A stretch of DNA of 64,000 nt from Haloterrigena gelatinilytica (GTDB lineage: Archaea; Halobacteriota; Halobacteria; Halobacteriales; Natrialbaceae). A model generated the notes under the pieces. The model made no database searches, had not been told where the DNA came from, and was given only the letters and a program-made list of their open reading frames with translations. This document shows, one piece after another, positions 1 to 64,000 of this stretch (positions are counted from its first letter, which is position 1; each line of letters starts with the position of its first letter). Location of the stretch: contig NZ_JABUQZ010000001.1 in the NCBI RefSeq assembly GCF_013342145.1, positions 806,001 to 870,000 on the forward strand, read 5' to 3'. Made by a program: the position numbers and the translations under genes.

Positions 1-1
1 G

Positions 2-610
2 CGGATCTTCCCCGACGTCGAGGCCTGTATCGACTGCGGCGGCTGCGTCGTCGCCTGCAAACGCACCTGGGACCGGGAGATCGACAACCAGCGCATCGAC
101 ATCACGACCATGGCCGAGGGCGTCGCCGGCCCGCAGGGCGAGAACGCCGACAAGACCGGCCGGCTGGCCGCGGGGGAGAACCCCGGCGAGACCAGCCTAC
201 CGATGCAGTGTTACCACTGCGAGAACGCGCCCTGCGTCTCGGTCTGTCCGACCAACGCCCTCCAGAAGGAGGACGACGGCTTCGTGTCGGTCCACGAGGA
301 CCTCTGCGTCGGCTGCCAGTACTGCCTGTCGGGCTGTCCGTTCGGCGCCCCGCAGTTCCCCGACAGCAACGACGGGGCGGCCCAGATCTTCGGCACCGGC
401 GGCATCATGGACAAGTGCACCGGCTGTCGCGAACGCCAGGAGGTCCAGAAGGGGCCGGCCTGCGCCGAGGAGTGCGCGACCGACGCCATCCTCGTCGGCG
501 GCGCCGGCGAAATCGCCGACGAACTCGAGTCCCGGGACAGCCAGCCGTTCTTCAACGACGAGGCCATGGCGATCATCTTCGGCGAGGAGGACGCCCAACT
601 CTTCCAGTGA
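2..610 (+). CDS. Iron-sulfur electron-transfer subunit, formate dehydrogenase type (5' partial)
   Basis: Ferredoxin-like subunit that would pass electrons from a molybdopterin oxidoreductase, most likely formate dehydrogenase, to a membrane cytochrome b. The window edge removes its start; the frame is open from base 2. Four cysteine clusters are visible: CIDCGGCVVAC near the edge, CYHCENAPCVSVCP, CVGCQYCLSGCP and CTGCRE...CAEEC. This is the pattern of four [4Fe-4S] clusters in FdhB/DmsB-like subunits. Its stop lies 2 nt before the next ATG, and a cytochrome b gene follows, so this is the tail of an operon whose catalytic gene should lie upstream, outside the window. The family is clear; formate as substrate is inferred from the FDH-gamma-like cytochrome b. 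Confidence 0.85.
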   Translation, partial: RIFPDVEACIDCGGCVVACKRTWDREIDNQRIDITTMAEGVAGPQGENADKTGRLAAGENPGETSLPMQCYHCENAPCVSVCPTNALQKEDDGFVSVHEDLCVGCQYCLSGCPFGAPQFPDSNDGAAQIFGTGGIMDKCTGCRERQEVQKGPACAEECATDAILVGGAGEIADELESRDSQPFFNDEAMAIIFGEEDAQLFQ

Positions 611-612
611 CC

Positions 613-1368
613 ATGAGCGACGACCGATCAGCAGACACGCACGACCACGCGGGCGACGACGTCCGGGCCGCCAGCGAGCGCGAGCGGACGACCGACGCGG
701 TCGATCGGGAGGCCGCCTCGAGCGCTCGGGAACGCGAAGCGCGGGACGGAGTACCGTCCGACGAACAGCGAGGCGAATCCGGACCCGAACCGACCGGCGG
801 CGAGGGGTCCGGCGGCGACGGGAGCGGCGACGGCGGCGGTTGGTCGGGCCGGCTCGCCTTCTTGCTCAGCGCCCTGTTCGGCCTCGGACTGGCGGTCGGC
901 GCCGTCGCGCTCGTCACCGGGCGCGCCCCGTTCTTCGAGAACGTCATGCGGGTCCGCCCGACCGTCGAGGGCGGCGGCGTCGGCGCCGACTGGGTCGTCG
1001 GGAACACGGGGCCGATCCTCGAGGCCGCCATCACGCTGGTCCACCTGGCGGACGTCGTCATGGGGATCTTCATCCTCCTGATGGTGTTCATCCACTGGGC
1101 CGCGTTCCGCCGGCTGGCGACGCGGATGCGCCCGCCCGCGGGCTCGAGTCGCGCCGGAGAGAGCGCGGCGGCCACCGACGGGGGTGAGCGGTCCGGAGGA
1201 CCGCGATCCTCGTCAGACCGAAGGTCTGACGTAGGTGAGCCGAGCGGAGCGAGGCGAACGTCGGAATCGACCGCTGCAGGCGACTCGAACGCCGGATCGG
1301 ACGCGTCGGCCTCGAGTGACGATACACCAGACGATTCCACCGGTCCCGACGGGGGTGATCGACGGTGA
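613..1368 (+). CDS. Operon-embedded membrane protein with disordered ends
   Basis: 251-residue protein between the Fe-S subunit and the cytochrome b. Residues 1-78 are charged, Gly/Ser-rich and probably disordered. Two hydrophobic segments follow (about 81-102 and 134-165), then a low-complexity Ser/Arg/Asp tail. Its ATG is 2 nt after the preceding stop, and its TGA overlaps the next gene's GTG start (GTGA), so translation is probably coupled. I do not recognise a family; a small anchoring or assembly subunit of the oxidoreductase is a guess from position. Two perfect 3-nt-loop hairpins (1188-1204 and 1211-1231) lie inside the coding region of the tail. Confidence 0.7.
   Translation: MSDDRSADTHDHAGDDVRAASERERTTDAVDREAASSAREREARDGVPSDEQRGESGPEPTGGEGSGGDGSGDGGGWSGRLAFLLSALFGLGLAVGAVALVTGRAPFFENVMRVRPTVEGGGVGADWVVGNTGPILEAAITLVHLADVVMGIFILLMVFIHWAAFRRLATRMRPPAGSSRAGESAAATDGGERSGGPRSSSDRRSDVGEPSGARRTSESTAAGDSNAGSDASASSDDTPDDSTGPDGGDRR
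1188..1231. repeat. Two tandem perfect hairpins with 3-nt loops inside a gene
   Basis: GCGGTCC-gga-GGACCGC at 1188-1204 is followed 6 bp later by CGTCAGACC-gaa-GGTCTGACG at 1211-1231. Both stems are perfect (7 and 9 bp) and both loops have three bases. They encode part of the disordered tail of the membrane protein. They belong to the hairpin class seen at 7119-7221, 22742-22788, 41023-41041 and 63191-63209. Confidence 0.85.
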
Positions 1369-2405
1369 CGAACCTCGATCACGGGAAGTTCTCGCGGGTG
1401 ACGACGATGTTCCACTCGCTGCTGGCGCTGACGGTGTTCATCCTGTTCTTCACGGGGTACGCCATCGCCTTCAACACGGAGCTGTGGTGGCTCGTGGAAC
1501 TGATGGGCGGCAACCAGGGCGTGCTCTCGATCCACCGGCTGGCCGGCTTCGCGCTGATCGCGCTGACCGGGTTCTGGGTGCCCTACATGCTGCTTCGGTC
1601 GGCCAGTCGGTCCAACTTCCGGTCGGTCCTGCCCGCTCCGTCCGACGTGAAGGCCTTCGTTCAGGACGTCCAGTTCGCGCTGGGGCGGGCCGACGAACGC
1701 CATCCGGCGGCCCGCCAGTTCGCGGGCTACAAGGCCGACGAGGTGCCGCTGATCTCCTACATCGGCAAGGGCGTCATCTGGATCTTCACCGTCGAACTCC
1801 TCCTGCTCATGCTCTCGGGGCTGCTCATCTGGCGCAAGACCTGGCTGATCGACTTCTACGACTCCCAGTCGGTCGTGATGGCCTTCGTCGCCTTCCACGG
1901 CCTGCTCGGGGTCATCATGCTGATGGGCGTGATGTTTCACACCTTCGAGCACGGCTTCCACCCGGCGTTCTACCCCGTCGAGATGAAGGCGTTCCTACCG
2001 AAGGATCAGACGCCGAACTTCCACGGCGATCCGGACGAGCACGAGACGACCGGAATCGAACGCCTCCGGCGCAAGTCCTCCTGGCGGTGGGCGACGAACG
2101 TGATGGGCGTGCTGGTCGTCGTCGGCATCGTCAGCGTGATGATGGCCAGCCTCGAGTACGGCGGCTACCCGGTGCCGGACTCGCTGGCGTTCAACGAGGG
2201 GAGCGTCCTCCGGACGATCGGCATCAACGCCGGGATCTTCGTGCTGCTCGTCGGACTCGTCCTCTCGGTGTTCGGCAACGTGCTCCGGGCGCGGTACCTG
2301 CGCCAGCGCCGGGAACGGGCCCAGGAGCGACCGACCGAACGGCCGCCCGCGGCGGACGGCAGCGGACCGGCTCGCGACGACGGCCCCAGCGAGGCCGACG
2401 ACTGA
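1365..2405 (+). CDS. Cytochrome b subunit (formate dehydrogenase gamma-like)
   Basis: 346-residue multi-pass membrane protein that would bind haem b and transfer electrons between the Fe-S subunit and the quinone pool. At least four long hydrophobic segments are visible (near residues 14-33, 58-77, 136-156 and 171-193), plus two near the C-terminus. Candidate haem-ligand histidines lie in helices: His17 (MFHSLL), His57 (SIHRLAG), His178 (AFHGLLG) and His192/196 (FHTFEHGFHP). This arrangement resembles FdnI/FdoI-type cytochrome b. The start is a GTG whose last bases overlap the upstream TGA; no better ATG exists nearby. The last 30 residues are hydrophilic. Confidence 0.85.
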   Translation: MTNLDHGKFSRVTTMFHSLLALTVFILFFTGYAIAFNTELWWLVELMGGNQGVLSIHRLAGFALIALTGFWVPYMLLRSASRSNFRSVLPAPSDVKAFVQDVQFALGRADERHPAARQFAGYKADEVPLISYIGKGVIWIFTVELLLLMLSGLLIWRKTWLIDFYDSQSVVMAFVAFHGLLGVIMLMGVMFHTFEHGFHPAFYPVEMKAFLPKDQTPNFHGDPDEHETTGIERLRRKSSWRWATNVMGVLVVVGIVSVMMASLEYGGYPVPDSLAFNEGSVLRTIGINAGIFVLLVGLVLSVFGNVLRARYLRQRRERAQERPTERPPAADGSGPARDDGPSEADD

Positions 2406-2560
2406 CCGTCGCGGTCGATTTTCCGCTCGCTCGAGTCGGCGCATTCGGCCACTGCGAGTCGAATCGATAGTCGCCGACTCGAGCGGTAGCGGGCTCGAGT
2501 CCGTCGGAAATCCGACGCCTCCGCGGGGGATTTACGTCGCTTCGCGGCGTATGCTATCTC

Positions 2561-2740
2561 ATGGCAGACCTCCTGTACTCGATCTACGCCGTGGCGGTGC
2601 TCGTCGTCGCGGTCGGCGGCCTGCTCGGGGTCGTCTTCGCGACGCCGGACGTGACCGACGAGCGGGAGTACAAGTACGAGGCGCTGGCCGTCGTCGCCGC
2701 CGTCTTCGTGCTGGCGTTGGTCGGCAGTTTCCTCCTGTAG
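2561..2740 (+). CDS. Small two-helix membrane protein
   Basis: 59-residue reading frame beginning MADLLYSIYAVAVLV. Two hydrophobic stretches (about residues 5-26 and 42-59) are separated by a charged loop (DVTDEREYKYEA), and the protein ends directly after the second helix. Codon third positions are almost all G or C, as in neighbouring genes. It stands alone, 155 bp after the cytochrome b stop. Function is unknown and I recognise no family; it could be a minor membrane subunit. Confidence 0.65.
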   Translation: MADLLYSIYAVAVLVVAVGGLLGVVFATPDVTDEREYKYEALAVVAAVFVLALVGSFLL

Positions 2741-2786
2741 CGACCGTCTCGACCGGCGGGACGATTCGCTCGAGTAGTCACTTCAT

Positions 2787-2861
2787 TATATAGAGCACAC
2801 TGTTGGCCTTTATTTCACAACGTTGTAGCCGACTGCTTTGCTGCACATTTACAATGTTGTA
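2787..2861 (+). promoter_or_regulatory. Promoter with two palindromic operator-like sites before acyl-CoA dehydrogenase
   Basis: A TATA-like sequence (TTATATA, 2787-2793) is followed by the perfect palindrome ACAACGTTGT (2817-2826), about where transcription would start. A second near-identical dyad, TACAATGTTGTA (2850-2861), lies 16 bp before the chosen ATG. The dyad centres are 34 bp apart, roughly three helical turns. Such a pair suggests two dimers of a repressor; which regulator binds is unknown. Confidence 0.6.
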
Positions 2862-2876
2862 TGTGCATTCCCCGGT

Positions 2877-4127
2877 ATGGAGTACCACGACTCAGAGACG
2901 GCGACGGCGGTTGCGGGTCGCGTAGCGGACTTCATGGACGAGGTCGTCATCCCGCGCGAACGCGAGGCGCTCGCCACCGGCGAGCGGATCTCGACGGCCG
3001 AGATCGAGGACCTGTGGGAGCAGGCCGAGGAGCGCGACCTGTTCGCGCCGCAGGTCCCCGAGGAGTACGGCGGGCAGGGACTGGACTTCAGCGACATGCT
3101 CCCCTCCTTCGAGCAGGTCGGCCGCTCGCTGATCGGCGCGCTCGCGATTCGGGCGAACGCGCCCCAGGAGGGGAACATGCACACCCTCGAGATGGTCGGC
3201 ACGGAAGACCAGAAGGAGGAGTACCTCCGCCCGCTCGTCCAGGGCGAAATGTCGTCGGCGTTCGCGATGACCGAGCCCAAACAGGGCGGCGGCTCGGATC
3301 CGAAGATGCTCCAGAGCACGGCCGTCAAGGACGGCGACGAGTGGGTCATCAACGCCCACAAGTGGTGGACTTCCGACGGACTCGACGCCGACTTCTACCT
3401 GGTGATGGCCCGGACCGATCTGGACGCCCACCCCTACGAGGGCACCTCGATCATCCTCGTGCCGCGCGAGGCCGACGGCGTCGAGGTCGTGCGGAACATC
3501 CCCCACGTCGGCGGTCACGGCATCACCGAGCGCGAGGGCGGCCACGCCGAAGTGAAGTTCGACAACGTCCGCGTCCCCCTCGAGAACACGATCGGCGAGG
3601 AGAACGAGGGCTTTCGCATCGCCCAGATGCGACTCGGCGGCGGCCGACTCACACACTGCATGCGCTACTCCGGGATGGCCCAGCGATCCCTCGAGATCGC
3701 GAAGGCCTACCTGCAGGAGCGGGAGGCCTTCGGGACGAAACTCGAGGACAAACAGGCGCTACGCCACCGCATCGCCGACGCCGAGACGCGGCTGCACGCC
3801 GCCCGCTGTATGGTCCGCCACGCCGCGCGCGAACTCGACCGCAGCGACGCCCGCATCGAGGTCGCCATGTCGAAGATGTTCACCGCGAACGTCACGCAGG
3901 ACACCATCGACCTCGCCCTGCAGTGCTGCGGCGGCAACGGGATCGGGAAGGACCTTCCGATCGCCCACTTCTACGAGAACGTCCGCGCGTTCCGGATCGT
4001 CGACGGCGCCGACGAGGTCCACCGCCGCTCGATCGCCCGCTGGGCCTTCGACGACGTCGACGAGACCGAGATCGAGAACGCGCTGCAGTTCGACGAGGAC
4101 CTGCGCATCGACGCGCTCGACGAGTAA
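2877..4127 (+). CDS. Acyl-CoA dehydrogenase family protein (ACAD10/11-like)
   Basis: FAD enzyme of about 416 residues that would introduce the alpha,beta double bond into acyl-CoA, the first beta-oxidation step. The mid-domain has AFAMTEPKQGGGSDP and the flavin-binding WWTSDG segment. The C-terminal helical domain has QCCGGNGIGKD and IVDGADEVHRRSIAR. At the usual catalytic-Glu position the sequence reads DG, as I recall for ACAD10/11-type enzymes, rather than YEG. The start is ATG 2877 rather than an in-frame TTG 39 bp upstream, because the upstream residues overlap the second operator-like palindrome. Thiolase, enoyl-CoA hydratase and MaoC genes nearby support a fatty-acid role. Confidence 0.9.
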   Translation: MEYHDSETATAVAGRVADFMDEVVIPREREALATGERISTAEIEDLWEQAEERDLFAPQVPEEYGGQGLDFSDMLPSFEQVGRSLIGALAIRANAPQEGNMHTLEMVGTEDQKEEYLRPLVQGEMSSAFAMTEPKQGGGSDPKMLQSTAVKDGDEWVINAHKWWTSDGLDADFYLVMARTDLDAHPYEGTSIILVPREADGVEVVRNIPHVGGHGITEREGGHAEVKFDNVRVPLENTIGEENEGFRIAQMRLGGGRLTHCMRYSGMAQRSLEIAKAYLQEREAFGTKLEDKQALRHRIADAETRLHAARCMVRHAARELDRSDARIEVAMSKMFTANVTQDTIDLALQCCGGNGIGKDLPIAHFYENVRAFRIVDGADEVHRRSIARWAFDDVDETEIENALQFDEDLRIDALDE

Positions 4128-4357
4128 CGGACGCCGTCCGTCGGCGGCATTTTTGCGTCAGTAGTTGGTAAGACGGCTTCTTTAACAGAGTGTGAATCAG
4201 CGTTCAGTACAGGCGGAGGTGGTACTGGAGAGGCTGTCACTATCTCCGATAGATGTCAATAACTGCGTACTGAATGCAGAGCGTTTCTCCTGTTCATTCG
4301 AGAAGACATAGCTAATTGCTAGGAAGGCTTATTGTCATAAAGAGTGTTAAAATAATT
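4128..4357. other. AT-richer spacer with an 8-bp inverted repeat
   Basis: This 230-bp stretch is clearly lower in GC than its surroundings. It contains TTCAGTAC (4203-4210) and its exact inverse GTACTGAA (4267-4274). No reading frame looks real. It could be the edge of an inserted element carrying the next small gene, but no transposase or clear terminal repeats are visible. Confidence 0.4.
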
Positions 4358-4621
4358 ATGGACGAGGATGAAGGGAGCCTAAATGGAGATATTGAAGCTA
4401 GAATGGAGAATGCGGACGGAGATTCTGAAACTTCAGCCCTCCAGTCGATGGGATACATAGATAATGGAACTGGGATGGGTCGGAGGGAGGAAGATTCTAC
4501 GGATTCTGGACAGTCAGTTCTCCAGACGGTCTTACTGATAACAGTAGCAGTATTCTTCGGGGGTTCTCTCCTGTACTTCCTCATAACGGGTGTCTTGGCT
4601 ATATTCGGTGTCTCCCTGTAG
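4358..4621 (+). CDS. Small low-GC tail-anchored hypothetical protein
   Basis: 87-residue protein from ATG 4358 (MDEDEGSLNGD...). The acidic N-terminal half is followed by one strongly hydrophobic C-terminal segment (about residues 56-85), so it is probably tail-anchored with the acidic part in the cytoplasm. A TTG 42 bp upstream is in frame, but the ATG follows an AT-rich promoter-like stretch (AAAATAATTATG) and is preferred. Codons use far more A/T at third positions than neighbours, which suggests recent acquisition. No family recognised. Confidence 0.55.
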   Translation: MDEDEGSLNGDIEARMENADGDSETSALQSMGYIDNGTGMGRREEDSTDSGQSVLQTVLLITVAVFFGGSLLYFLITGVLAIFGVSL

Positions 4622-4697
4622 CGAGTCGTTCCCTCTATGATAACTGTCTGAAGAATCCGCTTTCAACGCAATACTCCTGATTTCAATTACTGCGACC

Positions 4698-4724
4698 CCA
4701 CACCATTTGCGATGGGGGGTGTGG
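4698..4724. terminator. Possible terminator hairpin between convergent genes
   Basis: CCACACC (4698-4704) and GGTGTGG (4718-4724) form a 7-bp stem with a 13-nt loop. It lies between the 3' ends of the small plus-strand gene and the minus-strand thiolase gene. No long T-run is attached, so terminator function is only a possibility. Confidence 0.35.
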
Positions 4725-4787
4725 CTTCCCATCGGTGCCACGGTAACGGCGTAGGTCGCCCGTCTAGGAACGGCAGCGCCAGACGGC

Positions 4788-5957
4788 TCAGACCCGCTCG
4801 ATGATCGTCGCGATCCCCTGTCCGAAGCCGATACACATCGTCGAGAGCGCCCGCTCCCCGCCGGTGCGCTCGAGTTCGTGGACCAACTTCGTCAGTAGCG
4901 CCGCGCCGGTCGCCCCCAGCGGGTGGCCGTGGGCGATGGCGCCGCCGTTGACGTTCACGTCCTCCCAGGAAACGCCGGTCTCCTCGAGCCAGGCGGCGAC
5001 GACCGAGGCGAAGGCCTCGTTGACCTCGAAGAGGTCGATGTCCTCGAGTTCCAGATCGGTCTTCTCGAGGACGCCCTCGGTCGCCGGCATCGGGCCGGTG
5101 AGCATCGTCACGGGATCGACGCCGACGACCTCGGTCGCGACGATGCGGGCCATCGGTTCCCACCCGTGGGCCTCGGCCGCCTCCTCGCTGGCGATCAGGA
5201 GGGCCGACGAGCCGTCGACGATGCCCGAGGAGTTGCCGGGATGGTGGACGCCCTCGCCCTCCTCGCGGAAGGAAAGCGGGAGGCTCGAGAGCGTCTCGAG
5301 GTCCGTCTCTGGTCGCGGGTGCTCATCTCGGTCGACGGTGACCGGCTCACCGTCGAGTTCAGTCTCCACTGGCACGATCTGGTCGGCGTACCGACCCTCC
5401 TCCCAGGCCTCGCCCCAGCGCCGCTGGGAGTCGACGGCGAGTTCGTCGAGCTCCGCGCGGTCGAAGCCGTACTCCTCGGCGATCCGTTCGGCGCCCTCGC
5501 CCTGGTGGGTCAGTTCGTCGAAGTACTCGAAGTAGGTGTCCGTGACGGCGCCCTCGCCGGCCACGCCGTCGGCCCCGTCGGACCCGAGCGGGACGCGGGT
5601 CATGTGCTCGACGCCGCCGGCGACCAGGACGTCGTGCTGGCCGGCCATCACGCTCGTCGCCGCGAAGTTGGCGGCCTGCTGGCCGGAGCCGCACATCCGG
5701 TTGAGCTGGACGCCGGGGACGCCGTCGCCCCAGCCGGCGACCATCGGCGCGATGCGACCGATGTTGAGCCCCTGCTCGTCGACCGGCGTCACGCAGCCGT
5801 AGATCACGTCTTCGATCGTATCGGGGTCGAAGCCGGTTCGCTCCTCGAGGGCCTCGAGCGGCGTCGCCGCCAGATCTTGCGGGTGGGTGTCGCGAAGGGA
5901 GCCGTCCCGCTTGCCGAACGGCGTCCGGACCGCGTCGACGATGACTGCATCGTTCAT
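4788..5957 (-). CDS. Thiolase (acetyl-CoA acetyltransferase / 3-ketoacyl-CoA thiolase)
   Basis: 389-residue thiolase that cleaves 3-ketoacyl-CoA with CoA, or condenses two acetyl-CoA. The nucleophile is Cys89 in LNRMCGSGQQA. The C-terminal half carries NEAFA, GGAIAHGHPLGATGA (catalytic His) and MCIGFGQG (second Cys). The start is ATG 5957 (MNDAVIVDAVRTPFGK), the typical thiolase N-terminus; upstream in-frame codons encode an implausible Arg/Pro/Ser-rich extension. It is divergent from the enoyl-CoA hydratase gene across a 159-bp spacer. Biosynthetic and degradative thiolases cannot be separated by sequence here; neighbours favour beta-oxidation. Confidence 0.92.
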   Translation of the reverse strand: MNDAVIVDAVRTPFGKRDGSLRDTHPQDLAATPLEALEERTGFDPDTIEDVIYGCVTPVDEQGLNIGRIAPMVAGWGDGVPGVQLNRMCGSGQQAANFAATSVMAGQHDVLVAGGVEHMTRVPLGSDGADGVAGEGAVTDTYFEYFDELTHQGEGAERIAEEYGFDRAELDELAVDSQRRWGEAWEEGRYADQIVPVETELDGEPVTVDRDEHPRPETDLETLSSLPLSFREEGEGVHHPGNSSGIVDGSSALLIASEEAAEAHGWEPMARIVATEVVGVDPVTMLTGPMPATEGVLEKTDLELEDIDLFEVNEAFASVVAAWLEETGVSWEDVNVNGGAIAHGHPLGATGAALLTKLVHELERTGGERALSTMCIGFGQGIATIIERV

Positions 5958-6116
5958 GTGATCTGGTCGCACGGCGAGCGGGATAGTCGTTCCGTCCGGC
6001 TGGGAGCGTCTCCGTCCACAAAACGGTCCCCCACTCGAGCCGTCCGCACGCCGACGACGCGGCGATCCTCGAGGCACTCCGTGCACTTATTTGGGGCCCA
6101 GTAGCGACCATCGCGT

Positions 6117-6914
6117 ATGGACGACGATCTCGATGCGGTCCGAGTGGCGTTCGACGACGAGACCGGCGTCGGCACGATCGCGATGGACCGGCCGGACGCG
6201 CTCAACGCGCTGAACGACCGGCTTCGGGCGGACATCATCGCCGGCCTGCAGCGCCTCGAAGCCGAGAACGAGGACGCCGAGGGCGTCGCCCTGCGGGCGG
6301 TCGTCCTCGAGGGCGCCGGCGAGAAGGCGTTCTGCGCCGGCGCGGACGTCGGCGGCTTCTCGGAGGCGTCGGCCGGCGCCAGTTCCGAGCGGGACCACTA
6401 CGAGTTCATCCGGGACTTCCCGGCGCCGGTGATCGCGAAGATCGACGGCTACTGTCTCGGGGGCGGCCTCGAGACCGCGCTCGCCTGCGACTTCCGGCTG
6501 GCGAGCGAGTCCAGTACGCTCGGCTTTCCCGAGGTCAACCTCGGGCTCCTCCCCGGCGCCGGCGGCGTCCAGTACGTGACGAAGCTGGCCGGCCCCGCGG
6601 TCGCGAAGGAACTGGCCATGACCGGCGAGTACATCTCCGCCCAGCGGGCCGCCGACGAGGGGATCATCAACCACGTCTACCCCGACGAGGAGTTCGAGGA
6701 CGAGGTCGACGCGTTCGTCACCGACCTCGCCGGACAGGCGCCCCTGGCGGTCCAGGCGATCAAGGACTCGGCGCACATGGCCGTGCAGTCGGGACTCGAG
6801 GAGGGGCTGCGCTACGACGCCCAACTCTTCGACGAACTGCTCGGAACCGAGGACCACGCGGAGGGTGCGGCCGCGTTCGACGAGGACCGCGAACCCGAAT
6901 TCGAGGGCAAATAG
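6117..6914 (+). CDS. Enoyl-CoA hydratase/isomerase (crotonase family)
   Basis: 265-residue crotonase that would hydrate trans-2-enoyl-CoA to 3-hydroxyacyl-CoA. The oxyanion-hole segments are KAFCAGADVGGF and GYCLGGGLETALACD. The two catalytic acids of true hydratases are present: Glu in GGGLETAL and Glu in FPEVNLGLLPGAGG. The acidic tail is typical of halophiles. An AT-rich TTATTTG about 30 bp upstream can serve as the promoter, giving a nearly leaderless transcript. With the divergent thiolase it supplies consecutive beta-oxidation steps. Confidence 0.92.
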   Translation: MDDDLDAVRVAFDDETGVGTIAMDRPDALNALNDRLRADIIAGLQRLEAENEDAEGVALRAVVLEGAGEKAFCAGADVGGFSEASAGASSERDHYEFIRDFPAPVIAKIDGYCLGGGLETALACDFRLASESSTLGFPEVNLGLLPGAGGVQYVTKLAGPAVAKELAMTGEYISAQRAADEGIINHVYPDEEFEDEVDAFVTDLAGQAPLAVQAIKDSAHMAVQSGLEEGLRYDAQLFDELLGTEDHAEGAAAFDEDREPEFEGK

Positions 6915-6990
6915 TCGCTGTAGACCGGTCCTCCCGACATCGTGAGGATCGATAGAATCGGTGTTCGGTGGTGCGCGCTGGCTCGCGGTG

Positions 6991-7318
6991 GAGCGAATCG
7001 GCTGAAGGGGGGAGGGGGTAGAAATCCTAGCCGCCAGTGAGAGCGGAATACGACGGGACGATTCACCTACCGTGGCAACGGGGAATTGTCATGCCCTCCC
7101 CGGCCGATTTCTGCTCACGGGCGCGAAGCGCCCTCTGCTCACGGCCTCCGGCCGTTCGCACGGTATGCGAGACCTCTGGTCTCGCACTATTCGCACGGTT
7201 CGCGGAACCTTCGGTTCCGCGCTAACGTTCGCTCCCGTTGGTCGCTCACTCGTCCCTCGCACGACGTCGCCGATCGCCCTCGCAATCGCTCGGCCGACCG
7301 CCGGCGCGCGCCACCGCA
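6991..7318. repeat. Dispersed intergenic repeat, copy A (interrupted by a hairpin block)
   Basis: Shares several blocks, in the same order, with 53367-53671: GAGCGAATCGGCTG at the left, CGTGGCAAC, CCCTCCCC-GCCGATT, TCCCG-TGGTCG, TCCCTCGCAC, and GCGCGCGCCACCGCA at the right end. Relative to the other copy it carries an extra 114 bp (7119-7232) holding four 3-nt-loop hairpins. It encodes nothing credible. It fills most of the 685-bp gap between the hydratase and MaoC genes and looks like a non-autonomous or degraded mobile sequence. Confidence 0.65.
7119..7221. repeat. Cluster of four perfect hairpins with 3-nt loops
   Basis: GGGCGC-gaa-GCGCCC (7119-7133), ACGGCC-tcc-GGCCGT (7141-7155), TGCGAGACC-tct-GGTCTCGCA (7166-7186) and CGCGGAACC-ttc-GGTTCCGCG (7201-7221). 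Stems differ in sequence, but every loop has three bases. The block starts exactly where the homologous repeat at 53.4 kb lacks sequence. A fifth, TCGAGCG-ctc-CGCTCGA, lies just outside the repeat at 7324-7340. Confidence 0.85.
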
Positions 7319-7599
7319 AACGGTCGAGCGCTCCGCTCGAGGGATCGTTGCTGTCCTCCGGTCGCGCTCTCGATCCCAGTCACCACCACTACGATACGGC
7401 GAGAACGACCGACGGGAACACGACCAGCGGGACGGTCTCATCGAGATGGCGCCGATCTACCGCGAGGGACACAGTTATGCGTTCAGTCACCGAACCGTCA
7501 CGAAAATGGTACACGGATCGCCCGACTCGAGCCGGCGCCCGATCGGCCGGAACCGCGCGCTCGACCCCGCCCGCGAACGGATCGCTCGAGGTGGTCCCC

Positions 7600-8670
7600 G
7601 TGCCGACTAAGCCCCTCTCGGAACTCGAGGCGATGGTCGGCGACTCCCGGACAACCGTCGAGGCGTTCCGGATCGAGCGCGGCAAGGTCGAAGAGTTCGC
7701 GCGGGCGATCACGGAGTCCGACCCGCTCTTTCGCGACGCGAGCGTCGCTCGAGACCGCGGCTACGAGGCCGTTCCGGCGCCGCTGACGTACGCGCAGGTG
7801 AGCCGGTTTCCGCGGTACCGGCCCGACGGCCTCGAGGGGCAGGGGAAGGGCTTCGACCTCGGCTTCCGACCCGAGTACGTCCTCCACGGCGAGCAGGCCT
7901 ACGAGTACGAACGGCCGCTGCTCGTCGGCGACGTTTTAACGGGGACGACCACGCTGAGCGACGTCTACCAGCGCGACGGCGGCCGGGCCGGCTCGATGAC
8001 CTTCGCCGTCTACGAGACCGAGTACCGCGACGAGAGCGGGGGCCTCGTGCTCACCGACCGCGTAACTGCTATCGAGACCTCCGGTGCCGTGGGGGGCGAG
8101 GGAGACGACGCCAACGGTGACGACGATACCGGCAACGACGAACCGCAGCCGGACTCGAGTGGTAGCAATAATGCCGGTAACGCCGACACCGACGCGACCG
8201 TCGATCCGGAACCGGCGGCCAACGGCGGAGCGGTACCGGCCGCCGAGCCGGTCGATACCGTTCGCTCGCTCGACGGAGTCGACGTCGGCGACGGCGGTCC
8301 GACGGTGGTCGTCGAGGACCTCGAGCGCAAGCACTTCGTCAAGTACGCCGGCGCGAGCGGCGACTTCAACCCGATCCACTACGACGAGCCCTACGCCCGC
8401 GGGGCGGGCAACGAGAGCGTCTTCGGCCAGGGTATGTTCACCGCCGGCGTCGCCTCGCGCGTCGTCACCGATTGGTTCGGCCTCGAGTCGATCACCGCCT
8501 TCGGCGTTCGCTTCCAGTCGCAGGTTTTCCCCGGCGATACGATCGTCGCGACCGGCGAACTCGAATCCGTCCGCGGCGAGGAGGGGGTCGTCGAGGTCGC
8601 CCTCGAGGCGACCAACCAGCACGGGGAGACGCTGCTGACGGGATCGGCAACGGCATCGCTCGAGGAGTGA
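7600..8670 (+). CDS. Double hot-dog MaoC-like dehydratase
   Basis: Protein of about 356 residues with two hot-dog modules that would hydrate/dehydrate acyl-CoA thioesters. The N-terminal module (about 20-160) resembles the FAS1-like/N-terminal MaoC domain (FRIERGKVEEFARAI...DPLFRD). The C-terminal module (about 235-356) holds the R-hydratase motif YAGASGDFNPIHYDE, with Asp255 and His260 as likely catalytic residues. They are joined by an unusually acidic Asn/Asp/Gly-rich linker (about 162-220). The start is uncertain: GTG 7600 is chosen, with GTG 7591 and ATG 7633 also in frame. Further upstream the frame runs through the dispersed repeat and cannot be native. Context fits fatty-acid degradation. 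Confidence 0.8.
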   Translation: MPTKPLSELEAMVGDSRTTVEAFRIERGKVEEFARAITESDPLFRDASVARDRGYEAVPAPLTYAQVSRFPRYRPDGLEGQGKGFDLGFRPEYVLHGEQAYEYERPLLVGDVLTGTTTLSDVYQRDGGRAGSMTFAVYETEYRDESGGLVLTDRVTAIETSGAVGGEGDDANGDDDTGNDEPQPDSSGSNNAGNADTDATVDPEPAANGGAVPAAEPVDTVRSLDGVDVGDGGPTVVVEDLERKHFVKYAGASGDFNPIHYDEPYARGAGNESVFGQGMFTAGVASRVVTDWFGLESITAFGVRFQSQVFPGDTIVATGELESVRGEEGVVEVALEATNQHGETLLTGSATASLEE

Positions 8671-8906
8671 ACGGCCGCGGACCTCGGAGAAACACGTCTC
8701 GCACGGCGGACTCTCCCGGATGGCGCGACGGCCGCCGCGAGACGACGATCGCGGCGGACCGACGTCGGCGTGGCGAGTGCCGACGCGTACTATTTTGTCG
8801 TCCTCGGCGCAACGACCGACACGAACATGCGAACACGCCCACACCGTCGCCGACCGAGAGTCGTCGTGTGCAACCGACGCGAGACCGAGTACGGAGGCTC
8901 CAGCCG

Positions 8907-9842
8907 ATGACCGTCGTCGTCCCGCCGCACGTGGTCGGCGGGAGCGGTTCGGATCTGGTCGCCGAGATTCGCGACCGTCGGCCCGGGATCGACCTCGAGC
9001 ACGCCGACGACGACGAGTTACTCGAGGCGGTGACGGACGCCGAAGTCCTCGTGACCAGCCGGCTCCCCGAGGACGTGCTGGACGCGGCCGAGAACCTGCG
9101 CTGGGTGCAGGCGCTCAGCGCGGGCACCGACGAGTACGATTACGACGCCCTCGCCGCACGGGACGTCGCCCTGACGTCGGTCTCGGGCATCCACGCGCAA
9201 CCGATCGGCCAGCAGGTACTGGGGTATCTGCTCCACTTCGAACGGCGATTCGATCGGGCGATCGCCAAACAGCGCCGGCGCGAGTGGGAGCGCCACGGCG
9301 GCCGCGAACTCGGCGATCGAACGATCGGTATCGTCGGCGTCGGCGCGATCGGCTCGCAGGTCGCCGACTACTGCACCGCCTTCGACGCTCGCGTCGTCGG
9401 GACGAAACGCGATCCCTCCGACGCGCCCGCGGCGCTGGACGCCGTCTACGGACCGGACGACCTCGAGTCCGTCCTCGAGGACAGCGACTACCTCGTCCTC
9501 GCCTGTCCGCTGACCGACGAGACCCGCGGACTGATCGACGCCGACGCGCTGGCGGCGCTTCCAGACGACGCGGTGCTCGTCAACGTCGCCCGCGGCGAGG
9601 TCGTCGAGCAGTCGGCGCTCGTCGACGCGCTCGAGGCGGGCGACCTCGGCGGCGCCGCGCTCGACGTCTTCGAGGAGGAGCCCCTTCCCGAGTCCTCGCC
9701 GCTGTGGGACCGCGACGACGTGCTCGTGACGCCCCACATGGCGGGCTCGACCCCCCACTACTGGGAGCGGTGCGCCGACGTCTTCCTGCGAAACTTCGAC
9801 CGATTTCAGGCGGGCGAGCCCCTCGAGAATCGCGTCGTCTGA
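8907..9842 (+). CDS. D-2-hydroxyacid dehydrogenase (NAD(P)-dependent)
   Basis: 311-residue enzyme that reduces 2-keto acids to D-2-hydroxy acids, or the reverse. The Rossmann motif GVGAIGSQ lies in the middle of the protein, the substrate-binding Arg in VNVARGEVV, the acidic partner in DVFEEEPLP, and the catalytic His in VTPHMAGSTPHYWER. Length and motif spacing match the family. ATG 8907 has a GGAGG about 9 nt upstream, a recognisable Shine-Dalgarno sequence. The exact substrate cannot be told; it may equally act on glyoxylate or phosphoglycerate-like acids. Confidence 0.88.
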   Translation: MTVVVPPHVVGGSGSDLVAEIRDRRPGIDLEHADDDELLEAVTDAEVLVTSRLPEDVLDAAENLRWVQALSAGTDEYDYDALAARDVALTSVSGIHAQPIGQQVLGYLLHFERRFDRAIAKQRRREWERHGGRELGDRTIGIVGVGAIGSQVADYCTAFDARVVGTKRDPSDAPAALDAVYGPDDLESVLEDSDYLVLACPLTDETRGLIDADALAALPDDAVLVNVARGEVVEQSALVDALEAGDLGGAALDVFEEEPLPESSPLWDRDDVLVTPHMAGSTPHYWERCADVFLRNFDRFQAGEPLENRVV

Positions 9843-10183
9843 ACGCCTTTTTTCCCGACCCGGGCATCCATGCGGTGCCGTTTGCGATGACTCGCGGCAC
9901 ACTCGTACGATACAAGTATCGGATCGGTTTGCTTTCATCAGACGTGATTTTTCGTCCCGTAACGCACCCGTCCGGGCCGCGTCTCTCGGCAGCAGAAGAG
10001 CTATTCGAACTCGACACCATCGCCTCGAGAATCCGCGCGAGTGCCGCCGGTCGTTCCGGCGAGACGCACGACCGCTGGGACTCCCGCGAGATATTGACGC
10101 TCGTGACTGTTATCGGACGTGACGCCTCCAGAACAATGCTGGCCCGTTGATTAATAGTCATCTCTTCCGAATGAGCGGATGGG
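9843..10183. other. 341-bp spacer without a credible gene
   Basis: No reading frame here looks like a protein on either strand. It contains a short perfect dyad CGATAC-aa-GTATCG (near 9908-9921). At its right end it has an AT-rich GATTAATAG about 28 bp before the ATG at 10184, which may be that gene's promoter and would give a leaderless message. Confidence 0.4.
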
Positions 10184-10327
10184 ATGGGGGTCGTTACGAA
10201 ACTCAAGCAGTTCGTCGGCGACGAGGGAGAGCTCTACGAGTGCCGGAACTGCGGCGAGAAATTCGATCACGAGCCCGAGGCGTGTTCGACCTGTGGCTCG
10301 ACGGAAATCGCTCACTACGAGTTCTGA
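10184..10327 (+). CDS. 47-residue zinc-ribbon protein
   Basis: Encodes MGVVTKLKQFVGDEGELYEC, then a second CxxC further on. The pairs CRNC (Cys20/23) and CSTC (Cys34/37) form a four-cysteine zinc ribbon resembling the rubredoxin-like small proteins of haloarchaea. Codon usage is normal for the genome, and a TATA-like element precedes the start at leaderless distance. Role unknown; candidate nucleic-acid or protein adaptor. Confidence 0.75.
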   Translation: MGVVTKLKQFVGDEGELYECRNCGEKFDHEPEACSTCGSTEIAHYEF

Positions 10328-10421
10328 GCGGGGCCGAAGGCGGGTAGAGAGTCGAGGCACACGGGTGCACAGCGACGGGTCCAGCGACGAACGCATCCGT
10401 CTCGAGCCCCTCGATCCGAGT

Positions 10422-11096
10422 ATGGCCGATTCGAACGCGAGCCGGACGGCGTCGACGATCCGGTCCCTCGAGCGCTCCGCCGGAACGGTGCCGCCGAGCG
10501 AGACGGAGACGGCGACGTTCGGCGCGGGCTGTTTCTGGGGCCCCGACGCGCGGCTCGGCGCCCACGAGGGCGTCGTCCGAACGCGCGTCGGCTACGCCGG
10601 CGGCACGACGCCGGAGCCCAGCTACTACGCGCTCGGCGACCACACCGAAGTCGTCCAGGTCGAGTACGATCCGGACGAACTGTCGTACGAGGACCTGCTC
10701 GAGACCTACTGGTCGTGCCACGACTGGGCGTCGACGGCGCCGAAACGTCAGTACCGGAGCGTCGTCCTCGCACACGACGACGACCAGTACGAGACCGCCC
10801 TCGACCGGCGGACCGCGCTCGAGGATCGGGCCGGACGGTCGGCCGCGACCGATGCCGAACGCCTCGAGGGGTTCACCCGGGCCGAGGAGTACCACCAGAA
10901 GTACGAACTCCGCTCGACGCCGGTCATCGGCGACGAACTCGAGGCGCTGTACGGCGACGCGTTCGTCGACTCGACGGTCGTCGCCCGGCTGAACGGGTTC
11001 GCCGCCGGACACGGCGACCCAGCCCAGCGAGACGAACTGCTGGCGGCGCTCGATCTCCCGCCGACGGTGCGGACGGAGCTCCGACGGCGGTTCTGA
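10422..11096 (+). CDS. msrA: Peptide methionine sulfoxide reductase MsrA
   Basis: 224-residue enzyme reducing methionine-S-sulfoxide in oxidised proteins. The nucleophilic cysteine lies in GAGCFWGPD, followed by GYAGGTTPEPSYYAL and HTEVVQVEYDP, all MsrA signatures. The segment YEDLLETYWSCHDW and the later EYHQKYEL are also typical. ATG 10422 gives a 30-residue polar N-terminus before the core. The family's C-terminal resolving cysteines are not visible, so recycling may use an external thiol. Confidence 0.9.
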   Translation: MADSNASRTASTIRSLERSAGTVPPSETETATFGAGCFWGPDARLGAHEGVVRTRVGYAGGTTPEPSYYALGDHTEVVQVEYDPDELSYEDLLETYWSCHDWASTAPKRQYRSVVLAHDDDQYETALDRRTALEDRAGRSAATDAERLEGFTRAEEYHQKYELRSTPVIGDELEALYGDAFVDSTVVARLNGFAAGHGDPAQRDELLAALDLPPTVRTELRRRF

Positions 11097-11166
11097 TCGA
11101 CGCTCCAGCTCGGTCGAGTCGATCGGTAATCGTCCTTATTTGTATCTCGGGGCCGAACGACCCGCT

Positions 11167-11574
11167 ATGACCGGTGACGACCGATACAAGGTGTTCGGGG
11201 TCTACCTCTCGGCGCCAGTGACCGACGCGCTCGAGGAGCATCTCTACGACGAAGCGGGCGTCCTCGACGTCGAGGCCTACTTCGAGGAGACCGCGGATTC
11301 GGTCCCCGTCGGCGATCCGGGCGCCGACGCGACCGACGACCTCGTCGCGGACGTGCTGGACTCCTTCGCCGACCTCTACGACCGGGCGGATTTCGCGGCC
11401 GCCGAACGGACCGCTCCCGACGCGTTCGATCTCGTCCACCTCGCGGCCGATCCGACTCGCGTCGCCGACGTTCGCGAGCGGTTCCGGGCCGCCGCCACCA
11501 TTCGGGACGCCGACCTGCGGACGGTTCAGACGGCGATTCTCGGCGCCCACCTCGAGGCGGGCCCGACTGAATGA
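11167..11574 (+). CDS. Acidic hypothetical protein
   Basis: 135-residue, strongly acidic, soluble protein starting MTGDDRYKVFGVYLSAP. No motif, membrane segment or signal is visible; it looks mainly helical (RVADVRERFRAAATIRDADL). A TTATTTG element sits about 28 bp upstream of ATG 11167, consistent with a leaderless promoter. It may be cotranscribed with nothing else, since the next gene is convergent. Not recognised. Confidence 0.65.
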   Translation: MTGDDRYKVFGVYLSAPVTDALEEHLYDEAGVLDVEAYFEETADSVPVGDPGADATDDLVADVLDSFADLYDRADFAAAERTAPDAFDLVHLAADPTRVADVRERFRAAATIRDADLRTVQTAILGAHLEAGPTE

Positions 11575-11667
11575 GGTACCGTCGGTGGTCGATGGCGCGG
11601 TCCCTTCACTAGCGCTGTATCGGTTCCCGACTCCGGAATACTGCTGTGACCGTGCTTCGCGGGCCGG

Positions 11668-12117
11668 CTATGCGTCGGGGGTTCGGCGCTCGACCATTCC
11701 GAGTCCGATCCAGGAGATGACGACCTCGTCGTGCTGGTTGATGCCCTCGAGGCGGCTGTCGACGTAGCCGCGCTCGGGATCGCTCTCGGAGACGCGCTTG
11801 TCGACGACCTCCGTCCGAACCGACAGCGTATCGCCGGGCCTGACGGGCCGGTTCCAGCGGAGTTCGTCCACGCCGCGAGCGCCCATGCTGGCCTGGTCTC
11901 GAATCGAGCCGTCGACGAGCAGCCGCATGCAGATCGACGCGGTGTGCCACCCCGATGCGACGAGTTCGCCGAACGCGGACTCCGCGGCCGCCTCCTCGTC
12001 GGTGTGAAACGGCTGCGGATCGTACCGCTCGGCGAACTCGAGGATTTCCTCCTTCGTAACGGTGTACTCACCGAACTCCTGCGTCTCGCCGACCTCGATA
12101 TCCTCGTAGTACTGCAT
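11668..12117 (-). CDS. MaoC family (R)-hydratase-like protein
   Basis: 149-residue single hot-dog protein, probable (R)-specific enoyl-CoA hydratase or related thioester dehydratase. YYEDIEVGETQEFGEYTVTKEEILEFAERYDPQPFHTD carries the characteristic Asp/His pair (YDPQPFH), followed by GELVASGWHTASICMRLLVD and the RPVRPGDTL element. ATG 12117 (MQYYED) is chosen over an upstream in-frame ATG 27 bp away, because family members begin at this point. It is the second MaoC gene in the window. Confidence 0.88.
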   Translation of the reverse strand: MQYYEDIEVGETQEFGEYTVTKEEILEFAERYDPQPFHTDEEAAAESAFGELVASGWHTASICMRLLVDGSIRDQASMGARGVDELRWNRPVRPGDTLSVRTEVVDKRVSESDPERGYVDSRLEGINQHDEVVISWIGLGMVERRTPDA

Positions 12118-12189
12118 ACTGCTGTCAGTGTGGTGTGGGAACAAGAGCCTATGGAAAGCGGAATCGCCGCCAGGTGCCGAGCGACGGCG

Positions 12190-12330
12190 TCAGGCCCGCT
12201 GTAGCTCGTGAATCGTCACCCAGTGGTCGGGATGCTCGGCCTCGTGGTCCCTGGCGTCGCGGTTGGCGTCTGGCCAGTCGGTACACTCGCGCTCGAGATC
12301 GCAACTGTCACACCGGAGCCGGTATGCCAT
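12190..12330 (-). CDS. 46-residue Cys-containing small protein
   Basis: Encodes MAYRLRCDSCDLERECTDWP followed by an Asp/Arg/His-rich half ending VTIHELQRA. It has one CxxC pair (Cys7/Cys10), another Cys at 16, and several histidines (HEAEHPDHW) that could complete a metal site. Codon bias matches the genome. An AT-rich ACTATAACAT lies directly upstream on the coding strand. Probably another haloarchaeal zinc-binding microprotein; function unknown. Confidence 0.6.
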   Translation of the reverse strand: MAYRLRCDSCDLERECTDWPDANRDARDHEAEHPDHWVTIHELQRA

Positions 12331-12620
12331 ACTATAACATCCCACGAGGCCGGTCTTAAGCGTTCGTCCTGATTGGGAACGGACGGTCCATCGGCCTGAT
12401 AGATCGGTGGTTAGGTAGCGTCGAACGGGACCCCCTCACTGAAATACGTCAGTTATTGATTCCGTCGCACCCGGTCCATCTGGCGATTGTGTGTCTGTCG
12501 GGTGAGCAGTTCGTAAGGAACCAATGATTAGGGTAGAAGGAATTGTCGAGCTGAAGCCATCAAGAAGCTCGATATTGCTGTAGGAGAAGATATAATAGAC
12601 CCCAATCATGATAATGGATC
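12331..12620. promoter_or_regulatory. Island edge and promoter of the AT-rich ATPase gene
   Basis: GC falls from left to right through this 290-bp region, marking the island boundary. It holds a perfect 7-bp inverted repeat, TCGAGCT (12546-12552) and AGCTCGA (12566-12572). A TATA-like GATATAATA (12589-12597) lies at the right distance for transcription to begin at or next to ATG 12621 (leaderless). The dyad about 20 bp upstream of the TATA box could be an operator. No tRNA-derived attachment sequence was found here. Confidence 0.5.
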
Positions 12621-13895
12621 ATGTTCTCGGATAATTTAAAAGCTCACGAGGTTTTCGGTACACAACGGAGTGTGCCTGTCAACTATGTTGAACGGGAGGA
12701 TGTGGATGAAGAGCTTCTCCATAATCTGGAACGTGATCGGTTTGTCGTTATACATGGTGGGAGCAAACAAGGAAAAACGTGTTTGCGAAATCACTGTATT
12801 GAGGAAAAAGAACATGCCGTAATCAGTTGCCAATATAATAGAGGGTTTGAGGAACTCCAGAAGTCGATCTTGAAGGGTATTGGGTTTGAAACAGAAGTAC
12901 TTAGGGAGCAGACGACCTCTGAACATACAAAAATCCGGGCCAAAGCGACTGCTAAGATACCTGGTTTTGGAGAAGCGGGGGGATCAGGGGAAGCCAAGGC
13001 CGGTACTACGGATAAGCAGGTCTACGAAACCCTTGAGATTGATCCAACTGATGTTAATGATATAATTAGGGCTTTAGAGGATATTAGACTGGACGGATAT
13101 ATTACTATTGAAGACTTTCATTATCTCCCAATTGAGGTGCAAAGAAAGTTCGCAAGTACTCTAAAAGCATTATATGATAGGACAGAAGTTACATTTGTAA
13201 TCGTTGGTGTCTGGTTAGAAGAAAACCGTCTAATAGTACATAGTGGTGACTTAGCTGGTAGAGTAGTTTCCGTTGATGCAGACGACTGGAGTCCAGATGA
13301 GTTGAGAGAAGTAATTAGAAAAGGAGAGAATCGACTGAATATAAATTTAGATCATAAATTCAAAAATTACTTGATTAATAATTGTTATGATAGCGTTTTT
13401 ATAGTTCAGGAAGCATGTTTGAAGGCCTGCCAGAGAAGTGGAGTAGAAGAAAAACAAGCGAGTAAGACAACTATCGCGGAAGATATCAATGCTGAAGAAG
13501 TGATTGATGAAGTTGTTGCTGAGCAGGGTGCGAAATATAGAGCGTTTTTACGGAAATTTGCAGATGGGTTTAGGAAAACAGACTATGAATTGTATAAATG
13601 GATATTATATTCGGTTGTGACCACAGACACGAATATTCTTGAAACAGGCTTAGGAATACATCAAATCATGTCGGATATAGAGGAGAAACACCCTAAAACT
13701 GACGACCTAAATCAGGGTAATCTCACACAATCCTTAGAGAGAGTTGTGGACTTGCAGATTGAAGGTAACATAGAACCGATTATCCTTGACTACAATTCAA
13801 ACGATAGACGTTTAGACGTAGTCGACAACCGATTCTTGATCTGGTTAGAAAACACACCGGAGGATACCTTACTTAATCTAATTGATGTTGAATAA
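12621..13895 (+). CDS. AT-rich island-borne AAA/STAND-like P-loop ATPase
   Basis: 424-residue ATPase with Walker A GGSKQGKT (about residues 46-53) and a Walker-B-like hydrophobic strand ITIEDFHYLP, then a probable sensor strand TFVIVGVWLEENRL. A Gly/Lys/Ala-rich segment (about 107-140) separates Walker A from the rest of the core. The C-terminal third looks like a winged-helix domain (GIHQIMSDIEEKH...). The architecture recalls ORC/Cdc6- or STAND-type regulators, and I recall close relatives in bacterial genomic islands. GC content and codon usage are strikingly lower than every neighbour, so it was acquired horizontally. It is the only gene of its island. A defence or replication role is inference only. 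Confidence 0.75.
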   Translation: MFSDNLKAHEVFGTQRSVPVNYVEREDVDEELLHNLERDRFVVIHGGSKQGKTCLRNHCIEEKEHAVISCQYNRGFEELQKSILKGIGFETEVLREQTTSEHTKIRAKATAKIPGFGEAGGSGEAKAGTTDKQVYETLEIDPTDVNDIIRALEDIRLDGYITIEDFHYLPIEVQRKFASTLKALYDRTEVTFVIVGVWLEENRLIVHSGDLAGRVVSVDADDWSPDELREVIRKGENRLNINLDHKFKNYLINNCYDSVFIVQEACLKACQRSGVEEKQASKTTIAEDINAEEVIDEVVAEQGAKYRAFLRKFADGFRKTDYELYKWILYSVVTTDTNILETGLGIHQIMSDIEEKHPKTDDLNQGNLTQSLERVVDLQIEGNIEPIILDYNSNDRRLDVVDNRFLIWLENTPEDTLLNLIDVE

Positions 13896-14302
13896 TGATA
13901 TTACAATTTCATGAATAAAATATCCTATCTAGCACGTTTTAACAGAATTCGGATAGATGGCTGCCTATTTCATTAGTTTGTTTACCTGTATTCGGTGGTT
14001 TTTGTGAGTGAATAGATGAAAGCAAAACCTACTATATCATTTTCTCGCTTTTCTCGCTGGTAATAGATTTCCGATAGAACTCTCATTCCAGGCTTCGTGA
14101 GCATAATCACACAACGGCAACGACCCCCGACAAGGGACTTGATGAATTCCAGTTCGCCGATACTGGTTCTACCTATAAACGTCCCTACGCTGTCTGTGGG
14201 TTCACGAGGAGCAAGGCGACGAGTGGGTGGAGCAGATTTGAACTACGACGTGACGTGCTCGCTTCGCTGTGCGCGTCTCGTCTAGTTCAAACTGCCATGA
14301 CA
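13896..14302. other. Right part of AT-rich island with tRNA-derived sequence
   Basis: About 200 bp of AT-rich DNA follow the ATPase with no credible gene. From 14225 to 14244 there is GGGTGGAGCAGATTTGAACT, matching the 3' end plus T-arm of tRNA-Val (14357 onward) with one gap and one mismatch. At 14284-14296 AGTTCAAACTGCC resembles the same T-arm in the opposite orientation. The perfect inverse pair TTTGAACTA and TAGTTCAAA closes a long imperfect hairpin of about 60 nt. It looks like scar sequence from repeated integration or recombination at the tRNA end. Confidence 0.5.
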
Positions 14303-14356
14303 ATTTTTGACGACACGGACTCCTCGCTTCGCTCGTCGTATTGTGTTGTCAAAAAT
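14303..14356 (-). terminator. Hairpin abutting the 3' end of tRNA-Val
   Basis: ATTTTTGACGACAC (14303-14316) pairs with GTGTTGTCAAAAAT (14343-14356), 13 of 14 positions. On the tRNA strand the mature end is followed immediately by TTTTT, a plausible archaeal terminator, with the hairpin just beyond. Confidence 0.55.
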
Positions 14357-14430
14357 GGGTTGGGGCAGATTTGAACTGCCGACTTCCTCCGTGTGAAGGA
14401 GGTATCATAACCGGACTAGATCACCAACCC
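14356..14430 (-). tRNA. tRNA-Val (anticodon CAC)
   Basis: Read on the minus strand, the acceptor stem GGGTTGG pairs with CCAACCC and is followed by discriminator A; CCA is not encoded. The anticodon arm is CCTCC-TTCACAC-GGAGG, giving anticodon CAC (valine, codon GUG). The T-arm is GGCAG-TTCAAAT-CTGCC. All arms are intact, with no intron. The AT-rich island lies on its 3' side. Confidence 0.95.
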
Positions 14431-14470
14431 GCAGAGGGTTGTATCGGCGGGTCCAACTTAAGACTTCCTT

Positions 14471-14746
14471 TCACCGTCCGTCGGCGGACTCGTCCGCTCC
14501 GGGCCTCGAGAGCGTCGCTCGAGCGCTGCCGACCGCGTCGCGGGCCTGTCCCTCGGCTCGTCGCTCGAGGGCGAGCAGTTCGTCGCGGACCGCCTCGAGG
14601 CGGGACGGGTCCGGCTCCGGTTCGTCTCGGCCGACGGCCGCGCGAAGCCGCGTCGCGTACGGTGCGAGCGTTTCGGTGAGTCCGAGTTTGGCGTGTTCGG
14701 CCGCGCGAGCGAGGTAGTACCGGCTGTCGTCGAAGTGCTTGTTCAT
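14471..14746 (-). CDS. Haloarchaeal helical small protein
   Basis: 91-residue protein MNKHFDDSRYYLARAAEHA..., amphipathic and highly charged, predicted to be almost entirely helical with coiled-coil character (LEAVRDELLALERRAEGQARDAV). It matches my memory of a conserved short haloarchaeal family of unknown function. It lies just upstream of, and on the same strand as, tRNA-Val and is divergent from the deaminase gene. No membrane segment or cysteine. Confidence 0.75.
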   Translation of the reverse strand: MNKHFDDSRYYLARAAEHAKLGLTETLAPYATRLRAAVGRDEPEPDPSRLEAVRDELLALERRAEGQARDAVGSARATLSRPGADESADGR

Positions 14747-14874
14747 GCGAATCGCTACCGCAGAGAGGCCGGCAGTTGATATAGTCCTTTCGCAGGGGAC
14801 AGAACCCGCACGGGCCGCTCGAGTCCTCTGCCGCGATCGGTTAGCATACGGCCCTAGCTGACCAGTAGCACTGC

Positions 14875-16662
14875 ATGAACGAGTTACAGCCGGTCGCCCT
14901 CGAACGCGAGGGGGCGACCGCGGATCTGGTCGTCGCGAACGGGCGGGTGTACGTCTCGAACCGGCGGGAGTTTCTCGAGCGAGACGTCGCCGTCGTCGGC
15001 GACCGAATCGCCGCGCTACTGCCGGATTCCGAGTCCGTCACCGGTCCCGACACGACGGTCGTCGACGCGTCCGACCGGGTCGTCCTCCCGGGATTGATCG
15101 ACGCCCACACCCACGCGGACATCCAGGTGACGCCCGAGCGCGCCGCGCCGGCGATGCTCGCCGGCGGCACCACGTCGATCGTCACCGAGACCTCCGGACT
15201 CGGTCTGCTCTTCGGCAGCCGCGGCGTCGAGTTCACCCTCGAGCGGACCGCCGACCTGCCGGTGACGGCCTACCTCACCCTGCCGCCCCAGTGGTTCGTC
15301 GACACCTTCGAACCCGCGCGGGGCGACGACGCGGACCTCGAGGCGTTCGTCGACCTGCTCGAGCGCGAGCGCGTGGTCGGCGTCGGGGAGATCGACTGGA
15401 TCCACGTCGTCGGCCGCGAGTCGCCGGTCGAACGGCTCTACGACCGCGCTCGCGACGCGGACGCGACGATCGTGGGCCACGGGGCGGGCTGTCGGGGCGA
15501 GTCGCTCCGCGCGTTCGCGACCGTCGTGGACAACGACCACGAGGCGATCGAAGCCGACGGGATCCGCGAGCGGGCCGAACACGGGATCCACGTCGTCGGC
15601 CGCTGCGGCTCGAACCGCGACGATATCGACGCGCTCGCCGCGGCCGTCCCCGACGTCGATCGCGGCAGCGTCTCGCTGTCGACCGACGGCGTCTGGCCGG
15701 CCGACCTCGTCGACGGGGTCGGGATGGCCGACGTGGTCCGGCGCGCGATCGAGGCCGGCGTCCCCGAGCGGGACGCGATCGACGCCGCGACGCGCAACCC
15801 CGCCGAACACTTCGGCCTCGAGGGCCGGGGTGTCGTCGCGCCCGGCGCGTTCGCGGACCTGCTCGTCGTCGACGACCTCGAGTCGATGACCGTCCAGACC
15901 GTGGTCGCCGACGGCGCGGTCGTCGTGGTCGACGGGACACCAGCCGTCGAACCGCGGACCGACCCCTATCCCGACTCGGTTACCGACACCGTTTCGGTTG
16001 ACTGCGACGCGGATCGCTTCACCGCGCCGCTCGAGGCCGCGCCGGACGGCGTCGTCCGCGCGATGGAGGTCGGCCGCGGACTCGTCACGACCGAGACGAC
16101 CGCCGAACCCGCCGTGCTCGAGGCCGGCGAACGCGGCGACGGGGCCGCGGCGACCGACGCCCGACTCGGTCCCGATCCGGACGCCGACGTCCTCACGGCG
16201 ACGCTGATCGACCGCGATCCGGCGACCGACGACCGCGCCTTCACCGGCTTTCTCGTCGGCTACGGCCTCGAGCGGGGCGCCGTCGCGACGAGCGCGGTCT
16301 GGGAGACGCCCGGGCTGGCGACCGTCGCCGCGGACGCCGACGACGCCGTCGCCGCCGCCGAGCGCGTCGCGGAGCTGGGCGGCGGATTCGCCGTCGCTCG
16401 AGACGGAGCGATCGTCGCGGACCTCCCGATGCCGGTCGGAGCGACGGCGGCCGACGCGGCGGTCGAGGACGTCGCGGCCGGCGTCGAGGCGCTCGAGGCG
16501 ACGCTCCGCGAGAGCGGCGTCGACGTCGCGGATCCGCTGCTGACCGTCCAGACGCTGACCTTCGTCGGCGTGCCCACGCTGAAGCTCACCGCGTCGGGCT
16601 ACGCCGACGTCCTCGGGCGGTCGCGAGTCGGCCTCGAGCCGACGGCCGATCCGGAGTCGTAG
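14875..16662 (+). CDS. Adenine deaminase-like amidohydrolase
   Basis: 595-residue metal-dependent amidohydrolase, probably adenine deaminase (adenine to hypoxanthine, purine salvage). The N-terminal composite domain leads into GLIDAHTHADIQVTPE, the HxH metal site, then GGTTSIVTE and VGHGAGCRG, whose His is a further ligand. The end of the barrel has STDGVWPADL. The C-terminal AdeC-specific domain is visible as GFLVGYGLERGAVATS and AELGGGFAVARDGAIVADLPMPVGA. AdeC has relatives of unknown substrate, so specificity is less certain than family. It converges with the adenosyltransferase gene, 2 bp between stops. Confidence 0.85.
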   Translation: MNELQPVALEREGATADLVVANGRVYVSNRREFLERDVAVVGDRIAALLPDSESVTGPDTTVVDASDRVVLPGLIDAHTHADIQVTPERAAPAMLAGGTTSIVTETSGLGLLFGSRGVEFTLERTADLPVTAYLTLPPQWFVDTFEPARGDDADLEAFVDLLERERVVGVGEIDWIHVVGRESPVERLYDRARDADATIVGHGAGCRGESLRAFATVVDNDHEAIEADGIRERAEHGIHVVGRCGSNRDDIDALAAAVPDVDRGSVSLSTDGVWPADLVDGVGMADVVRRAIEAGVPERDAIDAATRNPAEHFGLEGRGVVAPGAFADLLVVDDLESMTVQTVVADGAVVVVDGTPAVEPRTDPYPDSVTDTVSVDCDADRFTAPLEAAPDGVVRAMEVGRGLVTTETTAEPAVLEAGERGDGAAATDARLGPDPDADVLTATLIDRDPATDDRAFTGFLVGYGLERGAVATSAVWETPGLATVAADADDAVAAAERVAELGGGFAVARDGAIVADLPMPVGATAADAAVEDVAAGVEALEATLRESGVDVADPLLTVQTLTFVGVPTLKLTASGYADVLGRSRVGLEPTADPES

Positions 16663-16664
16663 AA

Positions 16665-17198
16665 TCAGTACTGGGGCGACTCTTCCGGCTCGCCGTCGCG
16701 GGCGTTGACGACGCGACCGAAGGTGAACAGGCCGTCCGAGAGCCGGTTCAAGTACTGGACGGCCTGTTCGTTGATCTCCTCCTCCGCGGCCAGCGCGACC
16801 GCCCGGCGCTCGGCGCGCCGGCAGACGGTTCTGGCGTGGTGAAGTTGCGCGCCGCGCTCGCTGCCGGTCGGCAGGATGAACGACCGCAGGGGCTCGAGTT
16901 CCTCGTCGTACTCGTCGATCCAGTCCTCGACGGTCTCGACGTGGTCGGCGCGGATCGCGGGGTCGTCCTCGTCGGGATCGGGGTTCGCGAAGTCGGCCTG
17001 GACGACGTGGAGGTGGTTCTGGATCTCCCGGAGCCGCTCGTCGACGTCGTCGTGGCCGGTCGGGCGGATCGTCCCGACGAGGGCGTTGAGTTCGTCGACG
17101 GTGCCGTAGGCTTCGATGCGCGGACTGGCCTTCGAGACGCGGCTCATGTCCCGGAGATCCGTCTGCCCGTCGTCGCCGCGGCCTGTGTAGATCGACAT
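16665..17198 (-). CDS. pduO: PduO-type cob(I)alamin adenosyltransferase
   Basis: 177-residue cytoplasmic enzyme that adenosylates cob(I)alamin with ATP to make coenzyme B12. The N-terminal IYTGRGDDGQTDL is the PduO ATP-binding motif, followed by RIEAYGTVDELNALVG. The C-terminal CRRAERRAVAL and YLNRLSDGLFTFGRVVN are also diagnostic. ATG 17198 gives the usual short N-terminus; longer in-frame extensions contain Arg-rich sequence unlike the family. Length is typical. Confidence 0.93.
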   Translation of the reverse strand: MSIYTGRGDDGQTDLRDMSRVSKASPRIEAYGTVDELNALVGTIRPTGHDDVDERLREIQNHLHVVQADFANPDPDEDDPAIRADHVETVEDWIDEYDEELEPLRSFILPTGSERGAQLHHARTVCRRAERRAVALAAEEEINEQAVQYLNRLSDGLFTFGRVVNARDGEPEESPQY

Positions 17199-17348
17199 GT
17201 CCGTGTGCACGGACGAGACGCACTTAATCCCTGCCGGCGCCGCTCGAGCGCTCAAGCGGACGCTTCGGCGCAGACGGACCGGACGAGTTCGCCTGCCCGC
17301 CGTGGCGCAACCAGTACGTTTTACACTTGCGGGGCCCAATCGCCGCGC

Positions 17349-17522
17349 ATGGCCATGGAACTCGATCACGAGTGCCCGAACTGCGGCACCGAACGGACCT
17401 TCTACCGCGCGGCGAGCACGACGCTGCACCTCGGCGAAAAGGTCAAGTGGCACTGCCCGGAGTGCGACTACGGCTTCGTGAAGATCGGCGACAACGGCAC
17501 CGCCGTCGACTCGAGCGCGTAA
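17349..17522 (+). CDS. 57-residue zinc beta-ribbon protein
   Basis: MAMELDHECPNCGTERTFYR, then WHCPECDYGFVKIGD. Two CPxC knuckles (CPNC and CPEC) make a compact zinc ribbon. The same arrangement recurs in short haloarchaeal proteins of unknown role, as I recall. ATG 17349 is used, with a second ATG two codons later. The upstream TTTTACACTTGCGG could hold its promoter. It sits between the adenosyltransferase (divergent) and gcvPB (convergent). Confidence 0.8.
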   Translation: MAMELDHECPNCGTERTFYRAASTTLHLGEKVKWHCPECDYGFVKIGDNGTAVDSSA

Positions 17523-17663
17523 CGGCCCCTTCGACGCGAATTCCGATCGCCGAGTTTCTTTTTCGACCGTCGTTCACTCGAGCGGGTAGCCTCCGCCCTC
17601 GAAGTCGACCGCCTCGAACTCACCGGCCCACGACGCAACAACGAGCGAAACGCACCGCGGCGC

Positions 17664-19172
17664 TCACTCGTCGTCGCCTTCGGACTCGAGGGCCTGCCAC
17701 GAGAGCCGCGGCGACCGCGCCGCGCTGGTCTGATCGATCCGGCGCGCGGTGGTCCGTTCCGGCGCCGCCTCGAGCGTCTCGTCGTCCTCGTCCGCGACGG
17801 CGTTGAAGGCCGCGGCGAGCCGGTCCAGCGTGTCCTTCCCCTCGACCTCCGTCGGTTCGGTCATCAGCGCCTCGGGGACGATCTCGGGCCACTTGGTCGT
17901 CGGCGGGTGGACGCCGTAGTCGAGCATCCGTTTCGCGACGTCGGCGGCGTCCTGCTCGCCCGCGCTGGCGACGAACTCGTGGTGGAACGGCTCGTAGGGA
18001 ACCTCGTACTCGATCCGGCTCGCGAGGTAGTTCGCGTTCAGCACCGCTTTCGCGCTGGCGTCGGCGAGCCCCTCGTCGCCCAGCCGCGCGATGTAGGCGA
18101 AGGCCTTGACGAGGACGAGCCAGTTGCCCTGGTAGCCGTGGACCTTGCCGATGGTGTGTTCGGGGTCGAACAGTTCGTAGCCCGGTTCGCTCTTGCTCGC
18201 GCCGTTCTCTCGCACGCGAGGCGCCGGCAGGAACGGCGCCAGTTCGTCGACGACGCCGACCGGGCCCGCGCCCGGACCGCCGCCCCCGTGGGGCGTCGCG
18301 AACGTCTTGTGGACGTTGTAGTGCATCACGTCGAAGCCCATGTCTCCCGGGCGGGCCCGACCGAGCAGGGCGTTCAAATTCGCCCCGTCGTAGTAGAGCA
18401 GGCCGCCCACGTCGTGGACCATCTCGGCGATCTCCTCGATGTCGCGCTCGAAGAGGCCGAGCGTGTTCGGGTTGGTCAGCATCAGCGCCGCGGTGTTCTC
18501 GGAGAGGGCCGCCTCGAGCGCCTCGAGGTCGACCCGGCCGCCCTCGTCGCTGGGCAGCGAGACGACGTCGTAGCCGCCCAGCGCCGCGCTCGCGAAGTTG
18601 GTCCCGTGGGCGCTCTCGGGGACGATGACCTCGTCGCGGTGGCCCTCGCCCTCGTGCTCGTGGTAGGCCGCGGCGACGCGGATGCCGACGAACTCGCCGG
18701 CCGCGCCGGCGGGGGGCTGGAGCGTCACCGCGTCCATCCCGCCGATCCGACCCAGGTAGTCCTGGAGCCGGTACATGAGCTCGAGGGTTCCCTGGACCGA
18801 CCGCTCGGAGCGATCGGGGTGGACGGCCGCCGAGGGGAGCGCCGCCACGTCCTCGGTGAACTTGGGGTTGTACTTCATCGTACACGAGCCCAGCGGGTAG
18901 GGACCGCTGTCGATCCCGTAGATCATCTGGGAGAGGCGCGTGTAGTGGCGCGCCAGTTCGGGCTCGGAGAGTTCGGGCAACTCGAGGGAGTCCCGGGTCA
19001 GATCGTCGGGCAGGGGCGAGCCGCCGTCCCCGCCGTTCCCGCCGATCTCGACGCGAGTCTGGTCCTTCTCCGAGAGCAGGGGTTCGTACTGGCCGTTCTC
19101 GACGTAGCGGGCCTGATCGTAGCGGGTCTGTTCGGCTCGCGGATCGTCGCGGCTCTCGTCTCGGTCGCTCAT
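17664..19172 (-). CDS. gcvPB: Glycine dehydrogenase (decarboxylating) subunit 2
   Basis: 502-residue PLP-binding half of the split glycine cleavage P-protein, which decarboxylates glycine and passes the aminomethyl group to the H-protein lipoyl arm. [21 protein letters not shown] near the start and [40 protein letters not shown], containing the PLP lysine (HKTF), are diagnostic. ATG 19172 overlaps the gcvPA stop by 4 bp (ATGA), so the two halves are translationally coupled. The acidic N-terminal extension ([10 protein letters not shown]...) is halophile-like. No gcvT or gcvH lies nearby. Confidence 0.95.
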
Positions 19173-20506
19173 CGAATCACCTCCCGGAACGCCGCGACGA
19201 ACGGATCGATCCGCTCGTCGGGGACGCCGGCGACGCAGACCTGCAGTTCGTGGTCGCCGACGACGTGAACCGCGAAGCCGCGTTTCTCGAGGTCGTCCGC
19301 GATCGCCGGCGCGGGCTGGTCGACGCGGATGACGAACTCCCGCAGGTGGTGGCGGTCGTGGACCGGCGCTGTGGCGCCGACGAGGTCGTCGAGGCGCTCG
19401 GCGAGATCCTCGGCGCGGGTGACGCCCCGCTCGGCGAGGTCGACCATGCCGCTCGGCCCCAGGTACGCGGCGTGCATCGCGGTTCGGAGCGCGACCCAGG
19501 CCTGGTTGGTGCAGATGTTGCTCGTCGCCCGTTCGCGACGGATGTGCTGTTCGCGGGTCTGCAGGGTGAGCGTGAACGCCCGCCGGTCGGTCGCGTCCTC
19601 GCTGGCGCCGACCAGCCGACCGGGGACCTGCCGGAGGTAGTCTTCGGTCGTGGCGAACAGTCCCAGTCCCATCCCGTAGCTCGTCGGCAGTCCGAGCACG
19701 CTCGCGTCGCCGACGACGACGTCGGCGCCGACGTCCGCCGGCCGCTGTAACAAGGAGAGCGCGACGGGGTCCGTACCGAGCGCGAACAGGGCGTCGCGTT
19801 CGGCCGCCAGCTCGCCGATCGACTCGAGCCCTTCCTCGATCGTCCCTCGAACGGTCGGGTTCTCGGCGTAGACCATGACGCACTCCTCGTCGATCAGTTC
19901 CTCGAGGGCCGCGAGGTCGACGTTGGCGTCGTCGGTGGGGTACGTGTCGACCGCCAGATCGGTGCCGGCGACGTAGTTCTCGAGCGTCGAGCGCCGCCCC
20001 TCGAGCAGGAGGTCGGGGACGAGCACGCGGTGGCCGCTGGTATCGCGGACGCGCTCGGCCAGCGTGGCGGCCTCGCCCAGCGCCGTCGCGGCGTCGTACA
20101 TCGAGCAGTTGGCCACCTCGAGGCCGGTCAGCTCGACCAGCAGCGACTGGTACTCGAACAGGGCCTGCAAGAACCCCTGCGAGATTTCGGGCTGGTACTG
20201 CGTGTAGGAGGTCAGAAACTCGGAGCGGTCCGCGAGGTGGTCGACCAGCGACGGCACGTAGTAGCCGTAGTGGCCCCGCCCGAGCAGCTCCGTCAGGTCG
20301 TCGTTGCGTCCCAGTATCGTTCGGACGAGTCGCCTCGTCTCCCGTTCCGATCGCGCGTCGATTCCGAACTCCCCGTCGAACTCGACGGCGTCGGGAATGT
20401 CGAAGAGGTCGTCGACCGATCCGGCGCCGACCGCCTCGAGCATCCGCGCCCGTTCGTCGTCCGTGTGGGGTGCGTAGGGGCTCCCCGTGGCGTCTGATCC
20501 GTGCAT
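19169..20506 (-). CDS. gcvPA: Glycine dehydrogenase (decarboxylating) subunit 1
   Basis: 445-residue first half of the heterodimeric P-protein of glycine cleavage. [20 protein letters not shown] at the N-terminus is the GcvPA signature (YxPHT), followed by [31 protein letters not shown] and [15 protein letters not shown]. The C-terminal [19 protein letters not shown] is also conserved. ATG 20506 is selected; upstream in-frame sequence is Arg-rich and overlaps the divergent promoter region. It forms a two-gene operon with gcvPB. Confidence 0.95.
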
Positions 20507-20723
20507 GGCTAATCGTCGTCCCGTCGATCCGAACTCGTCCGTCCCCTCCCGCAGCGTTCGCGGGTTCCGATCCGAGACATGATACGCGGTTCTAGCGGTC
20601 ACGGGGTAATGAACGCACCCCTTCGATCGCGGCGGCGACCGACCGCCTCGGTCCCCCGCGTTCCCGCGGAGCCTGCAAACGCGCCGCCGAGGGCTTTCCT
20701 CGCCGGCGGTGTCGGCCAGTCCC

Positions 20724-21494
20724 ATGGCCAGTCCAGACGACCGAGACGACGACCGGACGCCGCCGTTCGACGTCGACCCCGACGATCCCGACGCGACCGC
20801 TCCGCGAGACTCCCCGCTCGAGGACGACGACCGCGAGATCGGAGCGAAGATCGCGACCGATCAGGAGGCCTTTCTCGGCGTGCTCCCGCACTTCTACCGC
20901 GGCGAGGTCAGCCAGGCCAACGGCGCCCAGGACCGGATCGACCGCACCACCGACTGGGCGATCGCCCTCATCGCCGCCCTGCTGTCGCTCGTCTTCTCGA
21001 GCCGGCGGATGCCGGCGTTTCTCCTCTTGGTCGGCCTCTTCGTCCTCTCGATCTTCCTCTTCTACGAGGTCCGACGCTACCGGTTCTACGACCACTGGCG
21101 GGCCCGCGTCCGGTTCGTCCAGGAGAACGTGTTCGCGAACGCGCTCGACCCGGTCGGCACGGAACACCCCGAGTGGCGCGAGGAACTGAGCGCCGATCTG
21201 CGACATCCGACGTTCAAGGTCTCCTTCCTCGAGGGGCTCTCCCGTCGGATCCGTCGGGTGTACGGGCTCCTCTTCACGGTGCTCGGCGTCGCGTGGGTGT
21301 TCAAGGTGACGCTGTTTACGCCCGAACAACGGTGGACGGAGGCGGCCGAGCTGCCGGGGCTGCCGGGGATCTGGGTGGCGGTCGCGTTGGCCGTCTTCCA
21401 CGGCTGTATTTTCGCGCTGGCGTTCTGGCCCACCGAGCGACGGGCGAAGGGCGAGATTCACGGCTCGGAGCCGGGCGACTGGAAGAACGACTGA
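20724..21494 (+). CDS. DUF2270-type membrane protein
   Basis: 256-residue integral membrane protein. The acidic N-terminal region (about 45 residues) precedes [36 protein letters not shown], the block typical of the DUF2270 family. Hydrophobic segments lie near residues 76-90, 98-115, 188-205 and 215-235. A GTG five codons upstream is in frame; ATG 20724 is preferred. Biochemical role unknown. It is divergent from gcvPA and converges with the AI-2E-type transporter (8 bp between stops). Confidence 0.8.
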
Positions 21495-21502
21495 CCGCTC
21501 GA

Positions 21503-22669
21503 TCACTCGCCGTCGTCGGTGGGTTCGTTCGACGCAACGTCGACCTCGGACGAGCCGGAATCATCAGTTTCGGCCGGTTCGTCGCCGTCGCTGGTGCGAT
21601 CGTCGGCCGCCTCGTCGTCCGCGAGCGCCGGTGCCGATCCGTCGCGCTCGGCGCGCTCTCGAGCGAAGACGTCCAGCGTGATCTTCGCGCCGCCGAGGAC
21701 GACGGGGCCGATGAACAGCCCGACCGCGCCGAAGGTGATGAGCCCGCCGAAGATGCCGACCACGATGATCGCCGAGTTGAAGGCGCTCGTGCGCCCGATG
21801 AGCGCCGGCCGGAGGTAGGTGTCGGAGAAGGTGACGAGCAGTCCGTAGACGACCAGTCCGCCGGCGGCGACGGGCCGGCCGACCGCGACGAGGTAGATCG
21901 CGACGGGGAGCCAGACGCCGAAGGCGCCGACCAGCGGCAGGAGGGTGAGCACGAACGTGAGCACAGTGAGCAAGACGACGGCGGGGATGCCGAGCACCGC
22001 GAGCCCCGCGCCGAGTAACACCGCCTGAATGGCCGCGACGAGGACGTTGCTGATCACCGACGCCTGCATGAGCTGATCCAGTTCCGCGAACAGCTCCCGC
22101 TGGATCTCGTCGTCGATCGGGACGACGCGGTACAGCCACTCCATGAGTTGCTCCCCGTCCCGCAACAGCGCAAAGCAGACGAACAGGGTGATCGTCAGCC
22201 CGATCATGAGCCCCGGCAGCCCGCCGACGATGTCGAGCGCGCCCGTCGCGATCCCCTGCGCGCCGGAGGATATCGCGTCCTGGTACGTTTCGTAGAGCCC
22301 GGTCAGGTTGACCTCGTACCCCCGCTCCGCGATTTCCCGCTCGATCAGCTCGATATCGACGTCGCCGTTCCGGACGGCGTCCACGAGCTGGCCCGTCTGC
22401 CGGAGCGCGACGCTTATGATGTACACCAGCGGCAGCAGGATGACGATCACGGCGGTGATGACGGAGACGAACGCGGCGATCATCGGCCGGACGTACCGCT
22501 CGAGTCGCCGCTGGAGCGGCAGGAGGATGTACGCGAGGACGACGCCGAAGAGGACGTACTGCAGGTACGGCAGGACGATGAGGAGTCCGAGAACGACGGC
22601 GATCAGCGCGAGCGCGGTGAGAACGGGCTGCTCGACGACCCACGCCGGCGGCTCTGGACGCTCTGGCAT
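21503..22669 (-). CDS. AI-2E family transporter-like permease
   Basis: 388-residue membrane protein of the AI-2 exporter (TqsA/PerM) superfamily. Around eight hydrophobic segments; the family blocks GVVLAYILLPLQRRLERY, LLRDGEQLMEWLYRVVP and GIPAVVLLTVLTFVLTLLPLVG are visible. The segment SDTYLRPALIGRTSAFNSAIIVVGIFGGLITFGAVGLFIGPVVL is the conserved C-terminal core. The tail of about 50 residues is acidic and probably disordered. Substrate unknown; autoinducer export is not implied in archaea, and some relatives act as ion exchangers. Confidence 0.88.
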   Translation of the reverse strand: MPERPEPPAWVVEQPVLTALALIAVVLGLLIVLPYLQYVLFGVVLAYILLPLQRRLERYVRPMIAAFVSVITAVIVILLPLVYIISVALRQTGQLVDAVRNGDVDIELIEREIAERGYEVNLTGLYETYQDAISSGAQGIATGALDIVGGLPGLMIGLTITLFVCFALLRDGEQLMEWLYRVVPIDDEIQRELFAELDQLMQASVISNVLVAAIQAVLLGAGLAVLGIPAVVLLTVLTFVLTLLPLVGAFGVWLPVAIYLVAVGRPVAAGGLVVYGLLVTFSDTYLRPALIGRTSAFNSAIIVVGIFGGLITFGAVGLFIGPVVLGGAKITLDVFARERAERDGSAPALADDEAADDRTSDGDEPAETDDSGSSEVDVASNEPTDDGE

Positions 22670-22741
22670 ATCCCCGACTGCAACGTCCCGACAGATTAGT
22701 CCACTGAAGGGAGCGCCCGCTCGCTCGCAAAAATCTATCTT

Positions 22742-22788
22742 GCAAACGCGTTGCGTTTGCGAGAGCCGCGAGACGCTTCGCGTCTCGC
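22742..22788. repeat. Two perfect 3-nt-loop hairpins in the hmgB/transporter spacer
   Basis: GCAAACGC-gtt-GCGTTTGC (22742-22760) and GCGAGACGC-ttc-GCGTCTCGC (22768-22788) lie in tandem between two minus-strand genes, beyond the 3' end of the HMG-CoA synthase gene. Stem lengths are 8 and 9 bp. They may act in 3'-end formation, but no T-run follows directly. Confidence 0.85.
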
Positions 22789-22816
22789 TTGCCGCTAAAA
22801 AACCGCTTCGAACCGC

Positions 22817-24154
22817 CTACTCGACGTACCGGTACTTCCGTTCACCCATGCGGCCCCAGCCATCGAAAACGAACTCCGACTCGGGGGCCGTGAACTCCTC
22901 GACGTCGACGTCCATGTCGTGGTTGTGGACGTCGTGGACCTCCTCGTAGTCGTCCCAGCTCATGTCGTACCGGTCCTCGAGTTGCGCGTCGACGTTCAGC
23001 GCCTCGATCTCGTCCTCCCAGCCCTCTCGGACGACTTCGGAGTGGATCTCCGCCTGGGCGCCGCTGCCGTAGGAACCGACCAACAACGCTTCGCCGGTCA
23101 TGTCGCGACCGTTCTCGAGGGCGTGTTTGAGCGCGCTGGCGCGGGCGACGTGGACGGAGCCGGTGTACCAGTTGCCGACCTCGCGGGAGATCGACAGCGT
23201 CGGATCGATCGTCTCCGCGTACCACTCCTGATACGCGTCCGTCTCCTTGAGCAGGTCCATGTACTCCCGGAGCGCGTCGCGGTAGTCGTCGTCGGTATCG
23301 AACGCTTCGGGACGGGGCTGGCGACCGATCTCGTCGGCCAGATCGTCCTCGAGGCTCGTATCGCGGATGACGTGGCGGTAGGCCAGCAGGGCCGCCTTCC
23401 GGACCATGCCCGGGAACGGCGTGTGGAACGGCGCGTAGGCGAAGTCCTCGGAGTGGACGTCGCCCGCGACGCTCTCGTAGTCCTCCAAGGCCTCGCGCAT
23501 CCGGGCGAGATACACCTGCACGGAGCGTTTGCCGTCGACGGAGGGGAACTGCTGGTTGGGCTTGAGGAAGTCGGTCTCGTCGGCCGAGCCGTACCCCTGT
23601 TCGGCCGAGAGTTCGACCAGGTTGGGATCCTCGCTGATCAGCATCGCGACGGCGCCGGCGCCCTGGGTCGCCTCGCCGGCGTCACCGCGAGCGTACAGCG
23701 CCGTGTCGGTCGCGATGACCAGCGCAGAGCGGCCGCGGTTGCGACCCGCGCGAATCCAGTTGTACGCGTCGTCCAGACTCTGGGTGCCCGCGATGCAGGC
23801 GAACTTCCGCTCGCCCTTGTTGGCGTGGTGGAAGTCGCCGTCGAAGACCTGCTCGAGGCAGCCGGCGACGTACGTCGAAACGGGTTTGGAGTTGTCGAAG
23901 GCGCTCTCGGTCGCGACGTCGATCCGCCCGATATCGTCGGGCTCGAGCCCTTTGCGCTCCATCAGTCGGTGGGCGGCGTTGGCGCCCATCGTGACGATGT
24001 CCTCGTAACTGTCGGGGAAGGAACTGGCGTTCAGCCCGAGCCCTTTCGTGTACTTCTCGGGGTCTTCGCCCTTCTCGGGAGCGAACGTGCCGGGTAAGTC
24101 GAGTTTGAGGTTCCCGGTCCAGATTTCGATGGCGTCGATACCGACTGCAGTCAT
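22817..24154 (-). CDS. hmgB: Hydroxymethylglutaryl-CoA synthase
   Basis: 445-residue enzyme condensing acetoacetyl-CoA with acetyl-CoA to HMG-CoA, the entry to the mevalonate pathway for archaeal isoprenoid lipids. The catalytic residues are visible: Glu83 in DVATESAFD, nucleophilic Cys120 in KFACIAGTQSL, and His in FAYAPFHTPFPGMVRKA. GNWYTGSVHVARASAL and SYGSGAQAEIHS near the C-terminus are further family blocks. ATG 24154 gives the normal start (MTAVGIDAIEIWTG). It stands alone transcriptionally. Confidence 0.95.
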   Translation of the reverse strand: MTAVGIDAIEIWTGNLKLDLPGTFAPEKGEDPEKYTKGLGLNASSFPDSYEDIVTMGANAAHRLMERKGLEPDDIGRIDVATESAFDNSKPVSTYVAGCLEQVFDGDFHHANKGERKFACIAGTQSLDDAYNWIRAGRNRGRSALVIATDTALYARGDAGEATQGAGAVAMLISEDPNLVELSAEQGYGSADETDFLKPNQQFPSVDGKRSVQVYLARMREALEDYESVAGDVHSEDFAYAPFHTPFPGMVRKAALLAYRHVIRDTSLEDDLADEIGRQPRPEAFDTDDDYRDALREYMDLLKETDAYQEWYAETIDPTLSISREVGNWYTGSVHVARASALKHALENGRDMTGEALLVGSYGSGAQAEIHSEVVREGWEDEIEALNVDAQLEDRYDMSWDDYEEVHDVHNHDMDVDVEEFTAPESEFVFDGWGRMGERKYRYVE

Positions 24155-24222
24155 ACCGTCGCATTCGTAGAGACGACATATGTTACTGTCGATGGAAAGA
24201 TCGACAGCCGTCGAGAGCGGTG

Positions 24223-25731
24223 TTATCCGATTCGCGCGATCGACTCGGTACGGCTGTTTCCGTTGCCGTCTGTAACGGTAAGTCGAATTTCGTACTCGTT
24301 TCCGGACCCGTTCTTCTCCTCGAGTTCGATTCCGTCTTCGACGACGCGGTCTCGATTCGGATACGCCTTCTCCCACGTGTCGACCACGGCTCCCGTGTCG
24401 TCGAGTAACTCGAGGGTGCCCCGCGTGATCGGCGCGTCACCGGCCGACGCCCGCCACGTGACGGTGAACCGCGCGTGATTATTGTGGTTCTCGCTACTCG
24501 CTTCGAACTCCTCGATCGAGGGGGGAATCTCGTCGTGTTCGACGCGTACGGTGATCGTATCGCTGCTCCCCCCGCTCGAGACGAAGAGGTCGACGTCCCC
24601 CGACCCTTCCGCTTCGAAATCGACCGTCCGATCGCTCTCGTCGAATTCGGAAACGGTCGGACCGGACGGTTGATACGCGAAATCGAGCGTCGCTGATTCG
24701 GCCTCCGCGTTGGCGGCGAACGTTGCGGTCTCCCCCGAATACACGCGGTAATCACAGCTCTCACCGTCGTCACACGGTCGCGCGCTATCGTGATTGTCGG
24801 TCCAGTGAACGGTGTAGGCGCCGCCGCTGCGTTCGCCGTCACCATCGTCACGCGCGGTCACGTCGTACTCCCCGCTCGAGTCGCCGCCGTCCCCGATCCC
24901 GACTCGAGCGACCTGCAGCTCGTACTCGCCGGCGGCCAGCTCGATCGCGAGCGCGCCGCGCCCCTCGTCGGTCGCGTCGTAGGCGGTCACCCGCGCGTCC
25001 GACTGACCGTCGTCGAACGTCGTTCCGATCGTGTCGTTCCACGCGGTCGGTGCGGCGGTCGGAACCGTGATCGTGACGTTCCCGTCGCCCTCGCCTTCGA
25101 TCGGAACCGGATCGGACGGGCCGCTGAGCGCGGTCGGATCGACCGTCACTGCGCCGCCGCCCGACCGCGAGAGCGCGCCCTCGAGCGCGACGAGCCTGAT
25201 CGTCCCGTCGGAGAGCAGCGGCTGATCGGTCAGCGAGACCCGCGCGTCGTCGAACTCGTTGAACGCGAAGCCGTGTTCGATCCGCGTCGTCGGCGCCGAG
25301 TCGTACTCCCTGTACGCGGGCGTGTAGGCGAGGGTCGTCGTGGAGTGGTTGCCGGTCAGGTTGTGGGGATTGCCCTCGTACGCCGATTCTTCCCCGGCGA
25401 ATCGGGCGTCGATGCTGATGGTTTCCGTGCCCGTCGTCTCGAGTCGGCCCGTCGGCGCGGGCGGGTTCGCCGCGACCGTTCGGGACGGAAATCGGGTGCC
25501 GAGCGTGACGGCCGTCGACCGCGTTCCGCCCTCGGTGCCGACGTTCCGGATCGCGTTCCGGAGCTCCTGTAACTCGTCGTGGACCGCCTGGTTGTGGGTA
25601 AACTCCACCCGTTCGTTCTCCGCGGGGACCGCGTTGAGCTGGTAGAGCGCCAGCGCGGCGAAGACGATCGCGAGCAACAACACGGCCCCGATCTGGACGG
25701 TGACCGCGCGCTCCTCGCCCCGAAAGACCAT
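24223..25731 (-). CDS. Pilin-like signal-bearing surface protein
   Basis: 502-residue protein with an N-terminal RGEERAVTVQIGAVLLLAIVFAAL, resembling the class III (type IV pilin-like) signals of haloarchaea, in which a charged tip precedes one hydrophobic helix. The rest is extracellular-type: acidic, Thr/Ser/Gly-rich and with many possible N-glycosylation sites (for example NLTGNHST, NVTI). Two Cys occur close together (RPCDDGESCDY). The C-terminal 90 residues resemble an Ig/fibronectin-like beta-sandwich (FTVTWRASAGDAPITRGTLELLDDTGAVVDTW). The start is ATG 25731 so the helix lies near the N-terminus. Function unknown. Confidence 0.7.
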   Translation of the reverse strand: MVFRGEERAVTVQIGAVLLLAIVFAALALYQLNAVPAENERVEFTHNQAVHDELQELRNAIRNVGTEGGTRSTAVTLGTRFPSRTVAANPPAPTGRLETTGTETISIDARFAGEESAYEGNPHNLTGNHSTTTLAYTPAYREYDSAPTTRIEHGFAFNEFDDARVSLTDQPLLSDGTIRLVALEGALSRSGGGAVTVDPTALSGPSDPVPIEGEGDGNVTITVPTAAPTAWNDTIGTTFDDGQSDARVTAYDATDEGRGALAIELAAGEYELQVARVGIGDGGDSSGEYDVTARDDGDGERSGGAYTVHWTDNHDSARPCDDGESCDYRVYSGETATFAANAEAESATLDFAYQPSGPTVSEFDESDRTVDFEAEGSGDVDLFVSSGGSSDTITVRVEHDEIPPSIEEFEASSENHNNHARFTVTWRASAGDAPITRGTLELLDDTGAVVDTWEKAYPNRDRVVEDGIELEEKNGSGNEYEIRLTVTDGNGNSRTESIARIG

Positions 25732-25862
25732 AGCCGTGAATGCGCCCGATAGCGTAAACGTGTACTGGCCGTCGGGTCGCCTCCCGCGGCGACGGTCCGT
25801 CGGCGGCCGTCCGACTGAAAGCTGTGGCTTACTATGTGGCGCGTCGGGGTACGTCACCGCGC

Positions 25863-26660
25863 ATGCGACGTGTCGAAGAGCGGTTCCGGAGCCATCTGGT
25901 CGAAGACGAATCGGTGCGGGCGCTCGCGTCGGGACGGCTCCTCGGGGACGCCGTTCGCGGTCGAGCGACGATCGGCGCGACCGACCGTCGACTCCTCTGC
26001 GTCTCGGCGAGCGGCGAGTTCGTCGACGTCAGGTACGACTGGATCTGCTCGATTCGGCGCCGGGAGCAAACGCGCGTCGAGTACCGATCCGAGGACGGGC
26101 CGAACCGATCCCTGCGCCTCCTGGGCGGGCTCGTCGCCCTCGCCGTTCTCGTCGTCGGGATCGTCGCTACGACCGGTATCAGTGCGGTTCAGGGGGTCGC
26201 CACGACCGCGCTCGCCGCCGCGACCGTCGCTCTCGTCGCGGCCGTCCACTCCCTGCGAACGCGACCGGGCATCGGTCGCGCGACCGAGCAACTCGCCGTT
26301 GGGACCGGCATCCTCGCGCTGGGCGCCGTCGTCGCCGTCGTTCCCCTCGCGGCCGGCGTCTCGCTGCCGCTCTACGGGCTCGTGACGCTCGCCGGGCTCG
26401 GACTGGCCGGCTACGCCGCTATCCACCGCGCGGAACTCGCCGGGCTGGGTATCGACGGCCGCCGCGAGACGCTGCTCACCGTCACGACGGTCGACGGCGA
26501 CACCGTCACCCTCGCCGTCGACGCCGACTCGACGTTCGACCGCGACCTCGAGGCGTGCGTCCACCGGACCGATCCCGCGTCCGTCGAACGGCCGCTCGCT
26601 CGGGCTCCGGTCGAGCGCCCGCGGGACGGTGACGACTCTGCGACTGTCGGGAGTACGTGA
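25863..26660 (+). CDS. Membrane protein with N-terminal PH-like domain
   Basis: 265-residue protein. Residues 1-80 (VRALASGRLLGDAVRGRATIGATDRRLLCVSASGEFVDVRYDWICSIRR) look like a bacterial-type PH domain, with the TDRRLL turn. Two pairs of hydrophobic segments follow (about 88-130 and 150-200), then a short second beta-rich region (RRETLLTVTTVDGDTVTLAVDAD). ATG 25863 is chosen; an in-frame ATG 39 bp upstream would add an Arg-rich stretch. Divergent from the pilin-like gene. Function unknown. Confidence 0.7.
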   Translation: MRRVEERFRSHLVEDESVRALASGRLLGDAVRGRATIGATDRRLLCVSASGEFVDVRYDWICSIRRREQTRVEYRSEDGPNRSLRLLGGLVALAVLVVGIVATTGISAVQGVATTALAAATVALVAAVHSLRTRPGIGRATEQLAVGTGILALGAVVAVVPLAAGVSLPLYGLVTLAGLGLAGYAAIHRAELAGLGIDGRRETLLTVTTVDGDTVTLAVDADSTFDRDLEACVHRTDPASVERPLARAPVERPRDGDDSATVGST

Positions 26661-26683
26661 CCGTTACGGCGACGACTCGGTCC

Positions 26684-26989
26684 TCAGGAGGGGAGTCTGG
26701 CGAGGCACTGGTGACAGTACCGCGCCGACGAGGCGTTCGGGTTCCCACAGGCCGGACACCGACGGCTCGAGGCGGTCTCCGACTCGATACCGATCCCGCT
26801 CGCGAGCACGGTCAGCACGTCGTCCTCGACCTCGTGGCCCTGTTCGTGCAGCCACCGATCGATGAAGGCGTCGTCGCGAAGCTTCTCGAGACCCCGCACC
26901 AGTCCGAGAAAGAACAGCGTGGGCGCGATCATGACGAACGCGGCGACGGCCAGCCGGCCGACGAGCTCGAGCGTGCTAAGTTCTGCCAT
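26684..26989 (-). CDS. Small membrane protein with C-terminal zinc ribbon
   Basis: 101-residue protein: one N-terminal transmembrane helix (about residues 9-30), a charged helical middle (LEKLRDDAFIDRWLHEQGHEVEDDVL), and a C-terminal CPACGNPNASSARYCHQCLARLPS zinc ribbon. Same architecture as the protein at 39352-39666, so the two are likely paralogues. Function unknown; possibly membrane-tethered adaptors. Confidence 0.75.
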   Translation of the reverse strand: MAELSTLELVGRLAVAAFVMIAPTLFFLGLVRGLEKLRDDAFIDRWLHEQGHEVEDDVLTVLASGIGIESETASSRRCPACGNPNASSARYCHQCLARLPS

Positions 26990-27170
26990 GGAGAGTGGTA
27001 CTGCGCCGGCGGCAAAACACCTACCGCTCGCCCGGTCGTGTCAGCCCGCGAACCGGCCGATTGCGTTCGCTCGCCGGGGTCGAAATCAAAGCGAACGGTC
27101 GAGAACGCAGTCGCTATCGAATCGACGAAAACGCACGCGAGGCGACGAACGCACGCGAGGTCGGGCGCGA

Positions 27171-27752
27171 TCAGTCCGAGATGAACTTGTTGTCCCGCCA
27201 GTTGACGCCGCCCTCGCCCGAGTTGTGGTCCCGCGGTCCTTCGACGACCTCGATGTTGGCCGGTCGGGGCTCGCCCTCGACGATGCGGGTCGCCTCGAGT
27301 TCGCCGTCGCGCTCCGAGATCGCCGTCAGCGTCCCCTTCTCGGCGGCTTCGGCGATGCCACAGAGGACCAGGAACATCTGGTACTGCAACAGCGAGTTCT
27401 GGAGGACGGTCTCGCGGTCGCCCTTGAACGCCGCGAACTCGACGAGTTCGGATTCGATTTCCTCCTCTTCCTCCTCGTCCCAGCGGAAGGCGTTGCGCCG
27501 CTCGTCGGGGTCCTCCTCGTAGACCCGGTTCTCCGTGACGCTGGCCTTGAGCTGGGCGGTCGGCGTGTACTTGCTGACCGATTCGTCCTCGGCGACGGCC
27601 TTGAGAATGAGCGTGTTGTTGCGCCGCGTTATCTCCACGTCGGTGATACCGTCCGGGTACTCTGCCTCCTCGATGTGTTCCCGAAGGTCTTCGAGGGGTA
27701 GTTCGAGCGTCGAATGCAGCCGATAAACGTGTCTGGATTCCTCTGTTGACAT
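27171..27752 (-). CDS. Conserved haloarchaeal acidic protein
   Basis: 193-residue soluble protein MSTEESRHVYRLHSTLELPLEDLREHIEE.... The N-terminal half looks like a compact alpha/beta domain (DVEITRRNNTLILKAVAEDESVSKYTPTAQLKASVTENRVYEED), with an extremely acidic DEEEEEEIESE joint and a helical C-terminal half (ETVLQNSLLQYQMFLVLCGIAEAAEKG). I recall this as widely conserved in haloarchaea, without known function. A TATA-like TCATATAAG lies about 60 bp upstream on the coding strand. Confidence 0.8.
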   Translation of the reverse strand: MSTEESRHVYRLHSTLELPLEDLREHIEEAEYPDGITDVEITRRNNTLILKAVAEDESVSKYTPTAQLKASVTENRVYEEDPDERRNAFRWDEEEEEEIESELVEFAAFKGDRETVLQNSLLQYQMFLVLCGIAEAAEKGTLTAISERDGELEATRIVEGEPRPANIEVVEGPRDHNSGEGGVNWRDNKFISD

Positions 27753-27872
27753 GGTGGGATGATCTGCGGCGACAGTCGCTGGGTTCCTAGTACGAGCGCG
27801 TGACTTATATGACCTGCTATTGGATACGTGGCCGATGCGTTCGGATTAATTCATCGGCGCGATTCGGAGTGA

Positions 27873-28217
27873 TTATTCGGCGTCGAGCGTCTCGGCCAGC
27901 TCGCCGCGTTCCTCGAGTTCCTCGAGGACGTCCGAGCCGCCGACGAACTCGCCGTCGACGAACGTCTGCGGGATCGTTTCCCAGCCGCTGTGGTCCTCGA
28001 GGGCGGCCCGGAACTCGGCGAGGGAGTCCAGGACGTCGACGGTCTCGAACTCGTCGCGGTGCTGGTCGATGAGACCGAGCGCCTTCCGGGAGTAACCACA
28101 CTGAGGCATCAGCTCGGTCCCCTTCATGAAGAGGACGACCTCGTTGTTCGCGATGGCGTCCTCGACTTGCTCGTCGACCTCGTCCTGATCGAGACCCTGG
28201 TTCGGTGGGAATTCCAT
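27873..28217 (-). CDS. Monothiol glutaredoxin-like protein
   Basis: 114-residue Grx4-type thioredoxin-fold protein. The active site is CGYS in ELMPQCGYSRKALG (monothiol glutaredoxins usually have CGFS). VVLFMKGT, the cis-Pro loop IPQTFVDGEFVGGSDVL and the glutathione/Fe-S-ligating GGSD turn are all present. Such proteins carry [2Fe-2S] clusters in Fe-S assembly. Haloarchaea use gamma-glutamylcysteine rather than glutathione, so the thiol partner is probably different. Confidence 0.9.
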   Translation of the reverse strand: MEFPPNQGLDQDEVDEQVEDAIANNEVVLFMKGTELMPQCGYSRKALGLIDQHRDEFETVDVLDSLAEFRAALEDHSGWETIPQTFVDGEFVGGSDVLEELEERGELAETLDAE

Positions 28218-28287
28218 ATCAGTCGTATGGCAACGAGAAGGGATAGGCCTTGCGTCCGCGGTACCGACGGAGCCCGAGACGACGCTC

Positions 28288-29619
28288 CTACCGCGGGTCC
28301 AGCCTGACGATCCGATCGTCGTTCGCTCGGGGGAACGGTCCGTCCGCGCGCCCGTCCCGGTTCGACGTGAGCAGGTACAGCGAGCCGTCCGGCCCGGGCT
28401 CGACGTGTCGAAGGCGACCCCACTCGTCGGCGAACAGGCGGTGGACCGTCGCCGTAAAGCGGTCGTCGAGCCAGTCGGCGTCGTACCGGACGCCGTCGGT
28501 CCCGTCCGGGCTCCCCTCGCCGTCGACGTCCGAATCGCTTCGGGGCGTGAGCCCGGCGACGGCCAGCGCGCTCGAGGCGAGCCCGCAGACGAGGACGGTG
28601 TTCGTCCACGGTTCGATCGCGCCGTCGTCGTAAAACGCCAGTCCGGACGGCGCCCACGTCGTTTCGGCCCCGGTGTTGACGACCGGCGGCGTCGCCGCCT
28701 CGTACTCGTCGTAGCTCCCGTACTCGGGGTCGTCGGGTCCGCCGCGGACGAGATCCCAGCCGTAGTTGCCGCCCGGCCGGAGGACCGAGAGCTCGTCCCG
28801 CGCGCCCGGCCCGTGCTCGGCGAGGATCGGCGTTCCCTGCGGCGTGAAGTCGAGTCCCTGCGGATTGCGGTGGCCGAGCGTGTACGTGCGTCGGTCGCCG
28901 TCGTCGCCCCAGTCGGGATTCTCGGGATGTGGCTCCCCGTCGGGCGTCACGCGCAGGACGGCACCGGCTCGGGAGCCGGGATCCTGCGTCAGTGCGGGCT
29001 CCCTCGCGTCGCCCGTCAGCACCCAGAGGTGGTCGTCGGGGCCGAACGCGATCCGGCCGCCGTTGTGAATCGACGACCCCGGGATCCCCTCGAGGACCGT
29101 CTCGAGGGCGTCGGCCTCGAGGTCGTAGCGGACGACCCGATTCGAGACGGCCCCGTCGTCGGCCGTGTAGTAGACGAACAGGTCGGGGGTGGCGGGGTAG
29201 TCGGGGTGGACCGCGACGCCGAGGGTCCCGCCCTCGCCGGGCGACGCGCGATCGGGGAGGGACGCGCTCTCGAGGAGTATCTCGCCGTCGTCGGGTCCCA
29301 GATCGGCGTCCTCGGTCAGTTCGTCCGCATCGAACCGGCGGACACCGCCGTCGCGTTCGGTGACGAAGGCGTCGCCGTCGGCGAACGTGAGATCCCACGG
29401 AATCGCGAGGTCGGAGACGACCGTCGTCGCCGCGACGTCGTCCTCGCCGGGGACGGCGTCGGCCGGCCGCCAGTCGGGTTCCGACCAGTCGTCGGCGGGG
29501 ACGGACTCGGGCGTCGCGAGTTCCGTCGCATCCGTTCCCGACTCCGTGAGACAGCCCGCGAGCGCGGGAACCGCGACGCCGGCCGCCGCCAGCAGGCGTC
29601 GACGCGTCGGAGCGTTCAT
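28288..29619 (-). CDS. PQQ-type soluble aldose dehydrogenase-like lipoprotein
   Basis: 443-residue exported protein. The N-terminus TRRRLLAAAGVAVPALAGC combines a Tat-like RR motif with a lipobox (LAGC), so it is probably folded in the cytoplasm, exported and lipid-anchored. The mature part is a six-bladed beta-propeller of the sGDH/YliI type: PWDLTFADGDAFVTERDGGVR, GLGVAVHP-like GTLGVAVHPDY, SSIHNGGRIAFGPDDHLWVLTGD and LGHRNPQGLDFTPQGTPILAEHGP. It would oxidise sugars using PQQ. No PQQ synthesis genes are in the window, so the cofactor must come from elsewhere. Confidence 0.88.
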   Translation of the reverse strand: MNAPTRRRLLAAAGVAVPALAGCLTESGTDATELATPESVPADDWSEPDWRPADAVPGEDDVAATTVVSDLAIPWDLTFADGDAFVTERDGGVRRFDADELTEDADLGPDDGEILLESASLPDRASPGEGGTLGVAVHPDYPATPDLFVYYTADDGAVSNRVVRYDLEADALETVLEGIPGSSIHNGGRIAFGPDDHLWVLTGDAREPALTQDPGSRAGAVLRVTPDGEPHPENPDWGDDGDRRTYTLGHRNPQGLDFTPQGTPILAEHGPGARDELSVLRPGGNYGWDLVRGGPDDPEYGSYDEYEAATPPVVNTGAETTWAPSGLAFYDDGAIEPWTNTVLVCGLASSALAVAGLTPRSDSDVDGEGSPDGTDGVRYDADWLDDRFTATVHRLFADEWGRLRHVEPGPDGSLYLLTSNRDGRADGPFPRANDDRIVRLDPR

Positions 29620-29699
29620 ACGGGTACTGCGGGACGGAACGGTGAGAAACCTCGGGTTGGGTGCGGGGAACAGACGCCGGCTCACCGACCGCCGCGGCG

Positions 29700-30158
29700 T
29701 TACTCGTCGCCGTTCGGCAGCCGCGCCGTGGTGAACCAGAACTCCGCGTAGGCCCGAATGGACTCCAGAAACTCGTCGGGCTCGACGGCTTTCTTGAGAC
29801 AGGCGTTCGCGTGCTTTCGGTACGAGTGCAGGACGTCGCTCTCGTCCTGCGAGCCGGTGAGGACGGTGATCGGAATGTGCTTGTGCTCCGGATCGTCTTT
29901 CAGTTCCATCAACACCTGTTCGCCGCTCGTCCGAGGCAGGTTCCAGTCGAGAATAACGAGGTCCGGTCGCGGTGCGTTCGCGTGGTCGTCGCGTCGGTAG
30001 ACGAAATCGAGCGCCTCCTCGCCGTCGGTAACGGCGTGGAGTTCGCTGTCGGCGCCGGCGTCGCGAAACGCCTCCTCGACGAGGCGGACGTCTCCCGGGT
30101 TATCCTCGACCAACAGCACGTCGATCGTCCCCCTCGAGCGACCAGATGCATCGCTCAT
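29700..30158 (-). CDS. Single-domain response regulator (Rcp1/CheY-like)
   Basis: 152-residue receiver-only protein. VLLVEDNPGDVRLVEEAF supplies the acidic pocket, Asp71 in LVILDWNLPRTSGEQVL is the phosphorylation site, LTGSQDESD gives the Thr/Ser switch, and NACLKKAVEPDEF gives the conserved Lys. It has no output domain, so it probably relays phosphate or acts by protein contact. ATG 30158 is chosen; another in-frame ATG lies 27 bp upstream. No kinase gene is adjacent; the nearest kinase, at 36.9 kb, is a possible but unproven partner. Confidence 0.9.
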   Translation of the reverse strand: MSDASGRSRGTIDVLLVEDNPGDVRLVEEAFRDAGADSELHAVTDGEEALDFVYRRDDHANAPRPDLVILDWNLPRTSGEQVLMELKDDPEHKHIPITVLTGSQDESDVLHSYRKHANACLKKAVEPDEFLESIRAYAEFWFTTARLPNGDE

Positions 30159-30250
30159 CACTCGGGTTTCGAGATGACTACGCATGAAAGCACTGCCTGA
30201 GTCGCCGATCGCTAGCCGCGACGGGACGGCGCGCGTACGGACCGCGACCG

Positions 30251-31048
30251 CTAGTCCGCGGCCGGCGGCGCCGTCAGGACGTCGAGCTTTTCGGCGGCGT
30301 AACCGAAGACGTCCCGGTAGCCGTTCGGCGACATCAGGATGGGATAGAACGGTTCGTCGGCGACCTGCGTGTCGCCGTCGGCGGCGGCGAACGGATCGCC
30401 GGCCTCGACTTCGGTGAAGTTGTCGACGAAGACCTCGTAGGTGTCGGCGTCTTGCTTACGGATGACATCGGTGAGCCGGTAGACCGGTAGATCGCTGTGG
30501 ATCGTATCGCCGGGTAACGCGTCGACGGCCGTGAGGAACGCGCGGGTCAGTCGGTCCGCGTTCTGGGCGGCCGTCTCCGACCCCTGCAGGCCGCACTCGA
30601 CTTCGATCGTGTCGATCTCGGAGAACAGGCGTCCCTCCGCGAAGTTACTCGTCTCGACCATCGCCGTCACCGGAAGCTGCGGGACGACCGCTTTCGCGGT
30701 CTCGCTGACGCCGTTGACGATCGCGAAGGGCTCGCCGTGGCTCTGGGTCGAGTGCATCGAGAACGTCAGACAGCCGTCGAGCTCCTCGACGAGCCGATGG
30801 GCGAGTCGTCCCTCGTGAGTTTTCGCGTCCGGGTCGCCGGGAAACGCGCGGTTCAAGTCCTCGTCGACGAATCGGACCCGCCGCTCGAGGGCCTCCTCGT
30901 TGGCGACGATGAGCTTGACCGGCCGCTCGACGGTCGGGCGCTCGTCGAGCAACCGTTCGACGGCGCGAACGCCACAGGGTTCGTCCCCGTGAACGCCCGC
31001 GACGACTGCGATCTCCGGCGTTCCTGACCCGAGCTGTGCAACTCTCAT
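30251..31048 (-). CDS. Succinylglutamate desuccinylase/aspartoacylase family zinc hydrolase
   Basis: 265-residue M14-like zinc deacylase. GVHGDEPCGVRAVE is the HxxE zinc motif, VDEDLNRAFPGD carries the conserved NRxFPG element, and TFSMHSTQSHG provides the third zinc ligand. A late acidic residue in IEVECGLQG is the probable catalytic Glu. Start ATG 31048 (MRVAQLGSG) is favoured over an in-frame ATG 27 bp upstream. The substrate among N-acyl amino acids is unknown. Confidence 0.85.
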   Translation of the reverse strand: MRVAQLGSGTPEIAVVAGVHGDEPCGVRAVERLLDERPTVERPVKLIVANEEALERRVRFVDEDLNRAFPGDPDAKTHEGRLAHRLVEELDGCLTFSMHSTQSHGEPFAIVNGVSETAKAVVPQLPVTAMVETSNFAEGRLFSEIDTIEVECGLQGSETAAQNADRLTRAFLTAVDALPGDTIHSDLPVYRLTDVIRKQDADTYEVFVDNFTEVEAGDPFAAADGDTQVADEPFYPILMSPNGYRDVFGYAAEKLDVLTAPPAAD

Positions 31049-31188
31049 TACCGCATCATTGGGCTCTGTGGCCAAAGGCGATTCGGTCTCTCACGAACGA
31101 GACCATTCCGTCCGGCCGTCGTGGGGCTAGTTGCCACGCCGCTACCCCTCGGTACGACCGGTTTCGAGTCGACGAACGGACGGAACTG

Positions 31189-31680
31189 TCACTCTTCGAG
31201 TGTCTCAGCGTACTCGAAATCGGCCGGTCCGGCGGTCGGACGCTCGCCGTCGATCGGAATCCGCCAGTCGTCGATCCGGGTCGGTTCCTCGAGGGCGTTC
31301 GTCAACACGGTCCGGACCTCGAGGACGTCGACGCCGTAGTAGTCTCGAGGAACGTCCCGCAGGTACTGCAGCGCGGTTCGAAAGAGCGACCGCAGTCCGT
31401 CGTCGTTGTCGAAGTCGATCCGCTTGTACGCGCCGGCCGCGACCTGCACCATCCCGTGGCAGAACGCGCTCTCGGTGCTCCCGCGGCCGTAGTTGTACCA
31501 CTCGAGTTCGAAGCAGTCGTGGCTCTCGTGGTAGGCGCCGGCGTTGAAGAGGCGGACGCCGTGGACCGTCGCCCGACGAAGCGTGGCGTGCTCCCAGCGG
31601 CCCGCCTCGGGCCGCCAGCCCGTCGGCGTCTCGAGCCCCGGTGGCGGCGCGACGGTCGGGTCGCTGGTGTGCTCGTCCAT
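31189..31680 (-). CDS. DUF309 family protein
   Basis: 163-residue helical protein with the DUF309 signature in [22 protein letters not shown] (His/Glu pair typical of the family) and [21 protein letters not shown]. The rest of the fold, two antiparallel helical pairs, is consistent. ATG 31680 starts a short proline-rich leader before the domain. Function unknown; the conserved His/Glu cluster could bind metal. Divergent from the zinc-ribbon microprotein gene. Confidence 0.85.
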
Positions 31681-31785
31681 ACGCCGAGTTGGTGCGGCGG
31701 ACGGGTAATTCCGTCGCCGACCGCGAGACGACCCCGACGAACCATCCGAGTACTTATTCGGGTCCGGTCCCCCACCATCGACTAG

Positions 31786-31914
31786 ATGAAGCACCCCCGT
31801 TGGCGGTGCCAGGACTGTGGGGAGCGCCTCTACGAGCACATCGAGGGCGACTACCAGTGTCTGAACTGCGGTCGCCGGTACGATCCCGACCAGCTCGAAG
31901 AGAACGCTACCTGA
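31786..31914 (+). CDS. 42-residue zinc-ribbon protein
   Basis: [20 protein letters not shown]..., with CQDC and CLNC knuckles 14 residues apart and then [14 protein letters not shown] typical tiny zinc ribbon with normal codon bias. TACTTATTCGG about 35 bp upstream is a plausible TATA region. It resembles the small zinc-finger proteins at 10184 and 17349 in scale but not in sequence. Function unknown. Confidence 0.75.
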
Positions 31915-32035
31915 AACTGGATTCACCGCTCGCCCGTCGTTCGACCGCCGCTGACGGCCTGACCGGGCCGTATCCGGTAAGCGGCCTGTAGCTGCGGGCC
32001 CAACGGTATAGGTCGCGAAGACCCATCGACGAAAT

Positions 32036-32353
32036 ATGGAGACGCGATGGGCGACCGTCGACGGTGTCCACCTGCAACTGCCCGACGACTGCACCGCCGC
32101 CGAACTCCGAGATCACCTCCGGAAACCCGACGACGCGGCGCTGATCGCGGTCACGGGCGACCTCGTATCGATCGTTCACGACGAGGAGCAACCGCTCTCG
32201 GCGATGGTCGCCGGCTGCGCCGACACCTACTACTTCAGACGGCCCGACGAACCGGACCGGAACGACCTCCTCGCGGCGCCGGAGATCGACGACGCCCTCG
32301 AGGCGCCGTCGTCGGACGAAACGACCTTCCAGCGCCCCGGAATCGACCACTGA
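32036..32353 (+). CDS. Small acidic hypothetical protein, possibly ubiquitin-like fold
   Basis: 105-residue protein [71 protein letters not shown]. The order of predicted strands and helix, and the late TYYFRRP strand, is reminiscent of small beta-grasp (ThiS/ubiquitin-like) domains. It ends without a Gly-Gly tail, so it is not a standard SAMP. The C-terminal 30 residues are probably disordered. Not firmly recognised. Confidence 0.65.
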
Positions 32354-32488
32354 CGCTCGAGCGTCGGACTGCGGGCCGTCGTAGACGTTCGTCAAATATC
32401 TCCGCTATTTGCGACCTATCTCGGAAGAATACTTCCTTACCGGGGCGTAAAACTAAAGAGATCTCGGTTCTTGGCTAGTGCCACGACC

Positions 32489-32707
32489 ATGAGCCAACGT
32501 GTCACGCTCGAGCCGGTCGACGAGATTCCGAACGACTGCCGCATCTGCCACTACGACGAACTCGAAGCGGAGGCGAAAGCGCAGGTACCGCTCCTGATCG
32601 ACGCCCCGGCCGAAGCGGAGACCGACGACGCCGACGGCGTTGCCGACGCGTTCGAGGGCTGCGATCTCGTCAAGTACACCGAGTACTACGCGGTGTCGGC
32701 CGACTGA
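32489..32707 (+). CDS. Conserved small haloarchaeal protein
   Basis: 72-residue acidic protein from ATG 32489 (MSQRVTLEPVDEIPNDCRICHYDELEAEAKAQVPLLID...). It has three cysteines, including CRIC, and ends EGCDLVKYTEYYAVSAD. An AT-rich stretch around 32440-32460 may be the promoter. An in-frame ATG six codons upstream is possible. Function unknown. Confidence 0.65.
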   Translation: MSQRVTLEPVDEIPNDCRICHYDELEAEAKAQVPLLIDAPAEAETDDADGVADAFEGCDLVKYTEYYAVSAD

Positions 32708-32776
32708 GGTCGGCCCGGTCCCGTTCTACGGATCCGAACGGGAGTCGACGGCTCGAGGACCGAATCGGCCGGCCGA

Positions 32777-33241
32777 TCAGTTATCCTCGTCGGGGTCGAG
32801 TTCGAACTGTTCGTTCTCCGAGACGGCGTTGAGAACGATGCTCGTGTTCGACTGGTTGATGTCGGGGTCGGTGATCAGCTGCTTGATCTGGTCGTTCATG
32901 TCGTCGGTGTCTTTGAACTTCCCGATGGCGATGACGTCGTAGTTGCCGGTGACTTCGTAGACCGAGATCATCTGTCGGTGGTCCTTCAGGGACTCGGTGA
33001 TCTTCGGCAGCGCGCTGCCTTCGGCTTTGAGCTGCATCACCGCGGTGACGTCGTAGCCGAGGGCGTCGTAGTCGACGATCGGCGTATACCCCTGAATGAC
33101 GTCTTCCTCCTCTAGGTCCGAGAGGTGGTTGGAGACGGTCGTGACGGAGACGTCGAGCTCCTCCGCGAGGCTGCGAAGACTCGCGCGTCCGTCGCCGAGC
33201 AGTTCGTTTACCAGATCCGTGTCCAGGTGTTCGTAGGTCAT
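32777..33241 (-). CDS. Lrp/AsnC family transcriptional regulator
   Basis: 154-residue regulator with an N-terminal HTH ([36 protein letters not shown]) and a C-terminal ligand-sensing RAM domain ([23 protein letters not shown]...[16 protein letters not shown]). Such proteins form dimers or octamers that respond to amino acids. The TATA-like CTTATATAC about 25 bp upstream of ATG 33241 implies a leaderless message. Divergent from the tungstate transporter; whether it controls that operon is not shown. Confidence 0.92.
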
Positions 33242-33559
33242 TTGTATACTATGAAGTCCTCCGTATATAAGGTATTTACGAATATCCAGTTCTAACAGCC
33301 CCCGTCGTTGCTTCGCGTAGGAAATCCCCGTTCGACATCTATTTCGGTATTTGAGGCGGACGAAATAAGCGAATTCGCGTTCGCGGCCGCGCGGTCGACC
33401 GCGGTTGCCGTCGCGGGATCGGAATAATCGATTCTCGTTATCGAAGGGTGAGAAACCGCTTCGGTCGTACTTCTCGACCGGTTGCGCTCGTCTGGCGTAA
33501 CTGACAGCAGTTATTGGACGAACCAAAGCTATTTCTCCCCGCCGTTCATCGTGGTATCC

Positions 33560-34510
33560 ATGACGATACAACGACGCGAGTTCATCGCCGCGCTCGCCGG
33601 CGGCGGCGCCGCCGGACTCGCCGGCTGCTCGACGCTGACCGGCGACGACAGCGACGCCGAAATCAGCGGCGAAACGCTGACGCTGACGACGACCTCGAGC
33701 ACGTACAACACCGGGTTGCTCGACGAACTCAACGCGCCCTTCGAGGACCGGTACGGCGTCTCCGTCGACGCCGTCTCGCAGGGGACGGGACAGGCCCTCG
33801 AGACCGCGCGAAACGGCGACTCGGACGTGGTGATGGTCCACGCCCGCTCGCTCGAGGACGAGTTCATGGAGGCGGGGTACGGCGTCAACCGACGCGACCT
33901 CATGTACAACGACTTCGTCGTCATCGGCGGTCCCGACGATCCCGCGGGGATCGGTGGCAGCGACGACGTCACCGAGGCGTTCACCGCCATCGCCGACTCG
34001 GAATCCCCGTTCGTCTCCCGTGGCGACGACTCCGGAACGCACACGAAGGAGCTCGAGATCTGGGACGAGGCGGGACGCAGCGCCGACGAGCTCGGCGAGT
34101 GGTACCAGGAGGCCGGCCAGGGGATGGGCGACGTCATCAACATGGCCAACCAGCAGGGCGCCTACACGCTGTCCGACCGCGGGACGTATCTGGACATGCA
34201 AGGCGAGGTCGACCTCGAGATCCACGTGCAGGGTCCGATCGAGGACGGGCCGGAGCTGCTCGCGAATCCCTACGGGATCGTCGCCGTCAACCCGGCGGTC
34301 CACGACAACGTCGAGTACGACCTCGCGATGGCCTACATCGGCTTCATCACCGGCCCGGAGGGCCAGGACCTCATCGAGAACTACACCGCCAACGGCGAGC
34401 AGTTGTTCTACCCCGAGGCCCTCTCCGAAGAGCCGAACTTCCGGCAGTACGTCCCCGAGGGGTGGAGCGCCGACGGCGGCGGCAACTCGAGTGACTCGTC
34501 GGACGAATAA
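33560..34510 (+). CDS. tupA: Tungstate-type ABC transporter substrate-binding lipoprotein
   Basis: 316-residue exported binding protein. [20 protein letters not shown] combines a twin-arginine motif with a lipobox. The mature N-terminus [21 protein letters not shown] matches the TupA-type oxyanion-binding start. Later blocks include [24 protein letters not shown] and [21 protein letters not shown] 33560 places the Tat signal at the N-terminus. First gene of a tight three-gene transporter operon, overlapping the permease start by 1 nt. Molybdate or another oxyanion remains possible. Confidence 0.88.
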
Positions 34511-35226
34511 TGTCCCTCGAGAGCGCGACGACGGTCCCGCTGCTCGCCGGGTTCCCCTTCGAGTGGAACTACATCCGGAGCATCATCGTCGTCTCCCTGT
34601 ACGTCAGCGTGGCCGCGGTCGCGTTGAGCACGTTGGTCAGCCTCCCGATCGCGCTCGCCGTCGGCTTCTCCGACTTTCGCGGGAAAGGGCTCCTGACGTC
34701 GATCATCAACACCGGCATGGGGTTTCCGAGCGTCGTCGTCGGACTGGCCGTCCTGTTTACGGTCTCCAACGAGGGGCCGCTCGGCTCGCTCGAACTCGTC
34801 TTCACGCGCGAGGCGATGATCATGTCCCAATTCGTCCTCGCCGCGCCGGTGATCACCGGCGTCAGCCTCGCCGCGGTGAGTAGCGTCGAGCAAAACGTCC
34901 GCGACGCGGCGTACGCGATGGGCGGCACTCGCCTCGACGTGGCGCTGGTCACCATCAAGGAGGCTCGCTACGGGATCGCGACCGCGGTGCTGGCCGGCTT
35001 CGGGCGGGCGATCAGCGAGGTCGGCTCCGTCCTCATCGTCGGCGGAAACATCGCCGGCGCCGACGGGACCTCGAAGACGCGGACGCTGACGACGGCGATC
35101 CAGCTCGAGGCCCAGCGCGGACGGTTCGAGACGGCGATGATCCTCGGCGCCGTCCTCCTCGCGATCGTGCTGGTCGTCAACGGCATCGTCGTCCGACTGG
35201 GCAGCGACGAAGGGGGGTACCGATGA
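34510..35226 (+). CDS. tupB: Tungstate-type ABC transporter permease
   Basis: 238-residue inner-membrane permease with about five or six hydrophobic segments. The cytoplasmic EAA-like loop that docks the ATPase is [48 protein letters not shown]. Length and motif match TupB/WtpB-type permeases. The start overlaps the tupA stop by 1 nt and the end overlaps tupC by 4 nt, so the three genes are coupled. Confidence 0.9.
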
Positions 35227-35990
35227 CCCTCGAGGCGACCGACGTCTCCCACGGCTACGGGGACGAGACGGTCTTCGACGACGTCTCGCTGTCGGTCTCG
35301 ACGGGGGAGGTCGTCGCGATCATCGGCCCCTCCGGCGTCGGCAAGTCGACGCTGCTCCGCCTGCTCGCGCTGTTCGACGCGCCCGATCGGGGGACGATCA
35401 GCTACGACGGCGAGGACGTCTGGCGACAGCCCGACGGGCAGCGACTCGAGTACCGCCGTCGCATCGGCATGGTCTTTCAGGACGCGAGCCTCTTCGACGC
35501 GAGCGTCCGCCGGAACGCCGCCTACGGCCTCCGCGTTCGCCAGTCGTGGCCCGAACGGATTCGACACGAGTTCGCGCAACTCGTCGGCGAGCAAAACGGC
35601 ACCGGCGACGCCGTCGAGGCCCTCGAGACCGTCGGGCTGGCCGACAAGGTCGATCAGGACGCCGACTCGCTCTCGGGCGGCGAAGCCCAGCGCGTCGCCT
35701 TCGCCCGAGCGCTGGCGTACGATCCCGAAATCCTCCTGCTGGACGAACCCACGTCCGATCTCGACCCGCGAAACACGGCGGTCATCGAGGACGCGGTGCT
35801 CCAGGCCCGAAATCGGGGGATCGGCGTCGTCGTCGCGACGCACGACATGCACCAGGCTCGGCGCGTCGCGGACCGCACCGCCGTGTTGCTCGGCGACGAA
35901 ATCATCGAAGTCGACCGGACCGAACGCGTGTTCGACGATCCGCGCGACGACCGGACCCGGCAATTTATCGACGGCGAACTGATATACTGA
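35223..35990 (+). CDS. tupC: Tungstate-type ABC transporter ATP-binding protein
   Basis: 255-residue ATPase. Walker A is GPSGVGKST, the Q-loop lies in [10 protein letters not shown], the signature is [15 protein letters not shown], Walker B is [12 protein letters not shown] and the switch His is in [12 protein letters not shown]. No extra regulatory domain follows, and the C-terminal HxxFxxP-like end ([19 protein letters not shown]) is normal. Energises uptake through the upstream permease. Confidence 0.93.
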
Positions 35991-36039
35991 CCATCGCGGA
36001 GACCCGCCGCGCACGCGCCGACCACCGCTCGAAGCTACT

Positions 36040-36789
36040 ATGACGATCGAAAAGGAGTACACCACGAAACTCGCGGTCGACGACGTCACGATCGACCGGC
36101 GCGACATCGAGATGCTCGACGCCATCGATCGGTACGGATCGATGCACCGCGCCGCCGAAGAACTCGGCCGCTCCTACGCCCGCCTCCAGAACCGCGTCGT
36201 GGAGATCGAGGAGGCCGTCGGCCCGATCACCGAACGCCAGCGCGGCGGCAGCGGCGGCGGCGGGACCGAACTGACCGCGACCGCCCGGGAGTTGCGCCAG
36301 CAGTTCGACCGCCACGAGGCCGCACTCGACGGCGTCGCTCGAGTGACGGAATCGGTCTTCGCGGGCACCGTCCGCGACCGAACCGGAGAGCTCGGGACCG
36401 TCGAGACGGGGATCGGCCCGATTCTGGCGCTCGTTCCCGACGACGCGAGCGAGGTCCAGGTTGCCGTTCGCTCGGACGCCGTCGTCCTGACCGATCCCGA
36501 GGAGACCCTCGAAGCCGATAGCACCAGCCTGCGCAACCGGTTTCGGGGCACCGTCGATCGCCTCGAACCGGGCGAGTCGATCACCAGAGTGACCGTCGGT
36601 CTCGAGGGAGACGGGGGGGACCCGACGCTCCAGGCGCTGGTCACGAAGGCCAGTTCGGAGCGCCTCGGGCTGGCGTCCGGGCGCGAGATCGCCGCCTCGT
36701 TCAAGGCGACCGCCGCGCGAGGGATCCGCATCGATCCGGATTCGCCGGAGTCGTCGGAGTCGTCGGAGTCGCAGGAGTCGCGGTCGTAA
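36040..36789 (+). CDS. ModE-like regulator (HTH plus TOBE-type domain)
   Basis: 249-residue protein. The N-terminal winged HTH (DVTIDRRDIEMLDAIDRYGSMHRAAEELGRSYARLQNRVVEIEEAVG...RGGSGGGGTELT) is ModE-like. The later part, FAGTVRDRTGELGTVETGIGPILALVPDDASEVQVAVRSDAVVL, resembles a TOBE/molbindin domain that would sense the oxyanion. It lies 49 bp after tupC on the same strand, so it is a likely molybdate/tungstate-dependent regulator of the operon. The C-terminus ends in a Ser/Glu repeat (PESSESSESQESRS). Confidence 0.87.
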   Translation: MTIEKEYTTKLAVDDVTIDRRDIEMLDAIDRYGSMHRAAEELGRSYARLQNRVVEIEEAVGPITERQRGGSGGGGTELTATARELRQQFDRHEAALDGVARVTESVFAGTVRDRTGELGTVETGIGPILALVPDDASEVQVAVRSDAVVLTDPEETLEADSTSLRNRFRGTVDRLEPGESITRVTVGLEGDGGDPTLQALVTKASSERLGLASGREIAASFKATAARGIRIDPDSPESSESSESQESRS

Positions 36790-36880
36790 GTCGAACCGGC
36801 TCACGGGCGCCCGTGGCTCGAGTATCGCTGTCGGAATTCGAGAGAAGACCTTATCCCGCGCCCGCGAATACGTGACTTGA

Positions 36881-39262
36881 ATGACAACCTCCCCGAACGC
36901 GGATCCCGAATCGAACGACGGTCCCCGCATCCGCCGCCAGGAGGTCGTCGCGGATCTCGGACAGCAGGCGCTCGAAACCGACGATCTCGACGAGTTACTG
37001 CACGACGCCGTCACCGCCGTCGCCGAGACCCTGGACGCCGAGTGCGCGAGCGTCTTCGAGTTGCTCCCGGGCGGCGGGGAACTCCGCCTTCGACGCGGCG
37101 TCGGCTGGTCCGACGATCTGGTCGGGACCGCGACGATACCGGCCGACTCGAGTTCGTACGCGGGAGAGACGCTTCGCGCCGCGCAACCGGTCGTCGTCGA
37201 GGATCTCGACGGCGACGACCGCTTCTCCGGCTCCGACAGGCTGGGCGAGCGAGACGTCAGCAGCGGGCTCAGCGTCAGTATCGGCCCGGACGAGCGGCCG
37301 TGGGGACTCCTGCGAGCGCACGCGACCGACCGGCGATCGTTTTCCGACCGCGACGCGGTCTTCCTCCGCAGCGTCGCTACCGTGCTCGCGTCCGCGACCG
37401 AGAACGCGCGGGCGGAACGACGGTTCGAAGCGATCTTCGAGGACCCGAACATCCTCGTGGGCCTGCTCGAGCCCGACGGGACGGTCCTCGACATCAACGG
37501 GACGGCCATGGAGTACATCGACGCCGACTTAGCGGACGTGACCGGCGAGCCGTTCTGGGAGACGCCGTGGTGGGGCGAGGGCGACGACGTCCGATCTGAC
37601 GTCCGGGAGTGGACCCGTCGGGCGGCGAACGGCGAGTACGTCGAGTTCGAGACCGACCTCACCCGGCCGAGCGGCGAGCGGTACACGATCGACGGCGTCT
37701 TCAGACCCGTCACGGACGACGACGGCGACGTCGTCTCCATTATCGTCTCCGATCGCGACGTGACCGAACGCAAGGAGCGGGAGCGCTACCTCGAGGACGC
37801 GAAAGCGCAACTCGAGGCCGCGACCGAAGCGGGCGCGGTCGGGACGTGGGAGTGGCACCTCTCCGGAGACGAGTTCGTCGCCGGGGCGTCGTTCGCCCGC
37901 ACGTTCGGCATCGACCCCGAAGCGGCGCGGGACGGCGTTCCGCTCGAATCGCTGCTGTCGTCGATCCACGAGGACGACCGCGACCGCGTCGAACGGCAGA
38001 TCGAGACTGCCGTCGAGAACTGCGACGAGTACGAGGCGGAGTACCGCGTCCGGAACGCCGACGACGAGCTCCGGTGGGTAGTGGCCCGCGGCCACGTCGA
38101 GGCCGACGACGACGGGAACCCCGAGACGTTCCCCGGGGCGCTGACGGATATCACGGACCGAAAGCGGGCCGAACTCGAGGCCGAGAAGCAACGCAAGCAA
38201 CTCGAGACGCTGTTTCAGATTCTGCCCGTGGGTGCGGTCGTCGCCGACGCCGACGGCTCGCTGCTCACGGCCAACGACACCGCGCGGGAGATCTGGGGCG
38301 ACGACGTCTTCGACGCGGGGTGCGTCGACGAGTACGCGAAGTACGACGCGGTCTGGGCGGACTCGGGGGAGCCGGTCGATCCCGAGGACTGGACGATGGC
38401 CCAAGTGCTTCAGGGCGAGGCGGTGACGGAGCCAAACGTCTACGAGATCGACGCGTTCGACGGCGAGCGTCGGGTAATCATGGAACACGGGATGCCCGTC
38501 ACGGACGAGTGCGGCGAGGTGACTCGCGGGGTCGTGACGCTGACCGACATCACGGAACGTCGGGAGTTCCGGCGCAAACTCGAGGAATCGAACGAGCGAC
38601 TCGAGCAGTTCGCCTACGCGGCCAGTCACGACCTGCAGGAACCGCTGCGAATGGTCACGAGCTACCTTCGGCTGCTCGAGAACCGCTACGGAGACGCCTT
38701 CGACGAGGACGGACAGGAGTTCCTCGACTACGCCGTCGACGGGGCCGAACGGATGAGCGAGATGATCGACGGCCTGCTCGCGTACTCCCGGATCGAAACG
38801 CGGGGCGATCCGCTCGAACCGGTGGACCTCGAGACCGTCCTCGACGACGTGATCGACGACCTGCAGTTTCAGATCGACGAGACCGACGCGGCGCTCGAAC
38901 TCGACGCCCTCCCCACCGTCGAGGGCGACGCCAGCCAGTTGCGGCAGGTGTTCCAGAACCTGCTGGATAACGCGCTCACGTACCACGGCGACGAGCCGCC
39001 TCGAATCTCCGTCGACGCGGAACGGCAGGGCGACCAGTGGGAACTATCGGTTCGCGACGCGGGTATCGGCATCGCCCCCGATGATCAGGAGCGCGTGTTC
39101 ACCGTCTTCGACCGACTGCACGGCCAGGAGGAGTACGACGGCACGGGCATCGGGCTCGCGCTCTGCCAGCGGATCGTCGAGCGCCACGGCGGCGAGATCC
39201 GGATCGACTCCGAGCCCGGCGAGGGGACGACGTTCTCGTTTACGCTGCCGGCGGCCGAGTGA
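36881..39262 (+). CDS. GAF/PAS sensor histidine kinase
   Basis: 793-residue soluble kinase without membrane segments. A GAF domain (about 30-165) is followed by three PAS units (about 183-300, 305-430, 437-565) with PAC-like ends such as VIVSDRDVTERKERE. The phosphorylation His lies in FAYAASHDLQEPLRM (about residue 583). The ATPase has N-box VFQNLLDNAL, G1 DAGIGIAP and G2 GTGIGLALCQRIVERHGG. The kinase core is closely similar to that at 50795-53260. No response regulator is adjacent. Signal unknown; a cytosolic redox, light or small-molecule input is possible. Confidence 0.92.
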   Translation: MTTSPNADPESNDGPRIRRQEVVADLGQQALETDDLDELLHDAVTAVAETLDAECASVFELLPGGGELRLRRGVGWSDDLVGTATIPADSSSYAGETLRAAQPVVVEDLDGDDRFSGSDRLGERDVSSGLSVSIGPDERPWGLLRAHATDRRSFSDRDAVFLRSVATVLASATENARAERRFEAIFEDPNILVGLLEPDGTVLDINGTAMEYIDADLADVTGEPFWETPWWGEGDDVRSDVREWTRRAANGEYVEFETDLTRPSGERYTIDGVFRPVTDDDGDVVSIIVSDRDVTERKERERYLEDAKAQLEAATEAGAVGTWEWHLSGDEFVAGASFARTFGIDPEAARDGVPLESLLSSIHEDDRDRVERQIETAVENCDEYEAEYRVRNADDELRWVVARGHVEADDDGNPETFPGALTDITDRKRAELEAEKQRKQLETLFQILPVGAVVADADGSLLTANDTAREIWGDDVFDAGCVDEYAKYDAVWADSGEPVDPEDWTMAQVLQGEAVTEPNVYEIDAFDGERRVIMEHGMPVTDECGEVTRGVVTLTDITERREFRRKLEESNERLEQFAYAASHDLQEPLRMVTSYLRLLENRYGDAFDEDGQEFLDYAVDGAERMSEMIDGLLAYSRIETRGDPLEPVDLETVLDDVIDDLQFQIDETDAALELDALPTVEGDASQLRQVFQNLLDNALTYHGDEPPRISVDAERQGDQWELSVRDAGIGIAPDDQERVFTVFDRLHGQEEYDGTGIGLALCQRIVERHGGEIRIDSEPGEGTTFSFTLPAAE

Positions 39263-39351
39263 CGCCGGCCGGAAGCGGCCACCGCGGAGGGTTTATTACT
39301 CGCGAACAGCTTCACGACCGCGCTGATAGCGGGCGAGTCGAAACGGCCCGT

Positions 39352-39666
39352 ATGACCATCCTCCTCCTCGGGACAGTCCTGTTGCTCTCCCTCCTGCCGT
39401 CGCTCGCCTTTCTCGGATTCTGGTACGGACTGGGGCGCATGCAACGGAGTTCGGTGCTCGCCCGAACGAGCGCCCGTGCGGGCGAATCCGATCCAGCGGT
39501 TACGTGGAACGACGTTATCGACGCGTACGCGGACCCGCAGCAGAGTCTCATTTCGACATCGGTCTCCTCACGGTCGGCGAGTCGCGACGATCGCTGTCCG
39601 ACGTGCGCGACGGAAACCGACCCGGTCGGCTCGTTCTGTCACGGCTGTCTGCGAAAACTCGAGTGA
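39352..39666 (+). CDS. Small membrane protein with C-terminal zinc ribbon
   Basis: 104-residue protein: N-terminal transmembrane helix (MTILLLGTVLLLSLLPSLAFLG), a charged middle and the C-terminal CPTCATETDPVGSFCHGCLRKLE zinc ribbon. Same plan as the protein at 26684-26989. ATG 39352 is used; earlier in-frame codons run through the kinase's downstream region. Function unknown. Confidence 0.75.
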   Translation: MTILLLGTVLLLSLLPSLAFLGFWYGLGRMQRSSVLARTSARAGESDPAVTWNDVIDAYADPQQSLISTSVSSRSASRDDRCPTCATETDPVGSFCHGCLRKLE

Positions 39667-40169
39667 AACGCGTTCGCGCTCGCGGTTCGTGCTCCGCTCG
39701 CACGGATCCGTGACGGAAGAACCGTCCTCGTCGGCCACTACGCTAGTCGCGGACCTCGCCCGGGATCGACTACGAACCGACCACTGGATCGTCGTCGTCC
39801 GCTTCGGTCCGCTCGATCGCCTCTCTGACCTCGTCTTGCGTAGCCTCCTCGAGTTCGTCCCTCATCGTACGCGCCACGTTCGCATAGCGAACCCTAAAAT
39901 GGGGCGTACGGTTTTCTCGGCGAGATAATACCGCGACTCGAGGACTCGAGTCGGAACCGAAGCCGAGAGTCGCGAGACCGACGTTGCGGACTGCTTCCCG
40001 CCACCGTTCGTGACTCCGCCGATCGATCGAGAGGCGCACAGGGACCGATATAGAACTTGAACCATCTCCAGACGTGCAGTACGGTTTGCTGAATTGGCTG
40101 CGAGGTCGGCTGAGATGGGACTCCTGAATAGAGAACAGATAATTTAAATATACATATTATCGCACATGT
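39667..40169. other. 503-bp spacer; one weak minus-strand micro-ORF
   Basis: Nothing strong is encoded. On the minus strand a GTG-started frame ending at 39770 would give a 35-residue acidic peptide (MARTMRDELEEATQDEVREA...) with a CATTTTAGG promoter-like sequence just upstream. It is helical and genome-like in codon bias, but too short to assert. The last 40 bp are AT-rich (AATTTAAATATACATATTA) and contain the promoter of the next gene, with the TATA element near 40143-40152. Confidence 0.35.
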
Positions 40170-40607
40170 ATGCTAACAAGGGTGAAGTGCGTAGAGACAA
40201 TAGGCGGGGGTATGGCTACGAGTCCGTCTACCAATTGGGAATGGGCTGAGAGATGGAATCAGTTATTCGATATTCTTTCCGCCGAGCCGCGGCGAGAGAT
40301 CATTAATTCGCTGCTGGATGAACCTCGAGAGCGCCGGCTCTCGCTGCCTGAAGCCGCAGAATCTCCCAATCAATCGATGGACTCTGAGACGTTAACTATT
40401 CACTTGCGCCATCACCACCTCCCGAAGCTCGCTGAAGCGGGGTACGTTCGCTGGGATCGCGAACGGTTCTGTGTCCAGCGTGGCCCCAATTTCGCGGAAC
40501 CGGCATTTATCGTCGAGAACGTGTTCGAGTCAATGGACGAGATCCCCGAGTCCTTGGTTAACAACTGTAAGATTATACAGAAGAGCAGTAACGATGACGC
40601 AAACTGA
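40170..40607 (+). CDS. HTH-type regulator-like protein (DUF7344-like)
   Basis: Protein of up to 145 residues. Its core ERWNQLFDILSAEPRREIINSLLDEPRERRLSLPEAAES...LTIHLRHHHLPKLAEAGYVRWDRE is a winged-helix layout like the haloarchaeal DUF7344 regulators. ATG 40170 is about 25 bp after a TATA box, so a leaderless start is possible; ATG 40212 after GGGGGT is an alternative. The last 14 bp overlap the HalOD1 gene. GC is somewhat lower than the genome, suggesting accessory DNA next to tRNA-Glu. Confidence 0.75.
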   Translation: MLTRVKCVETIGGGMATSPSTNWEWAERWNQLFDILSAEPRREIINSLLDEPRERRLSLPEAAESPNQSMDSETLTIHLRHHHLPKLAEAGYVRWDRERFCVQRGPNFAEPAFIVENVFESMDEIPESLVNNCKIIQKSSNDDAN

Positions 40608-40845
40608 CGTCGTCACCAACGTTGTCAAAGCGGTGGCCGCCCAGGACGGAGTGGAACCAGGGGAACTCGATTTGCTGTACGAGTACATCGACCCCGAAGT
40701 GTTAGAGAACATATGTGAGCAAGAGAAGGGAGACTGGAACTTTACGTTCCAATATTCTGATCATCAAGTCACGCTGACCCACGAGGGACAGATCTTCGTC
40801 GATGGTATCCTGCATACGACGAGTGTATCGACGACGGACGACTGA
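40594..40845 (+). CDS. HalOD1 output domain protein
   Basis: 83-residue stand-alone HalOD1 domain: VVKAVAAQDGVEPGELDLLYEYIDPEVLENI, then WNFTFQYSDHQVTLTHEGQIFVD. The IDPEVL...I block and the closing beta-hairpin are the family signature. Such domains are proposed signal-output modules in haloarchaea; no biochemical function is established to my knowledge. It overlaps the upstream HTH gene by 14 bp in another frame, which implies coupled translation and a functional pair. Confidence 0.85.
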   Translation: MTQTDVVTNVVKAVAAQDGVEPGELDLLYEYIDPEVLENICEQEKGDWNFTFQYSDHQVTLTHEGQIFVDGILHTTSVSTTDD

Positions 40846-41022
40846 CCAGCGAGTGATGCGGCTTCACCACCCTCAATTGGAGCCCCTGCCGGACTGACCG
40901 CCGCCGCTGTATTTACCGACCAGTTCAGAAAATCGCCCGGCGACGCCGAGGTAGAAAGCACAATCTACTCAATCATCGTAGAGACTCTCGTCTATTCCAG
41001 TGAAGAGTGAAGTGAAAATCGC
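40846..41022. pseudogene. Possible decayed coding remnant upstream of the tRNA-Glu 3' end
   Basis: The plus-strand frame ending at a TGA near 41010 reads PAGLTAAAVFTDQFRKSPGD, then VESTIYSIIVETLVYSSEE. Its composition is protein-like but it has no start codon upstream in frame. It may be the 3' end of a truncated gene in the accessory segment beside tRNA-Glu. No family recognised. Confidence 0.3.
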
Positions 41023-41041
41023 ACGACGGCGAGGCCGTCGT
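41023..41041 (-). terminator. 3-nt-loop hairpin at the tRNA-Glu 3' end
   Basis: ACGACGGC-gag-GCCGTCGT, a perfect 8-bp stem, begins 2 nt beyond the tRNA discriminator base. On the tRNA strand it is followed by GCGATTTTC, so hairpin plus short T-run could terminate the transcript. It also belongs to the 3-nt-loop hairpin class. Confidence 0.6.
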
Positions 41042-41042
41042 A

Positions 41043-41117
41043 TGCTCCGTCTGGGATTTGAACCCAGGTCATCGGCTCGAAAGGCCGAAATGATTGGCCG
41101 GACTACACCAACGGAGC
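41043..41117 (-). tRNA. tRNA-Glu (anticodon TTC)
   Basis: On the minus strand the acceptor stem GCTCCGT pairs with ACGGAGC, followed by discriminator A; CCA is not encoded. The anticodon arm is TCGGC-CTTTCGA-GCCGA, giving anticodon TTC (glutamate, codon GAA). The T-arm is CTGGG-TTCAAAT-CCCAG. All arms are complete, with no intron. Confidence 0.96.
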
Positions 41118-41405
41118 GATCACTGCGTTCCCGCTCCGAGCCTCGACGGACTTCGTCCATCTCGCCAACGGAGCGTGCGTCGAACGCAATAGGTCGTTGC
41201 CGAGGCCTAGTAAAAAACGTTCCGTTCCGCGGCCGTAATGGCACGTCCTCACTCGGTCGGATTATTGTCATCTCTTCGCCCTCATTTCCGAGTCAGTGGA
41301 TGCCGAATAGTGGCGTTTCAATCCTTCAAGCGCCGATTTTCTCGTCGATTCGCGAACGCCGCCGACTTCTCAATCCTTTTGATCCCGCAACACAACCACT
41401 CGCAC

Positions 41406-42143
41406 ATGAAATTCGTTCGCTTCCGCGATCCGGCCGGCGCCGTTCGACGCGGCGAGTACGAAGACGGCTACGTTCACTTCGGAAACGAGAGCTACGCCCT
41501 CGAGGACGACGCGATCGACGTGCTGGCTCCCTGCGAGCCGTCGAAGATCGTCTGCATCGGTCGCAACTACGCCGACCACGCCGACGAGATGGGGTCGGAC
41601 CTGCCCGATCGGCCGCTGCTGTTCCTGAAGCCGCCGAACGCCGTCGCCGCCCACGGCGACACCGTCACCGCGCCCGCCGGCAAGGAGCGCATCGACTACG
41701 AGGCCGAACTCGGCGTCGTCATCGGCGAGCAGTGTCGCCACGTCCCCGTCTCGGACGCGATGGACGTCGTCGAGGGGTACACCTGCATCGACGACGTTTC
41801 GAACCGCGACGATCAGAACGAGGAACAGAACTGGATCCGCGGGAAGGCCTTCGACGGCGCCGCGCCGATGGGGCCGGTGCTCGCGACCCCCGACGAGGTG
41901 CCCGACGACGCCAGCGTGCAGTCGCGCGTCAACGGCGAACTCAGGCAGGACGGCTCCCGCGAGCAGCTCATCTTCCCCATCCCGGAGCTGATCGCCGAGA
42001 TCACGACCTACATGACCTTAGAGCCCGGCGACGTCATCGCCACCGGAACGCCCGAGGGCGTCGGCCCGCTCGAGGACGGCGACGAGGTCGAGATCGAGGT
42101 CGAGGGCGTCGGGACGCTCGAGCACAGCATCCGGCGGCCCTGA
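41406..42143 (+). CDS. Fumarylacetoacetate hydrolase family protein
   Basis: 245-residue FAH-fold enzyme (hydrolase, decarboxylase or isomerase of 2-oxo acids). KIVCIGRNYADHADEMG and RPLLFLKPPNAVAAHGD are the N-terminal FAH blocks. The metal ligands are in IDYEAELGVVIG (E and E) and GYTCIDDVSNRD (D), and the end has MTLEPGDVIATGTPEGVGPLEDGDEV. ATG 41406 is the first start giving the family N-terminus (MKFVRFRDP). The substrate is not deducible. Confidence 0.92.
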   Translation: MKFVRFRDPAGAVRRGEYEDGYVHFGNESYALEDDAIDVLAPCEPSKIVCIGRNYADHADEMGSDLPDRPLLFLKPPNAVAAHGDTVTAPAGKERIDYEAELGVVIGEQCRHVPVSDAMDVVEGYTCIDDVSNRDDQNEEQNWIRGKAFDGAAPMGPVLATPDEVPDDASVQSRVNGELRQDGSREQLIFPIPELIAEITTYMTLEPGDVIATGTPEGVGPLEDGDEVEIEVEGVGTLEHSIRRP

Positions 42144-42156
42144 GCGTAGCGGCGCC

Positions 42157-42227
42157 TCGAGTCGCTCGCGCGTAGCGGCGCCGAATCGACCGCAGCCGAA
42201 CCTTTTTCGAGTCGCTCGCGCGTAGCG
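42157..42227 (+). repeat. 21-bp direct repeat flanking the FAH/MBL spacer
   Basis: The same 21 bp (TCGAG followed by TCGCTCGCGCGTAGCG) occurs at 42157-42177 and 42207-42227, exactly 50 bp apart. A partial third unit (GCGTAGCGGCG) starts at the upstream stop codon (42144). The second copy ends just before the MBL gene's ATG. It looks like a recent short duplication; a regulatory role is possible. Confidence 0.75.
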
Positions 42228-42233
42228 ACGGCC

Positions 42234-42947
42234 ATGACCGTTCGATTCGGCGCGGTGACCGTCGACTGGCTCGGCCTCGCGACGATCCGCCTCGAGGGCC
42301 GGACCGGTGCCGTCGTCTACGTCGATCCGGGCCCGGAGGGGGACGACGCGCTCGAGGGCGAGCCACGGGACGGCGATCTGATTCTGGTCTCTCACGACCA
42401 CCACTACGATCCGGACTCGATCCGACGAGTGGCCCGAGAGGACGCCATGGTCCTCGTCCACGAGTCGATCGACGCCGCGGGGATCGACCGGGTCGACGAG
42501 GGACCCGAGGACCTCCCCTACGACGTCGAACGGGTTCGCGCCGACGAGTCGTTCGTCCTCGGGCCGCTGGATCTGTTCACGACGCCGGCCTACAACGATC
42601 CCGCGGGACCGCACGTCGACGGGAACGGCGCGCCCTACCATCCCGAGGGCGAGGGCTGCGGGTTCGGCGTCACGATCGACGGCGTCACCGCGTTCTGTCC
42701 CGGCGACACCGACGCGCTGCCGGTCCACGAGGAGCTGACCGTCGACCTCTTCTGCCCGCCGATCGGCGGGACGTTCACGATGGACCGCCGCGAGGCCGCC
42801 GCCCTCGCCGCGCGACTCGAGCCGGACCTCGTCCTTCCGGTCCACTACGACGCGTTCGAGGCGATCGAGACCGACGCCGACGCGTTCGTGGTCGACGTCG
42901 CGAACCGCGGCGTGCCGGTCGTGTTGGACGAACCGGGAACGCGCTGA
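42234..42947 (+). CDS. MBL-fold metallohydrolase (UlaG-like)
   Basis: 237-residue metallo-beta-lactamase-fold protein. The metal motif is LVSHDHHYDPDS (HxHxxD), preceded by GLATIRLEG...VVYVDPG. Later ligands are the Asp in FCPGDTDALP and the terminal His in LVLPVHYDAFEAIE. The pattern resembles UlaG/YcbL-like L-ascorbate-6-phosphate lactonase relatives, common in archaea with unknown substrates. ATG 42234. Confidence 0.88.
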   Translation: MTVRFGAVTVDWLGLATIRLEGRTGAVVYVDPGPEGDDALEGEPRDGDLILVSHDHHYDPDSIRRVAREDAMVLVHESIDAAGIDRVDEGPEDLPYDVERVRADESFVLGPLDLFTTPAYNDPAGPHVDGNGAPYHPEGEGCGFGVTIDGVTAFCPGDTDALPVHEELTVDLFCPPIGGTFTMDRREAAALAARLEPDLVLPVHYDAFEAIETDADAFVVDVANRGVPVVLDEPGTR

Positions 42948-43050
42948 GCCGCCGGTCGCGCTCGACCGCTGCCGACGAGTCGGATACCGTGACAGACGGC
43001 CGTACCGACCGCTCCAAAGCGTTAGTGTCGCTGCCGCCGACCGCTCTCGT

Positions 43051-44001
43051 ATGGGCGGCTATCGTCGGTCGGGTCGGGACGGGCCCGCATCGCAGTACTG
43101 CGCGCAGTGTGGGACCGATCTCGAGAGACGGATGCACTACTGTCCGAACTGTGGCGTCGCGACCGATCGATCGACCGCCGGACCGCGGAAGCAGCCCGCC
43201 GCCGCGAGCCGGAGCGACCGAAGGGGACGAAACGCCGGTACCGAGACGGGGACGAGCGACCGCGACCGCCTCGAGCACCGGATCGCGCGGGCCTCCCGAG
43301 AGGGGTGGCGACTCGAGCACGATTTCGGCGACCGCGCCGTCATGGTGCGCCGGACGTTCGGAAACGCGAAGGAGCACCTCGCGGTCGCGCTGGTCACCGT
43401 CTGGTTCACGATGGGGATCGGCAACGCCCTCTGGGGCGCCTACCGGTACTTCGGCGACGCCGAGCGGCTGGTCCTGCGAGCCGACCGCGTCGAGGGCGGC
43501 GAGGCCGGGCGGACTCGAGGCGAGGCCACGGCCGGTTCCGGGCTGCGTTGGCGGGCGGTCGCCGGCGGCTGCTGGCTGGTCGCCGCGATCGTCGCGGTGG
43601 TCGCCCTCGAGATCGCGGCCGCGGCGGCGACCGTCGTGTTGGTCGCGCTCGCCGTCCTCTTCGCGACGCTGGGCGCGAGCGCCCTGCCGTCGGTTCGACG
43701 CCGACTCGAGGGTCGGCACCCGTTCGGGGCGAACGGTCAGATCCGGTCGGTCGAGGAGCGGACGGTCGTCGCCCCCGACCGCCCGTGTGCCGCCTGTGCG
43801 GAACCCGTCGGGCGCGGTCTCGAGCGGATCTACCGGGACGAGTTCTGCGCCCTCGGCGTTCCGCTGACGGTCTCCGAGGGACGCAACTACTACTGCCGGG
43901 CGTGTGCGAACGCCGAGAGACCCGGCGCCGGCGAGCGGACCGCGACCGAGTCGGCCGCGGCTGGGGAGCCGGACCGCGATCCGGAACCGGAACACGCCTG
44001 A
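43051..44001 (+). CDS. Membrane protein with two zinc-ribbon modules
   Basis: 316-residue protein. The N-terminal ribbon has YCAQCGTDLERRMHYCPNCG. A charged stretch follows, then hydrophobic segments near residues 112-128, 170-190 and 191-210. The C-terminal ribbon has CAACAEPVGRGLERIYRDEFC and YYCRACANAERPG. The RASREGWRLEHDFGDRAVMVRR block suggests a small globular domain before the membrane. Function unknown. Its double ribbon links it conceptually to the smaller ribbon membrane proteins at 26.7 and 39.4 kb. Confidence 0.7.
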   Translation: MGGYRRSGRDGPASQYCAQCGTDLERRMHYCPNCGVATDRSTAGPRKQPAAASRSDRRGRNAGTETGTSDRDRLEHRIARASREGWRLEHDFGDRAVMVRRTFGNAKEHLAVALVTVWFTMGIGNALWGAYRYFGDAERLVLRADRVEGGEAGRTRGEATAGSGLRWRAVAGGCWLVAAIVAVVALEIAAAAATVVLVALAVLFATLGASALPSVRRRLEGRHPFGANGQIRSVEERTVVAPDRPCAACAEPVGRGLERIYRDEFCALGVPLTVSEGRNYYCRACANAERPGAGERTATESAAAGEPDRDPEPEHA

Positions 44002-44203
44002 GCATCGGTACCGACGCGCGGGTGCCGCCGTTCGAGTCGACTACACCGGAGAGAAGCGAACGCGGAACCTCGAGTCGATCCCGGAGTCTCGAGGCGACTC
44101 ACGGCAGATCGGAGGACGAGCGCTCCCGTTCGAACTTCGCACTGGAGCAAAGCGGGCCGACTCGGACCGGTTCGGTAACTGCGCCCGCACCGAGATAGCG
44201 CGT

Positions 44204-44830
44204 TCACTCCGAGAACGCCGAACGGCGGAATCGGCTCTTCACGAGCAGTCCGATTCCGAGCAGTGCGAGCGTCCCTCCGACGGTGAGGATCGGGCTGTCG
44301 GTGGCGGCCTCGAACGCCGTTTCGAAGAGCGAACGGTGGCGCCCGTAGTAGACGACGCCTCCGGCGGCCGCGTAAAACGCGATCGTCCCGACCGCTGTGT
44401 AGACGCCGAATCTCGCGGGAAGCATGTCGGCGAACCCCGCCGGAATAGAGATCACGGAACGTAACACGGGCAGGAAGCGTCCCCAGAGGACCGACGATTG
44501 TCCCCACCGTCGGAACCACTCCCGCCCCTCGTCGATGCGGTCGTCTGAAACGGTGATTCGATCCCGGATCCAGTCACTCTCAGCGACTCGAGAGCCGCGA
44601 AACACGTAGAACGGAACGAACGCGCCGACCGTCCCGCCGGCGCCGGCCGCGAGCACGAACACGACAAACGAGACGGGGTCGGTGATGAGCAGTGCAGCCG
44701 CCGCCGGAACCACGGCTTCGCTCGGGAGAAACGGAAACAGCATCGACGACTCGAGGAAGGTGAACAGGAACAGTGCGAACGGACCGTATAACTGCACGAA
44801 CCGGAGTGCACCTTCCGTCAAGTCTACCAT
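44204..44830 (-). CDS. DedA/SNARE-associated family membrane protein
   Basis: 208-residue integral membrane protein, probably a DedA-type lipid transporter. LESSMLFPFLPSEAVVPAAAALL is the first family block (conserved acidic and Pro). The G-rich helix AAGAGGTVGAFVPFYVFRG follows, and WGRFLPVLRSVISIPAGFADM is the signature with the essential Arg residues. ATG 44830 is chosen; an upstream in-frame ATG would add 42 polar residues. Substrate unknown (undecaprenyl/polyprenyl phosphate or phospholipids in relatives). Confidence 0.87.
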   Translation of the reverse strand: MVDLTEGALRFVQLYGPFALFLFTFLESSMLFPFLPSEAVVPAAAALLITDPVSFVVFVLAAGAGGTVGAFVPFYVFRGSRVAESDWIRDRITVSDDRIDEGREWFRRWGQSSVLWGRFLPVLRSVISIPAGFADMLPARFGVYTAVGTIAFYAAAGGVVYYGRHRSLFETAFEAATDSPILTVGGTLALLGIGLLVKSRFRRSAFSE

Positions 44831-44998
44831 GGGTGGCGTAAGCGGCGACGTCGTAATACCGTCCCCCTTTGACGAGCAGGGAGACGTGCCAGAGAAGTCG
44901 ATGCTACTGAACGCGAGTTCCGCACGCCACTCTCGGTGAAGCGATCGTCTCGCCAACTACCGGTAGCGGCCCTCTCCGAACGGCGGTTCGATCGGCGT

Positions 44999-46090
44999 CT
45001 AGAGGACACCCATCTCACTGAGACGTTCGGGCAGATACGTGTCCGTCACGAAGTCGAGCCCGTGGGACGCCAGCGACTGCTGTTCGGACTTCTTCTCGAT
45101 GTCGAGCTGGAGCTCGATCTGTTCCTCCCAGTAGTCGGTCTGGAAGCGCGGGTCCTCGAGTTCGCTCTCTAAGGCGTTGATGTCCGAATCCGAGAGCGGG
45201 TCGGTCGGCAGGTCGTACTCGACGATGTCGGCCGGCTGGATGCCGATGAACTTCGCTTCGGGCGTCGCGAGGTACTCCGAGAGGTGGGCCGACTTGATCG
45301 ACCCGTAGGCGACGGAGCCGTAGATGCGGTACGACCACGGGTCGCCGTCAGTGAAGACCACCACGGGAAGACCGAGTTCGTCGTGGAAGCGCTTCGTCAG
45401 TCGGCGCGTGGCCCGCGCGGGCTGTCCGCCGAGGTGGACGACGATCGCGTCGTACTCCTCGTCGAAGCCGTTCTCGACGAGTCGATCGCGCATGCCGCCG
45501 GTCTCCACGCAGAGGACGAAATCGGCGTCGTTGTCGAGGAACTCGATCATGTCCGGGTTGTTCGGGATCTGGTACCCGCCTTGCCCCACGTCGAGCTGGC
45601 AGTGGATGTCGCGGTCGCCGCGCTTGGTCTGCTCGCGGATGTGGAGCGGTCCCATCACCTTCGCGCCCGACTCCTCGGGGCGCATGTGGAAGTCCTCGCG
45701 GGTGACTCCGGAGACGATCTCCAGGTCCTCGACCATGCTGTTGGACTCGTCCTGGCTCGTGAACTGGGCCTCGTCGTTGTCCCAGCTCTCCGAGAGGTAG
45801 TAGAGTTCACGCAGGGTCGACGAGCGATCCTGCTCGAGTTGCTCTACGAGGAAGTCGATCGTATACGTCGCTTTCAGCAGCTTCCGGGCGCCGCTGACCG
45901 AGTTCGCGGATCGGGTCGATTCCCGGTCACCGTAGACCCAGACGTCGCTCTCTTCGTCGTACTCGATGTTGTTCTTCGTCCGCGTCGGCACGGACATGTG
46001 GGGGATCTCGCCCAGTTCGAACTGATCGTAGAACTGCGCGGCGAGATCGATCAACTGCTCTCGGGCCTGCTGGTCGTTGTCTGCGCTCAT
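44999..46090 (-). CDS. top6A: DNA topoisomerase VI subunit A
   Basis: 363-residue Spo11-like subunit that cleaves DNA in type IIB topoisomerase VI. The catalytic tyrosine lies in [12 protein letters not shown] (Tyr97/98 pair; the second is the likely nucleophile). The Toprim domain has CVETGGM and [15 protein letters not shown] for Mg binding. [12 protein letters not shown] and [12 protein letters not shown] are conserved. The start overlaps the top6B stop by 4 bp (ATGA), so the subunits are cotranslated. Confidence 0.96.
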
Positions 46091-48555
46091 TGTTTCACCG
46101 TGAGTTTCTCAGTTTCGATGCCCTTTACGTCCAGATCGTACTCCGCGCCGTCGGCCACCTCGTACTCGAGGGTGGCCTCGTCGTCGCTCGATACCTCGGG
46201 TTCCCACTTGACGAACCACTCGCCGTCCATCTCGACGACGGTCGCGTCGTCGGGGAGGCTCGTCGGCTCGTCGGAGACGATGTCGGTGATCTCCAGGGAC
46301 TCGTTCGTATTGGAGTTGTTCTCGACGGTGACCGAGACGGCCTGGCCGTCGCCGTTTTCTTTGACGCTGCGCTCGACGAGCACGTTGTTCATGATGCGCG
46401 CGATGGCGTCGTCGATGTCGGGTTCGTCGCGGCCGGTGACCTCGGCGACCTTCTCGGCCATCTCCGGGAGGATCGTCCCGAGGACGTTCTGTTTCTTCCG
46501 GCGCTGTTGCATCGAGCGGCGCTTGTTGAGGTAGCTCTTGAGCTCCCGGGCCGCCTCGCGGATCGCGAGCTCGATCTCGTCTTCGATCTCGGGGACGTTC
46601 GCGACGGCGTCCTTCGACTCGCTGGTGAACGGGACGTTCGTCGACGCGACGTGGATCATGATCACCGCCGGCCCCTTCGGCAGGCCGGAGCCGCCGGGCT
46701 GGTCGAGCCCGTAGTTGCGCCAGCCGATCGACTTGACGACGTCGGTCGTCGCGCAGGCCCCGCGCTGGTAGACCAGCGGGACGCGGTTGGCGAATCGCAT
46801 GACGTCGGCGCTGCCGTCGGCCTCGATCTCGCCGCCGTAGGCGATACCGGCCTCGACGATGAACGGATCGCCGCCGTGGACCTCGGCGTCGCGGGTCGCG
46901 GAGGCGTAGAAGTCGGCGTCGAACTCCTTCTCGAGGCCGGCGCTGATCAGCTCCTCGGAGATCGGCGAGAGACACCGCGTCGGCGGCGCCATGATGTCGG
47001 TCGCACGCATCCCGTCGACGAGGTCGCTGGCGGCGTCCCGGTCGCCGGCGAGTTCGCGGACCAGCGGCGGGTCGTCGGGGACGGTCGCCATCACCTCCCA
47101 GACGGCCTCCGTGATGTTCTCGCGAGCGGTGTCGCCGAAGGAGACGTCGTCGTACTCCTCAGTGAGATCCGCGGCGCGGTCGACGTGCGCGCGGACTCGC
47201 TTGCGGGTGAGCCGGTGGCGGACGTTGCCGTCCTCGCCCTCGCCGCCCTCGAGTTCGTCGTCGAACTTCGCCGCGAGCCGATCGGCGAAGGCGTGGATCA
47301 CCTCGTCGTCCTTGCGGGTGCTCGTCGCCTCGTCGGCGAGCTCGTAACAGTCGGCGACGAGTCGCGACTCGACGGGTTCGTCGGACGCGTCGGCGTCCGC
47401 TCGAGCGTCGATCAGCGCGAGCCAGACGGCCTCGACGGCGTTTTCGCGGACGGTGTCGCCGAACGTCGTGCCGTGCTCGGCCTCGACCTCGTCGGCGGCC
47501 GAATCGACGACCGCGAGCAGTTCGTGGTGGGCGATTCGGTCCGTCTCGTCGACGCCCGCGGCGATGGCGTCGGCGAAGGCGGCCGTGGCGTCGGCGCCCT
47601 TGTTCGCGGTCGCCTCGGAGACGGCGGCCTCGAGATCGACGTCTTCGTGCGCCGTCGGGGGCCGCCAGCGCATCTCGCGGCCGTAGTGGCGGTCGCGGAA
47701 CTCGTCGATGATCGAGTCGGCGGTCTTCTTCCCGACGCGGGTGAACTCCTCCTGGAGGAAGCCGGAGACGGTCTGGGAGTCCGTCGACGTCAGCATCTTC
47801 ATGACGGTTCCGAGCTCGACCCCGTGGGGGTGGGGCCGGATCTCCTCGGTCTCCTCGGGGAGCTGGTCGGTCGCGCGCTCGAACTTGAAGTGTTCCTGCG
47901 GTTCGCGGAGTTCGAGGCGCGCGTGGGGGTTGACGACCGCCGTGTGCTTGATGTAGTCGTGGAGCTGCTGGCGGGCGCGCATGTTCGCCTCCATCTCGAG
48001 TTCGATGCGCGTCCCGTGGGGGCGGTCCCAGGAGGTGGTCTCTTCGACGCTGATCTCGGGCTCGTTGCTGTCGGTGTCGACGATGAGCTCGAAGTACTCG
48101 GCCTCGCTCGAGCCCTGGGTTCGGCTGGTGATCTTGGCGGGTTTCCCGCTCGTCAGTTGAGAGTAGAGGACGGCGGCGGAGATCCCGATCCCCTGCTGCC
48201 CGCGAGACTGTTCGCGGGCGTGAAACCGGGAGCCGTAGAGCAGCTTCCCGAAGACTTTGGGGAGCGACTCCTTCGTGATCCCCGGCCCGTTGTCTTCGAC
48301 GATCAGCCGGTAGTAGTCGCCGGCCTCCTCGATCTCGACGTAGATATCCGGGAGAATACCCGACTCCTCGGCGGCGTCTAAGGCGTTGTCGACGGCCTCT
48401 TTGACGGCCGTGACGAGGCCTCGAGCACCGCTGTCGAAGCCGAGCATGTGCTTGTTCTTCTCGAAGAACTCGGCGATGGAGATCGCTTGCTGGTTCTCGG
48501 CCAGCTCCTCGGCGATCCCCGCCTCGTCACCGAGTGTCGACTGAAACGAGGTCAT
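46087..48555 (-). CDS. top6B: DNA topoisomerase VI subunit B (with large halophilic insertion)
   Basis: 822-residue GHKL ATPase subunit. The ATP site has [23 protein letters not shown] and [12 protein letters not shown]; the transducer domain with its switch Lys is in [29 protein letters not shown]. Non-halophilic homologues are about 530-620 residues. The excess includes an insertion of about 210 residues (about 305-515, DNA 47010-47645) before [15 protein letters not shown]. It contains two copies of a helical unit, [15 protein letters not shown] (364-378) and [15 protein letters not shown] (472-486). The C-terminus has an extra beta-rich, acidic extension. Confidence 0.95.
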
Positions 48556-48801
48556 TATCCCTCCATACTAACGGTGGGGCTAAAAGGTGTGCGCTACCGG
48601 AGCGAAAGTGAACGTGGTCAACAGTTGTCTCGCCGAGTCCCCCTCCTCGAGCAGCCGTGGTCCAGCGGACGGATTGCTATTTCCACAGCTGACGGCCCGA
48701 TTACGATAGTGTTTTACATAATATGTTGCTAAATAAGCAGAATTAACGAATGATGGGTGCAAAAAGAACAAAGTAGTGGGGCACATCTGCGGAACTAAGA
48801 G
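48556..48801. promoter_or_regulatory. Divergent promoter region of top6B and the Lrp-HalOD1 pair
   Basis: This 246-bp spacer becomes AT-rich to the right. TTTTACATAATATG (near 48711-48724) is the best TATA candidate, but it is about 80 bp before ATG 48802. The sequence GAATTAACGAATGATGGG follows. No dyad of note. Confidence 0.4.
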
Positions 48802-49284
48802 ATGGATCTCGACGCTACGAACAAAGCGGTGCTGTATCTCCTCCAGCAGGACGCACGTCGGATCACGACGCAGGAAATGGCGGATCGAATCGGCGTCTCG
48901 GCCAGCACCGTTCGAAACCGTATCGAACAGCTGGAATCGGAAGGGATCATCCGCGGCTACCATCCCGACGTCGATTACGACAAGGCGGGGCTCCAGCTAC
49001 ACGTCCTCTTCATCTGTTCGGCCCCGAACCCGGACCGCGAACGACTCGCCCGCGAGGCTCGCGAGGTCAGCGGCGTCGTCACGATACAGGAGGTCCTCAA
49101 CGGGACGGACAACGTCCAGATCGAAGCCGTCGGAACCGACACCGACGACATCGCTCGCGTGAGCGACGAACTCAGTGAGCTCGGATTCGACGTCGTCAAC
49201 TCGAAGATCCTGAAGAGCTTACACAAACAGCCGTTCGACCACTTCGGCAAGCAGCTGGTCGACGAGAACGAGACCGATGAGTGA
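48802..49284 (+). CDS. Lrp/AsnC-type regulator
   Basis: 160-residue protein with an N-terminal HTH (ATNKAVLYLLQQDARRITTQEMADRIGVSASTVRNRIEQLESEGIIRGY) and a C-terminal alpha/beta domain (GLQLHVLFICSAPNPDRERLAREAREVSGVVTIQEVLNGTDNVQIEAVG). The latter is RAM-like but divergent. Its last 8 bp overlap the HalOD1 gene, so the pair is translationally coupled. Confidence 0.88.
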   Translation: MDLDATNKAVLYLLQQDARRITTQEMADRIGVSASTVRNRIEQLESEGIIRGYHPDVDYDKAGLQLHVLFICSAPNPDRERLAREAREVSGVVTIQEVLNGTDNVQIEAVGTDTDDIARVSDELSELGFDVVNSKILKSLHKQPFDHFGKQLVDENETDE

Positions 49285-49588
49285 TCCGAGCGGGCCGGTC
49301 GAGTTCGACGTGGAATCGCGGCGGTATCGGGCGCAGTACGATTTCGAGACGACGGCGCCGAGCGTCGCCGTCGTCGACGTCGTCGAGACCGTCTTCGCCG
49401 ACGAACGCGACCGTGATCCGCTCTACGACGTCGTCGATCCGGAGGCCCTCGATCGCCTCCTCGAGGCCGACTCCGAACGCGATCGGCGCGGCCCGCGATC
49501 GGCGTCGTTTCGGTACCGGGGCGCGCTGGTGACCGTCGTCAGCGACGGCTCGGTCGTGATCGGTCTAGACGACGAGATCGGTCGGTGA
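49277..49588 (+). CDS. HalOD1-domain protein coupled to the Lrp gene
   Basis: 103-residue protein. PSVAVVDVVETVF...DPLYDVVDPEALDRLLEAD and ASFRYRGALVTVVSDGSVVIG match the HalOD1 layout (helix, DPEAL turn, terminal beta-hairpin). ATG 49277 lies within the end of the regulator gene. It is the second HTH-HalOD1 overlapping pair in this window, besides 40170-40845. Confidence 0.85.
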   Translation: MSDPSGPVEFDVESRRYRAQYDFETTAPSVAVVDVVETVFADERDRDPLYDVVDPEALDRLLEADSERDRRGPRSASFRYRGALVTVVSDGSVVIGLDDEIGR

Positions 49589-49619
49589 GCGTCCGCGAAC
49601 GAGCCGCGAGGCGAGATCC

Positions 49620-50624
49620 TCACTCTTCGACCGGCGGCCACTCCCACGCGTCGGCGCGGACGACGCCGAGGAGGTGTCGCCGGTGCTCGGTCAGTTCCTC
49701 GAGTTCGTCGGCGAACGCCTCGTCGGAGACGGTCGGGATGTCGTCCTCGCGGAGCCGGTCGAGATCGGGCGACGGCGGTACCTCTTCGGCCGGATCGATG
49801 AACGCCGTGTCGAGCGTTTCGACGTAACTCCGGGCGCTCGAGCGGCCGTTCTCGATGATCGCGGGGTCGAGGCTGCGATCGTCCGGGATCCCGTACTCGA
49901 AGATCGCGAGCGCGTCGTCGAAGATCGGGACGGCGACGGCCGAGGCCCGATCGTCCTTCTCGCTGTGGTAGTAGTGCAAGATCGGGTACGCCTTGTGCTG
50001 TTCGGCGAGGGTGCTCAGATCCGAAGCGAGGGTCTCGAGGGTCAGGTCGAGCCCCTGGAAGTCCTCCCCGTCCCAGCTCGTTCGGACGAGCGCTTCGCTT
50101 CGGTGTCCCAGTCCCGTGACGGTGCTGGCGAAGGAGCGCTTATCGGAGACGGCGCCGAGGACGGTGAGGACGTAGGAGACGCCCAGCGTGACGAAGGCCA
50201 TGCCGGTCGCCGTCGTGAGCGCGCTGGCGATCTCCCAGACGTCCCCGCCGTACACCGGCGTGTAGTCGCCGTTGCCGTCGGTGAACATCGTGTACGCGAC
50301 GTAGTAGAATCGACCCGCCCAGTCGGCGGTGCCGCCGGTGTGCGTGTTGACCAACGCGAGCGGGTAGCTGGCGAAGACGAACGTCCAGCCGATCCAGATG
50401 ACCCCGATCCACATCGCGAGCGTCAGGGTGAGGATGAGCGGACCGGCGAGACTCAGCGCCTTGTTGTGTTCGCCGGTCACCGTTCGGAGGGCGTGCCAGA
50501 CGCCGGTCGTGAGTCGTCCGGAGAGGGGTCCCGAGCCGCCGTCGACCCAGAGGGTCGTCCAGAGGATATCGACGAAGCCGGCGATCAGCAGGACGATGCC
50601 GACGACGAGATACAGCGGTTCCAT
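49620..50624 (-). CDS. Ion-channel-like membrane protein with atypical pore motif
   Basis: 334-residue protein with hydrophobic helices near residues 3-20, 58-90 and 130-160. Between the last two, FYYVAYTMFTDGNGDYTP resembles a K+-channel pore loop, but TVGYGD is replaced by TDGNGD. The cytoplasmic C-terminal half (about 165-334) is helical and acidic (LRTSWDGEDFQGLDLTLETLASDLSTLAEQHKAYPILHYYHSEKDDRA). Family resemblance is to two-TM potassium channels; conductance is unproven. Confidence 0.7.
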   Translation of the reverse strand: MEPLYLVVGIVLLIAGFVDILWTTLWVDGGSGPLSGRLTTGVWHALRTVTGEHNKALSLAGPLILTLTLAMWIGVIWIGWTFVFASYPLALVNTHTGGTADWAGRFYYVAYTMFTDGNGDYTPVYGGDVWEIASALTTATGMAFVTLGVSYVLTVLGAVSDKRSFASTVTGLGHRSEALVRTSWDGEDFQGLDLTLETLASDLSTLAEQHKAYPILHYYHSEKDDRASAVAVPIFDDALAIFEYGIPDDRSLDPAIIENGRSSARSYVETLDTAFIDPAEEVPPSPDLDRLREDDIPTVSDEAFADELEELTEHRRHLLGVVRADAWEWPPVEE

Positions 50625-50794
50625 TACTACCGTCTATCGGAAGGACACCCGTCAACGATGGCCCGGTTACTGACGCGGCTTTTTCACGGCGCGTTCGAAC
50701 GACGCCGATTCGTTCTCCATCGGCGTCGGTTCCGGTCCGACGGACGGCGGACCAGACAGCGAAGCCTTATGGACTGGTATCGAGTGGTGGATAT

Positions 50795-53260
50795 ATGGGA
50801 TCTTCAGATTCGACGGGCGTGTCGGGGGAAGACGTCCGGCGAGTTTTTTCGCGCTCCGAGCGGTCGTCTACGCCCCTCACAACCGTCGAGGTCGCCGAGC
50901 GGTTGGACTGTTCTCCGGGTCCCGCGCGACATGGACTCGAGGAACTCCTCGAGCGAGGTGAGCTTCGCGTCAAGCGGATCGACGCCTCGACTCGAATCTG
51001 GTGGCCGGACGAGACGGCGGACGGAACGGACCCCGATCGGCGGTCCGAACAGGAGGAGTTCGCCGCCTTCGTCAGCGCCGTCCGGGATTACGCCATCTTC
51101 ATGCTCGACCCCGACGGCACCGTCGCCAGCTGGAACGAAGGGGCCGAACGAATCAAGGGCTACGCGGAAGCGGACATCGTCGGCAAACACTTCTCGACGT
51201 TCTACACCGACGACGCGGTCGCCGACGGCGTGCCCCAGACGAACCTCGAGACCGCGGCGGCGGAGGGACGCGTCGAGGACGAGGGGTGGCGCGTCCGCGC
51301 CGACGGCACGCGGTTCTGGGCGAACGTCGTCATCACCGCCATTCGGGACGACGACGGCCGGCTGCAGGGCTTTACGAAGGTCACCCGCGACATGACCGAG
51401 CGCCGCGAGTACGAACAGCAGCTCCGCCGGGAACGGGACCTCACCGAACGGATCTTGGAAACCGTCCCGATCACGATCGGCGTGGTGACCGAGGACAACG
51501 TTCTCGTCCGCGCGAATCGGCGGATGCTCGAGCACTTCGAGATCGAGGACGCGGCCATCGAGACGTACAGCCTCGAGTCGTGGGAGCTCTACGACGTCGC
51601 CGGGGAGCCGGTCCCGCCCGACGAGCGGCCCTGGGCCCGCGCTCGCGAGCGCGGCGAGCCGGTGTACGACGCCCAGCGGCAGGTCGACGTCCCGGGGATC
51701 GGCCGCCGCTGGCTCTCGCTCAACGCCGCACCGCTCGACGACCAGGGCGAGGACGGCCGGATCGTCGTCGCGATCGACGACATCACCGACCAGAAGGAGC
51801 GCGAACGGCTCCTCCGCCGGGAGTACAACCAGACCGAGAAGCTGTTGCGGACGGCGCCGATCGCGATCGCCGTCCAGAACGCCGAGGGAGAGACGATACT
51901 GACGAACCAGCGGGCGCAGGAGTCGCTCGGCCTCTCCGATCAGGAGTTCATCGGCGAATCCGACGACGCCGGCGAGTGGGTGATCTACGACTCGGACGGC
52001 GAGCGGCTATCGACGGACGAGATGCCGGCCGCGCGGGTCGTAGAGACCGGCAACCCGGTGTTCAACGAGGAGCTCGTGGTCGATCCCCCCGAGGGCGAGC
52101 GGCTCCAGTTTCGCGTGAACGCGACGCCGCTGCACGGTCCCGACGGCGAGGTCGAACGCATCGTCACGGCCGCCGAGGACATCACCGAGCTGAAACGCCG
52201 CGAACGACAGCTCGAGCGGCGGAAGAGCGAACTCGAGACCGAACTGAGCGAGATCCTCGGCCGGATCTCCGACGCCTTCTACGCCCTCGACGACGAGTGG
52301 CGCTTTACCCACCTCAACGAGCAGGCCGCCGAGATCCTCCAGGAGTCCCGGGAGGACGTCCTCGGACGGAAGGTCTGGACGACGTTCGCCGACGATACGG
52401 AGGGGATCTACCGGGAGCAGTTCCAGCAGGCGATGGAGACCCAAGAGCCGGTCAACTTCGAGGTGTACGCCGAGGATCTCGACACCTGGCTGGAGTACAA
52501 CGTCTACCCCTCCGAGTCGGGACTGTCGATCTACTTCCACGACATCAGCGAGCGCAAGGAGTACCAGCGCAAACTCGAGAAATCCAACGAGCGACTCGAG
52601 CAGTTCGCCTACGCGGCCTCCCACGACCTGCAGGAACCCCTGCGGATGGTCTCGAGCTACCTCCAACTGCTCGAGAGTCGGTACGGCGACGAACTCGACG
52701 ACGACGGCGAGGAGTTCATCGAGTTCGCCGTCGACGGCGCCGAACGCATGCGCCAGATGATCGACGGGCTGCTGGCCTACTCCCGGGTCGACACGCAGGG
52801 CGAACCGTTCGAGCCCGTCGATCTGGACACCGTCGTCGACGCCGTCTGCGAGGGCCTGCAGATGAAGATCGAAGAGACCGACGCCGAGATCGCCGTCGAG
52901 TCGCTGCCCCGCGTTCGGGGCGACGAGAGCCAGCTCCAGCAGGTGTTCCAGAACCTGCTGTCGAACGCCCTCGAGTACAGCGGCGACGAGCCGCCGCGGG
53001 TAGAGATCGCGGCCGAGCGGGCGCGATCCACGTGGCGCATCTCGGTCGCAGACAACGGGATCGGCATCGACCCCGACGATCAGGACCGCGTCTTCGAGGT
53101 GTTCGAGCGCCTGCACAGCCGCAAGGAGTACGACGGGACCGGGATCGGGCTCGCGCTCTGTCAGCGCATCATCGAACGCCACGAGGGGACCATCTGGGTC
53201 GACTCCGAGCCCGGCGAGGGGACGACGTTCTCCTTTACCCTCCCCGCCGTCGAGGCCTGA
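50795..53260 (+). CDS. Multi-PAS sensor histidine kinase with N-terminal HTH
   Basis: 821-residue cytosolic kinase. Residues 1-72 look like a winged HTH (PLTTVEVAERLDCSPGPARHGLEELLERGELRVKRI). Four PAS units follow (about 85-210, 215-330, 340-465, 470-590); the first has YAIFMLDPDGTVASWNEGAERIKGY. The phosphoacceptor His is in FAYAASHDLQEPLRM (about 608), and the ATPase has VFQNLLSNAL, DNGIGIDP and GTGIGLALCQRIIERHEG. The kinase core is strikingly similar to that of the 36.9-kb kinase. A fused HTH at the N-terminus of a kinase is notable. Confidence 0.9.
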   Translation: MGSSDSTGVSGEDVRRVFSRSERSSTPLTTVEVAERLDCSPGPARHGLEELLERGELRVKRIDASTRIWWPDETADGTDPDRRSEQEEFAAFVSAVRDYAIFMLDPDGTVASWNEGAERIKGYAEADIVGKHFSTFYTDDAVADGVPQTNLETAAAEGRVEDEGWRVRADGTRFWANVVITAIRDDDGRLQGFTKVTRDMTERREYEQQLRRERDLTERILETVPITIGVVTEDNVLVRANRRMLEHFEIEDAAIETYSLESWELYDVAGEPVPPDERPWARARERGEPVYDAQRQVDVPGIGRRWLSLNAAPLDDQGEDGRIVVAIDDITDQKERERLLRREYNQTEKLLRTAPIAIAVQNAEGETILTNQRAQESLGLSDQEFIGESDDAGEWVIYDSDGERLSTDEMPAARVVETGNPVFNEELVVDPPEGERLQFRVNATPLHGPDGEVERIVTAAEDITELKRRERQLERRKSELETELSEILGRISDAFYALDDEWRFTHLNEQAAEILQESREDVLGRKVWTTFADDTEGIYREQFQQAMETQEPVNFEVYAEDLDTWLEYNVYPSESGLSIYFHDISERKEYQRKLEKSNERLEQFAYAASHDLQEPLRMVSSYLQLLESRYGDELDDDGEEFIEFAVDGAERMRQMIDGLLAYSRVDTQGEPFEPVDLDTVVDAVCEGLQMKIEETDAEIAVESLPRVRGDESQLQQVFQNLLSNALEYSGDEPPRVEIAAERARSTWRISVADNGIGIDPDDQDRVFEVFERLHSRKEYDGTGIGLALCQRIIERHEGTIWVDSEPGEGTTFSFTLPAVEA

Positions 53261-53366
53261 TTCTCGCGTTCGATCTCTCGTCGTTCGATTCTCGCGCTCG
53301 ATCACCGCGCTATGCTGTGGCGCGCGCTGTGTCGCGGTGAGTGGACTCGAACCGCGACACGAAGCC

Positions 53367-53671
53367 GTGCGAGGGATGAGCGAGTGGAACGAGCGAATCG
53401 GCTGGGGAGGATGTGGCTATCCCTCGCTGCCAGCATGAGCAGACCGCTTGTCTTCGTCGACAATCCCACTACTATCGTGGCAACAGTGATTTCCACGCCC
53501 TCCCCAGCCGATTCGCTCACTCCCGCTGGTCGTTCGCTCATCCCTCGCACAGTGTCGTCGGTCGATCCTCGCTTTCGTTCACGGCTCACTTCGTTCACCG
53601 TTCACTTTCGAGGTGCTCACTGCGTTCGCACCTCGCGTTCCTCGGATCGACCGACAGCGCGCGCCACCGCA
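53367..53671. repeat. Dispersed intergenic repeat, copy B, with long terminal inverted repeats
   Basis: The left arm 53367-53410 (GTGCGAGGGATGAGCGAG to GCTGGGGAGG) is the inverse of the right arm 53499-53550, with an 8-bp length difference. The element thus folds into a stem of about 44 bp around an 88-bp loop, MITE-like. Beyond the right arm the homology with copy A (6991-7318) continues to GCGCGCGCCACCGCA (about 53657-53671). The tail also has a GAGGTGC/GCACCTC hairpin (about 53610-53633). No coding frame. It fills most of the 494-bp gap between the kinase and SGNH genes. Confidence 0.7.
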
Positions 53672-53754
53672 CGGAGACTGAATGGGTCGGTAGCGTCGGA
53701 GTACACCGAATGGCGAACTGAGAACGGATCGACGGAGAACGAGCCGACGAACCG

Positions 53755-54999
53755 CTACTCTTCCTCGACGATGTCGGCCAGCACGTTCGCGATCTCCCGG
53801 TTCGTTTCGGGGCTGTAGTGGCCGCCTTCGCCGCGCTCGACGTACAGCGACTCGACGCCGTCCTCGGGATCGAGATGGCGGGCCATGTCGACCGTCTCGA
53901 GGGCGTCGTACGTCTCGCCGAGTCGATCCACGAGGTCGCCGTAGATCGGGCCGTGTTCGGACTCGTACTTGGCGTACCGGAGCTGTTGGACCATCACGAA
54001 GACGGGCTGAAAGTCCCGCTCGTCGGCGTAATCGACGAACTCCTCGATCAGCGCGTCGAAGAGGTACTCGTGAGTTTCGAACAGTCGCTCGTGGTAGCGG
54101 ACGCGGGGCTGTTCCATCCGCAGGGCCGACTCGGTCTGGGCGGCGTCGAAGTCGACGCCCGGAATCGAGCGGCCGGCCCGCCGCTCGAGTTCCTTACAGC
54201 CCGTGATCGCGGCGTACCGGAGGTACTCGGGGTCGTCGAGGAAGTCGGTCGTGTACGGCACGGACGCGTAGTGGGGCTTGAACCAGTGGTCGTAGTGGAA
54301 GTCGTACTCCCGGAGGAAGTCGGCCTTGGACTCCAAGTCGAGCAGATCCTCCTTCTCGTCGACGGGGCTGTCGATCAGCTCTAACTCGCCGTTCTCGAGG
54401 ACGTACCGGGGTTTGACCGCCAAGATGTTCCCGAACTCCTGGTAGTGTTTCCAGACGGAGAGGATGCGGGCGATCGAGGAGGCGGTGACGACCACGAAGA
54501 CGTAGTCGGTCTCCTCCTCGGGGTACTGGCGCTGCATGCGCAACAGCGCCTGATCGAGCCCGTAGTTGCCGCCGCCGTAGTTGGCGACGTGCGTGTCGAG
54601 CTCCTGGGCCATGTAGTGCTGGAAGGTCTCGTCGTTGTTGACCTCCCGGCAGAAACAGTAGGAATCGCCGTAGGTGGAGACGGTGACGTCCGCGTCCTCG
54701 TCCCGATCTTTCGCGGGACAGACCCGGCTCCCGTACTCGTCGGTCGAGTAGGTGACGACCGTCCGGAGCTCCTCGCCGGGGAGGTGGTCGCCGGTGTCCT
54801 TCTGTTTCTCCTGGTTCGGCTGTGGCACCCAGCCCAGTTCGGGGTCGAAACTGCTGAACTTGCCCAGCAGTTCCCGGTCGATTTCCGGAAACTCCTCGGT
54901 CGCCACCGCGGGGATGCGCTTGAGCGACGCGTACGACACTACCTCAAGGACGACCGCGAGTACGACGAGTACGAACGCGAAGGCGACGAGCGGAAGCAT
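53755..54999 (-). CDS. Membrane-anchored SGNH-hydrolase-like protein
   Basis: 414-residue protein with one N-terminal signal anchor (LPLVAFAFVLVVLAVVLEVVSYASL) and a large outer domain. TVSTYGDSYCFCREV carries the GDS nucleophile motif, YGGGNYGLDQALLRMQ the Gly/Asn oxyanion block, and GHYSPETNREIANVL near the C-terminus the catalytic His region (usually DxxH; here GxH). It may be an esterase or an O-acyl-transfer accessory of surface glycans, which is a guess. Length and blocks resemble AlgJ/AlgX-like SGNH members only loosely. Confidence 0.75.
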   Translation of the reverse strand: MLPLVAFAFVLVVLAVVLEVVSYASLKRIPAVATEEFPEIDRELLGKFSSFDPELGWVPQPNQEKQKDTGDHLPGEELRTVVTYSTDEYGSRVCPAKDRDEDADVTVSTYGDSYCFCREVNNDETFQHYMAQELDTHVANYGGGNYGLDQALLRMQRQYPEEETDYVFVVVTASSIARILSVWKHYQEFGNILAVKPRYVLENGELELIDSPVDEKEDLLDLESKADFLREYDFHYDHWFKPHYASVPYTTDFLDDPEYLRYAAITGCKELERRAGRSIPGVDFDAAQTESALRMEQPRVRYHERLFETHEYLFDALIEEFVDYADERDFQPVFVMVQQLRYAKYESEHGPIYGDLVDRLGETYDALETVDMARHLDPEDGVESLYVERGEGGHYSPETNREIANVLADIVEEE

Positions 55000-55152
55000 T
55001 GGTTGGGGGTTTCCAGCACCGGAAGTAAGTGAATTGTGCCGTAATTCGCCATTTTCGTCGGGAACGAGAGAAGTAAGGGACGAATTCGGCTCCGCGCGGC
55101 GTCGCGGGTCGGCGCGCCGCTCGAGCGACGGCGTTACCGGACCGCCATCGGG

Positions 55153-55406
55153 TCAGTGACCCCGCCGGTCGAATGTAGCCGTCGGCCGGGCGTCGGCGCG
55201 CCGTCGCCGGTCGCGGATCTTCGCAGCGCTGTAGACGCCGAGACAGACTACCAGCGCGCCGACGAGGACGTCGTTCCAGAACTGACCCGCCGCCAGATCG
55301 AGCCAGACCGCTTGAACGAGCAGCAGACGCCGAGGAGGGCGACTCCCGCCGGGAGCGCTCGTCGTCGTTCGTGCCGTAGCCCCGGTCGCCCGGCCCGTTC
55401 GCCCAT
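55153..55406 (-). pseudogene. Frameshifted SPW-repeat-like small membrane protein
   Basis: From ATG 55406 the frame reads MGERAGRPGLRHERRRALPA, then GVALLGVCCSFKR, and soon goes out of frame. The next frame continues LLLVQAVWLDLAAGQFWNDVLVGALVVCLGVYSAAKIRDRR and stops at 55153. Joined near 55312-55320, they would give a short protein with two helices and the QFWNDVLVGAL block seen in SPW-repeat membrane proteins. The 254-bp length is not a multiple of three. Either a real pseudogene or a sequence error. Confidence 0.4.
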
Positions 55407-55695
55407 GTCTCTCCACCGGCGCTACGCGCCCTGACTCGAAGAGATTGTGGCCCATCAATGCAAGGTCCGACGCGACTCGCCGAGTTGCTCTCGCGACCGT
55501 CGTCGTGAATCTCGCGGCGCTCGAGTCAACCGGCCGCTCGCCTCGCGGAGCGAAACCGAGCCGACTCGAGGCCGTCGTTCGGTCGGTTAGCGACCCACCG
55601 TCGCCGGGACCGGCGAGTGCCCCACGACGACCGATCGGCGGTTCGGATGAGAAATCGCACTCGACTCGAGCCACCTTCGAATTCGGCGCCGTCGC
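55407..55695. other. 289-bp spacer, nothing recognised
   Basis: High-GC, no credible frame in either direction and no strong dyad apart from GGCGC-tac-GCGCC overlapping its left boundary (about 55417-55429). It lies upstream of the frameshifted SPW-like gene and downstream of the NRAMP-related gene. Confidence 0.35.
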
Positions 55696-56952
55696 TCAGA
55701 GGATCCCCACGATCGTCTCGTAGAGCGACTGGATCGTCGTGGCGCTGCCGATCAGCAGGACGAGTCCCGCGGCGACGAAGGCGGCGTTTTCGTACCACTC
55801 GACGTCGTAGAACCGGTTGACGGCGCCGATGAGCGCGAAGACGGTCACCGGCAAGCCGATCGCGCCGTTGACCGCGGGCATGATGATGGCCATCTCGACG
55901 GGGCCGAACCCGGTGTAGACCAGCAGCGGGAGGGCGGTCGCCGCCGAGACGGTGATCAGTCCGATGACCGTCCGGCGGAACCGGAAGTCGCCGAACACCG
56001 TGTGCGCGCCCAGCGACTGCGGGATCATGAACCCGGCGCCGAACAGCGTCCCGGTCGCGGAGGTGATGCTCGCGAGGAAGACGGCGATCATGAACACGAG
56101 GAGCGCGCCCTGACCGAGGATGTCGGCCAGCGGCTGGCCGGGGCCGGTCAGCGTCATCTCGCCCTCCGCGAGGGTGACCGCCGAGACGATCATCACGAAG
56201 CTGCCGATCAGCAGCGTCGTCGCGATCCCGGCGGCGTTGTCCCGGCGGTACTTCCAGACGTCTGTCCACTCCTTGGTCGGCTGGATGCTCGACTGGATGA
56301 AGAAGTTCGGCCAGTAGACGGTCGTCCCGAGCAGGGCGATGACCGTCGTGAGGTAGCCGATGTCGCTGTTCAGCGCGGGCCGCAGCCCGGCGGCGACCGA
56401 CTGCCACGGCACGTCCAGACCGGCCAGCAGGAGGCCGTAGGAGCCGAAGACCGCGAAGACGGCGGCCGCGATCGCCGCCTCGATTCGGTCGTAGACCTTC
56501 AGTTGGACGATCGCGATCCCCGCGCCGCCGGCGAGGACGATGCCGACGATGACGTTGTCGAGCCCCGGCAGGAGCCAGGCCAGGGCCGCGCCCGCGACGG
56601 CGTAGTTCGAGACGGCCCACAGCGCCGACATCAGCGAGATCGCGATCACCAGCGCTCGCCCGCCGACCGGGACCGCGTCGACGATGTAGTCCGCCAGCGG
56701 TTCGTCGGCCACCGCGAGGCGGGCGCTCATGTCGTGGAGGGCGATGTCGATGAGGAAGGCCAGCGGAAGCACCCACAGCAGGGAGAAGGCGAAGTTCGCC
56801 CCGGCGTCGGCGAGGATGTACACCGAGCCGGCGCCGAAGACGTTCGCGGCGAACAACACGCCCAGCCCGTACCTGTAGAGGGCGTTGTGGAGCGTCTTCC
56901 CGCCGGGAACGGCGTCGACGATCGTGGACGGCGAGGTGGACCGTTCGCTCAT
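55696..56952 (-). CDS. NRAMP-related permease with altered metal-site motifs
   Basis: 418-residue, 11-helix-type membrane protein of the NRAMP/APC fold. GVLFAANVFGAGSVYILADAGANFAFSLLWVLPLAF corresponds to TM1-TM2, and GTTVYWPNFFIQSSIQPTKEW to TM6. In metal-transporting NRAMPs TM1 has DPGN and TM6 MPHN; here these read NVFGAGS and YWPNFF, so the usual Mn/Fe ligands are missing. AGFMIPQSLGAHTVFGDFRFRRTVIG is conserved downstream. Probably transports a different ion or solute. ATG 56952. Confidence 0.78.
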   Translation of the reverse strand: MSERSTSPSTIVDAVPGGKTLHNALYRYGLGVLFAANVFGAGSVYILADAGANFAFSLLWVLPLAFLIDIALHDMSARLAVADEPLADYIVDAVPVGGRALVIAISLMSALWAVSNYAVAGAALAWLLPGLDNVIVGIVLAGGAGIAIVQLKVYDRIEAAIAAAVFAVFGSYGLLLAGLDVPWQSVAAGLRPALNSDIGYLTTVIALLGTTVYWPNFFIQSSIQPTKEWTDVWKYRRDNAAGIATTLLIGSFVMIVSAVTLAEGEMTLTGPGQPLADILGQGALLVFMIAVFLASITSATGTLFGAGFMIPQSLGAHTVFGDFRFRRTVIGLITVSAATALPLLVYTGFGPVEMAIIMPAVNGAIGLPVTVFALIGAVNRFYDVEWYENAAFVAAGLVLLIGSATTIQSLYETIVGIL

Positions 56953-57524
56953 CGGCGACCACCTCCGCGGTCTCGGTCGCTGTCGCCTCGAGCGGGCGAC
57001 GATCGGGCGTCGTCTACGGGTTCCTCGACGACCGGCCGGTCAGGCCGGCGTGACGGAAAAGGGATATTCGTACGCGGTGCCGTCGTCGTTCGAGCGGATG
57101 CACGTTTCATAAGTCAGTGAGCGGGAGACGCACTATCGTCTCCCCTCAGCAACCGAGCGCGGTCGCGTGCGCCGGTTCCAACCGTACCGCGTGAATTCAC
57201 CTCGTTCTATCTGCGAACACCCAGCAAGGAGAGTCGCCAGCCGGCAGATGAAGGCGGTCTATCACGCCGCCGCGTGCGAGCCGGCCGCCGGTCGTCGTGC
57301 GGGACAGTCGTCCGCGTGTGCGTACAGCGATCACCACCTCGTCGCACTCTGAGACCCTGCGTCGCGGAACTCGAGAAGCCGTCGCGTCTCCCGCCTCGAG
57401 CGGACGATAAACCGCGCAGTGCGATAGCAACCGTCCGCGTTGAGCCGATAGCGTCCCGCACGAAAACTCGAGCGGACCACAAACGTCTTCTCCCCGGCGG
57501 AGCTACGAACGTGTCAACACGCCA
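56953..57524. other. 572-bp spacer without a credible gene
   Basis: Promoter region shared by the divergent NRAMP-related gene (left) and ABC exporter operon (right). It includes GGGATATTCGTAC (about 57060) and TTTCATAAGTCAG (about 57105), either of which could hold a basal element. Short frames on both strands have Arg/Cys-rich compositions typical of spurious translation. Confidence 0.4.
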
Positions 57525-58655
57525 ATGACGAGCGAGTCGACGGATCTCGAGGGCGCCCGCGAGGCCGACCGCAGCGACGCCGTCGGAACCGACGCCGGTC
57601 TCGAGTCGGGCACAGCGGCTGACTCCGCGACGCGCGAGCGGGAGGAACCCGCGCTGGCCGTCGAGGGACTCTCGAAGACGTTCGGGAGCGGGGACGAGGC
57701 CGTCGCGGCCGTCGAGGACGTCTCCTTTTCCGTCGCGCCGGGCGAGGTGATCGGACTGCTCGGGCCCAACGGCGCCGGCAAGACGACCACGATCAAGTCG
57801 ATTCTGGGACTGCTCCTCCCCGACGAGGGCGCGGTTCGGATCCACGGAATCGACGTCTACGACCGCCCCAGAGCGGCCTACGATCACGTCGACGCCATGC
57901 TCGAGGGGGCGCGCAACGACTACTGGCGACTCACCGTTCGGGAGAATCTGCGGTACTTCGCGGCGATTCGCGGCCGGAACCCCGACGCCCTCGCCGATCG
58001 CCACGAGGAGCTGCTGGAGCGACTCGACCTCGCCGACAGGGCCGACACGCCGGTCCGGGAACTCTCGCGCGGGATGAAACAGAAGGTGTCCCTCGCGAGC
58101 GTCCTCGCGGGAGACGTCTCCGTCGCCTTCCTCGACGAACCGACGCTGGGACTCGACGTCGAGAGTTCGCTGACGCTCCGGCGCGAACTCGTCCGGCTCG
58201 CCGACGAGCGCGGCCTGACGCTGGTGGTCTCGAGTCACGACATGGACGTCATCGAGGCCGTCTGCGACCGCGTGGTCATCATGAACGAGGGGCGAGTCGT
58301 CGTCGACGACACCGTCGAGAACCTGTTGGCGGCCTTCGAGACCCAGGGGTATCGGCTCGCCGTTCGCGGCGCCGACGAGTCGGTCCTCGCGGCCCTCCGC
58401 GAGCGCTTCGACGTGACCGACGTCGAGCGCCTCGAGGACCGGACGCGGTTCGCGGTGGCGGCCGACTCCGAGACGTTCTACCGATTGACCGACGCGCTGG
58501 AGGGCCACGGGCTCGAGGTCGTCGCGGTCGATACCGTCCAGCCCGACCTCGAGGACGCGTTCGTCGAACTGACCGGCGGGGACGGGACGGATGCGGGGAG
58601 CGACGATCGGGATCCGGAACGCGGAACCGACGATATCGGGGGTGGGACGCGGTGA
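57525..58655 (+). CDS. ABC exporter ATP-binding protein
   Basis: 376-residue ATPase. An acidic N-terminal extension of about 40 residues precedes Walker A LGPNGAGKTTT, Q-loop region MLEGARNDYWRLTVRENL, signature LSRGMKQKVSLASVL, Walker B VAFLDEPTLGLD and switch VVSSHDMD. A C-terminal extension (about 270-376) holds a small alpha/beta domain (YRLAVRGADESVLAALRERFDV) and a disordered acidic tail. Of the CcmA/NatA/drug-exporter type. Its TGA overlaps the permease GTG (GTGA). Confidence 0.92.
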   Translation: MTSESTDLEGAREADRSDAVGTDAGLESGTAADSATREREEPALAVEGLSKTFGSGDEAVAAVEDVSFSVAPGEVIGLLGPNGAGKTTTIKSILGLLLPDEGAVRIHGIDVYDRPRAAYDHVDAMLEGARNDYWRLTVRENLRYFAAIRGRNPDALADRHEELLERLDLADRADTPVRELSRGMKQKVSLASVLAGDVSVAFLDEPTLGLDVESSLTLRRELVRLADERGLTLVVSSHDMDVIEAVCDRVVIMNEGRVVVDDTVENLLAAFETQGYRLAVRGADESVLAALRERFDVTDVERLEDRTRFAVAADSETFYRLTDALEGHGLEVVAVDTVQPDLEDAFVELTGGDGTDAGSDDRDPERGTDDIGGGTR

Positions 58656-59452
58656 GCGTCGACTCCCGATCCGGACGGACGGGCGGCTACTACCACCTCC
58701 TGCGAGCCGTGGTCGTCCGCGATCTGCTGATCTGGATCCGCTACCCCGTCAACGCGGGTATGCGGCTGTTCATCAACCTGCTGTTCTTCGGAATGTTGCT
58801 GTACGGCGGCACCCTGCTGGCGGGGCAGGCGATGGCCGACTCCCTCGAGGGACTGATCGTCGGCTACTTCCTGTGGTCGCTGGCGACCGGCGCGTACTCG
58901 GGGATCGTCAACGATATTCAGGCCGAGGCCGGCTGGGGGACCCTCGAGCGCCACTTCGTTACGCCCTTCGGCTTCGGGCCGGTGGTCCTCGCCAAGGCGG
59001 TCGCGATCGTGTTCCGGACGTTTCTCACGTCCGCGGTCGTCCTCGCGGCGATGTTACTGGCGACCGGAACGCGACTCGACCTACACCTCGTCACCGTCGT
59101 TCCCGTGGCGACGCTGGCGATCGCCTCGGCGCTCGGCCTCGGGCTGGCCATGGGCGGCCTGAGCGTCCTGTACAAGCGGATCTCCAGCGTCGTCAACCTC
59201 CTCGGGTTCGCGTTCGTCGGGCTGATCTCGGCGCCCGTCTTCGACGTCCCGTGGCTGGCCGCGCTGCCGCTGGTTCAGGGGAGCGCGCTGCTCCAGTTGG
59301 CGATGCGAAGCGGGACGCGGCTCTGGGAGTTCGACCCCGCGGCGCTCGCCGTTCTCGTCGCGACGGCCGTCGGCTACCTGGCGCTCGGCTACGCCGCGTT
59401 CGGACTGGCGACGCGGCGCGCGCGACGGCTGGGCGTCCTCGGGGATTACTGA
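58652..59452 (+). CDS. ABC-2 type exporter permease
   Basis: 266-residue membrane protein with about six hydrophobic segments (LFINLLFFGMLLYGG, GLIVGYFLWSLATGAYSGIV, FRTFLTSAVVLAAMLL, VPVATLAIASALGLGLAMGGLSVLY, NLLGFAFVGLISAPVF, LAVLVATAVGYLALGYAAFGLA). The cytoplasmic segment EAGWGTLERHFVTPFGF matches the ABC-2 family block. GTG start, coupled to the ATPase. Substrate unknown. Confidence 0.88.
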   Translation: MSVDSRSGRTGGYYHLLRAVVVRDLLIWIRYPVNAGMRLFINLLFFGMLLYGGTLLAGQAMADSLEGLIVGYFLWSLATGAYSGIVNDIQAEAGWGTLERHFVTPFGFGPVVLAKAVAIVFRTFLTSAVVLAAMLLATGTRLDLHLVTVVPVATLAIASALGLGLAMGGLSVLYKRISSVVNLLGFAFVGLISAPVFDVPWLAALPLVQGSALLQLAMRSGTRLWEFDPAALAVLVATAVGYLALGYAAFGLATRRARRLGVLGDY

Positions 59453-59611
59453 CCGCCGCCCGCGTCCCAGTCTCGCGCGGGTCGCCTTCGGTGAATTTTT
59501 CCGGTTCGATCGCCGAATTACCGATGAAATCGCGGCTCCGCGAACCGTCCGCCGCGTCACCGGGGTTCGAAACCAGAGACACTTGCCACCTACAACATGG
59601 GTGTCAAGAAT

Positions 59612-59652
59612 TCTTATATATGGGAGACCCTTACCCGAGGTGAAGGTCTCCC
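59612..59652 (+). promoter_or_regulatory. psmA promoter with long inverted repeat over the start-site region
   Basis: The TATA element TCTTATATA (59612-59620) is followed at once by GGGAGACC (59622-59629) and its exact inverse GGTCTCCC (59645-59652). An inner ACC-cga-GGT stem (59634-59642) extends the symmetry. Transcription should begin within the dyad, 16-30 bp before the ATG. This is an arrangement expected for a repressor site or a 5'-leader hairpin. Confidence 0.65.
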
Positions 59653-59667
59653 ACGACCAGAGAACCA

Positions 59668-60411
59668 ATGCAAGGGCAATCCCAACAGCAGGCGTACGAC
59701 CGCGGGATCACGATTTTCTCCCCGGACGGACGCCTCTACCAAGTCGAGTACGCTCGCGAGGCCGTCAAACGCGGCACCGCGAGCGTCGGTATTCGCACGC
59801 CGGACGGCGTCGTGCTCGCAGCAGACCGGCAGGTCAGTTCGTCGCTCATGGAGCCCTCGAGCGTCGAGAAGATCCACAAGGCCGACGACCACGTCGGCAT
59901 CGCCAGCGCCGGCCACGTGGCCGACGCGCGCCAGCTCGTCGACCTCGCTCGGCGACGCGCACAGGGCGAACAGCTCCGGTACGGCCAGACGATCGGCGTC
60001 GAGACGCTGACGCGGGCCGTCACCGACCACATTCAGGAGTACACGCAGACCGGCGGCGCGCGCCCGTTCGGCGTCGCCTTGCTCGTCGGCGGTATCGACG
60101 ACGGCGAGCCGCGCCTGTTCGAGACCGACCCCTCGGGGACGGACTACGAGTGGCAGGCCGCCGCCATCGGCAGCAACCGCAACGAGATCCAGGAGTTCCT
60201 CGAGGAGCAGTACCAGCCGGACGCCGACCTCGAGGCGGGAATCGAACTCGCGCTTCGCGCGCTCGGATCGGCCGACGACGAGCCGGTCAGCGCCGAAAAC
60301 GTCGACCTCGCGACGATCGATACGGAAGACGAGACGTTCCAGACGGTCTCCCAGGAGCGACTCGAGTCGATCGTCGCGGAGATCGACCAGCCGGAGGAGA
60401 GCGATGAATAA
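59668..60411 (+). CDS. psmA: 20S proteasome alpha subunit
   Basis: 247-residue alpha subunit forming the outer ring of the archaeal proteasome. YDRGITIFSPDGRLYQVEYAREAVKRGTASVGIR is the alpha-type signature, including the YDR gating motif. HVGIASAGHVADARQLVDLARRRAQG and the long acidic C-terminal tail are typical of haloarchaea. It overlaps psmB by 8 bp, so the two rings' subunits are made from one operon. Confidence 0.97.
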   Translation: MQGQSQQQAYDRGITIFSPDGRLYQVEYAREAVKRGTASVGIRTPDGVVLAADRQVSSSLMEPSSVEKIHKADDHVGIASAGHVADARQLVDLARRRAQGEQLRYGQTIGVETLTRAVTDHIQEYTQTGGARPFGVALLVGGIDDGEPRLFETDPSGTDYEWQAAAIGSNRNEIQEFLEEQYQPDADLEAGIELALRALGSADDEPVSAENVDLATIDTEDETFQTVSQERLESIVAEIDQPEESDE

Positions 60412-61117
60412 CTGGAGCCGAGAGCCGACCCAGCAGGGAACCGATCCGTCGCCGTACGCGCCCGAACTGGGTTCGCTCCCCGACGGCAGTCAGGGTGACG
60501 ACCAGGGCGACACCGTCAACAAGACCGGGACGACGACGATCGGCATCACGACCGACGAGGGCGTCGTCATCGCGACGGACATGCGCGCCAGCCTCGGCGG
60601 GCGGTTCGTCTCGAACAAGAACGTCCAGAAGGTCGAGCAGATCCACCCGACCGGCGCGCTGACGCTCGTCGGCTCGGTCGGCGGCGCCCAGTCGTTCATC
60701 CGAACGCTGCGCGCCGAGGTCAACCTCTACGAGTCCCGCCGCGGCGAGCCGATGCCCATCGAGGCGCTGGCGACGCTGGCCGGGAACTTCGCCCGCGGCG
60801 GCCCGTTCCGGGCGATCAACCCCATCCTCGGCGGCGTCGACGAGGAGGGCAGCCACGTCTACAGCATCGACCCCGCCGGCGGCGTCATGGGGGACGACTA
60901 CACCGTCACCGGCAGCGGGATGCAACTGGCCTACGGGCTCCTCGAACAGGAGTACGAGGAGGGCCTCTCGCTCGAGGAGGCGCAGTCGGTCGCGGCCCGC
61001 GCGATCGAGAGCGCCGTCGAGCGCGACACCGGCTCCGGGAACGGCGTCTTCCTCGCCGCAGTCACGGACGAGGGCGTCGACATTCAGGGCCACAACGACT
61101 TCGACGCGGTCATCTAG
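60404..61117 (+). CDS. psmB: 20S proteasome beta subunit
   Basis: 237-residue catalytic subunit. An N-terminal propeptide of 42 residues ends NKTG, and autocleavage before Thr43 (TTTIGITTDEGVVIATDMRAS) exposes the catalytic N-terminal threonine. Partner residues are Asp and Lys in ATDMRASLGGRFVSNKNVQKVEQI, and the SGM block is in TVTGSGMQLAYGLLEQ. The start codon lies inside the end of psmA. Confidence 0.97.
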   Translation: MNNWSREPTQQGTDPSPYAPELGSLPDGSQGDDQGDTVNKTGTTTIGITTDEGVVIATDMRASLGGRFVSNKNVQKVEQIHPTGALTLVGSVGGAQSFIRTLRAEVNLYESRRGEPMPIEALATLAGNFARGGPFRAINPILGGVDEEGSHVYSIDPAGGVMGDDYTVTGSGMQLAYGLLEQEYEEGLSLEEAQSVAARAIESAVERDTGSGNGVFLAAVTDEGVDIQGHNDFDAVI

Positions 61118-61198
61118 GGACGACCGCGGCGGTTTCTCTCGTCGTCACATGTCGCTGTTCGCTCCGCGATTGCCTCGCGCGCGAGCGCGTACACGTGA

Positions 61199-61239
61199 CT
61201 TTTATTAGTGCCGGGCGGCTATCCGAAAGCAGGTTTTAC
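61199..61239 (+). promoter_or_regulatory. gyrB promoter
   Basis: CTTTTATTAG (61199-61208) is a TATA-like element. A start site 20-26 bp downstream would leave a short leader of about 10-15 nt before ATG 61240. No Shine-Dalgarno sequence is apparent. Confidence 0.55.
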
Positions 61240-63174
61240 ATGTCCCAGGAAAGCGAGTACGGCGCAGGCCAAATTCAGGTCCTCGAAGGCCTGGAGGCCG
61301 TGCGGAAACGGCCGGCGATGTACATCGGCTCTACGGATTCTCGAGGTCTTCACCATCTGGTCTACGAGGTGGTGGACAACTCGATCGACGAGGCACTGGC
61401 CGGTCACTGCGACGACATCACCGTCTCCATCAACGACGACGGATCGGTGAGCGTCGCCGACGACGGCCGCGGCATCCCCGTCGACACACACGACGAGTAC
61501 GACCGCCCCGCCCTCGAGGTGATTCTCACGGTCCTCCACGCCGGCGGTAAGTTCGACAACAAGTCCTACCAGGTCTCCGGCGGCCTCCACGGCGTCGGCG
61601 TGAGCGTGGTTAACGCCCTCTCCGAGCGACTCGAGGCCGAGGTGAAACGCGACGGTTCCGTCTTCCGCCACGCCTTCGAGGCGGGCGAGCCCGTCGGCGA
61701 CATGGAGCGCGTTCGCGACATGGAGCCCGACGAGGAAACCGGCACGCAGATCCGATTCTGGCCCGACACGGGCATCTTCGAGTCCGGCGAGTTCTCCTTC
61801 TCGACGCTCTCGAACCGGCTTCGCGAACTCGCCTTCCTCAACTCGGGCGTCCACATCACGCTCCGCGACGAACGCGAGAAGGCGACCGAAGGAGACGACC
61901 GTATCGAGGAGACCTACGAGTATCAAGGTGGCATCCGCGAGTTCGTCGAGTACCTAAACGAGACGCGCTCGGCGATGCACGACGACGTCATCTACTTCGA
62001 GGCCGAGGAGCAGAACATCCAGGTCGAGGTCGCGATGCAGGCCACCGAGGAACTGCAGGGCTCGATCCACGCCTTCGCGAACAACATCAACACCCGCGAG
62101 GGCGGCACCCACCTCACCGGCTTCAAGACCGCGCTGACCCGGACGGTCAACGACTACGCGAAGGACAACGACATGCTCGGCGACTTAGAGGACAACCTCA
62201 AGGGCGAGGACATCCGCGAGGGGCTCACCGCCGTCATCTCGGTCAAACACCCCGACCCGCAGTTCGAGGGCCAGACGAAGACGAAACTCGGCAACAGCGA
62301 GGTCCGAGGTATCGTCGAGAGTTCGATGCACGAAGGCCTTGGCACCTACTTCGAGGAACACCCCGACACCGCTCAGGCCATCGTCACGAAGGCCGTCGAG
62401 GCTGCGAAGGCCCGCAAGGCCGCCCAGAAGGCCGAGGAGCTCACGCGACGGAAGTCCGCCCTCGAGTCCACGTCCTTACCCGGAAAGCTGGCCGACTGCC
62501 AGACCAAGGACCCCGACGAGGCCGAACTGTTCATCGCGGAGGGTGACTCCGCCGGCGGCAGCGCCAAACAGGCGCGGAATCCGGACTTCCAGGCGATCCT
62601 CCCCATCAAGGGGAAGATTCTGAACGTCGAGAAACACCGTCTCGACCGCATCCTCGAGAACGACGAGATCCGGAACATGATCACCGCCATCGGCGCGGGG
62701 ATCGGCGACGAGTTCGACGTCGAGGACGTCCGCTACAAGAAGATCATCATGGCGACCGACGCCGACGTCGACGGCGCTCACATCCGGACGCTGCTGTTGA
62801 CGTTCTTCTACCGCCACATGCGCCCGCTGCTCGAGGGCGGCTACGTCTACGCGACCCAGCCACCCCTCTACCGGATTCGCTACCGCGGCGAGACCTACGA
62901 CGCGATGACCGAGCAAGAACGCGACGAGATCGTCGCGGAGAAATGCGACGGGAACCCGTCGCAGGTCCAGCGGTTCAAGGGACTGGGCGAGATGAACCCC
63001 CAACAGCTCTGGGACACGACGATGGACCCCGACAACCGCATCCTCAAACAGATCACCATCGAGGACGCCGCGGCGGCGGACAAGATGTTCTCCGTCCTGA
63101 TGGGCGACGCCGTCGAGCCCCGCAAGCAGTTCATCAAGGACAACGCGCCGGAGGCCGAATGGATCGATATCTAA
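61240..63174 (+). CDS. gyrB: DNA gyrase subunit B
   Basis: 644-residue ATPase/Toprim subunit of gyrase, which introduces negative supercoils. GLEAVRKRPAMYIGSTDSRGLHHLVYEVVDNSIDEALAG is the GHKL N-terminus. VADDGRGIPVD and GGLHGVGVSVVNALS complete the ATP site. The Toprim domain has FIAEGDSAGGSAKQARNPDFQAILPIKGKILNVEK and MATDADVDGAHI. ATG 61240 (MSQESEYGAGQIQ) is chosen over an upstream in-frame start, because the latter overlaps the promoter. Haloarchaeal gyrase was gained from bacteria (established view). Confidence 0.97.
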   Translation: MSQESEYGAGQIQVLEGLEAVRKRPAMYIGSTDSRGLHHLVYEVVDNSIDEALAGHCDDITVSINDDGSVSVADDGRGIPVDTHDEYDRPALEVILTVLHAGGKFDNKSYQVSGGLHGVGVSVVNALSERLEAEVKRDGSVFRHAFEAGEPVGDMERVRDMEPDEETGTQIRFWPDTGIFESGEFSFSTLSNRLRELAFLNSGVHITLRDEREKATEGDDRIEETYEYQGGIREFVEYLNETRSAMHDDVIYFEAEEQNIQVEVAMQATEELQGSIHAFANNINTREGGTHLTGFKTALTRTVNDYAKDNDMLGDLEDNLKGEDIREGLTAVISVKHPDPQFEGQTKTKLGNSEVRGIVESSMHEGLGTYFEEHPDTAQAIVTKAVEAAKARKAAQKAEELTRRKSALESTSLPGKLADCQTKDPDEAELFIAEGDSAGGSAKQARNPDFQAILPIKGKILNVEKHRLDRILENDEIRNMITAIGAGIGDEFDVEDVRYKKIIMATDADVDGAHIRTLLLTFFYRHMRPLLEGGYVYATQPPLYRIRYRGETYDAMTEQERDEIVAEKCDGNPSQVQRFKGLGEMNPQQLWDTTMDPDNRILKQITIEDAAAADKMFSVLMGDAVEPRKQFIKDNAPEAEWIDI

Positions 63175-63190
63175 CAAACTTTTGCGCTGC

Positions 63191-63312
63191 GGGTCAGCTT
63201 CGCTGACCCTCGGCAAAACTTTGATGAAAAGCACTCCTCCCTCCCCTCCGCGCGGCAAGCCGCGCTCCGGGTCGGTCGTCGGCCCGTTCGAGCGTCCACA
63301 CAGCGGACGCTC
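63191..63312. repeat. Three hairpins in the gyrB-gyrA spacer
   Basis: GGGTCAGC-ttc-GCTGACCC (63191-63209) lies within a wider CTTTTGC/GCAAAACT pair. GCGCGGC-aa-GCCGCGC (63250-63265) and GAGCGTCC-acacagc-GGACGCTC (63290-63312) follow. All stems are perfect, 7-8 bp. The spacer is 201 bp, long for a gyrBA operon, and these could modulate readthrough or RNA processing between the subunits. Confidence 0.8.
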
Positions 63313-63372
63313 TCACGGATGCAGTGCTTGACACCAATCGCACGCAACCAACGCAATCACGAACTCCAATGA

Positions 63373-64000
<628 letters not shown>

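Follow-up and report, generated by a model that had tools for sequence, protein, structure and literature searches.

Background

Candidate defence families in PADLOC such as PDC-S59 derive from guilt-by-embedding, and validation is pending for most of them according to a 2026 survey (PMC12988326). PDC-S59 itself is a computational candidate, of which no published test was found and which is not named in the literature searched. Described systems with which its members can be compared include the STAND defence ATPases (AVAST/bNACHT-type), the cores of NLR proteins (CED-4, NRC4), the structures 2qen and 2fna, and the old/tin genes of P2, held in the gpA–portal interval, a described defence hotspot (PMC9122126).

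The window analysed here, a 64-kb stretch of Haloterrigena gelatinilytica DNA, encodes a 424-residue ATPase that is a member of PDC-S59, as it matches the PADLOC profile PDLC05049 full-length (E 3.1e-78; residues 7–408 against profile positions 4–399 of 428). Its predicted domains superpose on NLR cores (Z ~15) and its family, like the STAND defence ATPases, also has TIR-fused relatives, whereas the window protein lacks both a C-terminal repeat sensor and a distinct effector domain, having instead an insert that follows Walker A. The closest solved folds, 2qen and 2fna, share just 12–15% identity with it over the aligned parts, and the likeness to old/tin is one of position, an E. coli relative lying in the same interval. 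Amphipathic beta-hairpins are the killing element of bacterial gasdermins and beta-barrel pore formers; here the likeness is confined to the idea of a hairpin, and no homology with the window protein was seen.

Gene and integration site

The ATPase gene (12621–13895, + strand; ORF supported by profile match and predicted fold) lies on the 3′ side of a tRNA-Val(CAC) gene (14356–14430, − strand), the integration target. Its composition (GC 0.398, GC3 0.353) departs from that of the adjoining genes (GC 0.65–0.74), and the GC profile along the window falls from about 0.67 to 0.37 at the island. A TATA-like box (ATATAATA, 12590–12597, + strand) is centred about 27 nt upstream of the ATG, a position consistent with the gene having its own leaderless archaeal transcript. 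The initial annotation had described a P-loop ATPase of 424 residues with codon usage unlike that of the host on the 3′ side of this tRNA, all of which was recovered; the AT-rich DNA around it, given as about 1.9 kb, is present as well and slightly shorter, at about 1.8 kb (12521–14355), when delimited by the flanks of relatives.

These limits were obtained from the GC profile and from flank alignments. On the tRNA side, the DNA match to congeneric genomes has its start precisely at the 3′ end of the tRNA (window 14355/14356), from where it extends away from the island, in 5/5 genomes, and left-flank homology ends at 12429 in one relative and at 12520 in another, so that the foreign stretch spans approximately 12521–14355. 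Between the conserved flanks, every one of the five relatives has other cargo (about 1.4 to 12 kb) in place of the island. In one relative (L154), copies of the tRNA 3′ end were found at 10051, 10162, and 13251, the segment 10051–13251 encodes an AT-rich (0.41) ORC-CDC6-like ATPase matching PDC-M28C, and a frame with an in-frame stop resembles a tyrosine integrase by eye, with no Pfam hit. In another (L155), an AT-rich cargo gene encodes a DUF2971 protein that matches PDC-S31 (L155:3514–4341) and is accompanied by a short integrase-like C-terminal frame, and two further loci (L156 and L158) contain a second tRNA-Val 3′-end copy that is perfect or nearly so. Given this variable cargo, the tRNA-Val site is an integration hotspot, and some of the alternative cargo matches PADLOC defence candidates.

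An insertion that abuts a tRNA 3′ end precisely and varies between relatives, as seen here, is what a tRNA-targeted integrative element is expected to display. An integrase gene, also expected of such an element, is absent from the island, integrase-like remnants being confined to the relatives' tRNA-Val cargo. Frame-by-frame comparison of the island with that cargo gave only short, weak matches, best around a degenerate, att-like copy of the tRNA-Val 3′ end (14224–14244, + strand; 3 mismatches in 21 positions). This tRNA-proximal copy was the only one detected, no direct repeat of the tRNA-Val 3′ end being found beyond the ATPase gene. The island holds no partner gene either, in agreement with the earlier description of a cargo devoid of integrase and partner. 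More copies of the att-like tRNA-proximal sequence occur in the same genome (G000:C1:975428, 976382, and 3037662). A second GC dip (0.53–0.58) at window positions 39500–41500, beside tRNA-Glu(TTC) (41043–41117, − strand), is possibly another tRNA-linked island.

Archaeal loci of the family were examined at 14 sites, 13 of which were haloarchaeal or had GC-rich surroundings. The gene is AT-rich in all 13 (GC 0.36–0.45 vs 0.51–0.66 around), and in eight of them it follows a tRNA gene on the 3′ side at no more than 4 kb (tRNA-Val in three cases, tRNA-Arg in two, and tRNA-Ala, -Thr, and -Met), the distance being 640 bp or less in six of these. As a haloarchaeal genome of some 4 Mb carries roughly 50 tRNA genes, the closer distance would be satisfied by fewer than 1% of positions, and six of 13 is therefore far beyond chance. 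The homologue at L161 (G392) has tRNA-Met on one side and, at +2491 (~2.5 kb), a 21/22 copy of the tRNA-Met 3′ end on the other. At L199, five tRNA-Leu-like 3′-end copies, mostly 106 bp apart, were observed downstream of the homologue, ~2.6–3.1 kb past tRNA-Arg(TCT); the first of these is apparently the tRNA-Leu gene itself. In Salinibaculum (L151, G433:C1:410779–413086), the homologue is in two pieces with about 1.1 kb between them and is probably interrupted.

Protein family and predicted fold

Pfam searches with the window protein returned a sub-threshold match to AAA_22 and a weak match to TniB, and a sequence search of solved structures gave no significant relative. An AlphaFold model built with 104 aligned sequences had a mean pLDDT of 90.5, with only residues ~90–140 poorly defined. 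The model was closest to the archaeal STAND-type ATPases 2qen (Z 20.1) and 2fna (Z 18.4), followed by Orc1/Cdc6 (Z 17.4), the NRC4 resistosome (15.7), CED-4 (15.0), and Dark (14.4), and aligned to 2qen, 2fna, CED-4, NRC4, and Dark over most of its length. A STAND/Orc-type ATPase fold can thus be predicted with confidence from the model: the P-loop ATPase is followed by predicted helical and winged-helix domains, as in STAND proteins, an arrangement that is the same in Orc/Cdc6 and consequently does not discriminate between the two.

Walker A (GGSKQGKT; 12756–12779, + strand) includes K52, which is conserved in 103/104 relatives, and Walker B (ITIEDFHY; 13101–13124, + strand) includes H167 and Y168, which, like R214 and W223, are invariant in 104/104 sequences. 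The GxP motif of the helical domain was seen as GSP in clade-1 relatives (e.g., L060) and not in the window protein, and no C-terminal repeat sensor (LRR, TPR, WD40) was found, the protein ending after the winged-helix-like region; full-length relatives are mostly ~405–460 aa long. The winged-helix-like tail proposed in the initial annotation agrees with the predicted structure, and its Gly/Lys-rich segment after Walker A proved to be an insert that occurs family-wide (residues ~95–140). As identities or settings that would speak against a mobile defence gene, the annotation had named an Orc1/Cdc6 initiator and a constant chromosomal locus. The former was rejected, as no Orc1/Cdc6 family was among the Pfam or NCBIfam matches at E up to 1, although the fold is akin; with regard to the latter, the haloarchaeal sites are spread over the different tRNA genes listed above, and when 553 ORFs taken from around 41 loci were compared all-vs-all, no neighbour family recurred except widespread superfamilies (ABC transporters, for example).

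Insert between Walker A and Walker B

The insert (residues ~95–140; 12903–13040, + strand) is predicted to form a flexible amphipathic beta-hairpin and is the proposed effector element. It measures ~40–60 aa across the family and is absent from the five TIR-fused relatives compared, the spacing between Walker A and Walker B being 84–112 residues in 97 TIR-less members vs 41 in 5/5 TIR-fused ones. Within the insert, hydrophobic residues alternate with a period of two (180 degrees; mean z 2.25 vs same-letter shuffles), with z > 1 in 82% of 103 sequences vs 0–8% in four other regions, and this beta-type alternation is present in all four major clades. The insert is more variable than the rest of the protein (entropy 2.69 vs 2.04); as its letters vary and the alternation is kept, it is the pattern that is conserved and not the sequence. 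Its first strand is Lys-rich, its net charge averages +1.2 and is zero or negative in 35% of sequences, and its non-polar face in the window protein consists mostly of alanine. A strict rule of a Lys-rich first and a Glu-rich second strand was only partly borne out, as the simple finder often misplaced the tip, and was not relied on. In two AlphaFold models from different subfamilies, the insert is of low confidence, and the only strands drawn are two short ones at the hairpin base. The haloarchaeal subclade of L184 and L185 has a hydrophilic insert without a hydrophobic tip, unlike most other members examined.

Distribution and genomic context

The family is sparsely distributed, with members in 3/393 genomes sampled over the phylum, 12/392 over the order, and 6/369 over a bacterial class (~1–3%). 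Reference genomes yielded 124 relatives, the best 80 of which come from many bacterial phyla and three haloarchaea; 60 relatives were found in viral contigs (IMG/VR) and 12 on plasmids, one of them directly after ParA/ParB genes. INPHARED phage genomes contained no match to the window protein and a single weak match to a sister protein, the viral evidence for the family thus consisting of the IMG/VR contigs and one E. coli prophage. No TIR-fused relative was found in the viral contigs. The prophage relative is that of E. coli UMNF18, where a P2-like prophage has it flanked by the gpA-type replication endonuclease on one side and the portal gene on the other; homologues with genes for a prophage repressor, portal, or terminase nearby were found as well. 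In a quick tree, the window protein and the other intact haloarchaeal members of its clade, three in all, form one group (SH-aLRT 94) inside a bacterial tree, a nesting that argues for transfer from bacteria; the branch of the window protein is long. The family has clearly spread horizontally and in association with prophages, and for the window gene the sequences argue for a bacterial ancestry followed by horizontal acquisition. Among the neighbours of relatives are integrases, prophage genes, and a number of genes for defence; defence-gene enrichment near bacterial relatives was modest, with no background rate for comparison, and counts against a defence function.

Proposed mechanism and alternatives

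The match to PDC-S59, the prophage relatives including that in the P2 old/tin locus, and the defence-candidate cargo at the same tRNA-Val give good reason to infer that the gene serves defence. On balance, it is probably a single-gene antivirus ATPase of STAND/Orc-like type, a candidate reading weakened by the lack of a repeat-type sensor, the usual trigger reader of STAND proteins, and by a TIR comparison that comprises five sequences. A small integrative element, which inserted into the tRNA-Val 3′ end and later lost its integrase, may have brought the gene in as its cargo. The resting protein would be nucleotide-bound and inactive until its helical/winged-helix half sensed a viral trigger, which would promote ATP-dependent oligomerisation. 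The clustered inserts would then fold into amphipathic beta-hairpins and serve as effector, the cell membrane being the most likely target, and this action would halt growth of the infected cell.

That the insert hairpin is the effector and replaces an effector domain is suggested by its exclusion by TIR and by the alternation, and is put forward tentatively, the odds being somewhat against it: the insert has low confidence in AlphaFold, is hydrophilic in L184/L185, and has mostly alanine on the non-polar face of the window protein. A membrane pore made by the hairpin is proposed by analogy and is doubtful, with an alternation well above shuffles on one side and a low-confidence insert structure on the other. 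The complete scheme is equally speculative, namely a candidate family of small NLR-like ATPases with neither repeat sensor nor effector domain, in which a built-in hairpin would form a pore on oligomerisation, TIR would be swapped in for it in sister proteins, and the genes would have passed from bacteria and prophages into haloarchaeal tRNA islands.

The main rival to an effector hairpin is a hairpin that binds DNA or RNA or senses the target in the manner of Orc, TnsC, or MCM, the same defence ATPase then remodelling or blocking invading DNA with ATP. The fold, which also matches Orc/Cdc6 and the DNA-bound TnsC and MuB (Z 13–17), the weak TniB match, the Lys-rich first strand, and a variability that would suit a recognition loop all fit this explanation, which nevertheless appears rather unlikely, as the insert is often neutral or negative in charge, keeps its hydrophobic alternation across all four clades, and is missing where TIR is present. 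An Orc/Cdc6-like or partition-like ATPase, once used by a plasmid or provirus for maintenance or replication and left over from a decayed integrated element, would share the Orc/Cdc6-like fold and account for the plasmid relatives, including the one next to ParA/ParB; it is improbable, as no Cdc6/Orc family was matched, relatives occur inside phages with their own replication gene and solitary among varied chromosomal genes, and the TIR fusions point to immunity. Similarly small odds are given to a prophage-derived gene for superinfection exclusion or lysogeny control, directed against competing mobile elements or plasmids and not lytic viruses. Carriage by prophages and archaeal cargo integrated at tRNAs would be in keeping with such a role, whereas many phyla also have chromosomal relatives, whose neighbours, where scanned, are mostly not phage genes, and the role is hard to tell apart here from antivirus defence.

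Conclusions

With the antivirus ATPase as the preferred reading, the candidate family PDC-S59 gains a testable structure and mechanism. A defence-type gene also carried by bacterial prophages has entered archaea, where the 3′ ends of haloarchaeal tRNA genes are recurrent places for such single-gene cargo. If the hairpin is the effector, an ATP switch and a killing element would be combined in one protein of 424 residues, which would provide a minimal model of NLR-like immunity.
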